Part shown: piece after piece, positions 1 through 64,000 of the stretch
Layout: each line of letters starts with the position of its first letter
Numbering within the stretch: position 1 is the first letter of the stretch
Source of the DNA: Cylindrotheca closterium
Lineage: Eukaryota > Bacillariophyta > Bacillariophyceae > Bacillariales > Bacillariaceae
Reading direction: 5' to 3'
DNA: 64,000 bases
Assembly: GCA_933822405.4 (NCBI GenBank)
Contig: CAKOGP040002092.1
Coordinates: forward strand, 18,102 to 82,101
Translations under genes and position numbers: made by a program
The notes under the pieces: model-generated
What the model was told of the DNA's origin: nothing
Database searches by the model: none
Seen by the model: the letters and a program-made list of their open reading frames with translations, nothing else

Positions 1-208
1 CAAAGATTCTGATTGAAATTTTGATGTGCTTGATATTGGGTGATGGAAGAAACATCCCAAGCTGACAATAAGAAGTCAAAACTTCACATTGATCAGATTG
101 ATCATGAATCAGATCAATTTTCTTCTCCATTGCGGAGAAGTATTCAACAACCCCCGCCCAAAACTGCTACCATTGTGCAATCATTGCTCGCTTCTGTCAG
201 AGATGCTG

Positions 209-3200
209 TCATACAAAGCCGAAATCCTGCTCCGCCACGTGCTTATTAGAATGACCATGCTGTTCACGCGAAAACGAAGTCCTCTGCCTGTCACTCAAAG
301 TCCTGCTTGATCTTCGTTCCGACCTCCCAGTTCTGTTGTGCGTATCGTCGTGAAGAGATGAATAATATCTTGGAGAGAAATCTCTCGACCTGCTGCTACG
401 TTCTTCCCAGTGTGGAGAGCGACTGAATGGTCGCTCTATTTCTTCTCGTTTTCTGGGCGAAGGGCGGCTGGTGGTGGAATTTTGCATGGATGTGTTCCGC
501 TTGTCATATACAAAGTCATTGGGACTCTTATTATCGTACCGAACATCAGAACGAGTATTCAAGCCAAACTGCTGCTCATTATTCTCATCATCTGGACGAG
601 TCTGAGCTTTGACGTCCAACTTATTCTTGCTCTTGGATGGTGGTCCACCGTAGCTCTCCGACACAAACTCCATCTGATGCTTCTTGTTTCCAGTGATGGC
701 CGTGATCATGTCATTTGAAATCTTGGACTGATGCATCTCATGGGCAAGCTCGGGAGAGCCACAAAAAGCCAAAAGCGAGTAGGATCTCTTACTCTCACTG
801 TCAATCATGCGGAGCGTATGGTCCTGAATCCAACGTGGAATATCCAAGCGACCATAGGTGATCTTGATCAATCCTCTAGATCCACCAAACTCTTTGTCCA
901 ACAAGGCACAGGCAGTTGCATCCGGATCAGTGACATGGATCGAAACATGACAGACTTTTGGGGCATTCTGGTAGCCCCAGGCAGCAACCAGCTCGTGGTA
1001 ATGCGAGATGATGTCTGGAAGAATTTTGGATGCTTGTGACGCAGATCGGGTTGTCCAAATCATTTCGAGACAGTTCAAATTGGCGGCAGCAGAACCAGCA
1101 GCAGCAGCATAGGCATCAACGTGCTTCTTCCAAGTCTTATGGCGAGGACTGACAGCACGACTCCATAGACGCAAGGTCATGTATCCGTGGAAGAGAGAAG
1201 CAAGGATGATTTCGTCAGGGCTGAGCTTGGCTCCTCGGATTTCGTAGACAATGAACCAATACCAGTCAAATAAAAAAGCAACGGCGCAGAAGACAAGATC
1301 GATGTAGTTGTAAATCGAAGTACAATCCCAGACACATACGGACACAAATCCAAAAACTGTTTGAAAGAGGACTGTCATGACTTCAAGTGCAACGAACATC
1401 TCCGGTGCAAGATCGACTTCCGTGGTGTTCCAAGAAATAGTCAATCCGAGGACGACCACCCCAAAGACGGGAGAAAAGCAGAGCAAGACGATACCATAGA
1501 GTGAGCGAGTGGATTGGCCGGCCTTTTTTCTGAGTCGGGCCATGTTGCTTCGGATATCCGACAAGTTGGAGAGTCCATCGTGTCGGATAAGGTCCTCTCG
1601 GATGGAAGCTTCGAGTTGCTCTTGCTTGCTCATGACGAGTTTTTGTTTGGATCGGCAGCTGACAACAACCTTCTGCGCAAAGGATCCCTTTCTCTTGTCC
1701 ATTTCAAATTGGACTCTGTTGAGTCGTATCTTGCGGCGTTCCAGCTCCTGGAGGTATCTTTTTGGATCGAGGGATAGCATCTTTTGGACGTGCTCCTTGA
1801 AGAGACTCAAGACGGGGACGATGCCAGTACCTGACCCGAGGGACAGAATATGAGAATACTCATCCGTATTTGCGAGACTGGTTCCGTAAGGGCCCATGAT
1901 TTCGACATACTTGCGAATGTTTCTGACTGGATTGCCTTTCTCATCTGCCAGCATATCCCAAAGCCTGGTAGTCCATGAGCTCTTACTTTCATGGATTCCA
2001 ATGTAAAACTCGAGTTCTTCTGAGTTTGGACTGGAAGCAATCGAAAAAGGATGCCAATGGTTATCAATCTCGTTGATTCGCAAGCAGGCGTATTGTCCAG
2101 CTTTGAACTGAAAGAGGATTGGCTTCTTGAGTTTGAGAATGATCATTCGAGATCCGTTGGTACCTGCCACAGTGGATGAACCTGTTACTTTGGTCCGGTA
2201 TTTGTGGTTCAAATGCATGGCCGCACGGTCGCAAAAGTAGAACAACAAGGTTGAAGTGAACCATTTGAAAGTCTGGCTTCTTTCCTTTCCGGTTCGTGCT
2301 TCGACATCCAAAGTATGAGCAATGGTCACAAAGTACATGATGAAGACGGCATGGTGAAGGGCGTAGAAGATCTCGTAGGGAATGGAATGCCGAAAGTAAG
2401 ATGTGAACCCAACCAGAAGCAAGAACGCCAAGATACAGTATCCAGTTATCATGATTTCTTCCGTGAACTTTTCGCAAAAGGCTTGCTCGCCATCGGAACA
2501 GAGTAGCCCAAAGAAGACAAAGAAGAAAATGACGGCCCAAACGACAATGATGATCATAGTGTATCCGAGGTGAATGTGCATTCGGAGGCTACGGTTCAAG
2601 GGCAAGATTTTACCCAAGACGGAATCACATAGTCTGCTGATGGTATAACGTGCCATGGTCAATGGAATCAAGGACATTTGGAATAGAATGGCGTGCATGG
2701 AACCAAATTCCAAAGCAGGTGTAATGATTTTCCACCAGTATCGGTTGGCAGCTTCCGGAACGGCAGCGAACTGGTCATCAAGCTTTCGAATTGCAAAGTG
2801 GGCTGATTGGAATGAGTGAATGGGATGATGAGCGATCGAGGAATTGTGTTGTAATATCCTTTGTGGGATATCTATACTTACACCAAATGATCAAAGTGCT
2901 CACGAAATGAACCAAGAAGAATACCATCAGTTTTCTCTCGGCATACAAGTATGTGATTAGGTGGTAGACTTTGGATGGAGGCAATAATTGGCCAGCCTTT
3001 TGAAACAACGACCGAGTATGCGAAACCGATTTGTCGACACCCATCTCGCTATCGGTGCTATTCGCTTTGTCAAAGACCTGTTGGGATTGGAACATTGTCA
3101 TGAAATTGTTTGGGATGCGTTGCTGTGGAGGTTCTTCGTGGACGCAACAACCACCAGTTTCATACTGAAAGACGTAATTAGGACTTGGTCTTTCTTCCTT

Positions 3201-3260
3201 GGTATGCTCTGACGATATGTTTTGCCGGCTAGCCCTCGTTTCGTTTGCAATGTAATGCAT
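209..3260 (-). CDS. NADPH oxidase / ferric reductase-like flavocytochrome with inserted voltage-sensor-like domain
   Basis: Two exons, complement(join(209..2802,2882..3260)), about 990 residues. The 79 nt intron has a GTAAGT donor and CAG acceptor and restores a family-typical run into YWWKIITP and LEFGSMHAI. The family moves electrons from NADPH through FAD and two b-type haems across a membrane, to oxygen or ferric iron. Visible parts in order: a first membrane span near residue 110; several more with candidate haem His in HIHLGYT and YALHHAVF; the FAD motif HPFSIASSP (about 377); the NADPH loop LGSGTG (about 445); a four-span insert (about 560-680); then the rest of the NADPH domain with LEMIWTTRSAS (about 705) and FCGSPE (about 806). 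The last 140 residues are Ser/Arg-rich and look disordered. No EF hands were seen. The start ATG at 3260 is the first in frame; an ATG at 3397 lies in another frame, so a further 5' exon is possible. Oxidase versus ferric reductase cannot be settled here. Confidence 0.88.
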
Positions 3261-3669
3261 GGTGTTTGTTGATGTTTTTGACGCATTCGGAAGATGAAAT
3301 TGTGACTCGCATCTTCCATTACATGACTGAAGCCATAGTCTGCGTTCCGCTCGCCATGTCGGATCTGGCTATTATGATTGGAGGATGAACGTCGCATCTG
3401 TCTTGTCGGAGTCAGTGAGTCATCCGTCCACTTTGAATGACAAAGAATTCAGAATGCAAGCGGTGATTGCGCGTCCGGCCATGTGCGCTCAAATAGCAAG
3501 CTCAAAACCGTACTGCGCGTACAGTAATACGCGCAGTATCTTTCTTGAACGACATCTCGTCATTCCAATAATATATGTACTGTACCCGCTTTATATATAT
3601 AGTTGCGTGGTCGAGACCAACTTGAGAGTGGAAACTGCTTAAAAGATTTTACCGCAAACAATCAACACA
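3261..3669. promoter_or_regulatory. Shared promoter region between divergent genes
   Basis: This 409 bp gap separates the starts of the oxidase (minus) and the protease (plus) and must hold both promoters. A TATATATATA run lies at 3592-3602, about 70 bp before the protease ATG. A strong inverted repeat lies at 3511-3538. No coding sequence is convincing here, although a short minus-strand frame from 3397 could be an extra oxidase 5' exon. Confidence 0.5.
3511..3538. repeat. Perfect 11-bp inverted repeat
   Basis: TACTGCGCGTA at 3511-3521 is followed by a 6 nt spacer and its exact reverse complement TACGCGCAGTA at 3528-3538. It sits in the promoter gap of the oxidase/protease pair. It could be a dimeric transcription-factor site or a hairpin; the sequence does not say which. 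Confidence 0.75.
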
Positions 3670-6055
3670 ATGCCAAATAAAGTAGCGCTAATTGTATGTT
3701 GGGTAATTCTTGTCGTAGCAGCAGCCGTTGGAATTGGTTTGGGCGTTGATTGGGGTTCGGAAGCAATAGTCCCTGCAGCTTCCGCATCATCCAAGGCTGT
3801 TGACACAGCCAATGGAACCACCTTAACCGTAGAACCACCAAGCATTGCCGTTGGCGGCCGACCTACATTTTTGCCTACTAACGAGCCATTTAGCCAGCCC
3901 ACTAGCGTGCCGACGGATGAGCCATCTGCCAGTCCCTCCGACATGCCTTCGTCTCTCGCACCCACCACTCTACCTGGAGCCACTCCTTTGATTGTTGGAA
4001 ACAGTACCCAAGTGTCCATATCTCTTCGCAGTTTTACAGACGAAGGTGGGAGCACTGTTCGGTCCAAATTTACGTATTCCATTGAAGAGCCAGGGGCTTC
4101 CTATGTCTCCATTCACTTTGCCAGTTTTGATTTCAGCAAAGAGTGCAGCATGGAAATTAGTGATGCAGACGGTGTGCTGGTTGCCGAGTATACTCTTCAA
4201 GGAAGACGCAATTTAGGTAGCTTTTGGGCCCGTCACGTCGAAGGAGATACTTTGAGTCTACTAGTCTTCTGTTTACTGGGAGCTGGTGAGAATAAGGTTG
4301 ATTTTGAAATTGATGAAGTTGTCACTGGCTTGCCAGATGAGCTTATTGTGGAAGATATTCTTGATGACAGTGCCAATCGTCCTTCAATCGGTGATGGTGC
4401 CCTAAACACTACTCGCTATCTGAGGGCTCAAGACCTCTTTCCCATCCAAAATCATCGAGAAATGGCACGGTGTGGAAGGGACGATTCGACCAATGCCAAA
4501 TGCTACATGGATTCCCATCCTACTGAATATGATTTGGGCAAGGCGATTTCCCGCCTTAAAATTGCTGGCCGCGGAACTTGCACGGGTTGGTTGGTCGGTC
4601 CCAACAATCTTCTCATGACCAATCACCATTGCATCCGAGGTGTCGATGACATGGAGAAGACAGACTTTCAGTTCATGGCCGAGGGTGCCAGTTGCAATGT
4701 CGGTAAAGGGTCCACGGCGGGATATGATGTCTATGATGGCATTGAAATTGTCAACTTTTCCTATCAAAAAGACTATGCCTTGATTCGGCTCGATGGAGAT
4801 CCGGCTTCCAAATATGGGTGAGTTCGACTTGCTGTTTGCTGCCTTGTTTCCTGTTGCGCTGATTGCTAACCACAATATGATGCTGAACTAATCTTGATTT
4901 TGTAGGTATTTGGACATTGACGATCGGGTCGCCACAGTGGGTGAAACCATTTTCATTCCAGGTCATCCTGCTGGAAGGGCCAAGCAATTTTCAATTATGG
5001 ATACTCAATCCAATTCGGGTGCCAGTGATGGCAGATGTGCCATCTTGGATGTTGGCGGTGACAGTTGTGGTTATTCCACACGTTACAATTCCATTCAATA
5101 TACTTGCGATACCTTGGGTGGTTCGTCTGGTTCTCCAGTCATCTCGGTGGATACTGGCAAAGTGCTTGGATTACATCATTGCGGAGCTATCGCCAATACC
5201 AATTGCCGAGATGGCAACTTAGCCGTTCCCATGGAAGGACCTGGTATCTTTCAGGAAATTAAAGAATTTCTAGAGGCCCCAATCCCCAAAACTCCCTTTC
5301 CATCCACTTCTCCACCCACGACGTCGCCGCCAACACTCCAGCCCAGTTTCTTGCCCACCACTTCTGGAACGGCACCTCCTACCGTCGAAGTGACTTCTAG
5401 ATGTTTTGCTCCAAAAATGAAAATTGAAATTCAATTGGACAATTATGCGGCCGAGACGAGATGGGAACTCTGGCAAACGGATCCACCCAGAATGATCACC
5501 GGGGGAGGTGGATACGAGAACAATGCGCTGGTTGAAGAAGAACATTGCTTGGCCGATGATGGATTGCATTATTTGAGATTCTTTGATGATTTTGGAGATG
5601 GCTTTTGCTGTGGCAAAGGAAATGGTTACTACAAGATATGGTACCAAGGCTTTCAAATCTATCATAACAATGGTGCAATTGGCAATTTCACGGAACTTGA
5701 GATTAGTCCCGACCAAGTTTGTTTGGATGTGCTGATGCATTTGACTCTCCAGACCGATCGATATCCTGTGGAGACAACTTGGGAACTGTTGGACGATAGC
5801 AGTGGTCTTGTGTTGGCTTCAGGAGGACCGTACTTTGAACGATATCAATGGGTAGAAGAGTCCATTTGTGGGACGAGTTTTGGTTCCTACACCTTCACAA
5901 TCAGGGATTCCTTCAAGGATGGCTTATCCGCTGGCGGCTCCTTTACTTTGACGAGAGATAATGAGGTGAAGATCGAGAGCGATGGTGTCTTTGAAAGGTT
6001 TGTTTCCTATTCAATTCCTAGCCTTGGACCCGCTGAAATCATCAATCAAGGTTGA
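3670..6055 (+). CDS. Membrane-anchored trypsin-like serine protease with C-terminal tandem modules
   Basis: Two exons, join(3670..4817,4906..6055), 765 residues. The 88 nt intron starts GTGAGT and ends TTTTGTAG and joins the frame exactly. A hydrophobic span at residues 5-25 is a signal peptide or anchor, so the protein faces outside. A Pro/Thr/Ser linker (about 60-100) and a beta-rich segment with a CLLGAGENK stretch come before the protease domain. The catalytic triad is visible: TNHHC (His 319 or 320), KDYALIRL (Asp 368) and GGSSGSPV (Ser 457). A second PT-rich linker follows, then two related modules of about 100 residues: the first has LDNYAAETRWEL, DDFGDGFCCG and Cys, the second TDRYPVETTWELL and RDSFKDGLSAGG. 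A secreted or surface endopeptidase is very likely; its substrate is unknown. Confidence 0.9.
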
Positions 6056-7548
6056 GAGATTGCTGTATTGCAGTGTGTATTTGTAGAACAAGTTGCATGT
6101 TTTATTTACAAAAAGTATTATTGATAATACTATGAAAATGTGTTGCATGTTGTTGAAATTGAAACATGTTCAGCCCACTACAAAAATGGACATAGAGTAT
6201 CGGCCCAACGTCATCTGCGCTGTATACCAATTGACCCCATTTAGGCCACCATATGCTTGGATTAGACCAATTCAACAGGCAATTCGCCTGCACGCAAGTT
6301 GAGAGTGACGAGGTGGATGCCATAGTGCATAGAGCCTACCGGTACCGGTACCGGTACTACTACTCTTGTGCGATACGAAATCTTGTTCTGAACAAGATTA
6401 TATATATCATAATAGTCATCAATACTAGAGGCGGGTCATCTTCAAAATTCGACCTCTGCTCTAGGTTAGATAAACTTTAAGAGAATCCCATAGACTCAGC
6501 GGGTGCCCTTGGAACGAGATCAATGAGAAACCGTGGCCCAAAGCTCATTTCAATAAGTTTGAAGGTTTTAAAAGCTGACCACCATGCGTTCAATTGTGGC
6601 TTTGCTTACTTTGTACCCTTGATTTAGACCAATTCTATCGGTGAATCGCATACTCCTCTGACCTTGGGGCTCCAAAGAAGGAGATGGTGTATTGTCGAGT
6701 GGGTTTCTGTCGCTATGGGCTGCCATAGCGACCTTCGGAACAATAGCAATAAACGACACTTTTCCCGAACCAACCCGCCGTTTTTGGCTGGCAAGTCTTT
6801 TTTCAAACAAATGCAATTTCTTCTGGAAAACGGCTCTGTCCTTTGTTTGAGTTCCAAAGAGGAGATGTGCGTGTAGGTGCTTCGTTTTATTTGGCCTTGT
6901 ATCATAGGGGCCACCAACGCCAGCTTCGGAATAGGAACAGCTAGATGCTCGTGCCAGAGCTTGGGTTCGAATTGGGCGTAGGCTGATACCATTAAACACC
7001 ATTCTCTTGGACCTATACAGTACCGGTAGGGTTTGATTATATCATTATAAGCATATCCTGCGCCCATTATGATTGGACTCAACTTCCAGACGCCGCATGA
7101 TATAATCATTCATTGGATACAGCTGCGATTCATTCATTCATTCCCGAGCAGATGTACCGGTATAATATTATACAGTAGGTATTAAAATAGGAACACTTCT
7201 GCGTCTTCTGTGCCGATTTGGCGTGTCGAACAGAAACTTCTGTCGGAGTACCGCGAGCTCCATTATTGGTGTATTATATCCCGCGTCGTATGACCTTTGC
7301 ATCTGTTCTGTTTATTTTTGAAAGGTATAATTGTACTACTGTATACACTACGATACAGTCATTTCGCGTACTTATTGCTGTTTTTATTTATGACTGCGCA
7401 TCCAATCACCTCATCCTTCAGTCATCCACAACAATACCAATAGAAAGCATAGAAAGCTTCTGCACCTCCCTACTTCGAGTGCTTGTGGAAATATTCGCCA
7501 CAATATATTGCAATAGAAACAGATACTCGCACAAACATTCGATTCAAC
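6056..7548. other. Intergenic region, no convincing gene
   Basis: About 1.5 kb between the protease and surface-protein copy 1. It contains a TACCGG microsatellite at 6337-6357 and single ACCGGT-containing motifs near 7020 and 7155. Open frames on the minus strand at 6568-7109 lack any recognisable domain. The last few hundred bases are probably the 5' UTR and promoter of copy 1. Confidence 0.5.
6337..6357. repeat. (TACCGG)n microsatellite
   Basis: Three and a half tandem copies of TACCGG, running on into TAC triplets. Related ACCGGT-centred motifs recur in other gene-free stretches of the window, most densely at 44451-44549. Confidence 0.85.
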
Positions 7549-10500
7549 ATGAGTATAGAAGACGAGAAAGATGCAGGCAATCAAGAAGCTGGTGAGAAGC
7601 GTCCCAGTAGAGAAAGTAAATCTTCAAAAGACAACGGAGAGCGAAAGAGCCGATCAAACAGACACCGGTCATCCTCTCGAGACTCGCAGGATGATATCCT
7701 GGGCGGCTCGGAACGTAAATCTTCAGGAGCAAAACCGGAACGAAGAAAGTCCAAAGACTTTGATGCGCTTGGTGGATCAGACCGAAGATCTTCTCACCGC
7801 CCTTCGCGAAGACAGTCCAGAGACTCGCACGATGGCAACCTTGACACTTCAAAACGGTCCTCTGGGCACAGATCAAGATCTCGGGACACAAACGACGCTT
7901 TGGTGAATGATAATGAGTTAGGCGGATCTTCAGGAGCCAAACCGGAACGAAGAAAGTCCAAAGACTCTGATGCGCTTGGTGGATCAGACCGAAGATCCTC
8001 TCACCGCCCTTCTCGACGCAAGTCCAAAGACTCTGATGCGCTCGACACTTCAAAACGATCCTCTACGCATAGGTCAAGATCTCGAGACTCGAACGATTCT
8101 TTGGCGAACAACAATGAGTCTTCTGTCACAAGGGACGAAAAAGCCAAGGCAAGATCTCGAAGAAAGTCCTCTGCCCCTGCAATGCCAGGTGCTTTTGTTG
8201 AGGCTGCAGGAGAAGACCGAGCTGTTCGACGAAAGAGAGATTCGGCTGACAAAGGCAAAGAATCTCTCGGGACAAAAGACAGAGACACCACAGACAGAGA
8301 AGCGAAGAACCGAGCTCGACGACAACCTGGAGAAACGATGCTAGGTACTTCTCAAGAAAGCAAGGACCGAAGAGCCAAGGATCAAGCCAGGCGATCTGTT
8401 GGAGGTGCTGTAAGACCTGGAGCTTCCAGTGAAACTCGGGGAAGTCGCCAAGCAAAAACAAAAAGAGATATATCCAGGAGGTCAACTGGGGCGTCCGAGA
8501 ACGAGATCGGTGTTCCAGCAGCAAACAGCGTAGGATGGACAGGAGATGTTGAGGCAGTCGAGGCTATGGCTGTTGACGAAATGGCATCGACTCCTCCGTC
8601 TGCTCCTCAGGAAGTAAGAGAACAAACACTGAATCAGTCGACCGAGGAAGATGGCAATAAGGCTATCGTCGCGACCGCGAGGCCAGACAACAAAGGTCGA
8701 AAGTACAAATATATGCTTGCCGCCTTTGTTGTGTTCGCGATTATAGCAGGAGTATTGGTATGGCTATTAGTGCTACGTGAGTCGAGCGAACCTGATGATG
8801 TCTCTGCAACTTCGATCTTTTCTCCACCTACAACTGAAGATTGCCAAACGATCTCGGAGGGGATGGAAACGGCAGGACAAATGGGAACGACAGTGAAATA
8901 TTTTGGGGTAGAAATGGATTTTGAAGTTGCCCCTGACGTCGACCTTGAATTTCTTCAATCCGAGCTTCAAATGAGAATCCAGAGAGACGTCCTACCACTT
9001 GTTGCAGGGTGCGACAAAGAAAGTTCCACTTCGACTGGAAGCGATACTTTCATCGTTGAGAACGGTGTGCTCAAAACGATCTCCATTGGCGACCTTGTAC
9101 CCTGCAGCTCAAATCCACAGGGGCTCTGTTCGTTTGTCTATTTGCAGCTTGATGTATTTTCCAAAGATGCTGATGTGCAGGGTGCAGTACTTTTGGGCCT
9201 AATCTTTGATGTATTTCAAGAGGACGGACTATTGCAAGACCCGAAATTGCTATCGCCTGTGGAAGATATTGACTTTATCACGGCCTATGAAATTCTCCCA
9301 TCTTCGAATCCGAGTTCAAGCCCAACGATCCAAGACGACGGCGGTGTTCCAGTTGACAACGGTTCACCATCTCAAGAGACCTGCGATGCAATAGCCAACG
9401 GTACCCCTGTCTTGGGACAAGACGATCTGGTGGCCCAGGAGTACGACATCTTGATGGATGTCACTTTGGATTCCGAGACTGAAGAACTATCACCGCTGAC
9501 CATGGAACTGGATGAAAAGATCCAGCGCTTCCTTCTGCCTTCTCTAGCTGGCTGCACAATTGACCGACGTCGACGCCTGCAGATTGAAAGCTTTGTTGTC
9601 AACGCTTTTGTAGATTCTGAAGTTAGCATCGGTGGTGCTTGTTTGCCTGATTCGGAGACTGCTTGCTATCGCTATGTCATCCACCTTGATATTTACGTCC
9701 AGCGCACTGTTGCCTCTGCTGATTTTTCTAGCGACATTGTGGGAAAGTTCCGTGAAGCACCGCTGGTAGAGAGATTGGGGATGCTGGCACCCTTCAAGAA
9801 CATTGTGATTGTGGAAATCTATTCTGACGCTGTTTTTTCGGAAAGTCCATCTGGTATGTATATACGACCAAAGCAATGTATGCGATTGATTCTCTTTTTT
9901 CATGCTTTCACCGTCAACTAACGATCTTTTTTTCCTACTAGCGGAACCATCGAACAACCCAACTGATTCGCCATCTGTGAATCCAACGACAGCGCCAGTG
10001 ACATATCCGACTACCGAAGAGCCCACAAGGTCGCCGACAATAGCGCCATCATTCGCACCATCATTATCACCGTCATCGAATCCAACGCTAGGTGTTACCA
10101 GTGCACCGACTCTTATTCCAACGCTACAACCTGTTGTTGGTCCAACATTGGAGCCGACGCCATTGCCAACGCCATTACCGACTCCAGCCCCAACGATTGC
10201 AGACAGTGCATCACCAACGGCTGATCCAACAACAGCATCCTCGTTGACACCAACTGCCGAGCCATCTGTGTTGGATTCGGCTCAACCTTCTGGTCAGCCT
10301 TCTGGCCAACCTTCCTTGTTACCGTCGGTTCAACCTTCCTCCCGACCTTCCAAGTCACCTTCGGCTCAACCTTCGGCGTTAGCAACAACTCAATGTTTTG
10401 AGAGCAACACTGAGCTCTCGGGTGCACTTGGCAATTGGTTTGATTCTCCTTTTGGAAGGCAAATTACTGAGACCCAATATGGCTTGATAGGGGATTGGTG

Positions 10501-11542
10501 CTTTGGTGCCGGTGTGACCAGTATGAAGGACCTCTTCAAGAATCGTGCTACGTTCAATTCAGACATTTCAAATTGGGATGTCTCTTCTGTGGTCAACATG
10601 CAAAGCATGTTTCAGGGTGCCTCATCCTTCAACCAGAACCTGTCACTGTGGGACGTTTCGTCTGTCACCAATATGAGATTGATGTTCGAAATGGCAACAT
10701 CGTTCAATGGAGACATATCAACATGGGATGTTAGTTCTGTCACCCAAATGAACAACATGTTCCAAGTTACGTTCAAAAATCCATCTGCCTTCAATCAAGA
10801 CTTGTCACAATGGGACGTCTCTTCTGTCACAAATATGCATTCCATGTTCTACGGCGCACGATCTTTCAATCAAGACTTGTCAGGATGGGATGTTTCTTCG
10901 GTGACCAATATGGCGTTCATGTTCTATGAAACGCCTTTCAATCAAGACTTGCCATTGTGGAACGTGGCTTCGGTCACAAAGATGAACAACATGTTTCAGT
11001 GGGCAGGATCTTTTAACGGCGACATTTCAACATGGGATGTTGGTTCGGTCACTTCCATGATCCAAATGTTTGACGAAGCCAGAGCTTTCAATGGAGACAT
11101 TGCATCCTGGGATGTTTCTTCTGTAACATCCACGGATCGAATGTTTTCGAATGCAGCGGCGTTCAACCAAGATATATCCATGTGGAATTTTGCATCCTGT
11201 ACCAACATGATTTTGATGTTCAACCAAGCAGAATCCTTCAACCAAGACATCTCATCATGGGATGTATCTTCGGTCACAAACATGAGAGACATGTTCCAAT
11301 ACGCATCAGCTTTCAATCAAGACTTGTCATCCTGGGATATTTCTTCTGTGAGTGACATGCGACGGATGTTCCAGTTTGCAACATCCTTCAATCAAGATCT
11401 TTGTCCGTGGGGCCCGATCCTGCAGGGAAATGTCCAATTTGAGGGACTATTTGCCAGCACCAACTGTCCATTAGAAGCTGATCCAGACCTGACTGCGACT
11501 CCGCGAGGTCCATTCTGCAACCTTTGTGTTCCAGGGAATTAA
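7549..11542 (+). CDS. DUF285/BspA-type repeat surface protein, family copy 1
   Basis: Two exons, join(7549..9853,9942..11542), 1301 residues. The frame is open from a TTG at 7483, but the first ATG is 7549 and its MSIEDE start resembles copy 2. Order: a Ser/Arg/Lys-rich cytoplasmic tail (1-383) with an internal duplication; a single membrane span around 388-408 (KYMLAAFVVFAIIAG); two related extracellular domains each with a conserved LxxLAGC-like centre; a phase-1 intron (88 nt, GTATGT donor, TACTAG acceptor); a PT/PS stalk with [13 protein letters not shown]; and 11 DUF285 repeats of the form [20 protein letters not shown], closed by a FNQDLCPWG cap. Topology should be N-in, repeats outside. 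A role in adhesion or cell-surface recognition is inferred from the BspA-like repeats only. Confidence 0.9.
7720..8118 (+). repeat. Tandem duplication inside the cytoplasmic tail of copy 1
   Basis: The stretch beginning TCTTCAGGAGC at 7720 recurs at 7927 (207 nt offset) with few changes, coding a repeated module that contains AKPERRKSKD, DALGGSDRRSSHRPSRR and DTSKRSS. The second unit lacks a short piece. It lengthens the Ser/Arg-rich tail in frame. Confidence 0.8.
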
Positions 11543-11947
11543 TGATATATAATCCATGTGAAAATGCGAAGAGCAACGTTTGTTGTGCTATTGTCATTGT
11601 TAGCACGAAACCTAGAAGCGACGATGAATTGGATGTTATTGTCATCTTGAATCATACATTCAATATATAATCTTGTTTTCTTCAATAATATATTTTTGCG
11701 CGCCATAAAAACCATGGAATTGATGCGCTGCGCATGGATGGACAGCATGTAGAATTCCTACCGCATGCACCTCTCCGCTTGCTGGCTCGATCGTCACCGA
11801 TGAAATCCCGCACGATCTTCATCATCATTTGTATATACTGTAATATAATAATATATCACATCTATTGTTGAAAGTGATATATTAATACTCATATAGATTG
11901 CTCGTTTCAAATAGGAAAGAAGCAAATCGCTCAACCCTATAGCAATA
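11543..11947. other. Intergenic region before MSH2
   Basis: 405 bp of AT-rich sequence between copy 1 and MSH2, with TA-rich runs near 11830-11885. It probably holds the 3' UTR of copy 1 and the MSH2 promoter. I looked for an upstream exon carrying MSH2 domain I and saw none on the plus strand. Confidence 0.45.
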
Positions 11948-14692
11948 ATGTCGACTAACAATAACGTTGAAGCAAGCAGCAACAACAATATTAATGCGGC
12001 AGCTCATCATCCTCAATCGGAAAACACTACTAATATGACCAACAATAATAATGCAGCATTGGACGAAGAGTTTCAAACCACTTGCATTTCCGTTCTGATT
12101 GGCAGCTTGGCATCCGGAAGTCAAGCCAAACAGCACACTTCCAATAACACGGTTCCCTTGGTCGTTTGGACGACCCAACAACGATGTGCGCGTAGCAACA
12201 AGGACGATCCTCACAAGTATACTTTGGAATATTTTGAGTTCTTGGACGATGCTCGTCGTTTCACACATTTGGACCAATTGTTGCTCAAGCTGAATGCTGT
12301 GTCTAACATGGACGACGACGACGAGGAGGAAATTACTACTGGTAAAAATAAAAAACCGGCATTGGAACAAGTTCATCTTGCCAGTGTGGATGGTTTCTCG
12401 ACTGCTGCAGACGATCCAGATGATGATACAATAACGCCAATGAAATCCAAAAAAGGAGGATCCAGCAACAGCAAGTACCGTCATCGATTGGACCGAATTG
12501 GTTCGGCCTTGACAAGTTTTCTAGACGAACGTTTGGAGAAACAAGCCACTTGTAAGTTGCATGAGCAACTCCCATCCATTGTCAAGGATCATTCCAAAAT
12601 GGAATCCACCTTGCAATCCATCCTCTTGGAAGATTCGTGGCTAGGACTCAAGGGTAACACCCAACTTCAAAAGGGTTCTTTACTCCAACAGGGCCTTGCC
12701 TTGCACTTGTCCACGACTTTGAGTCATGACAACGATCCTTCTTCCTCGTCCTCGTCCTCCTCCTCCTTTCAATTGATCAAGGGCATTTTGAATTCTCATC
12801 TCGTCATGGACCAGACGGCGGCCGAAGCCATTCATTTGTTGCCGCCCCCCAATGCCGGGGTGGCCTCGCATGTGGGTGGCCACTTTTCCAACAACAGTAT
12901 CTATGGACTACTCGCCAAGCCATTACTCACAAGCATGGGCAAGCACAAGTTGCAAATTTGGCTCAAACAGCCATTGATTGATTTGAATAAAATTCAGGCC
13001 CGCCAGGATGCCGTTTCGTCTCTGTTGGGTTTGGGCAAGGATTCGATTCGGGATGCTTTGCGGGGCATGAGCGGAATTGACATGGTGCACTTGTCGACCG
13101 TCTTGGCCAATTATGGTGCCGAGGGACAAAACGCACTCACCACCCAAGCCTCGCTCAAGGCCATGTACCAATTGTGGTTGTTGGCCCGACAGCAATTGCC
13201 CAATTTGCTCGAAGCCACGGAAGGCTTGCAAGAGGATTTTCAATCGTCAAGTCTACTCCAAGAGTTACACATTCAGTTGCAACAGCTGGCCGGAGAACTT
13301 TCGCGGGCGTCGGGTTTGGTCGAAGCCGTCTTGGATTTGGATGCCGCCCCACGAGATTTCCTTGTACAATCCCAATTTTCCGAAGAATTGTCTAGTTTGA
13401 ATCAAGAAATTGAAGCCGTTCATCAACATGTGGATGATGAATTGGATGCCATGCAACAATTGTGGGCAGATTCCTCCAACCAAACCACCAAAGTCCGCTT
13501 GGAAAAATGTACCTTTGACAATGTCGTCAGTTGGCAATTTCGATTGCCCAATACCAACGACTTGAAACTTTTAGAGTGTTTGGGATCCGGCCTCGAGACC
13601 CATCGATTACTCAAAAATGGTGTCTACTTTTCCACCAAACCACTGAGAGCGCTGTCGGCCCAATACCAAGAACTCATGGAATCCTATTCCCAACAATCCC
13701 AACAAATTGTCCAAAATGCCATGGAAGTGGCCACGTCCTATCAAACCGTCGTGGAACGGGCGGCCCAAGTAGTGGCCACCTTGGATGTCCTCTGTGGTTT
13801 GGCGCATACGGCTGCCTATTCGGTCCATGGATATTGCAAGCCTACCTTGACGGATTCGGACGACCCTGGATTTGGGATTGAGCTAAAGGCCGCTCGACAC
13901 CCCTGTGTGGAACTCCAGGAAGACGTCGAGTTCATTCCGAACGACGTGACATTAACATTTGGAGACTCGAACTTTTGCATCGTGACGGGGCCCAACATGG
14001 GCGGCAAATCGACGTACATTCGAAGTTTGGGAGCCATTGTGTGCATGGCGCAAATTGGATCCTATGTGCCATGCGATGCAGCCACCATCAATTTGTGTCA
14101 TTCCATTCTGGCGCGGGTGGGAGCGGGGGATTTACAAGAACGAGGCATTAGTACCTTCATGGCGGAAATGCTCGAGGCAGGGAGTATTCTACGAACCGCC
14201 ACCAAGCGGAGTTTGATCATTATTGATGAATTGGGACGGGGAACGAGTACTTTTGATGGATATGGATTGGCCAGGGCCATTTCGGAGCATGTGTTGCAGA
14301 ATATTGGATGCATGGTAGTCTTTGCTACGCACTTTCACGAATTGACGGCCATGGAAGGGATTCAGAATTGTCATGTTACGGCCCAAAAGGGACAACAGGG
14401 ATTGACCTTTTTGTATCAAGTCCAGCCGGGTCCCTGTTTGGAGTCGTTTGGGATCCAAGTTGCCGAAATGGCAAATGTTCCAGCTTGTGTCATTGAAGAT
14501 GCCAAGCGCAAGGCAGAAGAATTGGAACAATTTGATACCTCCAAGTCAAAAAAGCAAAAGTCAGCAGAAACGAAAGACGATAATATTCGATTCTGCCAAA
14601 CGTTTTGTTCCATGGATCTCCCATCTATTTTGAATGATAACAGGTTCAGTTCCCAAGCGAAGCAAGGAAAGCTACTGGAACTTTTGGCCTAA
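11948..14692 (+). CDS. MSH2: DNA mismatch repair protein MSH2, apparently without domain I
   Basis: Single exon, 914 residues, ATG after an AT-rich leader. MSH2 pairs with MSH6 or MSH3 in the nucleus to detect mismatches. The ATPase is fully preserved: Walker [10 protein letters not shown] at 681-689, followed by [10 protein letters not shown], the ARVGAGD and [10 protein letters not shown] signature, Walker [16 protein letters not shown] and FATHFHEL. These match MSH2 more closely than other MutS homologues. The lever/clamp core begins near residue 274, with YGLLAKPLL and [12 protein letters not shown]. Upstream, residues 38-165 fit connector domain II ([18 protein letters not shown]) broken by acidic low-complexity inserts. 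The usual N-terminal mismatch-binding domain I of about 120 residues is not recognisable; a 35-residue Asn-rich leader stands in its place. An unseen upstream exon is the main alternative. Confidence 0.93.
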
Positions 14693-15469
14693 AAGCATGC
14701 AGAGTGTACAGAACGATATACAGGTCAACGGAATTAGCAACTTCTGTCTTACGAATCTTGAATCATTGTTTTAAATTTTATGTTTCTTGCAATGTTTTTT
14801 GACAGTCTTGTAGGTATTAATATCAAAAAGATATTGCGAATCACTGTTGCAGTGTTTACTGCAAAACTACGACTGTATAGAACCAGAGCATACTGTAACC
14901 TATGATGACTACTGCACCGCTGCGAGACTCACTTTGCATTTAGCTCAAAATTGAAATATCTGGTCAAACAGAAGAACCGGTAGGCTCCTTTTCAGTTCCG
15001 TTTTGCAACATTCGATTTATTAATACTTCTAACATCGGTATTTTTTGGTTCAAAATTGAGAGGAACAGTTGGTGGGGAGTGTACAGATATACGGTATTTG
15101 AACCAAATCATGAATGGTTGAATCATGAATCGACTCCGTGGACTCAACGGTCATTGGAAATACACCGACCGGAATAACGAATTCTAAATTGAAAAGTCCG
15201 ATGGCAACAAGGAGGCTTATGATTATCTTGGATTGCCATATGATTGATCTTGGATGTATGCCAGAATAAAAGTAACTGATCTTGAATGAAGGTCATTGCA
15301 TGATCAAGCAAGATCAGAATGCTACTGTCGATTGAGTTTTGTAAATGGGAGATGTCATATAGATTTCAATTCATGCGGCAGGTTTTCTGAAGCATCAAAT
15401 CTCATCAACACCTACGCTCTGACAAGAATCAAGGTATCAGCATACATTTAGTAGACGATCATTATTAGC
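14693..15469. other. Intergenic region, nothing recognised
   Basis: About 780 bp between MSH2 and pseudogene copy 2. It is AT-rich with stop codons in all frames and no recognisable gene, RNA or transposon end. Confidence 0.5.
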
Positions 15470-18356
15470 ATGAGTGAAGAAGGCGAGAAAAAGGCAGCGA
15501 GTCAAGAAGCCGGCGATGCCAACAGAGAAGAACGAAAGAGCCGGTCTAACAAACATCGGCCATCCTCTCGAGACTTGGTTGATGATATCCTGGTTGCCTC
15601 GGAGCGTAAATCGTCACAAGCGAAGCCTGTACGAAGGCGATCGAAAGATGATGATGATGATGATGATGGCCTTGGCGACCCTGGAAAACGACCCTCAAAG
15701 CCCCCTTCTCGACGTAAATCAAGAGACTCCCATGACAGCGATGAGCTTGGTGGGTCATCATCAAGAGGCAAACGTGAACGCAAAAAGTCCAAAGATTCTA
15801 TGGATGGGATTGCGGTGGGCGTATCAGACCGACGATCCATTAAGTCTCCTTCTCGGCGCAAGTCTAGAGACTCTAATGATGGTGCCATTGACACTTCTAA
15901 ACGATCTACTGGACATCACCGGTCAAGATCCCGGGACTCCAACGACTCTTTGGCCAATGATCAAGAGGCCAAGATACGAGTACGACGGAAGACCTCTGGA
16001 CTTGCCATGCCTGGTGCATTTGTCGAGACGAAAGGAGTAAACCGAGGGGTTCGACGCAAGGGCGATGGATCAAAGTCTCCGCTGCCTATATCCCTATGGA
16101 CACAACTTTGTCTGAATCTGACATCTTCAAGACATCGCGGAGCGCCATGTCGCTCCTGCGCTGCCAACAAGAAATCGTCCATGATCAGCAGCAGACATCA
16201 CAACTCTCCTGCGAGGAACAGTGACACAAACGAGAACGAGGTCATTCTTTCTCCTATAGATCAGCCTGGAAGCAGCGTACCTCAACGGACTGGAAACGTC
16301 GAGGCATTGGAGGCGACTACTATTGACGAGATGAAAACTGCTCATCGGGGAGAGAAGAGAGACAATCTGGTATTTGTGGCTGCCCCTGCAACATCGGACG
16401 ACGATAAAAGCAAAAAGTACGAATACATTTTCGCCGCCTTTGTTATTTTCGCGATTGCTGTGGGAGTCATAAAATGGCTGTTGGTAGCAGGAAGACCTCA
16501 AGAAGTTAATATTTTTGTAACCTATGACCATCCTGCATCAGAAGATTGTCGAGCAATGTCTCAAGGAAATGAAACAAAAGACCAAATTGGAACGACAGTT
16601 AAGTACTTTGGAGCAGGAATGGAGTTTGGAGTGGCTCCTAGCATCGATCTTGACTTTCTTGAAACAGAGCTTCAACTGAGATTGCAGCGAGATGCTCTAC
16701 CAGAGATTGCTGGATGCGATCGCAGATCTTCTCCTATTATTGAAAACAACATTTTTGTGGTCGAGAACGCTGTGCTCAGGTCTATCGCCCTTGAGGATTA
16801 TGCGATATGCAGCTCCAATTCAACAAGAATGTGCTCTCCAGTCTGTTTAGAGCATGATATCTATTCGAAAGAGTGAAGCACTTCTAGACCTAATCAATGA
16901 TTTGTTCCAAGACGACAGACTTTTGGTTTTGCTGAATTTGGCTTCACTTGTGGAAGATATCTACTTTACCACATCCTTTGAAATTCTGCCATCTGTTGCC
17001 CCATCTTCAAGTCCATCCGTCCGAGATGACAGCGGTTCGTCATCTCAAGCGAGCTGTGATGCAATTGCCAATGGTATACCCCTGTCGCGGGGTAGGATAA
17101 TCCAGCTGTAGTCGTCAAAGAGTACGGCATCTTGATGGATGTCACTTTGGAATCCGAGACCAAAGACTTAAAGCCTCATACCTTGACATTGGAAGAAGAG
17201 ATTCAGCGCATCCTCCTGCCCTTGTTGGCTGGCTGCACCAATCAACGTCGGTGCCTCCAGATTGAGAACTCTATTGTCAATGCGGTAGTAGAAGCCGAAC
17301 CTCCCATTATGGTGCCGCGTGTTTAGTTGATTCGGAAGGTTCATACGTAGTCAATATATGAATTTACTTCAGTAACATTGCATCTTCAGTCGGATTCACA
17401 GCGTCTATATTGATGCCAAGTTTCGGGCTATACCTTTGGTCGAGAGATTAAATTTGATGATACCTTTCAAGCGAATTGACATTGTGAGCACTTTGGAGAA
17501 AGAAGAAGAGATCTCTACTATAGTCCATCAGGTATGTACGACCACAGCACAGTCTGCCCCTCCTTTCAATGTCCACTGACGATCTTTTCTCTCCCAAAAA
17601 ATGAATTATCATCAGTGAATCCAACGAGGGCGCCAGTGAGGACATCCCCTACCACCGACAACCCTACAAGGTTGCCGACGACAGTATCATCGGTAACTCC
17701 AACAAGGGCCCCAGTAACGTTCCTAACAACGGAAAATCTCCTATACACGAAGTCCAACCTTGCCCCAACAGTGCAACCTGTGGTTGGCCACACATTGGCG
17801 CCAACGCAATTCCCAACACTGGTCCAAACTCCATTGCCTACGCTTGTGCCAAGTGCATCACCGTCAGTTATGCCATCCACCAACCCCTCTACATCGTGGC
17901 GCAACAATCTTCAAACAAGACATATCATTATGGAATACTGCGTCGGTCACAGGTATGTATGAGACGTTCCGTCTCGCAAGAGCCTTCAATCAAGACTTGT
18001 CATCATGGGATGTTTCGTCTGTCACAGAAATGGTTTTGATGTTTGAAGAAGCATCAGCCTTCAATGCAGACATATCATCATGGGATGTATCTTCAGTTAC
18101 GAATATGTCTGAAATGTTCAAAGGGGCAGCATCGTTCAATCAAGATTTATCATCGTGGGATGTTTCTTCTGTCGCTTCCCTCAGGGTGCTCTTTCGGGAA
18201 GCATCATCCTTCAATCAGAACCTTTGTGCGTGGGGTGCCCGCCTCTCCAATACGGTTGATACTGTCGACGCATTTTCAGCGAACAGCTGCCCTTCACCAG
18301 GTAACCCAAACCTCTTGTCGACTCCAGCAAGTCCATTTTACCACGGCTGTGTCTAG
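15470..18356 (+). pseudogene. Broken DUF285/BspA-type surface protein, family copy 2
   Basis: It starts like copy 1 (MSEEGEKKAASQEAGD) and keeps the Ser/Arg-rich tail (with a GAT-repeat poly-Asp run near 15650), the membrane span (YIFAAFVIFAIAVG) and the first extracellular domain. It then breaks. The first frame stops at 16876, just after the DIYSKE motif, where the family normally continues. A second frame resumes nearby and ends at 17111, after AIANGIP, where an indel shifts the frame. A third frame (17132-17326) keeps the second domain and then stops. The stalk survives in fragments (17534-17880). Four DUF285 repeats and the FNQNLCAWG cap are readable at 17900-18356. At least three frame breaks make an intact product unlikely. 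Confidence 0.85.
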
Positions 18357-18487
18357 GTTTTACAAATAAATAGTATATTGCATGTGAATTGTTACTTGTT
18401 CGTTGTAGAACGGTGTTTGAATTCTGAGACGATTCATTCTACCAAAAGAGTTAGGACCGTAGCCCCTTTTGTTGTGCTGTTCTAGAA

Positions 18488-19838
18488 CTATCCCTTCAAC
18501 TTGGTACCATTTGATGTTTCCTGCTGTTCCAGGGTTGACCGCTCCACTTTTAATAGGGTCCGAAATAATTCGAAAAAGTAAAAGAAAAAGCCATTGGCGG
18601 GCATCTTGTGCATGAGTCGCGAAGTACTTCCCCGTAAAAACGCCGAGATGCCACCTTCTTGGAACGTGATGCGAGCGCACTTGACTATAGATCCCCCATA
18701 CACTTCGGGGGGACTTGTCTGGAGTCTTGTCTTAAGTACATCTAGTCCATTGGTCAAGAAGGATCCAGCACCTCCTGCAATGGCTCCGATCGTCATATCC
18801 TTCCATACTTGACGATCTTGGTCGGCATTCCAAACATCCCGCAGATATTCGTACACCAATAGAGTGACAATGGCATACGGGACATCGCGCAACATTTGGA
18901 TGGCAATACCTCCGGGAGGAAAGAAGGCTCTGAAACCACTATGACGAAACAAAGACACAAGGGCGTCAACGGTATTGGCGTACTGTCCTGTTTGAAGCTT
19001 TTGCTTGACAACCTCGTAGGGTACTCGCGAAAAGGATGCAATGGTATTGCCTTAACGCGCGAGTAATGGCAAAGTAACCACATCATGTCAGAATAAATAT
19101 AGAACAAATACAGGGAAAGCAAGAAACATGAGGCAATTACGTACCAATAGCTGCTGCCATGGCCACTGCCAGCAATCGGAGTGCTTGGTTCGATCCTCTA
19201 GCAGCACCTATATTTCCTTTCTTTTGTTGTTTTGCTTCCAGCATCCACGAGAACAAGACTCGTTTGCAGTAGGAATATATTCCATAATAGAGACTAATGG
19301 AAGGAATACTCCCCAATGCCGAGACGACTAGTCCCGCGTACAAATCCTTCCAGTTACCCTCACGTTGCACGACAACTTGCATGGCTTCCATTAGAGTGAG
19401 AGTGGTTTCTCTTTGCGAATGTTGTTGCACAGTTTTGATGGTATCAAAGGGTTGTAATAAAGTCTTGGCACAAACCGATGCCAAGCCAGACGCTATGCTA
19501 TTCTTCCATCCCTCGGTCGCTGCGGATGATGATGAGTTTGATGAAGATTTATTGGTTGAAGAGTCGAGCTTTACACCAGCAACACCACCACCGCGAAAGT
19601 TCAGTACGATCGGTCGATGATAGCTTCTACTGAGACTGCGAGATCTGTTGTATGGTCCGCCGATAGAATCTGATGGGGATGGGGATTGTAATGCTGGAGA
19701 TGTGAATGTAAAAGTAAGTTCTGTCCAATCACAATCCTTCACTAATGGAAAGAAAATCGGAGAATCATTAACCTCAGCAAGAGCAAATCCAAGAGCCAAG
19801 AGTATTGCAGTTGTAAGGACATAAGTGCGAGAGTACAT
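18488..19838 (-). CDS. Mitochondrial carrier family transporter with N-terminal secretory signal
   Basis: Two exons, complement(join(18488..19050,19145..19838)), 418 residues. The 94 nt intron (GTACGT donor, TTAAG acceptor) joins phase 1 and gives the family-typical AIGNTIASFSRVPYEVVKQ. Three carrier repeats are seen, with signatures QPFDTIKTVQQ, RVPYEVVKQKLQ and NGLDVLKTRLQT, which are versions of Px[DE]xx[KR]x[KR]; the third has lost its Pro. These proteins exchange small metabolites or cofactors across inner organelle membranes. Unusually, the first 21 residues (MYSRTYVLTTAILLALGFALA) read as a secretory signal peptide, followed by about 85 polar residues. That suggests entry by the ER and perhaps the complex plastid, not a plain mitochondrial route. 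The layout loosely resembles the S-adenosylmethionine-carrier group, but the substrate cannot be fixed. Confidence 0.87.
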
Positions 19839-20588
19839 GGCATTTTCAGAATGTAGGCAATAAGCGCATGGATATATTCAATATATGATCATCGCAACTT
19901 GTGCCTCGTGCGTCGACAATAGTTTGAAGTTGATCGATTATAAAATCTTAATTATTGATATGGACAGTTCGACTAGCACGACCACCCATTGCACTGTCTG
20001 CTGGTCAACCGGAATGTCATGTAATCAATAGGTAGTAAATGAGACAGCATCTGCCGTGTGTCATGAGTAAGTATACTATAAAAAATGAGGCAGCACCTGC
20101 CGTGTGTCATGATTCCGGCCAATTGATATGATTCTGCTTAGTCAAAGGTGCGACGCACTCGACTGGAATATAATCCTGTAGCCCAGCGACAAACCGCACA
20201 TGCCTCGCGGAATTTGAACATGGACCGTGATCATACCGTGCCTTTTGATTTTTTACGCGTCACTCATTTCTGGGGCCGTCTTCTTTTCTTTTTCGGTGAC
20301 GCAACTCACGGAAAGTGCTTTTTCATCACATCGCCAAGAAAAAGAATTAGGAGCAATCCGCAAAGAGAATTTAATCTTCTTATCAGACGGAGGCGTTTAA
20401 TTGAACGGATGGATATTTTGTTATTTGAATTATCTCCAGATTACTTAGATCTGCACATTATTATTCGCCGAACATTCAGACTTGCAGCCGTACTTGCGTT
20501 TTTCTGATCGTGGTCCCCAAACCGAATGCCGACATGGAAAATGAATTATCTTGACATTCTTATATATTATTCAAGAGGCATTAGAACC
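19839..20588. other. Intergenic region with a direct repeat
   Basis: 750 bp between the divergent carrier gene and copy 3. A near-identical 27 bp direct repeat lies at 20041-20067 and 20087-20113. An open frame at 20148-20507 begins with GTG, shows no known domain and is not called. The 3' end is the promoter of copy 3. Confidence 0.5.
20041..20113. repeat. 27-bp direct repeat pair
   Basis: GAGACAGCATCTGCCGTGTG and the following TCATGAG at 20041-20067 recur at 20087-20113 with three changes, 46 bp apart start to start. No function is evident; it may be local slippage or a pair of factor sites. Confidence 0.75.
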
Positions 20589-23500
20589 ATGACAGCTTCT
20601 AACTCAGGATCTTCGCAATCCACTTCCGGCAAAAGGCATTCAAAGTCTAGAAGTAGCCGTGAATTAGGAGGAAGCAAATCAAGACGTTCGTCGCATTCGC
20701 ACTCCAAATCTCGTTCCAAGAATGTGAAGTCTCCTGACATTGATGATCTTGTTGTGGGACAAAGCCCTCAGTATCATCGTCGCAGCTCAAGCTCAAGCAA
20801 AATTAGAAGCAGCAAGTCGGACGGTAATCTTGCAGGCAGTAAACACTCCTCTCCTCACCGCCGGAGATCTAGTCGAAAGTCCTTAAGGAGGAGCAAGACA
20901 TCAAGGAGGATGTCTTCTAGCTCGCACTCGAAAGCCAAACATGTTGTGTCGGACAACGACGATGAAGACTTGTCGGATGACGATCTCGCAGTGGAAACCC
21001 CAGAGTTTTACCGATCCGCGGATATCGACAAGGAATCCAAGCGTAAATCAGACCATGGACTTCGAAAGAAACTGGATCAAGAGGCAAAGGGACGAGCTCG
21101 ATCATCACACCATTCCAATAATGGCGGGTTACTATCCGATTCCGATGAGGAAGAGGATGATGATGAGGATGCAGCAATGAAATTGGCTGGTGCGAGATAC
21201 AGTATGAAATCAGGCCCAGGAGCAGTTCTCTCAAACCACATGGAACTTATTCCGAAGAGTATTCAATCGGAAAACAATCGAACGGAACTTTCCTCCACTT
21301 CCACTCATAAAAAGAAAAGCAAACGAAAGCACAGAAGATCTGACAGATCCCAAGGGAGTACTTCTCATTCCTCGGATCGCACTCCTCTTGAGGCGATAGC
21401 TGCCCCCGATGAGGACGAAATCGAAGCTGCTCTTCGGCGAGGGAGATCGGAAGGTCAGAAGGTCTTTGTGGCTAGCCCTGCACCCAAGGGCGACCGTAAA
21501 AGCCGAAAATACATGTACATGTTCGGCGCTTTTGTGGTGTTCGTGATTGCGGCAGGAGTCATTACATGGATGGTGGTATCCAAAGACTCGGGCGATACGA
21601 TCATATATCTAACCTACGATCCACCCACTGAAGAAGACTGTCTAGCAATCTCAAAGGGAACGGAGACCGAAAACCAGGTGGAAAAGACAGGGACGTTCTT
21701 TGGAGTTGAACTGGATTTTGCAGTGGCTGCTAACATCGACATTGGGTTTCTTCAAACCGAGCTGGAAATGCGAATGCAGCGAGACGTTCTGCCTGGGATT
21801 GCTGGGTGTGAGCTACGAGCTCCTAGCATCATCCAAAACAACATTTTCATTGTTGAGAACGCGTTGGTCAAGTCGATCTCTGTAAGCAACCCTGTGACAT
21901 GCAACCGGAACTCCGAAGATCTCTGTTCTTCTGTTGATTTGGAGTTTGATGTCATTTCGAAAGATGACGATGTGGAAAACGAAGTATTGCGGGATCTGAT
22001 CAAGGATATGTTCAACAATGAAGGGTTGTTGGATCTACTGTACTTGGCTTCGCCAGTGCAAAATATCTACTTTGTTACTGCATTTGAAATCACCTCATCT
22101 GAATCTCCCAGTTCGAGCCCGTCAATCCAAGAGGCCTGTGATGCCATTGCCAATGGTACTCCTGTCGCGGGACAGGAAGATCCATTGGTAGTTGTCATTG
22201 GATACGATATCTTGATGGATGTCACTTTGAATTCAGAAACTGACGACTTCTCGCAGCAAGCCATGACACTGGAGGAGGAGATTCAGCGCATACTCATGCC
22301 CATCTTAGCTGGCTGCACAAATCAACGTCGGCGTCTTCAGACTGAAAGCTCTATCGTCAACGCTTTGGTCTCTGTTGAAGCTAGCACCGATGATGCTTGT
22401 TTGCCTGGTTCCGAGAGCCCTTGCCATCGCTTTGTCATAAACCTTGATATCTATGCTCATCTTACCGATACCGCAGTTGATTTTGCGGGTGAGATTACCG
22501 AATTGTTTCGCGAAACACCATTGGTCGAGCGTTTAGGGCTACTGTCACCTTTTAGAAGCATTACAACTGTGGCGATTCTTTCCGACGACGCTTCTAAAAG
22601 TCCATCTGGTAAGTACAGTACTGAGACCAACTCTAAATGTGGACTTTTCCTCGCTATCTACTTACAACCTCTTACATTGTGCACCAATCAACAGTCCGAC
22701 CAACCAAATCGCCATCAGTGAATCCAACGTTGTCACCAGTTACATACCCCACTACCGCCGAGCCCACAAAAACGCCGACAATAACACCAACAAGGAATGC
22801 AACAAGAGCACCTGTCGATGCACCGACAAAGTCTCCGACCCGAAGTCCTACGAAGAGGCCAACTCTTGTTCCAACAGTGCAACCTGTAGTTGGTCCAACG
22901 CTGGAGCCAACTTTTGTTCCAACACTGCAACCTATTGTTGGTCCAACGTTGGATCCGACGTTGGAGCCAACCCCGTCACCCACTCTGCAACCCAGTGCTT
23001 TGCCGACTGTATCATCTAGTGTTTCACCGACTCTATCGCCCTCAGCTGATCCAACAGCCAGACCATCGGTGTCACCAACACCCGAGCCGTCTTTTCTACC
23101 TTCATCTGGGCCTTCTTTGGCCCAGACACCGAAACCTTCTGCATCACCTTCGGCTCAGTCTCCCTCTTCCTTCTCTTGCTTTCAAAGCAACAATGATCTC
23201 CTGGATGCCGTTAGCAACTGGTTCATCTCCTCTGAGCTAAAATCTTCAGTCGAGGCCCAATATGGACTGATCGGAGAGTGGTGTTTTGGTGCAGGTGTGA
23301 CAAGTATGGCAGAGCTATTCTTCAATAGATGGACATTCAACGAGGACATTTCCAGTTGGGATGTTTCTTCTGTGACTGATATGCGACAGATGTTCTACCA
23401 AGCATCATCTTTCAATCAAGACCTGTCATCATGGGATGTTTCTTCTCTGACTAGCATAGATCAAATGCTCTTCAACGCAAACGCTTTCAATCAAAATCTT

Positions 23501-23635
23501 TGCCCTTGGGGGCCGCGTATTCTGAACAGCTCCATCAATGTTTTGAATGCATTCACAAACACCCAATGCCCTTCGGTCGATAACCCAGTTTTGACTTCGG
23601 ATCCACGAGGTCCATTCTGTCACATATGTGTCTAG
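20589..23635 (+). CDS. DUF285/BspA-type repeat surface protein, family copy 3
   Basis: Two exons, join(20589..22608,22695..23635), 986 residues. An in-frame ATG exists at 20526, but 20589 ([10 protein letters not shown]) is chosen because copy 5 begins identically. The 86 nt intron has GTAAGT and ACAG ends. Layout as in copy 1: a basic Ser-rich tail, a membrane span about 308-328 ([16 protein letters not shown]), two related extracellular domains ([11 protein letters not shown] and [11 protein letters not shown] starts), a PT/PS stalk repeating VGPTLEP-like units, and a short repeat domain. It has only two full DUF285 repeats before the FNQNLCPWG cap, the fewest in the array. Its first kilobase of coding DNA is almost identical to copy 5. 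Confidence 0.9.
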
Positions 23636-24116
23636 GCTAGATTTTTACCCACAGTAAGCTATAGAGAAGAAACATTCATCTACCCGATTGATCCGTCTAT
23701 GGAGAGTCCACATTGCAAAATGATGACCTCATGTCCACAAACCGCCTTTTGATAGATCTGCCTCTCCCTTCCGTCCAACGAAACTACAGTATCTCTGTTT
23801 GCTATATCGTGATGACAACGCAACCCTAAGAAATACAAATGCTTCAACATGCGCCACTGGATTGGGTTACCACGAACTAAACGAATGGCTGGCGAGCGCA
23901 ATTCTTCGTATCATGTGTTTTTTTCTTCCACCGATAATATATTATTTTAATATATATAGAGAGAGAGAGCCCTATCCCGGTAATTTAATTTCGGCCTATT
24001 AGGCTTCTCCAAACAAGAACTTGAAACACACTTTTCTCATTTCGACAAAGCTTCATAAAATTGCCTACCGGTTTATTAGGCATTGCAATTTGGCAAGTCG
24101 AAGAAGCGCAAGAACC
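23636..24116. other. Intergenic region between copies 3 and 4
   Basis: About 480 bp holding a TATATATA then GAGAGAGAGA tract near 23950-23970, some 150 bp before the copy 4 start, which may mark its core promoter. No gene seen. Confidence 0.45.
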
Positions 24117-27100
24117 ATGACAGCTACTAACACAGAATCTTCCCAAACCATCTGCGATAAGGTGCCTAGTTCCTCTCCGGCCCGTGGATCCACGAGCAAA
24201 TCACGATACGCCTCGCATTCGCAATCAAAATCTTGCTCCAAGTCTCCTGATAACAATGACCTTGTTTTGCGACAAAGTTCACATCGTCACAGGTCAAGCA
24301 AGAAAAGAAGAAGCAAGTCAGACGATAATCTTGGAGATAGTGAACATTCTCATCGCCACCGAAAATCCAGTCAACAGCCAAGGAGGACCAAGTCAACCAT
24401 GTCTTCAAGTTCGCACTCGAAAACGTTAATTTCATCAGACGAAACGCTTTCAGTCAGTGAGCATTCTCATCGTCGCCCAAGATCAAGTCAAAGGCAAAGG
24501 AGCAAGCCAAAAACGTTGTATGTCTCGAACGACGAGATGCCTGATGACAATCTAGCGCTTGGCGAACCCACTGATCGCCCAAAGTCACACCGCTCCCCGA
24601 AAAGTGACAGGGAGGCAAAACGGAAATCGAGACGTAGCACAGCCGCTGCTACACCTGGTGCAGTCCATGGCTCGTCATCGGACGATAATGATCCACTCAG
24701 CAGCAGACGGTCCGGTCGCCCCAGCTCTAGGCGTCAAATGAAACTTAATGAGGAGGCAAAGATGCGAGCTCGATCATTGTCGCAAACCTCAGGGGGTTCT
24801 TTGAGTGAGGAGGAGGAGGAGGATATGAATGCAGCTTTGAAGCTAGCAAGTGCAAGATACAGTAAAAAAAATGGCCCGGGAGCTTCAAATATTAGGCAGC
24901 TTCCAAATGATGGATGGCAAAGCAATCGACCTGGGGCTTCTGCTTCAAATCAAACAAACATTCGTGAGCTTCGGAAGAGTGCAAGGCAAAGCGCTCGAAG
25001 ACCCCCTCCAGGGGCTCAGGGTTTGATCAGCTCTCATCGTGCTACTGACATGAACGCGTTGAGAATCAGCAGTCGACAGTTCAGAACGGGTAACGAGGAT
25101 GGAATGTGTCCCCTTTCTTCTCATATGGTAGCAACGCCTCTTGAGGCGACGGCTGCCCCAGATGTTGACGAAATCGAAGCTGCGCTTCAGAGAGGCAGGG
25201 AAGAAGGCCAGAAGATATTTGTTGCCGCCCCCAGACCCAAAGACAACAAACGCAAAAAGTACAAATATATGCTTGCAGCCTTTGCTGTTTTCGCAATAAC
25301 GGTTGGAGTCATAACATGGCTATTCACATCGAAAGATTCGGGCGACGTGACAATATATCTAACATATGATCCACCTACAGAAGAAGATTGTCTAGCAATC
25401 TCGCAAAGAATGCAAACAGTAGACCAAATTGGTACGACACTCAGATCATTTGGAGTGGAAATGTATCTTACGGTGGCTTCTACAGCCAACATTGTATTCC
25501 TTTTGACAGAGATTGAGCCGAGCATGCAGCGAGATGTTTTACCGGGTATTGCTGGATGCGATCAAGGATCTTCACAAGTCTCTAAAGGCAATATATTCGT
25601 TGTTGAGAACGCTGTGATAAAGTCGATCTCCATCGGTGACTTTGAAACTTGCAATCAGGGTGCGGAGGAGCTTTGCTCGACTCTTTATTTGGAGCTTGAT
25701 CTCTTTTCGAAAGATAACGAGGTGGAGAGTGAAGTACTGCTGGACCTAGTGATGAGACTCTTTCAAAATGATGGACTGTTGGATCTGCTGAGCTTGGATT
25801 CGCCAGTGCAAGACCTTGATTTTATCAAGGCATTTGAACTTCTCCAATCGCCTGTTCCGAGTTCAAGCCCTTCAATCCAAGAGGAAAATAGGTTCCCATC
25901 GCGAGAGAGCTGTGACGCAATTGCGAATGGTACGTCTGTCGCGGGACAGGAAGATCCTGTGGTGGTTGTCAAAGAGTACGACATTTTGATGGATGTTACG
26001 TTGGATTCTGAAATTGAGGATCTGTTGCCCTATGCCATTCAATTAGAAGCAAAGATTCAGCGAAAGCTCATGCCCTTGTTGGCTGGCTGCACGAATGAAC
26101 GTCGGCGTTTGCAGATGAAAAGCTTCATTGTCAACGCAATGGTCGAAGCTGAAGTTAGCATCTGTGCTGATTGTTTGTCCGATTCGGACAGTCCTTGCAA
26201 TCGTTATGTCATTCACATTGACATCTACGCCCGACGTACCGGTTCCTCTGTTGACTTTTTGGGTGAGATCTTGGGATTGTTCCGTGAAGGACCGTTAGTA
26301 GAGCGATTGGGGTTACATTCGCCTTTTGCGAGCATTGTTGTTGTGGAAATTGTTTCCAACGAAACCTCTGAAAGTCCATCTCGTAAGTACTATATATATA
26401 CAACCAAAATAAAGTGCGCACATCGTTTTTCCGCCAACTGACGACCGCTTCCACAGTGCATCCATCGAGAGTCCCACAGACCGAACCACCGTCATCAGTG
26501 AATGATTCGACGAGGGCGCCAGTGACATACCCAACCACAGACGAGCCCACCAGGTCGCCGACAATAGCAACAACAGTAAATCCAACAAGAGAACCAACAG
26601 GAATACCGATCACATTCCCAACAACAGAAGCCCCTGCCAGTGCACCGACGAAGTCTCCAACACGAAGTCCTACGAAGAGGCCAACCCCTGTTCCAACACT
26701 ACCACCTGTCGTTGGTCCAACGTCGGAGCCAAGCCGATTCCCAACAATACAACCTGTTGCTGGTCCACCGTTGGAGGCAACTCAGCTTCCGACACTACAA
26801 CCGAGTGCATCCCCGTCATCTGATTCATCATCAAGGCCATCCGCGCCACCAACCGATGAACCATCGTCGAACCCTTCATCCGAGCCTTCTGTTGCAAAGT
26901 CGTCGAAACCCTCCGCATCACCTTCGTTTCACCCTTCTTTAATCTCATGCTTTCAAAGCAACGCCGAGCTCTCAGATGCCGTGGGCAACTGGTTCGCATC
27001 TCTTGTGACAAAGCCAGTTGTCGAGTCTCAATATGGGCTGATAGGGGATTGGTGTTTTGGCGAAGATGTGACAACCATGACAATGCTATTCAAGGATAGG

Positions 27101-28003
27101 GAAACATTCAACGAGGACATTTCGAATTGGGACGTTGCTTCGGTGACTGACATGAAAGAAATGTTCTGGGGAGCATCATCCTTCAACCAAGACTTGTCAT
27201 CATGGGACGTTTCTTCTGTCACCAATATGAATAGCATGTTCTACTCGGTATCTTCCTTCAATCAAGACATATCAGCCTGGGACGTTTCTTCTGTGACAAA
27301 TATGTATGGCATGTTCAGCAACGCAGCATCATTCAATCAAGACATAACACCATGGGATGTTTCTTCTGTCACCAATATGAGATTAATGTTTTTTGGCGCT
27401 GGATCCTTCAATCAAGAACTGTCATCATGGGACGTTTCCTCAGTAAGGACCATGCGAGAAATGTTTGAGGGAGCATCGGCTTTCAACGGAGACATATCAT
27501 CATGGGATGTTTCCGCTGTAACGACTATGCATCAGATGTTCCAGGGCGCATCATCTTTCAATCAAGACCTATCATCATGGGTTGTCGGTTCTGTCACTTC
27601 AATGCAAAAAATGTTCAGCGGGGCATCAACTTTCAATAGCAACTTGTCATCATGGGATGTTTCTTCGGTCATCCCCATGCGACAAATGTTTAACGGTGCT
27701 TCATCATTCAACGGCGATATTTCAGCATGGGATGTTTCTTCCGTCACTACAATGAATCAAATGTTCAATGGTGCAATTTCCTTCAACCAGAACTTGTCAT
27801 CATGGAATGTTTCTTCTGTCACTGATATGAGGGGAATGTTCCTTAATGCTAACGCCTTCGACAAGAATCTTTGTCCATGGGGGGCACTTCTTCCCAGTAC
27901 AGTCGATGCTGTCGACGCATTTTCATTGACCAGCTGTCCTTCACCAGGTAGCCCAAACCTCTTGTCGAGTCCACCAGGGCCACTTTGCCACTTTTGTGTC
28001 TAA
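24117..28003 (+). CDS. DUF285/BspA-type repeat surface protein, family copy 4
   Basis: Two exons, join(24117..26382,26457..28003), 1270 residues. The frame is open from a TTG at 24021, but the ATG at 24117 gives [10 protein letters not shown], matching copies 3 and 5. The 74 nt intron has GTAAGT and CACAG ends and the same phase and place as in the paralogues. The cytoplasmic tail is the most diverged, with a mid-part unique to this copy ([10 protein letters not shown] and similar). The membrane span is about 382-402 ([18 protein letters not shown]). Two extracellular domains and a PT stalk follow. Ten DUF285 repeats of exactly 25 residues fill 27107-27856, closed by FDKNLCPWG. Its 3' end and 3' UTR closely match copy 5. 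Confidence 0.9.
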
Positions 28004-28840
28004 TGGAGGTCCCCACATATCAAACAGAAGAAGGTATATGCTAATAGATGTGAATCAATAAAATTATTCCTACAATAATATTTTACTTTTTCGCATATTA
28101 TATTTGCTGCTCGTTCATATTTCAAGGATGAATGCGAATAATGGACTAGTTGGACCCGATGTCATTTTCATTTTCCAATACAATAAGTTAACACTCAACA
28201 CTCACTGTATAAATACAGGGAAGTCTTGTCTTTTCATCACATACTTTTGGAGATCAGCACACCGGAACTGGAGGGAGGGAAATCAAAGCATAGTATCTCT
28301 GCACTGTCAAATTTGCGCCTCATTTGGTGAACAATTTCGCCAGTGTCGACATCAATCTCTACACGTATTACCTGCAAGAGAGGCATTGTAAACCTTATTT
28401 CTTGACGTATATTCGCACACAAGTTCGATAAACTGATTGGACTTGGTGTTGCTGAGCAATGCTGTTGTGACGGTCGTTCGACCGTCGTCAGTATGATGAA
28501 AGGAATCCAATATTGATATGATTCGTTCTCGAGCTTTCGTCTACGTTAGAGAATCAATCTTCGTCTGTTTTATGGGACGAGATGGACGGAAAAATTCTCG
28601 AATTCGCCGGATTGCTTTAGACTTCCGCGTACTTAACATCGCGGAGGCATTTGCTACCGGCGAGGTATAAAACATCCACCACCAGAGGAATCGGATGCAA
28701 ACTTGCCTATAAATACAAATGTCAAAAGTGTGATATTTTGCCCTCTGCCCTTGAAATTTCGGCATTTCATCTTCGTTTTTTCTGATCGCACAGTCCGAAA
28801 TGCCGAGCATCGTTGCTATCATATTGTCACATTACAAACC
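28004..28840. other. Intergenic region between copies 4 and 5
   Basis: About 840 bp. The first 60 bp resemble the 3' UTR of copy 5 (AACAGAAGAA...TATATGCTAATAGATGTG), supporting a shared origin. A short minus-strand frame at 28237-28422 has protein-like composition but no known domain and no visible partner exon. The rest is promoter and 5' UTR of copy 5. Confidence 0.4.
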
Positions 28841-31800
28841 ATGACAGCTTCTAACTCAGGATCTTCGCAATCCACTTCCGGCACAAGGCATTCAAAGTCT
28901 AAAAGTAGCCGCGAATTAGGAGGAAGCAAATCAAGACGTTCGTCGCATTCGCGCTCCAAATCTCGTTCCAAGAATGTGAAGTCTCCTGACATTGATGATC
29001 TTGTTGTGGGACAAAGCCCTCAGTATCATCGTCGCAGCTCAAGCTCAAGCAAAATTAGAAGCAGCAAGTCGGACGGTAATCTTGCAGGCAGTAAACACTC
29101 CTCTCCTCACCGCCGGAGATCTAGTCGAAAGTCCTTAAGGAGGAGCAAGACATCAAGGAGGATGTCTTCTAGCTCGCACTCGAAAGCCAAACATGTTGTG
29201 TCGGACAACGACGATGAAGACTTGTCGGATGACGATCTCGCAGTGGAAACCCCAGAGTTTTACCGATCCGCGGATATCGACAAGGAATCCAAGCGTAAAT
29301 CAGACCATGGACTTCGAAAGAAACTGGATCAAGAGGCAAAGGGACGAGCTCGATCATCACACCATTCCAATAATGGCGGGTTACTATCCGATTCCGATGA
29401 GGAAGAGGATGATGATGAGGATGCAGCAATGAAATTGGCTGGTGCGAGATACAGTATGAAATCAGGCCCAGGAGCAGTTCTCTCAAACCACATGGAACTT
29501 ATTCCGAAGAGTATTCAATCGGAAAACAATCGAACGGAACTTTCCTCCACTTCCACTCATAAAAAGAAAAGCAAACGAAAGCACAGAAGATCTGACAGAT
29601 CCCAAGGGAGTACTTCTCATTCCTCGGATCGCACTCCTCTTGAGGCGATAGCTGCCCCCGATGAGGACGAAATCGAAGCTGCTCTTCGGCGAGGGAGATC
29701 GGAAGGTCAGAAGGTCTTTGTGGCTAGCCCTGCACCCAAGGGCGACCGTAAAAGCCGAAAATACATGTACATGTTCGGCGCTTTTGTGGTGTTCGTGATT
29801 GCGGCAGGAGTCATTACATGGATGGTGGTATCCAAAGACTCGGGCGATACGATCATATATCTAACCTACGATCCACCCACTGAAGAAGATTGTCTAGCAA
29901 TCTCAAAGGGGATGGAAACCGAAGACCAAGGGGGATTGATACTGAAAACCTTTGGAGTAGAATTGGAACTTTTATTGGACTCTACAGTCAACATGGATTT
30001 GCTTAGAGCAGAGCTTCAACTGAAAATGCAGCGAGACGTTCTGCCTGGGATTGCTGGGTGTGAGCTACGAGCTCCTAGCATCATCCAAAACAACATTTTC
30101 ATTGTTGAGAACGCTGTGCTCAACTTTGTCTCCATTGGCGATCCTGCAGCATGCAACAAGAGTTCTAAAAATGTCTGTTCTTCTGTTGATTTGGAGTTTG
30201 ATGTCATTTCGAAAGATGACGACGTGGAAAAAGAGGTTATGTTGGACCTAATAACGGATATGTTTGACAATGAAGGACTGCTGCGACTACTATTCTTGGC
30301 TTCGCGTGTTGATGATATCCATTTCATCAGAGCGTTTGAAATTGTTTCATCCAAAGCTCCGAGTTCAAGTCCGTCTGTCCAAGAGGCCTGTGATGCCATT
30401 GCCAATGGGACTCCTGTCATGGCACAGCAAGATCAATTGATAGTTGTAAAAGGATACGACATCTTGATGGATGTCACTTTAGATTCTGAGACTGAAGATC
30501 TATCGCCTCTCACTATGACACTGGAAGAAGAGGTTCAGCGCATCCTCATGCCCTTGTTGGCTGGCTGCACAATTGAACGTAGGCGTCTGCAAACTGAAAG
30601 CTCTATTGTCACTGCGTTGGTCGATGCTGAAGTTGGCGCTGTGGCTACTTGTTTGCATGATTCGGAGACTCCTTGTTATCGTTTTGTCATACACCTTGAC
30701 ATCTATGTCCGAAGTACGGCTTCCTCAGCTGAATTTTTGGAAGAGGTTATGGACTTGTTCCGCGAAGCACCGTTGGTAGAGCGGTTGGGGTTGCTATCAC
30801 CGTTTGAGAGAATTACTGTTGTGGAAATTGGGTCCGACGCTGCTTCTGAAAGTCCAACTGGTAAGTACTGCCACAAAAGGAAGGTCTAAGCTTCTCCTTG
30901 TCTTATACTAACATCCTTTCCTTTCAACGACAGTCCCACCAACCCGATTACCATCAATGAATCCAACAAGGGCGCCAGTGATATATCCATCTACAGACGA
31001 GCCCACGTGGGCGCGGACAACAGCACCAAGCTCATCGAAAATAACCGAAGCCCCTGTCAATGCACTGACGAGGTCTCCAACACAAAGTCCTACAAAGAGG
31101 CCAACTTCTGTTCCGACACTACAACCTGTAGTTGGTCCGACGTTGGAGCCAACGCCATTCCCAGCCCCTGCCCCAACTCCACCGCCTACACCACTATCGT
31201 CGGCTGATCCGTCATCCGAACCTTCTATATCACCAACAATTGAGCCGTCGTCCTCACCCTCATATACGCCCTCGCTGGTACCATCGCTGGAAACATCTGC
31301 TGTACCTTCCGCTCAATCTTCTATTCCATGTTTTCAGGGCAACACTGAGCTTTCAGATGCAGTTGCTGACTGGTTCGGGGGTTCCCAGGCATCGGTTGAG
31401 GCCGAATATGGATTGATGGGTGATTGGTGTTTTGATGCAGGTGTGTCAAATATGTCAGAGCTATTCAAGAATAGGGGCACGTTCAATGAAGACATTTCGA
31501 ATTGGGACGTTTCGTCTGTATCTAATATGAACCAAATGTTCTACAATGCAGCATCATTCAATCAAGACATATCATCATGGGTTACCTCATCTGTCCTTCG
31601 GATGGAGTTTATGTTCAGTGGTGCAACGGCCTTCAATCAAGACATATCACCATGGGATGTTTCTTCTGTCACTGATATGAGGGCGATGTTTGAGAAAGCA
31701 TCGTTCTTCAATCAAGATTTGTCGTCATGGGATGTATCTTCCGTCACTGCCATGCAGTTCATGTTCTGTGAGGCATCTGCTTTCAATGGAGACATCTCAT

Positions 31801-33128
31801 CATGGGACGTTTCTTCTGTAACTAATATGCAGTCCATGCTGCGAAGCGCACCATTGTTCAATCGAGACTTGCCATTGTGGGATGTCTCTTCGGTCACAAA
31901 TATGCAATTTATGTTTTACCTTGCAACATCCTTCAATGGAGACATGGCATCATGGGACGTGTCTTCTGTCACGGATATGAAACGAATGTTTTCCTATGCA
32001 GCATCCTTCAATCAAGACATATCATCATGGGTTGTTTCATCGGTGACAACCATGGAGCGGATGTTTGAAAATGCACTAGCTTTCAATCAAGACTTGTCGT
32101 CATGGGATGTTTCAACGGTCACGACGATGTTGAATATGTTTTCGGAGGCGTCATCTTTCAATGGAGGCATGGCATCATGGGATGTGTCTTCTGTCACGGA
32201 TATGAGACAAATGTTTTACTACGCAACATCCTTCAATCGAGACGTATCGTCATGGGATGTCTCTTCCGTCACTACAATGAATCAAATGTTTTCCTATGCA
32301 ACTTCATTCAACCAAAACTTGTCGTCGTGGGTTGTTTCATTGGTTACAGACATGGAGCAGATGTTTCAAAGTGCAGCAGCTTTCAATCAAGATTTGTCAT
32401 CATGGGATGTTTCATCTGTCAGGACGATGTATAACATGTTTTCGGAGGCGTCATCCTTCAATGGAGACATGGCATCTTGGGATGTGTCTTCTGTCGTGGA
32501 CATGAGACGTATGTTTTTCCATGCAACATCCTTCAATCAAGATGTGTCATCATGGGTTGTTTCATCGGTCTCAGACATGGAGCGGATGTTTCAAAATGCA
32601 AAAGCTTTCAATCAAGACTTGTCATCATGGGATGTTTCATCTGTCACAACTATGGAGCGGATGTTTCAACATGCAGCAGCTTTCAATCAAGACTTGTCAT
32701 CATGGGATGTTTCATCCGTCACGACGATGGTGAGTATGTTTCCGGGGGCGTCATCCTTCAATGGAGACATGGCATCATGGGATGTGTCTTCTGTCACGGA
32801 CATGGGACAAATGTTTTACTACGCAACATCCTTCAATCAAGACATTTCATCATGGGATGTTTCTTCCGTCACTGCAATGAATCAAATGTTCAACGGTGCA
32901 ACTTCCTTCAACCAGAACTTGTCATCATGGGATGTTTCTTCTGTCACTGATATGGGGCGAATGTTCCTCAATGCGAACGCGTTCAACCAGAATCTTTGTC
33001 CATGGGGGGCACGTCTTCCCAGTACAGTCGACACTGTCGACACATTTTCATTGACCAGCTGTCCTTCACCAGGTAGCCCAAACCTCTCGTCGAGTCCACC
33101 AGGACCACTGTGCTATGTTTGTGTCTAA
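28841..33128 (+). CDS. DUF285/BspA-type repeat surface protein, family copy 5 (longest)
   Basis: Two exons, join(28841..30860,30934..33128), 1404 residues. The start [10 protein letters not shown] matches copy 3. The 73 nt intron has GTAAGT and ACGACAG ends. The Ser-rich tail, membrane span (about 308-328) and first part of the extracellular region are almost identical in DNA to copy 3 at a constant offset of 8252 bp. The stalk ([14 protein letters not shown] and following) and repeat domain instead resemble copy 4. Twenty DUF285 repeats of exactly 25 residues occupy 31482-32981, twice the number in copy 4, followed by the FNQNLCPWG cap and a C-terminal Cys-rich tail shared by the family. Several repeats carry WVVSSV in place of WDVSSV. 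Expected to display a long repeat rod outside the cell. Confidence 0.9.
31482..32981 (+). repeat. DUF285 coding array: 20 units of 75 bp with higher-order periodicity
   Basis: Exactly 1500 bp made of twenty 75 bp units, each coding [25 protein letters not shown]. Units 7-18 form a higher-order pattern in which a [16 protein letters not shown] unit returns after three or four others (units 7, 10, 14, 18), and the flanking units resemble those in the same relative place. That points to recent block expansion by unequal exchange. Confidence 0.9.
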
Positions 33129-33519
33129 TACGGTTCTTGCAATATCAAACAGAAGAATGTATATGCTAATAGATGTGAATTGTCCTTCTACTGAAACACC
33201 TACTGCACTGTATATCCATCGATGCGATATGCATCAGTTTATTTCTATCACGACTAGTTGGACCTTACATACCGCTATCGATCGCGTTAGCGTGCATCTC
33301 GCGGTATATATAGGATGACCCATGAATATATTGCTTTACTGTCCAGTAAACATCACCGAATAGTGCGGCATATATAACAGTACCGTAGCACCCGTCGCTT
33401 CAAGCAGCTCATTTTCTCTGGACGGTTTAAAAGGCGGCGGTTTGAAAGACAACATCCGCGGTATGGCAGCGTCTTATTCCTTTCGCAACAAGTACGATTG
33501 CATGAATCATCGATGACAT
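33129..33519. other. Intergenic region after copy 5
   Basis: 390 bp that begins with the copy 5 3' UTR (matching that of copy 4) and ends with the promoter of the next gene; TATATATAGG lies near 33303 and TATATAAC near 33370. Nothing else is recognised. Confidence 0.4.
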
Positions 33520-34782
33520 ATGAGGAAGCTTATTTCAATCAAAATCATCTTCCGTCTCATCGTTTTCCAAACTGGTTTGCGAATTTGCATTGACATGCGT
33601 GCAATCATAAATGCGACATCTTCGAAAACTCTGAATCCAGGAACTGTGCTTGAAAATCTCACTACAGCCGAGAGCCTCGAGTCAGAATCGGCATTAAAAA
33701 AGATAGCAATCGTCATGAGAGCTGTGGATCCCATTCATGAATGCACCCTGCAACGGGTCCTTGCGATATCAGAGCTTCTAGCAGACAGAAAATACTGCAT
33801 TTATACCTTTTTCATACTCTTGGATCAAAGTGATGTTAATCGAACAACAGCTGCCAGCTTGCAAAGCTATTTCAACGAGCACAATGCCTCTCAGAATCTA
33901 AGACCACCCGAAATATTTGGCGTTTCGGAAGACCGAGTCCGCTCCGAGTTTCCTGCATTCTCAAACGGGTACATGGCAGCAAAGCTTGTTGATGGGACTT
34001 ATGCTGCAGTCTCGAACAGGCCTTGGTTATGGCAGCTGCTCGTTCCAACAATTGCCATGTTTTCCCATTATCATTCCGAGTTTGCCCATACATGGGTTTT
34101 TGAAGATGATGTCTGGTCGATTGGAACGCCACTAATGGAGAGTTTTCGTCGCTGGGACGAAGTAATGGATAGATCTTCTTCTTCTACTGACTTGGCGGCC
34201 TTGCGAACCAAAAGGAATGGGATTCCGTACAATATGGAAATGCAGCAGAAACACACACAAGGTTTCGAGAAAATTTTGACACTGATGAAAACTTCCATCA
34301 AACAGCAAAAGCAATGGAAAAGACTTTTATCCAGAGACAATCAAAAGCGTTCGTCCCATTGGACTCATTGGGATGCGGCATCAGTTCCAAATTGGGCATG
34401 TGTTTCCGATGCCATCTATCGCCACTCGCATTCGTTTTCGGAATACCTTTATGCCGCAATTTCCAAAAATATCTATCAGTTCGCAGAGTGCTTTCAACAA
34501 CCGCTTGCATGGTGGGGAAATTTTACGATTACTGATGTGCAAGCTCTATTGAACGAAACAGAAAGAGCGTCGTATAGTTGGGAGCATGGTCTGGTTAATA
34601 AGATTACGCGGACGGAAGCGACAAGAAGGTTTGAAGCTCGCAAGGACATTGCTACTCTATTGTATCATGGAATCAGCTCTCATAAAATGAATTGGGTTGG
34701 GCAAGGAAAAGACATGCAGCTTGGACTCGTTTGGAACAAGTTGGAATCTGACTGTGGCGAAAATCCATTCAAATCACGGTGA
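33520..34782 (+). CDS. Glycosyltransferase-like type II membrane protein
   Basis: Single exon, 420 residues, starting at an ATG. Hydrophobic residues at about 3-18 (KLISIKIIFRLIVFQTGL) suggest a weak signal anchor. The fold-level pattern fits a nucleotide-sugar transferase: a strand-rich start (KKIAIVMRAVD, YTFFILLDQ), then SEFAHTWVFEDDVWSIG, where E195-D196-D197 sits where such enzymes keep an acidic metal-binding motif. The C-terminal half has HWDAASVPNWACVSDAIYRHS and a CGENPFKSR tail. I recognise no specific family, so donor and acceptor are unknown; a Golgi location is inference. The next gene runs the other way and its stop is 255 bp downstream. Confidence 0.65.
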   Translation: MRKLISIKIIFRLIVFQTGLRICIDMRAIINATSSKTLNPGTVLENLTTAESLESESALKKIAIVMRAVDPIHECTLQRVLAISELLADRKYCIYTFFILLDQSDVNRTTAASLQSYFNEHNASQNLRPPEIFGVSEDRVRSEFPAFSNGYMAAKLVDGTYAAVSNRPWLWQLLVPTIAMFSHYHSEFAHTWVFEDDVWSIGTPLMESFRRWDEVMDRSSSSTDLAALRTKRNGIPYNMEMQQKHTQGFEKILTLMKTSIKQQKQWKRLLSRDNQKRSSHWTHWDAASVPNWACVSDAIYRHSHSFSEYLYAAISKNIYQFAECFQQPLAWWGNFTITDVQALLNETERASYSWEHGLVNKITRTEATRRFEARKDIATLLYHGISSHKMNWVGQGKDMQLGLVWNKLESDCGENPFKSR

Positions 34783-35037
34783 GGCTAATCATATAATCCA
34801 ACTTCCTAGAATATTCTCGGAAACGGCAACGGCACGATCGTACATCCTAATATCACTTTATGGTTATTAAAATAAATATACATCCAGTTTGCTGGAAGGT
34901 TTCGTACTGTGTTGGGAGGAGGTTCCGGGCCTGCCGCAGTCAATAATGTACCGACAATCGAACCGACATCAATTTTCTCTGGCTTTGTGGCCTGGATCAC
35001 CTCCAATCAATGCTAGTTACTTTACCTTTTAGCTCAC

Positions 35038-38000
35038 TTACTTCCCCCAATTACTCATTGTCTCAGGTGTTGGTTTGCCTCTGGGGGAAGTTAATGATGG
35101 ACCCTTACTGGTGGATCCATGGAATGCCCCAGACGCAAGAAGCATATCTTTCAATTTGAGAGTATTTTGGGTTGCATCATCAAGACTCTTCTTCATATGG
35201 TTCTCTCTCGTCTTCATCTCGGCGATTAGTTCAGCCGAATATTCTCCCTTTCTTGCCTTTTCTTCGACTTCAGAAGCCCGTGCTTCTCTAGCCTTGCACA
35301 GTTTGACTGACTCCGCAAGGGACTCCTTGAGAGTTGTAATCTCTCCCATTCTTCGTTCAAGAAGAATTTCCTTCTTGTCCAAGATGGCTTCTAAATCATG
35401 GATCATCTTCTGGGATCCCTTTCGGGTGGATTCGAGAACGACCACCTTTGCCTTTTCGGCCTCATGTTTGGACTTGGCGTCGGCAAGTTGCTTCTTGATG
35501 TCTGCCAATTCTCCGTCCATACGTTCGGTCAAGCCACCGATTGCTTCATCTCTTTCCGCTTCCTTGGAGCGGAGTTTCTCTTGTAGCGATTGCACCTTCG
35601 ATTGTTCCTCCTGTAGTGATGCTTTAGTCTCTTCGAAGGATGCCTTGAGTTTTTGGATAGTTTCCTTGGAAGATTCCTTCAGTTCTTCCAACTTCTCCAA
35701 AGCTTCTGCTTCCTTGAACTGGAGCTTTTCGTTCCTAGCTCGAAGATCCTTGGCAATATCCACGGCGACAGATCGTTCTTCGGTGAACCTTGATGTCGAT
35801 TCATCAAGTGAGTTTTGAAGTTGGACTATCTCATCATCCTTGCTATCAATGGCCGCATCCTTCTCTGATAATGACGATTGTAACTGTACCAGCTTTTCTT
35901 TGCTTTGCAGGTTGACTTCCTTGAGTTCTTGATTCTGATTTGACAGAGTTGCCAATTTTTCATTTTCGAACTTCAATTTACGTTCCATAATCTCTAGCTG
36001 TTCGTGCAATTGCTTTTGTTCAGCCTTTGATGCAGTGTATTCGGAGGCCAAATCATCCTTTCCGGTTGTCAAGGTAGCATTCACAGCGCTCAACTCGGCG
36101 ATTTTGTTTTCTTTCTCTTGTAGAGTCTCTTGCAGGTCATCGACACTTATTCGCATTGAGCCTAAGTAGTTGTTCAAGCGAGACACCTCAGTCTTCATTT
36201 CCTCCGCCCTTTGACTTTCTTCCTCTGCCTTTTGCTTGAATACTTCCAAAGATCCAATAGTTGCTTCGGACTCTTCGATCATTCTTTTGTTGTCAAGCAG
36301 TGTCTTTTCAAGTTTACTGGCCTTGGTAGTTTCTTCGTCAAGAGCCGTTGTCGTCTCCTCGAGTTTATTTTCCAGTTGCGCACTCTTTGCCTTTTCGGCT
36401 TCAAATGCGGCTTCGATTTCTTCAGCACGCTTCTCCTTGACATCGGCATCCTCCAACGCAACTGACATTTTGGATACTTGCTTCTTCAAATCGCTGATCT
36501 CTTGTTGCAGCGATGCGTTCATCGATTCAGACTCGGCAAGCATGGTTACCTTGGCTTCAGTGATCGTAATCTTTTGGTTCAATGTATGTTGCAAGGAAAC
36601 ATTCTTCGCCTCGGAATCCTCCAATGATTTGGTCAAGGTGTCGACCTCTCCATTCAGGCGTACGGTCGTTTTCTTTTCAGCTTCCAGCAATTCCATGGCA
36701 TCGCTTACGACTTCATACTTTTCCTTCAGCTCATTGTGTTGGTTTTCAAGAGTTTCTTTCTCGGCAAGGATGTCTTCGAGTTGGGCCTTTGTGGCATCAC
36801 GTTCTTGTGCCGTCGTTTTCAAGCTGGCTTTTTCGGCGATCAGTGCAGCTTCTCCTTCGCTCACGCAAAGCTCGAGAGCATCCAGTTGCTCATTGAGAAC
36901 AGCAATCTGTTTGTTTTCTTCCTCGACAGCGGAAAGCTTTTCCATGGTTGAAGTAAGATTAGCTTCGGTGGATTCCTTTCTTTTCTTGGTATCTTGGAGC
37001 TCATTGACTGTTGACAATAGTTCCTCAGTCAGTTCATGAGACTTTGATTCGAATCCTTTCAACCTTCCGATGACATCATCCCTTGCAACGATGGTTGCTT
37101 CCCGATCTTGGAGCTTTACACGTTCGGCATCCAGGGTATCATTCAGCTCGATCACTTTAGTTTGTAACGAGCTGTTTTTCTCTTTTTCTTCTCCATATGA
37201 TTTCATGCTGATATCATAGAGTTGTCCCTTTTCCGTAACCTTCTGCTGCGTTTCCTCGAGCTTGCCTTCCAAAGATTGAACAACACGTCTTTCTTTGTCA
37301 AGACTTTCGTTCAAATTTGCCATTTGCTCCTTCAAGGAGTCGACGGTAGCCATCAGCTGTTGAATATTCGACTCGAGCTCCCCGATCTTCTGTTCCTTCT
37401 TGCCGGACTCCTGTTCCAGTTGAGCAATGGCCTTATCCCTTTTGGCGATCAGATCGTTCTTCTCGCTGATTTCAGTTTCCATTTCTTTCATCTTCTTAGT
37501 ATCATTCTTCACTCTCTCAATCTCCTTCTTGAAGATTTTGTTCTGTCTTGCTTCGGCATCACGAAATGCCACCGCTTCTCTTTTCTCGCTCTCTAGCTCT
37601 TGTTTGGCTTGGCGTTCAGTTTTCAATTCTTCTTCGAGGTTAGATCTTAGTTTTTCCAATTCATCAATCTTCTTTTGCAAGTTGCCACTAGGTGCTGCCC
37701 GAGGACTGTCGTATTGTGATACAATTGCTTGGGCATTCGCTTCGTCCAACAAAGCCTTGAGTCGTTGGTTCTCAGAGTCGATGAATTCCATTTCCAACTG
37801 AATATCACGATTCTTCTTAGCTTCAGCATCCACCATCCGCATGGCCTCTTCGTATGACTGTATTAGAGATTGTGCATTCATATCACCTTGAGCCAATTGC
37901 TCAGGCGTTGCAAGTTTTCCTCTATGGATCGACGAAATGCGCTGCTCCATCAATCGGTCCAAAAGCAGTCGACAAATCACAAATGTCAACGGCATGACGA

Positions 38001-38106
38001 GACCTCCAGTGTACCATCTTGTTCCTGCAAGCAATACGGCAAACAAGGTTTCCTTGTTCTTCTTTATCTTCGCCAGGGTCTGTCGAACTTCAACAGGTGT
38101 CTTCAT
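35038..38106 (-). CDS. Long membrane-anchored coiled-coil protein
   Basis: Single exon, 1022 residues, ATG at 38106. Residues about 20-50 (TLFAVLLAGTRWY, GGLVMPLTFVICRLLL) form one or two hydrophobic segments. From about residue 70 to 990 the sequence is almost unbroken heptad-rich coiled coil, dominated by Glu, Lys, Leu, Gln and Ala. The last 30 residues are Ser/Pro-rich (SLTSPRGKPTPETMSNWGK). It resembles myosin tails, golgins and SMC rods in composition, but has no ATPase head or GRIP-type end that I can see. A tether or scaffold on an organelle surface is the simplest reading; partner and membrane are unknown. Open frames on the opposite strand here are shadows of the biased codon use. 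Confidence 0.85.
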   Translation of the reverse strand: MKTPVEVRQTLAKIKKNKETLFAVLLAGTRWYTGGLVMPLTFVICRLLLDRLMEQRISSIHRGKLATPEQLAQGDMNAQSLIQSYEEAMRMVDAEAKKNRDIQLEMEFIDSENQRLKALLDEANAQAIVSQYDSPRAAPSGNLQKKIDELEKLRSNLEEELKTERQAKQELESEKREAVAFRDAEARQNKIFKKEIERVKNDTKKMKEMETEISEKNDLIAKRDKAIAQLEQESGKKEQKIGELESNIQQLMATVDSLKEQMANLNESLDKERRVVQSLEGKLEETQQKVTEKGQLYDISMKSYGEEKEKNSSLQTKVIELNDTLDAERVKLQDREATIVARDDVIGRLKGFESKSHELTEELLSTVNELQDTKKRKESTEANLTSTMEKLSAVEEENKQIAVLNEQLDALELCVSEGEAALIAEKASLKTTAQERDATKAQLEDILAEKETLENQHNELKEKYEVVSDAMELLEAEKKTTVRLNGEVDTLTKSLEDSEAKNVSLQHTLNQKITITEAKVTMLAESESMNASLQQEISDLKKQVSKMSVALEDADVKEKRAEEIEAAFEAEKAKSAQLENKLEETTTALDEETTKASKLEKTLLDNKRMIEESEATIGSLEVFKQKAEEESQRAEEMKTEVSRLNNYLGSMRISVDDLQETLQEKENKIAELSAVNATLTTGKDDLASEYTASKAEQKQLHEQLEIMERKLKFENEKLATLSNQNQELKEVNLQSKEKLVQLQSSLSEKDAAIDSKDDEIVQLQNSLDESTSRFTEERSVAVDIAKDLRARNEKLQFKEAEALEKLEELKESSKETIQKLKASFEETKASLQEEQSKVQSLQEKLRSKEAERDEAIGGLTERMDGELADIKKQLADAKSKHEAEKAKVVVLESTRKGSQKMIHDLEAILDKKEILLERRMGEITTLKESLAESVKLCKAREARASEVEEKARKGEYSAELIAEMKTRENHMKKSLDDATQNTLKLKDMLLASGAFHGSTSKGPSLTSPRGKPTPETMSNWGK

Positions 38107-38547
38107 GGTGAGGTGTGATCTTCCTTGCCTTCTTTGAATGGATCAAAGCCGATTTTGTGATTGTCACACGCACATGAAGATGCGAAGGAGGTCCACGCTT
38201 TGGGCGATTACCTTTTCCTCATATCTGAATATATACATATCGATGCGATCATGTCACATTGGACAAATGAATGATCGCCGGAAGAAAAAAAGCGAAGTAC
38301 TTTATTAGCCCCAGAAGACATCATTGAGCAGATTCGAAAAGGGTGCAATTTTTTTTATAGATTTTTCAGATTACCGCATGCATATGTTATTATAATATAT
38401 ATACTGCACACCATACGACCCGGTACACTACGTGTTCCGCAGCGGGATGTAAATTCATAAAATAATATGTTACAGTGCGGGATGCTTCTCAACGAGAGAA
38501 GTTTTGAATATATCATTGCCAGTCACTTCTCAGTCTTCTAGTGCCTG
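38107..38547. other. Intergenic region
   Basis: 440 bp with AT-rich stretches (38345-38405, TATAATATATATA) between the coiled-coil gene promoter and an LRR/ankyrin relic. No gene seen. Confidence 0.4.
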
Positions 38548-39490
38548 GTGCTGTGTGAAGACTATTGGAGAATGATGGGTCTTCCAACACGAGGTATATC
38601 CAAAATTGATTGGCATCCGTTTCGAGGATGTGCGAGTCTCAAAAGCATTGCGGTCCTAACGACTATGACATTCATTGGCAACTCGTCGTTTGTCGATGTG
38701 CTGTTCAACGAAGGATTGGAAACAATGGAACTACGTGTCCACGGTCGATGCACATATGCACTTACGGAACGATACAACGGACTTATTCCAGTTCATGAAG
38801 TATGCTTCGAGCATACCACTCCTCGACATCGACTATCAGTGATCCAGATCTAGAGGAAGCAATGCGTTATTCTTGTGGTACAAATGTGCTGGTGGATGCA
38901 TTCGGCTTGACACCCTTTCATGTCCTCGTGACCTCGGCGAATTTGAGGAATCAAATGTTGGAATGTCTTATCGATAATGGAGGTTTTGACGCACAAGGAC
39001 GAATTTGGAAGTACCATGTTGGATTACTTGCTGCGGAATACATTCGGTGGGAGACTCCCTTTGATCCAAATGGTCCTTGACAGGACAATCGTCGATAAAA
39101 TTGCAAGTCTCGGTGTCAATATAATAAGCGGATTTCAGAGGTATCACGCCGTGTGAATCCGATGGATACGTACAACGACGACGACGACGACACGGAAACA
39201 AAATGCACTTGTGTGTGAAGGAAACACTGGACTACTTTGGATACTGCATGATTATAGAAATGACATCGGCCGTGGAGCTTGCTGTGTGGAAAGGAAGGAT
39301 CCGTCGTTTGCGTGATGAAGATCCAACTGTCGAGATATAATAAATCGGATGAGCTGTAGACAACAGTGTGGATCAGATGTGGCACTGGACGATGTAGTGA
39401 AGCATCTGTGGAGCGATGAATCGAACGTGGACATTGCTTTATCTACATTTCCACTATGTTCCTTGGCTAGCAACAAGGATGAGCAATGAA
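38548..39490 (+). pseudogene. Relic of an LRR_5/ankyrin-type diatom gene
   Basis: Fragments in different frames follow the order of a large diatom family: LRR-like pieces (WHPFRGCASLKSI, TFIGNSSFVDVLFNEGLETMEL), a RYNGLIPVHEVCFEH joint, then in another frame an ankyrin-like piece (VDAFGLTPFHVLVTSANLRN). The first frame stops at 38853 and the second at 39080. After that only scattered similarity and many stops remain. Both ends are missing, so this is a decayed fragment, not a working gene. Confidence 0.65.
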
Positions 39491-39499
39491 TCAATGGAG

Positions 39500-39819
39500 G
39501 TGCGCGGTATGAGCAATTTGACTATCAAAGGCTGTCGATTTCTACTTTGGTGTACTTGTGTGGCGTAATATCCCTTATTCTAGAGTAACAATACCTATGT
39601 CCTATAGTAGTTCTGAGCCCAACGATATAGAGGATACTGTATAGTGTATAGTGCCAGTCATAGTGGGCTTGCATGATGCATGTCTGTCGTTGGTACGCGC
39701 ATCTTACTGATGGGTCAATATTACCACACAATGAATACATGTGATGAAGATGACGATCGAGACATCCCGCATCAATCAATCTATTGCATTCATCATTTCG
39801 TTGTGACCTTAAGTTTATC
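39500..39819. other. Short intergenic region before the tRNA-modification fusion
   Basis: 320 bp with no gene; it should hold the promoter of the next gene. The reading frame is open upstream to a TTG at 39784 but that segment is not conserved-looking. Confidence 0.4.
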
Positions 39820-42144
39820 ATGGCAGTCATTCGATTCTTTGTCATGGGATTTGCATCCCACCAAACGTGGGCTTCTGGCTATCAGCGAGCCTCCACCAAA
39901 CATGATGTTCGAATCGAAGTTATTTCAGGAGAACGATGGAAATATCGAATGATGGCGGCGTGTGCCGAGTGGGAAGAGAAAATTTCTCCTGAAGACGATA
40001 TACTTGTGGTGGATGGAATGTTTGATGTGACAGTTCTAATGGCAATATTGCGGAGTCGAGGTACAAACGACCCAAACGCTAGAATGCGGATTCCCAAAGT
40101 CTACGTCTACTTTCATGAGAATCAATTTACTACTCCATTCACAAGCCAAGACCGAGATAAGAAGAACAATACTCACTGGCACTATGGTATGGCCCACTGG
40201 CGATCATTACTTGTCGCGGATGGTTTCATCTTTAACAGTCAGACACACTTCGACGCCTTTGCAGCTGCCTTGCCCAAAATGATCAACGAACAGTGTCCAC
40301 GGGATGCTGTGCAATGGCAACTTCAACGAGCTGACTCGTTGCTGAAAACACGATGCACAATCCTACCTTATGGACTCGAACTAGACGAACTGGTACAATT
40401 CCAAAGTAAGAAGCGGTCGAGACCTACTCCTTCCTCCGAGCTGCCGCCTGTGGGCGAAGTAGCAGAATTATTGCCAGCTTTGGAAAGCGTCAAGATTCTG
40501 TGGAACGCAAGGTTAGAAGAGGACAAGAATCCCGCTGCCTTTCTGGATCTGATTCATCAAATTCGTAGACAAGTCAGGGAGGGGAAGGGCACCAACAAGA
40601 CTGATTCACAGTTACTCCCAAACTCCAACTGTCCGCCGATACAGTTGATTATCTTGGGCACAGATCCTTCCAAGGATCGCAAATGGGAGAATCGAATACG
40701 AAAAGAATTCCCTCCCGAAATGATACTGTATTTAGGATGGTGCCAAGATCGCAAAGAATATGCCAAGTGGTTGCAAAAGGCCCACATTGTGGTCTCAACG
40801 GCCAAGCACGAAACCTTTGGAATTTCCATTGTGGAAAGCGTCTTTTCGGGAGCTCTTCCCTTGCTGCCAAACCGATTATCATATCCAGAAATCTTTCCAC
40901 CAGAAACCTTTGAACAAGATCATTTGTATTCCAACACTCGTAAGGACGGTGTGGAGAAATTGCTCCATTTGATGGATATCATTCAAAATGATACTGCTGC
41001 CTTTGATGTTGCAAAGGCTCGTGCCAAGACAGCTGTATCAACCTTTCGTTGGGCCATCATGTCTTGCATTTACGATGAATTCTTTGCGAGTCTAGCTGAA
41101 GGGGATTCCATTACGGAAGCAGGCAGTGCCGCAGCGTCGACAATCAAAAAGAAGCAACAATGTTTTCGCCCCGTTGCGGACGCCGAAACCACTACTACGA
41201 CTGCCAGTAGTCAAGACTGTCAGGCAGAAACTTTGACTACCGCAGAGCCAATCGTAATATCCAATGCGGACGATGATAAAGTGGCGCTCTTTCGACCAAA
41301 GAGTCTACGAAACTACAACGAATACAATAGACAAGTCAAAGAGCTCCAAAAACAAGGAATAGAGGCGGCTCTGCATGGAGGACGTCGAACTACCGTACGA
41401 ATGTTAGAAGCCATTTCATTGGGTGCCAAAATCAACCCCATTTCATTCTTGACCACACAAGAACTCGCCGACAATCTGTTCATGGATGATTCGTCCAAGA
41501 AGCAGCAGGTTCCGATTCCAAAGGAGATCCCACTCTATGTCACCAAAGAAAAGAAGCTGCTGGACGAGATACGAGGTCAAAAGTTGAATACAGGCGACGC
41601 AGTCTTGTGTATGATCCAATTCCCCATTGCTTCTGAACTGCAAGAACTGATTCAAAATCCTCCCATTCTCCTCTTTGACAATGTTCGGAATGCCGAGAAT
41701 TTGGGGAGCATTTTACGGACTGCCTTTTGTCTCGGCATCAAGTCCATTGTCGCCTCAAGTACTGCTTGGGCGGCATTGAAAGATAGTCGGGCGGCAAGGT
41801 GTAGTATGGGTACCATGTATTATCACCGATTCTATCAAAGCCACAATCTACAGGAGACCATTGGCGAAATTCAAAAACAGAAAATTGCCGTGTATGGGGT
41901 GGAAATTGGTGACAATGCAGTTCCAGTAGCACCGCATGGTCCGAGCAATAATTGGGCAGCCGTCATGGGCAATGAAGATGCCGGCTTGAACCCTGATATT
42001 GCCAAGATATGTGACAAGATTGTATTTGTCCCCCAAGCACACGGTGATTCCTTGAATGTGGGGCATGCGGCTGCCATTACCTTGTTTGAACTGGGCCGTG
42101 AAGGTCCAAAGATGGAACATGATGGTAAAGCGGCATGTACCTGA
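39820..42144 (+). CDS. Fusion: queuosine-tRNA mannosyltransferase (GTDC1/QTMAN-like) + SpoU/TrmH RNA 2'-O-methyltransferase
   Basis: Single exon, 774 residues; the first ATG after an open TTG. The N-terminal half (1-440) matches the DUF3524/GTDC1 family, shown to attach mannose to queuosine at tRNA position 34: FASHQTWASGY at the start, ERWKYRMMAA, YFHENQ with His 99, a GT4 donor fold, and an exact EX7E motif (E331, E339) in HETFGISIVESV. A polar linker (about 440-485) follows. The C-terminal third is a SpoU methyltransferase with all three motifs: FDNVRNAENLGSILRTA (about 620), VMGNEDAGL (715) and VPQAHGDSLNVGHAAAI (737 on), preceded by a substrate-binding-like domain. Both enzymes look intact. 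It probably makes two modifications on tRNA in the cytosol or nucleus. That both act on the same tRNA is inference. Confidence 0.9.
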   Translation: MAVIRFFVMGFASHQTWASGYQRASTKHDVRIEVISGERWKYRMMAACAEWEEKISPEDDILVVDGMFDVTVLMAILRSRGTNDPNARMRIPKVYVYFHENQFTTPFTSQDRDKKNNTHWHYGMAHWRSLLVADGFIFNSQTHFDAFAAALPKMINEQCPRDAVQWQLQRADSLLKTRCTILPYGLELDELVQFQSKKRSRPTPSSELPPVGEVAELLPALESVKILWNARLEEDKNPAAFLDLIHQIRRQVREGKGTNKTDSQLLPNSNCPPIQLIILGTDPSKDRKWENRIRKEFPPEMILYLGWCQDRKEYAKWLQKAHIVVSTAKHETFGISIVESVFSGALPLLPNRLSYPEIFPPETFEQDHLYSNTRKDGVEKLLHLMDIIQNDTAAFDVAKARAKTAVSTFRWAIMSCIYDEFFASLAEGDSITEAGSAAASTIKKKQQCFRPVADAETTTTTASSQDCQAETLTTAEPIVISNADDDKVALFRPKSLRNYNEYNRQVKELQKQGIEAALHGGRRTTVRMLEAISLGAKINPISFLTTQELADNLFMDDSSKKQQVPIPKEIPLYVTKEKKLLDEIRGQKLNTGDAVLCMIQFPIASELQELIQNPPILLFDNVRNAENLGSILRTAFCLGIKSIVASSTAWAALKDSRAARCSMGTMYYHRFYQSHNLQETIGEIQKQKIAVYGVEIGDNAVPVAPHGPSNNWAAVMGNEDAGLNPDIAKICDKIVFVPQAHGDSLNVGHAAAITLFELGREGPKMEHDGKAACT

Positions 42145-42516
42145 CGATTTGTGCAATACTACAATATATAATAATAATATGAATTGACGACCTGCTGAAA
42201 TACAGTATGTAATGCGGTTTCGCAGCACAGAGGACCGCTTGATTGGACTTCTGTAGTTTTTCGGTCGTCGAGTCAGTCCCAAAACAACCCGGATATATTG
42301 GATGTTTTGAAAATTCAAGTTCAACCCGCGAGACACCGTGTCGTTTTACATATTGTATGTTGCTTTGCGACGTGGTGGTTCTGTGTCTTTTTCTCTTGAA
42401 CGTATTTTCAAAATCTATAGCAGGGTAGTTTCAAGAATCTGTGATACATACTTTTACTTTGTTGTTGCAGCAGACAATAGCATCATCTTAACATCAGTAT
42501 AGAAAAACAAGCAAGA
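42145..42516. other. Intergenic region
   Basis: 370 bp, AT-rich just after the fusion gene (42163-42183), then promoter of the next gene. Nothing recognised. Confidence 0.4.
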
Positions 42517-43920
42517 ATGAAGTGCCATGTCGGCCTTATTTTATTTCTTTGCTGTTGGATGGCATCAGAAGTTTCTTCCTTAAGCCTAAGGAAAGTTGGA
42601 AAGGCTGGCAACCTGAAATCGATTGGCACTGGCATATTCCGAAGTGGACAGTTTAAAAGAATGTCATCAGCCCTTCAGAGTACGGACAGCATATCGGCAC
42701 CGGCCTTGACGGTCCGATCGTCGCCTTTCAACACCGCCGCGCGAAAAATCACTGTAAAAGAAAACAAGAGTGCTGCGAAACAACAGCTGAAGAATAATGC
42801 AACTTCAACAGTTGCTTCATCTTCAGCGGCAGTTGACGAGTATTGTCAACCCCCAAATCGAGACGCTATGATTGCCCGGGCTGCCGTCTTACGGCAATCC
42901 ATTCTGAAGCAGCAAATTGAATTGCAACAACTGGAACGGGACATTTTGTGTGTCACATCGGCATCCAACGAATCCAACGCCTTTTTGAATCACCCATTGG
43001 AATTGTTGGCACGGACCACCTATCAGGCACGGGACACCTTTTTGCACTCTAGTTCGGTATTGAAACGAAAACTTCAACGGGTCCAAGGCAAGATTGGTCG
43101 GAACAACCAAAAATATAAAGGTTCGGTCGAGCAATACGTCGCCACACAAACCGTCAGTGGGGCTCGGATTTTGACCAATTTGGCCTTGCATCCCGATCGA
43201 CTGGCCTATTTGGTGGATCCCAATACGGCGGCTTTGGTCCCTCATTTGCCGGCGATTTATTCCCGATTGGACAAGCTTGAACCTCACGTGGCAACGATTT
43301 TGGAAAAGGTGCTCAACAAGAAACAACATTTGAATTCCATCGAACCGTATTTGGGACAAATCCTCGAACGTTTTGATGACATCGAACCACACTTTCCCTG
43401 GATTCTCAGGAATATTGATGTGCTGGCACCCTACACAGGCTTGCTGCTGAAACATATTGACGAATTGCTACTCTATGCCGAATGCGAAGATGACGGCAGC
43501 GGCGTCATTAGTTGTGAGGATCAGTATGAGCTGGCAGAACAGCTCTTGCCGTATTTGGAATTTTATGTCTCGCGTTTGGATTTGGTAGGACCGCATTTGC
43601 CACTCTTGAGGCCTCACATTCCAAAACTGTTGAAACACAACCGAATTGCCAAGGTGACACCGCACATTGACCGTCTCTTTGCCCGGGGATATCTTAATTT
43701 GGGCACTAGCGCCAATCTCGATATTTTGCTCTTTTGGGTGGGATGGACACTGCGAGTGCCGCTCTTGCCACGAATCTTTTTTGCCGTTCCAGGATCCCCA
43801 AAGTTTGTCAGTTTCTTGGCTAATCGAATGCCCAGGCGATTTGCAAGAAAGTGTTCCGATGTGACGTGTTCTCTCGACGGTGACTACGGTTCCAGTTGGA
43901 ATCGACTTTCCAAGGATTGA
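42517..43920 (+). CDS. Secreted or plastid-targeted helical-repeat protein, unknown function
   Basis: Single exon, 467 residues. Residues 1-21 (MKCHVGLILFLCCWMASEVSS) are a clear signal peptide, followed by a basic Ser/Thr/Ala-rich stretch like a plastid transit region, although no canonical ASAF motif is present. A short coiled coil (about 125-148, ILKQQIELQQLERDI) comes next. Residues about 225-385 hold repeats of roughly 20-23 residues in which HLPAIYSRLDKLEPH, YLGQILERFDDIEPH, FPWILRNIDVLAPY and HIDELLLY alternate, suggesting an alpha-solenoid. A hydrophobic WVGWTLRVPLLPRIFF segment lies near 410. I know no named family; plastid delivery is possible but unproven. Confidence 0.78.
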   Translation: MKCHVGLILFLCCWMASEVSSLSLRKVGKAGNLKSIGTGIFRSGQFKRMSSALQSTDSISAPALTVRSSPFNTAARKITVKENKSAAKQQLKNNATSTVASSSAAVDEYCQPPNRDAMIARAAVLRQSILKQQIELQQLERDILCVTSASNESNAFLNHPLELLARTTYQARDTFLHSSSVLKRKLQRVQGKIGRNNQKYKGSVEQYVATQTVSGARILTNLALHPDRLAYLVDPNTAALVPHLPAIYSRLDKLEPHVATILEKVLNKKQHLNSIEPYLGQILERFDDIEPHFPWILRNIDVLAPYTGLLLKHIDELLLYAECEDDGSGVISCEDQYELAEQLLPYLEFYVSRLDLVGPHLPLLRPHIPKLLKHNRIAKVTPHIDRLFARGYLNLGTSANLDILLFWVGWTLRVPLLPRIFFAVPGSPKFVSFLANRMPRRFARKCSDVTCSLDGDYGSSWNRLSKD

Positions 43921-44956
43921 ATGGATCAATCGAAAAATCAATCACTATTTATGATAAGCACAGTAGTGAGGAGGGAGGAACGAAGAGACGAACGACAAGA
44001 GCTTGCTTGGAATTCTGTTCGCCTTCGCAATGCAGAGATAGCTTGCAACATGTGCCGTCTTCGGAGAAGAGGATATGGAAGGAAGCACGAATGATTGAAT
44101 TAAGCAATCACTGCTTCTTATGAGCGGAACCGTATGAATTGAGAACTGCGTATCCCACAGCCTAGATAGCAAAGAGCCGAGGACGAACGGAAACGAATGC
44201 CTACCCGGTACGAATCAACCCACTAATTAGAACGATAATACAGCCAAGGTATGAAGCACAAAACCATTTAAGATTTCCAATACAATTCTATGCTTGTTCA
44301 AGTCATGACGCATGTTGTGCTACGGTAATAGTGCCTAGATCATGATCGGTTCACAGGAGTGAGCCTTCGTCATCCACTCCAAGCCATATATTCAATGGTC
44401 AAGCTTTTCTGTTGTCGCCATTTTGAAGGTGTCTTTTTCTTTTTGTTTGTACCGGTACGGTAATGTTCGATTGCTTCAGGTTTTAGTGCCGTTTCAGTTT
44501 TTAGTGCCAACAAACGTCATACCGGTACCTGGTACCAGTACCGGGTATATAATATTGGAGTTTCTATGATTTCTTGTGCAGAATAAAATGCTTCATTTGC
44601 CCACTCAATGGTAGTTTCTCCGGACAGCAAATGTCTTGTACTTATTGACATTGTGCTCCATATCACCACGTTCGAGTTCCGAAGTGTTCGAAATCCTTCA
44701 AGCGACCAGAAGTGTGATCGCTAATCCTCCGACCAGATACACACGAATTCACACGTTTCTTACATCAAATCAAGATCAAACCAGAACAAAATCACTCTGT
44801 GCAGTGTATCCGCCAAGGAGGACTTCAGGACGTACTGTACCGTACTGTAGCAAAAACGAGAGCAGCAACAAGAAGCGTTTGAATCTCTTCAACAGTTCAG
44901 CATAGTTGATAGCACCACAGCATAGCGGATCACACAATCTTGAGCATTTGAACATC
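43921..44956. other. Intergenic region with ACCGGT cluster
   Basis: About 1 kb. Nothing coding is convincing. ACCGGTAC-type motifs cluster at 44451-44549, and the 5' UTR of the next gene probably fills 44640-44956. Confidence 0.45.
44451..44549. repeat. Cluster of ACCGGT / GGTACC palindromes
   Basis: ACCGGTACGG at 44451 and ACCGGTACCTGGTACC followed by AGTACCGGGTA at 44521-44549 give interleaved palindromes. Similar units occur at 6337-6357, near 7020 and near 7155, always outside genes. Confidence 0.7.
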
Positions 44957-46471
44957 ATGGAGAGTCATCATCAGCTACAACATCAAGATCGACCAACACT
45001 CGCACAACAAAGATCAGAACAACATGCCAATGTCACGAGAATGCACCCACCACCTTTGAAGAAGTTTCGAGGAGGGCACTCGTTAGCGGGAAGTATCCAT
45101 GTGAGGGCAACGAACTATAGAAGAATGGCTGAAGAGTGTTGGACGGCACCAGTCTCAGATGATGAAGTGACGCCTGAAGTCAAGGTTCAATATGATGCCA
45201 TCAAGGACACCATCCTGTCCATCCCATGGACTTCTGGAATTGTAGCTATTCGCAGATACTTTCAAGAATTAGTTTCTTGCATACAAATGAAAGCAGCAAT
45301 TCATCCTACCTTGGCTCGTGTGGTGGCCCGGGATATGCATCACAGCTCGATGCTTACATTATTGTGCAACAAGGCCCACACACCACTGGCACATTCAACC
45401 ATGAAATTCCTCATTGAACGCAATCCTTCTGCTCTGCTGTGGAAGAGGGACGACTGGGAGACGATGGGTATAGAATATTCCATGCCTATCTATACAATTG
45501 CGAATCATCATGCGCACCATGTGCTTTTGCCATGGATCGCCGAACATTTTCCCTGGGTACTGGAGCATCCTGCTTGTCAAGCAAGACCTCCTACCTTTGA
45601 CTTTATTGGGCAGTGCGTCAATGGAATTGCTTTGAATTCACCCATAGTACGCCAGTTCTTTGAGAAGTATCCACAGGCCTTGTTCCATGTGGACCCTTCC
45701 CAAAAGTCCACACCACTTCACCATTTTCTGTTTGGCTTTACTGAATGCAGACTCGATCTCTTTCAATGGCTTGCAACCAAGTGTCCTAGTGCTCTGGTAC
45801 AACAGAATGCTTTGGGATGGACTCCCTTGCATGCTGCGTGTTCGGCTATGACAGAATCTCCATCGAATAACATGAAGGAAATTTGCAAGTTTATCATTCA
45901 ACGAGCTCCACAGAGTGTACACATGATGGCATTCGACGGGACACTACCAATACACATCCTCAAGCATCGTCACAACAAGCCTAATATGCGAGAAATAATG
46001 GTTATCATTCTACGGACTTATCCTGAATCTCATATCATGACCACCAAAGACCCATCTTCGTATCCAGCACCAAGTTCACATGAATTTGTGAAGAAAGTCA
46101 TGCCGCTAATACTGGAAGAGCAGGAACTAGAAGGAACAATAACGCAACTTCGAAAAATGCCAGCTAATCTAACGTTAGCTTTTGCGCAGCAGCAATGTAA
46201 TAGTGACCAAGAAGACATTTCCTTGGCTTGTAAAATATTTGCCACCTGGTCCAAATCCAAGCTGACTTCATCGGAGGGCCGAATGAAGGCAATTGCAATG
46301 GAACTAGAGATGATTTGCAAAGAAGAGGAGCAACAACAACGAAAACAACAACAACAAGCAAAGGACCTAACCTTCCAGGCTAGTTTCTCATCTCCGGGAG
46401 CTACGGATACAGAACATGAATCTACAACAGATGATGAGGAAGATTTGGACTACAGTTCCGATGACAGCTAG
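44957..46471 (+). CDS. Ankyrin-like repeat protein, unknown function
   Basis: Single exon, 504 residues from the ATG at 44957; the frame is open back to a TTG at 44906. After a Gln/His-rich start and a basic PPPLKKFRGG patch, residues about 110-360 hold ankyrin-like helical pairs: HTPLAHSTMKFLIERNPSAL, STPLHHFLFGFTECRLDLFQ, GWTPLHAACSA and DGTLPIHILKHRHNKPNMRE, each followed by a PSAL- or PQSV-type turn. The C-terminus is Gln-rich (EEEQQQRKQQQQ) then acidic (TDDEEDLDYSSDDS). No signal or membrane span. A protein-binding adaptor role is all that can be inferred. Confidence 0.75.
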   Translation: MESHHQLQHQDRPTLAQQRSEQHANVTRMHPPPLKKFRGGHSLAGSIHVRATNYRRMAEECWTAPVSDDEVTPEVKVQYDAIKDTILSIPWTSGIVAIRRYFQELVSCIQMKAAIHPTLARVVARDMHHSSMLTLLCNKAHTPLAHSTMKFLIERNPSALLWKRDDWETMGIEYSMPIYTIANHHAHHVLLPWIAEHFPWVLEHPACQARPPTFDFIGQCVNGIALNSPIVRQFFEKYPQALFHVDPSQKSTPLHHFLFGFTECRLDLFQWLATKCPSALVQQNALGWTPLHAACSAMTESPSNNMKEICKFIIQRAPQSVHMMAFDGTLPIHILKHRHNKPNMREIMVIILRTYPESHIMTTKDPSSYPAPSSHEFVKKVMPLILEEQELEGTITQLRKMPANLTLAFAQQQCNSDQEDISLACKIFATWSKSKLTSSEGRMKAIAMELEMICKEEEQQQRKQQQQAKDLTFQASFSSPGATDTEHESTTDDEEDLDYSSDDS

Positions 46472-47367
46472 CTGAAGAATTAATACAACTAAAAATCGCT
46501 TTGGGAAACGGCAATGGGTCCCCTACAATGCCATCACAAGGTTTCTAACCAATGTTAGTTTTTAGCTACAGTACATCTAAAAGCATTCAAACAATCATTC
46601 ATATTGGTAGTCCCCATCCAATCGTATCAAACTCCATCATATTGTGGTCCCGCTATATTTTAAAGAAACGGTTTGTGACCGCCATCATGTGAGCGAGCAT
46701 CAAATAACCGCTTATGGGCCGCACTTTGGAAACGATTGATTGATTCCTTCGACCGCACATAGACGCGTTGCTGATGATGATTTCAGATTAATCGAAGATT
46801 ACCCGGCGGCTTCTTTGGAGAAATCGCACACGTACTACTACCATGGAAACTGTGGCAAAAGCCCGATGCTACATACGGTACGAGAAGCGAGTAGGTTTGG
46901 CACAGTAGCAAAGTACTAGATTAGTGCCTGGTTTGCACCCTGGTCGAATCATATCATAGGATTCGAAGAGGGGAGTGACAAACCGGACCAAATGGGGTAC
47001 CGAGCTATGGTGCAAATGAGAGAGAGGGCGGGAAAAGCAAAAAAGGCTGACGGTCTTGACCGAGCAGCTATGCTCCTTCTATCGTCTCCATCATCCCACA
47101 AGCTCCCATTGCGAACAATGTCTTCACGAAATCTTCCGCCCTCTTCGTCGACACTCTTCGATACGTTGACGGAAATTGAGACAAGAAACGCCCATACGTC
47201 TCCCGTCTTGCCAATCAAGATTCATTCGTTCGACCGCAGACAGACGCCAAGTCATTCCAAATCCGCAGTATCTGTGTATGCAGTCATCAAGTGCTCATCG
47301 TCCAATAATTACCGACCGAGAGAAGCACTGAAGGTGACAGAAGCATTGTAAAAAGAGATAGACAATC
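46472..47367. other. Intergenic region before duplicated gene, copy A
   Basis: About 900 bp. An open frame at 46992-47351 lacks family features and is taken as 5' UTR noise. The segmental duplication begins near 47235. Confidence 0.4.
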
Positions 47368-50265
47368 ATGTCGATGGACAAGAATTCCAAGAATGCCAAG
47401 AATGCCAAGTCTCAAGTGGAAGAAGAAGGGTCATCCGGTCAAGATGGCGAGGCCACACAACCCAGATTACTGTTGACCCTGTTGTTGTTTGTCCTTGTGG
47501 CATCTGGCTTGTACATGTGGGATGTAAACGCCGCCGATTCTGACATGGTTGACCTCGAGATACAGAAACCCCAAACTGCGGCTACGTCTTCGCTAGCTAC
47601 TCCAACACTACCAACTAACGATGCCAGTCCTGTTGCGGTGGTCCCTTCCGATGCATCCAATCCGGCAGAGGATTTGAGTGTGAATGTGACTGTGGGTGAG
47701 GTTGCTTCCGATGCGCCTGGTACGACAGAGACTCCCATTTCTGAAGAACAAGACTCCCCATCGTCGTCGTCAAGTGGAGGCGGTGGCGGTGGCGATTTTG
47801 ACGCGAGTTGTAGTGACGTTTGCACGAAAAGGGAAGCCAACCGTAAGAAAAAGTTTGGTGGCGACCTTTTGGACTTTCAAGAGCTGGTCAGGTTGGCCGA
47901 AGCAGAACATAAAAAGGTGGAATCCGCACTTCGAGAAGACTATGGGGAGTATTTTGATCCCATGTTTGTCAAGAACGGAACAAACCCGGACGGTGGAACA
48001 CATTATCATGGAATGAAACCACCTAATGAAGGCGGTGCATCCAGAGAACGGATGAAGCGAAAAATGAAGCTTAAGATTTTGAAGATGATGTCTTCCATCA
48101 AAGCGACGGAGAGCAATGTCCATGGATGCGATTGCATTGGAAAATCAGGATCAGTCGACTCAGGAGTTGATGAAGATGTTCTGACAACTATTCCAGAATT
48201 CTATGAAAAGTACGTCTTTGCCAATGGTGGACATTCGAATGCAGCTGGGCATGGAAATATGTTCAATGAGTCATATACTGCTGTCTTTGGTAGAGATGTT
48301 CGGCCAATCATGGAAGCAATCGGGATTGAACTGATTGATAGAAACTACGCCATGGGAGCAATGAGGTAAGTTCTTGTCGATGAAGGATTGTGCGACGATT
48401 TGTGCCATTTTCCTCATCATTCCTTCTTTATCAAGGTCATTTCCATTTATGAGTTCCTGCACTAAAGAAGTATACGGGAAAGACGTCGATCTTCTGGCTT
48501 GGAATTTTGGTATGACGGATGGCAAGATGCCTTCTGCTGCTCACTATGTCTATCGCGGAGCGGTGATGCCTAACCATCCAGCGATTGTCATGGTGGATGC
48601 AACCATTGCTCCAGGATTGAATCCATTGTTCGAAAAAGTGGGCCTTGCCATGTTCGAGTCAAAAGCGGACACTCCTCAATTTGATGGGGCACCGGATTTG
48701 ACTCCTGATGGTATCCCAATTCCTGATAAAGAGGCCAACAAACTGCCGCCAATGGTCAAATATTTAAAGTGTGGTCGAAGGTTTGAAGGAAAAGATCTTT
48801 GCTTTGGAAAGAAATGGAGTTGCACTGATCGAATGAAAAACTCAGGGGTCGACTGTATTTGCCCTCATATTGGGAAGCGATCGAGCTGGCATATGGGATA
48901 CAGAATGCACGCGTTGCATGGGCATCTGCTCAGTCTTCCGTTCATTGAGATGTTACTGGAGGCACTGAAAGAACTAGTGGAGACAGAGACTTCTGATTTC
49001 GAAGAGCTACTGGCCGATATACAAAAGGAAGAAGATGTTGAATTCCAACAGTTCATGGAAAGTCCGCTTTTGACTCAGATGTTTGGGGATCAGTATGATC
49101 CACTTGGTAACGCAACTGATCTATCGTTTGAAACCTGGTTCAGAGGGAATAGTATATGTCGCACTACTTTCGTGCCGGCTCAGTCACGCTTTCTTGGTCT
49201 GATGACAGAAAGTAACAAGACCGGAGATGTCGCAATGTATACCCATGAGACCTATGAGACTGGCTTTTACTATACAGCCCGTGATGGGAAGTCCGGCGGA
49301 CGCTTTGTGTTTGTGGGAAGTGAAAGGCCTCCTGAAGGCAAGTTCTCACTCGTTGCGAGGAAACCTGAACGTGCTGGTTGGAAGGACGTTGCCGCATGGG
49401 AAGCAGAGTGCCCAGCGGTTGTAATGCCGGATTATAAAGACTGGTTGTATGCACCACTTGTGGATGGAAAAGCATCAATCACCTTTCCAAACGAAAAGGA
49501 GAAGGCATATTATGGATACGATCCAAAAAATTTCAAGGGCATCATTGCAGTCATCATGGCTATCCCAGAAGGCTGCAAGAAGTGTCCTCACCCGTATGAC
49601 CATACATTTGCCGACTTTGTGTTGGGCAATGCTTTCATGACAGTCAATTCCAAACCTGTCAAGAGGGCGTTTCTCTTGAGCAATGCCATGATCTTGGAAG
49701 GGGACGGCGGAAACATATTTTGGGAGCCCGATCCCAAAACAGAGGACTACACGATTGAATTCATAGCAGGTCCCAATACAACTGAGTATCATTTAACTCT
49801 TTCCACCCTTGTTCTGATGTAAGATAAAGGAACCGACAGTATGCGGTGGCTGGAAAACAAGTTTCCTCCAGCAGCCCATGATTGATTGCAAAAGATGCTC
49901 GGTATCCACACCACAGTCCACAGCGGGTTCAGTACTTGATATTGAGCCCAACAGTATTGACCTTACATCGTTTGCTGGACTCAAGTGGATGAGGATGATG
50001 ATGATTCCTTGAACAAATTACAACAATCTTGTAATGAAGTAATCTTATCTATTATAAATTTTAGTCTTAGTTATTTATGTATCACACATGTAGTAACATG
50101 TGTACCAAACTATTGAATCCACAGGGGGTTCAGTTCTGTAGTCAATTAAGCGCAATATAAGTATCACATAGATAAATCCATACAGAACATTTGCTGGATT
50201 CTAAGGCCAAATTATGAAGAAAGCCTGCAATTTGATGATGAAGATGATTCTTAAAAAGTTGGTAT
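47235..50265 (+). repeat. Segmental duplication, upstream copy
   Basis: Matches 59485-62550 over about 3 kb, at an offset of 12250 bp upstream of the gene and 12237 bp through most of the coding region. Similarity is patchy in the flanks and near-perfect inside the gene. Confidence 0.85.
47368..49822 (+). CDS. Uncharacterised membrane-anchored extracytoplasmic protein, duplicate A
   Basis: Two exons, join(47368..48365,48436..49822), 794 residues. The 70 nt intron (GTAAGT donor, ATCAAG acceptor) restores AMRSFPFMSSC. Residues about 31-50 (QPRLLLTLLLFVLVASGLYM) are a single anchor, followed by a low-complexity Thr/Ser/Pro/Gly spacer and a Cys-rich ectodomain. Recognisable blocks are CSDVCTKREANRKKKFGGDL, HGCDCIGKSG, YGKDVDLLAWNFGMTDG, CGRRFEGKDLCFG, VDCICPHIGKRSSWHMGYR and, at the end, GCKKCPHPYDHTFADFVLGN. 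The DVDLLAWNFGMTDG block is reminiscent of the central strand and loop of SGNH hydrolases seen in some diatom proteins, but a catalytic Ser and His cannot be placed with confidence. Function unknown. Confidence 0.85.
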
Positions 50266-50861
50266 TCTTGTAGTTAACGGTATATCTGTCCCTCAACATC
50301 CATTATTATAGGGAAGAAGCAATTCTTGAGGATGTGTAATGGTAGTGTCCCATCGGATGTCATTATGTGCTCACTTTGTGGGGCTTGATGAATGATGAAT
50401 TTGCAAATTTCTTTCATGTCTTTTTTGGAGATTCTTTCATATGGAATTCAAGAGTTTTACACGATGGCAGCATTGGCGATTTGAAAATGTAAGCGAAACT
50501 TGTCGGATTGTACACAATTTGGCAATGCAGAAGTCCTGTTGTATCAATTTGTTGTTATGTTGGGGATTAAGGTATTTGGGATTCAATAATAATAATTCTC
50601 CAAACTCTCATGGAGCAAAGAGGGCATTCTAATATGTGACAAGTGGATGGAGAGGATCAAGAAAGTCTTGCATCTTCAGCATGGCATTGGAGACTTGTGA
50701 ATTGGCTTACTTTGAAGCCAGCAGCTGAAGAAAGAAGCCAAGGAATGTATTTTGGGATATTTGGAGAATGGAGCATGATGAGCAGGGACTCGAAACCAGG
50801 CATTAGAGAATGGGTCATATTGCATAAGATTGAACAATGCCTGACAATCATGTAAGAAGTA
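49823..50861. other. Duplication 3' flank and approach to the transposon nest
   Basis: 49823-50265 resembles the 3' flank of duplicate B, with several indels. From about 50270 that match ends. The rest to 50861 has no recognisable gene; its later part may be the eroded 5' side of copia A, whose LTR I could not find. Confidence 0.5.
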
Positions 50862-51507
50862 TTGACAAGACCAAAGCAAGATCAATACATAAGCAGAAGT
50901 GACAGACTGATGGAGGAGATATCAGATCACCATAAAAATGCTAAAGCAATCAAAAAGACTGAGGGATCGATGCTCCTCCCTAGTGCAAGGAATCAAAAGC
51001 GCCAAACAACTGCTGGTTGGGAACTTCATGTGATCTGGAAAGATGGATCATCCAATTGGGTAACACTGAAAGACATGAAAGAATCCTTTCCCCTTGAAGT
51101 TGCAGACTATGCCAAGTTAAAGGCTATTGACAATGAACCAGCATTCACATGGTGGGTCCCACATGTACACAAAAAGCGTGACTGTTTTATAAGCAAGGTC
51201 AAATCAAAATATTGGGAACAGACCCACGAATACGGTATCCGCAGCCCAAAATCTGTCAAAGAGGCCATCCAAATTGATTGAGAAAATGGTGATACCTTGT
51301 GGCAAGGTGCCAGCATCAAAATGGAAATGAAGAACAATCAAGTTGCCCTTGAGGAACTTGGCGGGGACATCAAAAAGCTAATTGGATACAAACCCATCGC
51401 TGGTCACATGGTGTTTGATGTCAAACTTGGTGAAAACTTCCAACAAAAGGCGCAATATTGCGCTGATGGACACAAGACAGAAGTGCCAGCAGCACTGACA
51501 TACAGCA
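50862..51507 (+). pseudogene. Copia A (outer, older element): integrase C-terminus and start of reverse transcriptase
   Basis: The frame reads the integrase C-terminal region typical of diatom Ty1/copia elements (GWELHVIWKDGSSNWVTLKD, FTWWVPHVHKKRD, YGIRSPKSVKEA), then an in-frame TGA at 51279-51281. Reading on in the same frame gives the start of the reverse transcriptase (HMVFDVKLGENFQQKAQYCA, ALTYSTV). It is cut at 51508-51512 by the insertion of copia B and resumes at 57155. Capsid, protease and most of the integrase core are missing upstream. Confidence 0.8.
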
Positions 51508-51512
51508 CTGTG

Positions 51513-51709
51513 TATTGATTCCAACATCCACTCGTGACTCAAGCACTCCCGGAATACCGTTACAAAGCACGCCGATTCAAATCCTCAGTCCGTCTGCAAG
51601 GACAACAACAATCACAAATAGAAACAATGACGCATAAGTTGACTAGCGTGCTCCTTATCCTTGTGTATCTCCATTTATGATCCTTATTGCCTGATCTATC
51701 CAATCAATA
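51513..51709 (+). repeat. 5' LTR of copia B
   Basis: 197 bp, beginning TATTGATTCC and ending CCAATCAATA, so the first and last 8 bp are inverted repeats. It matches the 3' LTR with some substitutions and small compensating indels. The tract just after it (CACGGTAGTAACTCC) is where a primer-binding site should lie. An alternative border of TGTATTGATT to AATCAATACA would give TG..CA ends on this LTR. Confidence 0.9.
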
Positions 51710-51746
51710 CACGGTAGTAACTCCAGAACACACACCACAGCTACCA

Positions 51747-52735
51747 TGGCTGATTCTACACCTGCACTCACCGTCGAGGAATGCCTCGCCCGATTTGACG
51801 ACCTCCCCCACATGGGAAATCCACCAACATACGAAGAGGTCAACGCATTGGACATTGCAATCGCCGCAATGCAGCCAAAGTCCCCACACCAAACGGAGGA
51901 GGCCAACTGGGTCATGTGGGCCTGACAATGACTGCACCAGACTATGCCCTCATTTCCCCCGCCACCGCATGGGTTAATCCGATTCCACCAGCACCCACAT
52001 TCACCATCCCACCAAACACCAATGGACTTACTGAACGCAATCTCCGAGACCAATACAAACACCAGTGCAACCTCTTCCAGACCCAGCATAATGTGTCCCA
52101 AGCACTCAAAAAGCTCATCGACGACGCGGTCCCCAACGAATACCTGGACGAAATCAGGCAGCCATATCTCAACCTATTGCCAATCAGCATCCCTGACATC
52201 TTTGCCCACCTATACCAGCAACCATCCAGCAATGTCACCCCTGAAGCTGTTGAGGAGCGACATCTATCCGTGGAAAAACAGAAATATTCCCTTGATGAAG
52301 AACTCACCACATATTTCAAACGACTCCAAGACTATCAGACATTTGCTGCCCAAGGAGGCGAGGAGGTAACTGCCAACAACCTCATGAATATCGACTGCCA
52401 AGATTGCCGGCAATAAAACGTGACCACTATTGAAAGCATTCTTCCAACGAGCACAAATTGCAGCAAAAGCTGATGCTGCAGTCAATGCCAATTCAAATTA
52501 CCAAGCCGCCAACCAACTTCCCAACCAACAAGAAGTCAAACTTGCACAAATGCATGCGGAAAACCAACAAATCCAACAAGAGAGCAATCAAGCCATCCAA
52601 CAACTGTCAGAACAACTGAACCTCATGGTCCAGTCCCAACCAGGAGCCTACCAGCCGCCCATCCCACACACGGCCTACTACATGCCACACCAGGGTCCTG
52701 CCTACCAACCAACGGAGATACCAAATTCCCCAAAC
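51747..52735 (+). pseudogene. Copia B gag remnant
   Basis: It begins at an ATG at 51747 (MADSTPALTVEECLARFDDL) and shows the gag pattern of diatom copia elements, with PPTYEEVNALDIAI and then, after a frameshift near 51900, QYKHQCNLFQTQHNVSQALK and LPISIPDIFAHLYQQ. A stop at 52414-52416 is followed by another frame with a Gln-rich coiled segment (AENQQIQQESNQAIQQLSEQ). No CCHC zinc knuckle or aspartic protease DTG was found before the integrase starts, so that part has been deleted. Confidence 0.75.
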
Positions 52736-53857
52736 AAGGCCACCAAACTGAGCCGCCTGCCACCGCATTCACAGCAACCGACCCACATCATATCTACCTC
52801 ACCATTTACAATTGCAAAGGCGACATTGCCACGGACCAGACCGGAGCCTTCCCTGTCAAATCCTCCAAAGGCAACCAATACCTACTGGTCCTCTATGCCT
52901 ACGATCCAAATGCCATATCAGCGGAACCACTCAAGTCTCGTAAAGGCAGTGAGCTCCTCCGCGCATTTCAAAACTTGACAGCACGACTTACTGCAAAAGG
53001 ATTTCGCCCCAGACTCCAATGCCTTGACAATGAAGCCTCCAACAAAATGAAGAAACACTTGAAACTCCAAGACATTGATTTCCAACTGGTACCACCGCAC
53101 AATCACCGCAGAAATGCCGCTGAACGCACGATCCGTACCTTCAAGAATCACTTCATAGCAATCCTTTGCTCCACGGACACTGACTTTCCAATGACGCAAT
53201 GGGACGAACTCCTACCACAAGCTGAATTGACCATCAACCTCCTACGTGCCTCACGAATCAATCCCAAATTATCTGCTTGGGCCCAACTACATGGGCACCT
53301 CGATTTCAACCGCACCCCAATGGCACCGTCAGGAACCAAAGTCATCGTCTATGAGACTCCCACCCAACGCAGCACATGGGCACCACATGGACTCAATGGT
53401 TTTTACGTTGGACCAGCAATCGATCATTACAGATGCTACAGATGCACCACACCTCACGGCACTACGTCAACTCGCCACCATTTTACCCCCTGCACCACCT
53501 CCGAGGGTGCCAACGCGTCCTACCCCTGCCCCACTTCCGAGGGTGGTACCGAGCCCATCAGTACCTATACCGCAACCACTGGCACCACCACAGCCAAACA
53601 GCACTCCTGCCACACCTCCGAGGGTGCCCATACGAGCTGCTCCCCATCTGAATACACCACCACGCCCCAGAAACAACCAGCCACCTCCATGAGCCCACCA
53701 ATACAATACACGCAACCGTCCACATTTGATCCAACAAGTTTGTGTCCGTACACCAACCTGGACGACGGGCACCCTACGGGCCCTCCTGCACAATGAATAT
53801 CATACATTCCAACACCAAATTGTGCAACCCCTTGTTGCAAACCATGTCATTGATGAA
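52736..53857 (+). pseudogene. Copia B integrase region
   Basis: The integrase core is readable across two frames: a DQTGAFPVKSSKGNQY-type strand near 52830, LQCLDNEASNKMKKHL near 53020, and RRNAAERTIRTFKNHF near 53115, which together give the D, D and E positions expected of a DDE integrase. Then come WDELLPQAELTINLLRASRI and a Pro/Thr-rich stretch with three similar CH(T)SEGA-type segments (53490-53640). It runs to the left side of the hAT insertion at 53858-53865. Confidence 0.8.
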
Positions 53858-53865
53858 CGCACAGG

Positions 53866-55285
53866 CAGGGCTTCCAAAAATAGAATTGCCATTGCAATTA
53901 ATTGCAATAAGTAATTGCAATATATTTGTTGCTAGGTCATTCGAACCACAATTAATTGCAAAATTATTCTACCAATGACAATTAATTAAGGATTTTGACT
54001 AGTAAATTGCAATTAGTTAATTTAGAGAGTGCACCAATGCCAGTAATTGCAATGAAATAAGACAAGCGTTTTTGTACTACTGTAGTTGAAACTTGTTGGT
54101 TGTCAGTTGTCAGTTGTCTTTGTCATTTTCCGTCTCCGTCCTCATTGCTATCATTCATCAAGATGCCAAACACCAAGAAACAGGGAAGTCAAGAAATTGT
54201 GTGTTGAGGACTCTTGTCTATCATTACAGAGGAGAGTATCATCAACAAGGATGGGGTTTTATGTCGCAATTTGTCCAGGGAAGAACTGCGGTACAAAGAT
54301 GACATGGCTAAAAGTTGCTGGGTGGACAAATCCATACAGCCATATGCTTATTTGTATTGCCGGTGCAGACACACCAACATTGAAAGCTTTAGCTTTGGCT
54401 AAGGCAGGAAAATGCAATCAGAGGCAGCTTCCTTTTCTTCCAGTCAAAAAAGATGATGCACCACCACTAGGTCTTCGGGTGTCTGGTCCCAAAGACGATG
54501 TCATGCATAGTTGGATTGAGCTTATTGTGTTCAAGAATCTTGCTCTCTCGTGTGTGTTATAGATGACCTATTCAGGAAGTTGGTATATGGCGACAAGCAG
54601 TTCAAGTTTGGCCCTGATCTTGTGAGGGACACTATCTTGATGCTGTCATATCTGGTGGAAAGACAAATTGAGGAGGAGATGAAATGCACAAGCGCGGGGC
54701 GGAGCAGGAAAGATCCTCGGCTGTAGGGAGCAAGAGATCATTCACTCACATATTAAGAGACCAAGGAGACAAATATATCAACGCTGACTTTGTCCTTGGT
54801 TCAGCATCAGAAGTTGAGAGGCAATGGTCTATTGCTGGGAACCTCTTGGCCCCAAACCGCTCACAAATGGTGCAAAAGCTCTTCAAAGCCATCATGATGC
54901 TCAAGTATAATGAACGGTTTTGGTATAACAATGTTTCTTTAGTAGGAGAAGGAATAGACATGGCATCCAGCACCAACAAGAAAACTGACCAAGCTCAGTC
55001 AATTTTAGGTGCTGTAGCTGCCAGCAATAATTGAAATTGTGTCAGCGTTCAGCTGCAATTAATTGCAAATAGTGAATCATAATCAATGTCCAATAGAAAT
55101 TAATTGCAAATAGATAACAGCAATGACAATGAATTGCAAATAGCTGGTCAGCAATTACAATAGAATAATTGCAGAGATCTAAAGAAAACCTGCAATTTCC
55201 CACTAAATTGAATTTGGATCAATAAAAGAATTGGGAATCCCAAACAAAATTGCAATTCCTAAAAATGATATTTTTGGAACCCCTG
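53866..55285 (+). mobile_element. hAT-family DNA transposon remnant inside copia B
   Basis: A 1420 bp element with terminal inverted repeats: left CAGGGCTTCCAAAAATAGAA, right end read in reverse CAGGGGTTCCAAAAATATCA. An exact 8 bp target duplication CGCACAGG lies at 53858-53865 and 55286-55293. Eight-base duplications and CAGGG-type ends are typical of hAT elements. Both sub-terminal regions are full of ATTAATTGCAAT-like motifs, likely transposase-binding sites. Inside are fragments of a transposase, so it is a decayed or non-autonomous copy. Confidence 0.93.
54210..55034 (+). pseudogene. hAT transposase remnant
   Basis: Two readable pieces. The first (about 54250-54562) has CPGKNCGTKMTW and GWTNPYSHM, a candidate BED-like zinc-binding start, then WIELIVFKNLALSCV; it stops at 54562 and continues in another frame (RKLVYGDKQFKFGPDLVRD). 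The second (54684-55034) ends with INADFVLGSASEVERQWSIA and FKAIMMLKYNERFWYN, the C-terminal dimerisation region of hAT transposases. The central catalytic part is missing, so no active enzyme is made. Confidence 0.75.
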
Positions 55286-56927
55286 CGCACAGGTGCCATC
55301 CTCCAGTACCGTGACCTCATTCTCCGCAACGATCAACGTGAAATTTGGACCAGATCATTCTCCAATGAAATCGGTCAACTTGCGCAAGGAGTTGGAGACC
55401 GCATTGACGGCACCAATACCATCTTTTTCATCCACCACCAACAGATTCCCCCTGGACGCAAACCTACATATGGCCGCATAGTTGTCGACATTTGACCACA
55501 GAAGGCAGCAAAAGAACGCACCCGGCTCACTGTTGGTGGCAACCTCATCGACTATCCCGGTGACGTCAGCGCATCCGTAGCTGATCTCACCACTGCCAAA
55601 ACATTATTCAACAGCGTTGTTGTATCCACCCCTGGAGCCAAGTTCATGGGCATTGATATCAAGAACTTCTACTTAGGCACGCCCATGGAACGATACCAAT
55701 ACATGTACCTACCCATTGAAGTCATTCCCCAATAAATTATTGACCAATACCAACTACATGACAAGGTCCACAACGGACGTGTGTACATGGAGATTCGACG
55801 CGGAATGTATGGCCTCCCCCAATCAGGAATCATTGCACAGGAATTACTCACCAAACGACTTGCGAAACATGGCTATTTTCCTTGCCGCCGTACACCCGGA
55901 CTCTGGAAACATATCACTTGACCAATTACATTCACCTTGGTAGTTGACGACTTTGGAGTCAAATATGTTGGACGAGAACATGCCAACCACCTCATCCAAA
56001 GCATTGCCCAATACTACCCCATCTCCACTGACTGGGACGGCAATTTGTATTGCAGCATCCACCTCCAATGGGATTATAACAAACGCACCGTGACGTTATC
56101 CATTCCAGGATACGTACAAGCAGCCCTACATGAATTCCAACACACCGCACCAACTCGCCCCTACCATGCCCCGTCACATTGGACACGGCCCGAATACGGC
56201 CCTCGCACCCAATTGACAAAAGTGGACCACACCGAACCAATGCCAACTACACAAACAAAACTCCTCCAAAAAGTCGTGGGAAAATTCCTATTTTATGCCC
56301 GCGCAGTTGATCCTCAATCACCTTGCGGCCAACCAATCACAAGGCACACAGCACACCATGTCCACCATGACGTACTTCCTCAATTATTGTGCCACCCATC
56401 CCGACGCCACCATCACATATGACGCCAGCGACATGATCCTACGCATCCACAGTGACGCATCCTACTTGACTGAAGCCAAAGCCCGCAGCCGTGTCGGCGG
56501 CCACTTCTACATGGGATCAGCCCAACAATCCAGTACCAAACTCAATGGCCCCATTCTTGGCCTGGCCAAGATTATCAAAGCCGTTGTATCCTCTGCCACT
56601 GAGGCCAAAGTTGGCGCACTTTTCTACAACTGCAAAGAAGCCATCTCCATCCGCACCTTACTCACCAAAATGGACCACCCACAACCAGCTACCCCAGTCC
56701 AAGTAGACAACTCTACCGCAGTCGCCATCGCCAACAACAGGTGCCGCCAAGTCCGCTCCAAAGCCATTGACATGCGGTACTATTGGGTACAAGACCGAGT
56801 CAAACAAGGACAATTCAATATCTTTTGGGCCCCAGGCCCGACCAACCTTGGCGACTACTATACCAAACATCACCCCATTCACCATCACCAAACCCACCGA
56901 CCCATCATATTGCACTCCAAACGCTAG
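55286..56927 (+). pseudogene. Copia B reverse transcriptase and RNase H
   Basis: It resumes the copia B frame after the hAT element. Motifs: WTRSFSNEIGQLAQG, TYGRIVVDI, MGIDIKNFYLGTPMERYQYM, GMYGLPQSGIIAQELL and VVDDFGVKYVG, where VVDD is the polymerase active-site box. The frame holds stops at 55493-55495, 55733-55735 and 55919-55921. A frameshift near 56310 moves to the RNase H part (TITYDASDMILRIHSDASYL, TEAKVGALF, VQVDNSTAVAIANN, FWAPGPTNLGDYYTK), which ends at 56925. Not functional. Confidence 0.88.
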
Positions 56928-56957
56928 CACTCTTTGAATCTCCACTTTGCGATGGTG

Positions 56958-57154
56958 TATTGATTCCAACATCCACTTGTGACTCAAGCCCTCCCGGATT
57001 ACCGTTACAAAGCACGCCAATTCAAATCCTCAGTCCGTCTGCAACAACAACAACAATCGCAAATAGAAACAATGACGCATAAGTTGACTAGCGTGCTCCT
57101 CATCCTAGTGTATCTCCATTTACGATCCTTATTGCCTGATCTATCCAATCAATA
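56958..57154 (+). repeat. 3' LTR of copia B
   Basis: 197 bp with the same ends as the 5' LTR (TATTGATT and AATCAATA), preceded by a stretch ending GCGATGGTG and followed by the CTGTG target duplication. It differs from the 5' LTR at a handful of sites, so the insertion is fairly recent but not brand new. Confidence 0.9.
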
Positions 57155-58470
57155 CTGTGGTAGCCAGAAATTCTTGAATGGTTTGGATGTCCAGTGCGCT
57201 GACATTCAAAATGCTTTCCTAATCTTGAAAAGTGCTACATGATTGCGGTCCCTGAATTTGGGGACAAAGAGGGCAAGTCATTCATTGTTAGGCGCGCATT
57301 ATATGGTTTGAAATCTGCTGCGTTAGCATTCAGGTCCCACCTTGCAGAGACATTGGAGAACTTGGGATTTTACTCATCATATGCTGATCATGACATTTAA
57401 ATGCGAGCAGCTATCAAACCAGACAGGGAAGAATCTACGAACATATTTTGTGCTAGTACGTTGACGACATATGGTGCATGTCTGAAAACGCTAAAGATGT
57501 TATGGAACAGATAATCTACAAATTCAAGTTCAAGGAGGACAAGATTGAACAGCCTGAAAGCTACCTTGGAGCGGGTGTCAAAAGAAAGGTTTTCCAGTTA
57601 TGATTATGTTACAGCTGCCATGAAGAATGTCAAAGCAACCTTGAAAGACAATCAGAGGTGGAACTTACCAAAGAAAGCCGTCACTCCAATGAATAGTGAT
57701 TATACACCAGAGCTAGACGGCTCAAGTGAGTTAAAGGCCCATGACCACACATACTTTTAAGAATTGATTGGGGTCTTAAGGTGGGCCACCAAGATCTGAT
57801 ATTCAACTGGAAGTTTCTCTTTTGAGTCAATATCAGGCAGGGCCAAGAGAAGGACAGATGGAACAATTGTTGCAGATTTTTGCCTACTTGGATAAACACC
57901 TAAAGATGACCCTATACTTTGATTGGAGAATCCCAAACGCAGATTATTCCAGAGTCAAGTCATTGTACAAAGAGTTCCGTACTCTATACCGAGATGCTGA
58001 GGAACAAATGCCATTGAACATGCCAAAACCAAGAGGCAGGTGAAAGGGAAGCTTGGCATATGCAGCAAACAAGAAGACTTGTAGATCGCATACCGGCTCT
58101 TCTTGAATAGGGCGCCTATTATTTGGCACAGCCGAAGACATAATACAGTGGAGGCCAGCACTTTTGGAGCTGAATTCATTGCTCTAAAATCATGTATTGA
58201 AGCATACTTGCGTTATAAGTTGCGTATGTTTGGGATCCCACTGGATGAGGAACCAACACAGGTATTGGTGGACAACGAAGCTTGTTGCTGGTAGAATCTA
58301 TGTTGAACAAAAAGCACAATTCAATTGCTTATCATTATGCTCCATGGAATGTGGCAGCTCAGGTGATTGCAGTTTCATGGATTGATGGTGCAATCAATAT
58401 TGCAGATGCATTTACAAAGCGATTTAAACAGATGAGGAGAGAAAACCTTTTTGGTTCTTGGGTTTATTGA
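57155..58470 (+). pseudogene. Copia A, downstream part: reverse transcriptase and RNase H
   Basis: It continues the reverse transcriptase broken at 51507: GLDVQCADIQNAFL, then after a frameshift MIAVPEFGDKEGKSFIVRRA, LYGLKSAALAFRSHLAETL, a stop in YADHDI, and the active-site box YVDD at 57457-57468. Further on are SYLGAGVKRK and, after more shifts, the RNase H end (NTVEASTFGAEFIALKSCIE, VLVDNEACC, IADAFTKRF). Many frame breaks show it is older than copia B. A polypurine-like GCTTGAGGGGACCA tract at about 58503 may mark where its 3' LTR began. Confidence 0.85.
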
Positions 58471-59637
58471 GCAACCTAGCCTATGGATCACATTGATCCT
58501 TAGCTTGAGGGGACCAAATAAAGGTCACTGTGCTATTAGATACGCACGCATAGTCTGTACGCAGCAGTAACGTACAGGATTGGTGATGAGCCACACACAT
58601 CATCACTTCTTTTTACTTGTCCTCATCACCTTCCTAGTAAGTCTATCGTTTCACGACGTATTTTACATTCAACACAATGACAACATTCTGACCACGAAAA
58701 AACAGGGTTCCTTTGCTGATACTCCAGCAGTGCCTTGAAAGCGAAACATCTACGTGTCCAATCAACTTTGGGCTTTTCCATCAACCAAAGACAATGAAAT
58801 GAATCCTTCTCTCTGCCAACAACCAACTGAACAAGACACAATCTGATGATGGTTATCGTGTTCCAATAAGCTCCACTCAACAAATTATTTTGACACAATC
58901 CTGCCCAATACTCCTATTGGTTAGTGGAACATGGTGAGGCAAAAAAAATTGGCGAAAAATGCTTTGGGGTAACAAAAATGGCAATTTTGTTGTTTCCAAA
59001 AAATCGATGGTGTTCCAGTTTTGTTTATCTCCTGTCTTTTTGAGCTGACTCTAGTCTACTGCAGCACAGCAAATAGGTTTCGGAAAGTTTGTTTTTGATG
59101 AAAAAGGATCGAACGAGTCGAGCCATGTGAAAGTAACAGAAATGAAATAGTCCCAATTGAAGAGATGGACAACCAGCAGACGGCATAAAAGGGGATTTGT
59201 CATCACTCGTCTGCAAACCTATCGGCACTTGTATAGAAACAAAATAATATCTAAATTGGCATATGCAGAAGAATACTACTACTCTCTGGTGGTTACCATT
59301 ATGTTAAGGATTCTGGTTTCTCTCCAACATTATGCACCGCGTACGTTAGCAGTCTCTCTCTCCCCTCTTGGTTTTCCCTGCTGACGCGTATAGCCCCTCG
59401 GTACTTTTTTGTTTGTTTTCTCCCAACAATCTTATTATGGGGTCACTCGAGGGGAATTTTCGATTTTGACTGACTGACTCACCTCCCGCAGACAGATGCC
59501 GGGTCATTCAAGATCCATTTTGTATCTAGGGTTAGACTGTCCAGTGTGTAGGCATCATTCGAACAAGACAAGCACTTCATCACCTCAGCTACTAAATGGA
59601 CCGGTGACTAGAAGCAACACAACTGATATAGATAATC
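58471..59637. other. Downstream remains of copia A and intergenic region
   Basis: 58471 to about 58600 may be what is left of the copia A 3' LTR; no matching 5' copy was found. From there to about 59485 there is no recognisable gene. The segmental duplication resumes near 59485. Confidence 0.45.
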
Positions 59638-62550
59638 ATGTCCTCGAACAAGAATTCCAAAATTGCCAAGTCTCAAGTGGAAGAAGAAGGGTCATCCGGT
59701 CAAGATGGCGAGGTCACAGCACAACCCAGATTACTGTTGACCCTGTTGATTTTTTTCCTTGTGGCATCTGGCTTGTACATGAGGAATGTAAACGCCGCCG
59801 ATTCTCACATGGCTGACGTCGTGATACACAAACCACAAACTCCAACACTGGTGCCAACTAACGATACCAGTCCTGTTGCGGTGGTCCCTTCCGATGCATC
59901 CAATCCGGCAGAGGATGTGAATGTGACTGTGGGTGAGGTTGCTTCCGATGCGCCTGGTACGACAGAGACTCCCATTTCTGAAGAACAAGACTCCCCATCG
60001 TCGTCGTCAAGTGGAGGCGGTGGCGGTGGCGATTTTGACGCGAGTTGTAGTGACGTTTGCACGAAAAGGGAAGCCAACCGTAAGAAAAAGTTTGGTGGCG
60101 ACCTTTTGGACTTTCAAGAGCTGGTCAGGTTGGCCGAAGCAGAACATAAAAAGGTGGAATCCGCACTTCGAGAAGACTATGGGGAGTATTTTGATCCCAT
60201 GTTTGTCAAGAACGGAACAAACCCGGACGGTGGAACACATTATCATGGAATGAAACCACCTAATGAAGGCGGTGCATCCAGAGAACGGATGAAGCGAAAA
60301 ATGAAGCTTAAGATTTTGAAGATGATGTCTTCCATCAAAGCGACGGAGAGCAATGTCCATGGATGCGATTGCATTGGAAAATCAGGATCAGTCGACTCAG
60401 GAGTTGATGAAGATGTTCTGACAACTATTCCAGAATTCTATGAAAAGTACGTCTTTGCCAATGGTGGACATTCGAATGCAGCTGGGCATGGAAATATGTT
60501 CAATGAGTCATATACTGCTGTCTTTGGTAGAGATGTTCGGCCAATCATGGAAGCAATCGGGATTGAACTGATTGATAGAAACTACGCCATGGGAGCAATG
60601 AGGTAAGTTCTTGTCGATGAAGGATTGTGCGACGATTTGTGCCATTTTCCTCATCATTCCTTCTTTATCAAGGTCATTTCCATTTATGAGTTCCTGCACT
60701 AAAGAAGTATACGGGAAAGACGTCGATCTTCTGGCTTGGAATTTTGGTATGACGGATGGCAAGATGCCTTCTGCTGCTCACTATGTCTATCGCGGAGCGG
60801 TGATGCCTAACCATCCAGCGATTGTCATGGTGGATGCAACCATTGCTCCAGGATTGAATCCATTGTTCGAAAAAGTGGGCCTTGCCATGTTCGAGTCAAA
60901 AGCGGACACTCCTCAATTTGATGGGGCACCGGATTTGACTCCTGATGGTATCCCAATTCCTGATAAAGAGGCCAACAAACTGCCGCCAATGGTCAAATAT
61001 TTAAAGTGTGGTCGAAGGTTTGAAGGAAAAGATCTTTGCTTTGGAAAGAAATGGAGTTGCACTGATCGAATGAAAAACTCAGGGGTCGACTGTATTTGCC
61101 CTCATATTGGGAAGCGATCGAGCTGGCATATGGGATACAGAATGCACGCGTTGCATGGGCATCTGCTCAGTCTTCCGTTCATTGAGATGTTACTGGAGGC
61201 ACTGAAAGAACTAGTGGATACAGAGACTTCTGATTTCGAAGAGCTACTGGCCGATATACAAAAGGAAGAAGATGCTGAATTCCAACAGTTCATGGAAAGT
61301 CCGCTTTTGACTCAGATGTTTGGGGATCAGTATGATCCACTTGGTAACTCAACTGATCCATTGTTTGAAACCTGGTTCAGAGGGAATAGTATATGTCGCA
61401 CTACTTTCCTGCCGGCTCAGTCACGTTTTCTTGGTCTGATGACAGAAAGTAACAAGACCGGCGATGTCGCAATGTATACCCATGAGACCTATGAGACTGG
61501 CTTTTACTATACAGCCCGTGATGGGAATTTCGGCGGACGCTTTGTGTTTAAGGGAAGTGAAAGGCCTCCTGAAGGCAAGTTCTCACTCGTTGCGAGGCAA
61601 CCTGAACGTGCTGGTTGGAAGGACGTTGCCGCATGGGAAGCAGAGTGCCCAGCGGTTGTAATGCCGGATTATAAAGACTGGTTGTATGCACCACTTGTGG
61701 ATGGAAAAGCATCAATCACCTTTCCAAACGAAAAGGAGAAGGCATATTATGGATACGATCCAAAAAATTTCAAGGGCATCATTGCAGTCATCATGGCTAT
61801 CCCAGAAGGCTGCAAGAAGTGTCCTCACCCGTATGACCATACATTTGCCGACTTTGTGTTGGGCAATGCTTTCATGACAGTCAATTCCAAACCTGTCAAG
61901 AGGGCGTTTCTCTTGAGCAATGCCATGATCTTGGAAGGGGACGGTGGAAACATATTTTGGGAGCCCGATCCTGAAACAGAGGACTACACGATTGAATTCA
62001 TAGCGGGTCCCAATACAACTGAGTATCATCTAATGCTTTCCACCCTCGTTCTGATGTAAGATAAAGGAATCGACAGTATGCGGTGGCAAGAAAAGGTGTA
62101 GGGGATCATCACTGCGCCGAGATGTTTCCTCCAGCATCCCATGTTTGATTGCCAAAGATACTCAGTATCCACAACACAATCCACAGCGGGTTCAGTAATC
62201 GATAATTAGCCTAACAGTATCGACCTTACATTGCAGCCCATCGCTTGGTGGACTCGAGTTCATGAGGATGACGATGATTCTGTGAACGAATTGCAACAAT
62301 CTTGTAATAAAGTAATCTTATCTATTATTTATTATAGGACTAGTCCTATATGTTTATGAATCATACATGTAGTAATCAAATATGGAAAGATGTCTTCCAA
62401 ACTATGGATTCCATAGGGGGTTCAGTAGTCCATTAGAATCAGCGCAATAAAAGTATCACATAAATCCCAACGGAACATTTGCTGGAATTGAAAGCCAAAT
62501 CGTGAAGAAGGCCCGCAAGTTGATGGTGAGGATTCTAAAAGAATTGTTAC
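59485..62550 (+). repeat. Segmental duplication, downstream copy
   Basis: Counterpart of 47235-50265. The 5' boundary is set by CCGCAGACAGA near 59486 and the 3' boundary by loss of similarity after about 62550. Confidence 0.85.
59638..62059 (+). CDS. Uncharacterised membrane-anchored extracytoplasmic protein, duplicate B
   Basis: Two exons, join(59638..60602,60673..62059), 783 residues. Same architecture as duplicate A: anchor at about 30-48 (PRLLLTLLIFFLVASGLYM), a Ser/Pro/Gly spacer shorter by about 11 residues, and the Cys-rich ectodomain. From near the start of the spacer through the intron to about 61214 I see no base difference from duplicate A. After that scattered differences appear, such as ETETS to DTETS and GKSGGRFVFV to GNFGGRFVFK. 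Both frames are open, so both copies are probably expressed. Function unknown. Confidence 0.85.
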
Positions 62551-62839
62551 AATGTTGTTCATATCTATAATTCATATTTATTATACATGGATTTATAATA
62601 TCAAAAACCAAAATTAAGATGCATATATTCAAGGCATGCATTCGTTGAGAGGAGGGGAAAAAGGAATCCATGGCATCGGCGTCTCAGAGCTCATGAGAGA
62701 GAGAAAGAGAGAGAGCATCATGATCACGCATTTTTGCTTCCTTTTTTATATCAATGATATAGCAAAGAACATGGTGTATGGTTCCATCGCTTGTAGCAGC
62801 CCCCGTTTCACTGAGTAGCAGTAGTCAAGCGCGAGCTCC
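62060..62839. other. Intergenic region after duplicate B
   Basis: About 780 bp. The first 490 bp match the flank of duplicate A with indels. A GAGAGAGAAAGAGAGAGAG tract lies at 62696-62714. No gene seen. Confidence 0.45.
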
Positions 62840-63406
62840 TTATTGCCGATTCGACTCGAGTAGAGGCCGGATTCTCAGCCATTTCGACCGAACGAGGCGT
62901 GCGCAATCAGTGCAGCGACTACCACATTTGGCAGCAGCAGGTTGCGGCTTCAGATTCTTGCCGCAGTCTTGGAGCATATGATTCTCGAATTCGATCCCGT
63001 TCTTCCGGGCCTGACGAGATGCATTCGTGGAGCCTTTTCGGCTGACTCTGGCAATGGGTTTCCAGTCTGAGCCTAGTTGCCCTGACCGTCTCAATCGATC
63101 TTGTTCCTTGAGAACTTCTCGAATTTGAAACTGTGCTTTCATAATGCCTTCTCGGTATACGTCGAGCTCGCCCTTTACTCTCGCAGTCGTGACAATGATC
63201 TCTAGTTCGTCCTCTGTCCACCAAAGAGTGTCTTCGTCCCCCGGTGATAGGCAGACAGCTGTTGGTACAACTAGAAGTTGATCCGAAAATGACACGGATT
63301 TCTGCATCTTTCTGCGGTTACTAGTAGTCTTCATTGGGATCAGAGCTTTCCACAAGCTCCGAGAAGGACTCTTTTCAAAGCTGCTTCTTCTTGGTGTTGT
63401 TGTCAT
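62840..63406 (-). CDS. Small basic protein of unknown function
   Basis: Single exon, 188 residues, ATG at 63406 and TAA at 62840. A basic, Ser-rich start (MTTTPRRSSFEKSPSRS) leads to KSVSFSDQLLVV and then DTLWWTEDELEIIVTTAR. In my recollection, this V-S-F-S...WW/WY-T-x-x-E-L pairing recurs in small stramenopile proteins without known function. The middle is helical and charged (IREVLKEQDRLRRSG). The end has CGSRCTDCARLVRSKW, a possible metal-binding Cys cluster. No signal peptide or membrane span. Confidence 0.7.
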   Translation of the reverse strand: MTTTPRRSSFEKSPSRSLWKALIPMKTTSNRRKMQKSVSFSDQLLVVPTAVCLSPGDEDTLWWTEDELEIIVTTARVKGELDVYREGIMKAQFQIREVLKEQDRLRRSGQLGSDWKPIARVSRKGSTNASRQARKNGIEFENHMLQDCGKNLKPQPAAAKCGSRCTDCARLVRSKWLRIRPLLESNRQ

Positions 63407-64000
63407 TTGATTGTTTTCTTTGTTTTCTTTGTTTGTCTAATCGATGTCTACGTTGATGTTGCTGTTGCTGTATTCTTGTTCTTGTGTGAGATCTTGTGAT
63501 GTATTTCGAAAATTCTGAAACGTATTTTTCCGCCAGTCTGACAACACTTGAACTTTCGTACGATCGGTTGACACGACGAAAGATTCTTTGTCGGAGTATC
63601 TAGATCACTTCCGTGAGGTTCTTTTTTCAGCGAACTCGAAGACCAATAATAGACCAAATTTTATATTGTCTACCGTAAGTAAAGTCGTGCTGGCGCGATT
63701 GCATAGGGAATATAATCGAGCCATCCAGGCCGAATGCCTCATCATTCAAGTCTTTCTGCCCCACCGGTATCGCGGATACTACTTGCACACACACTCACTT
63801 TCACTTCACGAGCACTACAATCCCACCCAAAAACCGAAGCGCGTTGAATCTGACGCACAAAGCAGAACTTTGGTGTCATGGGCATATATTATCCTATTTC
63901 AATTCTATTAGGGGATGGCAGATGGCAGATGGCAGATGTTCATGCAATCGTTCACTCATCAATTCTGATCGACGATTGATTGACAGAATTTGAACATGAG
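63407..64000. other. Intergenic, window end
   Basis: The upstream region of the small minus-strand gene, with Gln/Thr-type CAACAGCAACAGC repeats near 63455-63475 on the minus strand. An open plus-strand frame at 63588-63911 lacks any domain. GGCAGAT occurs three times in a row at 63915-63936. Confidence 0.4.

Follow-up and report, generated by a model that had tools for sequence, protein, structure and literature searches.

Many algae release superoxide, and algal NADPH oxidases (NOXs) are candidates for its source (PMC5016757). Four extra helices, at the place discussed below, have been described in red algal NOX, in preNOX from red algae, from stramenopiles and from Viridiplantae, and in Phaeodactylum (PMC1940245, PMC3591440, PMC9524095 and PMC5016757). 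The Chlamydomonas enzyme is described without them (PMC5016757). In Chattonella antiqua, four of the six NOXs have 11 predicted spans, and Karenia possesses a related many-span type (PMC6685483). The extra helices have been regarded as an anchor (PMC9524095, citing Herve 2006). Diatoms own a second kind of NOX distinct from the insert-bearing one, as the NOX described from Seminavis has six helices and carries an EF-hand (PMC8027222). Extra helices within the NADPH-binding domain are also reported for the protist/plant ferric reductases (ppFRE), which fall outside the NOX group (PMC3591440). In the available portions of the descriptions of algal NoxD/preNOX proteins, neither conserved Asp/Arg residues nor a likeness to voltage sensors is mentioned, and among the papers listed by searches of open-licence PMC none was recognised as giving an algal NOX a voltage sensor.

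The window, a 64,000-nucleotide stretch of the genome of the diatom Cylindrotheca closterium, carries on its minus strand a two-exon gene of the NADPH-oxidase type. Its spliced product of 990 residues matches the public C. closterium record P0001 residue for residue. Exon 1 (2882..3260) encodes residues 1 to about 126, also identical to that record, and is separated by a 79-base GT-AG intron (2803..2881) from exon 2 (209..2802), which ends with the stop codon at 211-209. The Ferric_reduct match covers residues 191-286 (2324..2611), the heme-carrying membrane part, and is followed by the FAD-binding domain at residues 343-435 (1877..2155; Pfam PF08022, E 2.2e-12). The first NADPH sub-site, LSLGSGTG, occupies residues 446-453 (1823..1846), where NAD_binding_6 gives a weak match to residues 442-482 (E 0.12, under its Pfam cut-off). 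The second part of the NADPH domain lies past the insert, from residue 704 to about 850 (632..1072). Its strands restart at 704-711 in the full-length AlphaFold2 model, and the alignment with NOX structures reaches residue 844. The protein thus unites a ferric-reductase membrane domain, an FAD domain and an NADPH domain in a single chain, as do members of the NADPH oxidase superfamily.

We then inspected the residues that distinguish NOX classes. The TM5 heme histidines, His276 and His289, are both present in 76 of 76 relatives, and the TM3 histidine His202 in 73 of 74. A second TM3 heme histidine is found in none of 74 relatives within residues 206-228, so the canonical set of four is incomplete; His163 of TM2, conserved in 63 of 66, may take its place as the outer heme ligand. 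TM4 carries Thr-Gly in 74 of 76 relatives, which together with the absent TM3 histidine (no His-119) is a trait of algal NoxD/preNOX; these positions are equated with NOX2 numbering on our assumption. Pfam finds no EF-hand in the protein at E values up to 10, and four extra helices lie between the NADPH sub-regions. Green algal preNOX also lacks the second TM3 histidine (PMC3591440), so this loss is no bar to the preNOX class. By description, the NoxD/preNOX proteins of Chondrus crispus, Porphyra, Cyanidioschyzon and Phaeodactylum are like the C. closterium protein in having a NOX core, no EF-hand and the four extra helices. The insert is accordingly a shared algal architecture that is already known and not unique to C. 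closterium.

The initial annotation had placed a four-span insert inside the NADPH domain, between LSLGSGTG (from residue 446) and LEMIWTTRSAS (from residue 705), and the 990-residue protein bears this out. The insert spans about residues 555-690, between the helix following LGSGTG and the strand at 704. AlphaFold2 predicts the four segments as four helices: a long one at 541-586, the second half of which is S1 (about residues 562-584 by AlphaFold2 and hydropathy; 1430..1498), S2 at 593-617 (1331..1405), S3 at 623-649 (1235..1315), and S4 at 655-677 (1151..1219). The mean pLDDT of the insert modelled alone is 86.4, and in the full-length model every ten-residue block across 541-680 has a pLDDT of at least 91. 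S3 reads YIDLVFC from residue 626 and hosts Asp628 and Asp639, eleven residues apart; S4 reads TLRLWSRAV from residue 669 and contains Arg671 and Arg675. These positions, too, are as first annotated. Across 109 sequences, the mean number of Lys plus Arg is 3.74 ahead of the insert and 3.33 behind it, versus 0.43 and 0.95 for the pair of loops predicted to lie outside, which supports a cytosolic location of both insert ends; the short inner loop (mean 0.33) is not positive and is uninformative on topology. The data support a four-helix membrane module within the NADPH-binding domain, with a topology that would fit a voltage sensor. Weak structural matches of the insert include the sensor domains of Ci-VSP and SLC9C1, and none of the matches listed is named Hv1. 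Like the insert, the modules of Ci-VSP and SLC9C1 are four-helix membrane units attached to a part that catalyses or transports. They have full S4 charge ladders and form separate domains outside any nucleotide-binding fold.

The insert is common to the relatives of this protein, being spanned by all 109 sequences of an alignment that includes the protein itself and omits four of 113 hits. Relatives named to organism are diatoms (Cylindrotheca, Seminavis, Grammatophora, Ditylum, Nitzschia and others), and we refer to this set as diatom-type, a label of our own, since the majority of relatives are metagenome proteins lacking an organism name. Members of the set are expressed, as some are MMETSP transcript records. 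Aside from these, 16 metagenomic NOXs (P0111-P0126) form a second clade with the same insert. Some of its clusters are large (P0116 comprises 402 sequences), and the clade is known here from metagenome sources alone; a protein search started from P0125 returned three proteins. The two insert types recognise each other in hhalign with probabilities of 88 to 93%. No sequence among the protein hits listed is named as red algal.

Charged residues were recounted, using all letters, in 108 diatom-type and 16 second-clade inserts. Asp628 is found in all 124 inserts (108/108 and 16/16). Arg671 is present in every diatom-type insert (108/108) and in 15 of 16 second-clade inserts, the remaining one having Asn. 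The invariance of the two residues, which holds in 109 of 109 aligned sequences, is more than chance. Asp639 occurs in 93 of 108 diatom-type inserts (86%) and in none of the 16 others, and the position of Arg675 holds Arg in just 18% of the 109-sequence alignment. At position 574 in S1, the diatom type has Gly in 103, Ser in four and Ala in one of 108, and no acid occurs anywhere in residues 571-578, whereas the second clade has Asp in ten and Glu in six, an acid in all 16. Position 668 in S4 is basic in none of the 108 and Arg in 16 of 16. Position 607, where the S2 Glu of Hv1 would fall, is Gln in 95, His in nine, Glu in three and Tyr in one of the diatom type; in the second clade it is His in ten, Leu in three, Val in two, Thr in one and never Glu. 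Hence, the second clade combines an S1 acid, the S3 Asp and an S4 RxxR, whereas the diatom type has the S3 Asp and a single S4 Arg. The initial annotation had suggested that the Asp of S1 and the Glu of S2 are replaced by about Phe and Gln. Both acids are indeed absent and Gln607 agrees by its spacing to Asp628, but the alignment with the second clade puts the S1 position at Gly574, adjoining the supposed Phe. If the S1 acid and Arg668 are partners, they would differ together between the clades, a single two-clade contrast with no repeated covariation. New here are the invariance of Asp628 and Arg671 in the diatom type and the second clade, which has an S1 acid and, three residues ahead of Arg671, another S4 arginine.

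The insert is like Hv1 in having four helices, two S3 acids eleven residues apart and an S4 Arg two residues ahead of Trp. It differs in lacking a profile match, the S1 Asp and the S2 Glu, and in its number of S4 arginines: one here (Arg671) and two in the second clade, versus the three spaced by three that mark Hv1. The kinship to Hv1 that had been proposed draws no support from Pfam, PDB profiles or hhalign, which was used rather than HHpred; the profile searches of the segment gave no voltage-sensor or Ion_trans match, an outcome that the initial annotation had named as refuting its reading. The other such outcome named there, a predicted structure lacking a four-helix bundle, did not arise. 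Specifically, the insert alone matched no Pfam family at E values up to 10, a search in which the HMMER filters remove the majority of hits with E beyond about 0.1, and none of 30 inserts (11 second-clade and 19 diatom-type, this one included) matched Ion_trans in Pfam. Single-member Pfam hits of inserts, down to E 0.004, never fell on the same family twice and were taken as chance. Profiles of both insert sets had no match at E values up to 10 among 177,635 PDB sequences. An Ion_trans search of the C. closterium genome listed 24 places, none within the present gene.

In hhalign, the inserts scored 8.9 to 11.9 against 12 voltage sensors of the same genome (controls, 8.3 to 13.7) and 12.7 to 14.6 against the Hv1/VSP profile (controls, 11.1 to 15.5); they were thus not above controls, which were reversed or unrelated sequences. 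A leave-one-out control recovered 11 of the 12 voltage sensors with at least 50% probability but missed Hv1 (0.5%), so that the comparison is weakest just where it is needed and is not final. The 12 sequences come from one genome and include some close paralogues, which makes the leave-one-out easier, and the Hv1 profile consists of four S2-S4 fragments; it was found with 34.8% probability by other voltage sensors and with under 1% by the inserts. The ferric-reductase helices of the insert-bearing proteins themselves outscored every voltage-sensor profile against the diatom-type insert (18.6 and 18.9, at 2 to 2.5% probability), which we read as a shared hydrophobic make-up. Among PDB sequences, phmmer ranks PkwA first for the insert sequence (E 1.7e-4), a WD-repeat protein; we regard this as a chance match via repeated TxRLW letters, and a TMEM258 hit (E 0.23) likewise. 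As PkwA matches by the same letters, the LRLW likeness to Hv1 is weak evidence. The insert resembles a voltage sensor only loosely, and these sequence comparisons lend no support to its being one.

We favour, with moderate confidence, the view that the protein belongs to the algal NoxD/preNOX class of EF-hand-free NADPH oxidases and that its insert serves to tether the NADPH lobe to the membrane. The heme-bearing membrane core and the FAD and NADPH domains, all observed, would pass electrons outward, presumably with production of superoxide. What is regulated in other NOXs is how the dehydrogenase docks beneath the heme core. By pinning the NADPH lobe to the membrane, the insert most likely fixes or regulates this docking, and a buried salt bridge between Asp628 and Arg671 most likely holds the helix bundle together. 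The missing charges make it most likely that the insert of this protein is no working voltage sensor or proton channel. Three points weigh against this view. A plain anchor has no obvious need for an invariant charged pair within the membrane; the second clade, with its S1 acid and a spaced pair of S4 arginines, is explained more readily by a sensor-like ancestor than by a neutral anchor; and superoxide output is not assured, because the second TM3 heme histidine is missing. The second of these keeps alive a decayed voltage-sensor origin, in which the insert was captured as a sensor domain and became non-sensing or weakly sensing, as in channels whose S1-S4 lost charges. We consider this origin rather unlikely, and give no more credence to its fuller version: that the second-clade oxidases, probably algal, retain an S1 acid, the S3 Asp and two S4 arginines and could sense voltage or carry protons, and that in diatoms the S1 acid disappeared along with the outer arginine, leaving just the inner Asp-Arg pair.

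The insert could instead be a working sensor through which membrane potential gates the oxidase, as in the voltage-sensing phosphatase and as the initial annotation envisaged. The fold is compatible and Arg671 and Asp628 are invariant. Known voltage sensors, however, carry several spaced charges, and the diatom type has one conserved S4 charge, no S1 acid and mostly Gln (95/108) at the S2 Glu position; with no S2 Glu in this protein either, gating by potential is unsupported and in our estimation very improbable. That the insert provides a built-in route for protons, offsetting the charge that the oxidase moves, appears at least as doubtful, indeed slightly more so. Phagocyte oxidases require charge compensation (PMC10377628), charged residues do lie within the membrane, and the second-clade S1 acid, S3 Asp and S4 arginines resemble the Hv1 set; yet the S1 acid is absent from 108 of 108 diatom-type inserts and the genome has a separate Hv1-like gene. 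This gene (L028, 1462-1794 of that locus, minus strand) has the S4 motif RVWRFVR. As a single query, the piece finds 3wkv (named Ion channel; presumably an Hv1 chimera) with E 1.3e-6, Ci-VSP with 7.2e-5 and 5oqk (Voltage-gated hydrogen channel 1) with 0.0014. By eye, its S1 is on an upstream piece beyond an intron.

The locus therefore presents an architecture already known from algae, whose invariant charged pair is unexplained. The observation in the initial annotation is confirmed and its interpretation is supported in part. In this EF-hand-free type of NOX, the invariant pair marks the residues to change in an insert so far set aside as an anchor (PMC9524095), and the second clade, with its fuller Hv1-like charge set, is where the bolder readings are best tested. 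Through the pair and this clade, an oxidase tied directly to voltage or protons becomes testable.

Nine places in the C. closterium genome match FAD_binding_8. Among eight fetched loci, read by their longest frame, three have the insert (L003, L006 and the present gene, L005) and five are without it. A ferric-reductase-like paralogue (L007) shows by eye two hydrophobic spans within its NADPH region and is one possible ppFRE in this genome. Next to the oxidase gene, at 3670-6055 of the window on the plus strand, two open frames make up a gene that by eye resembles a secreted trypsin-type serine protease, with the motifs TNHHC and GGSSGSPV.
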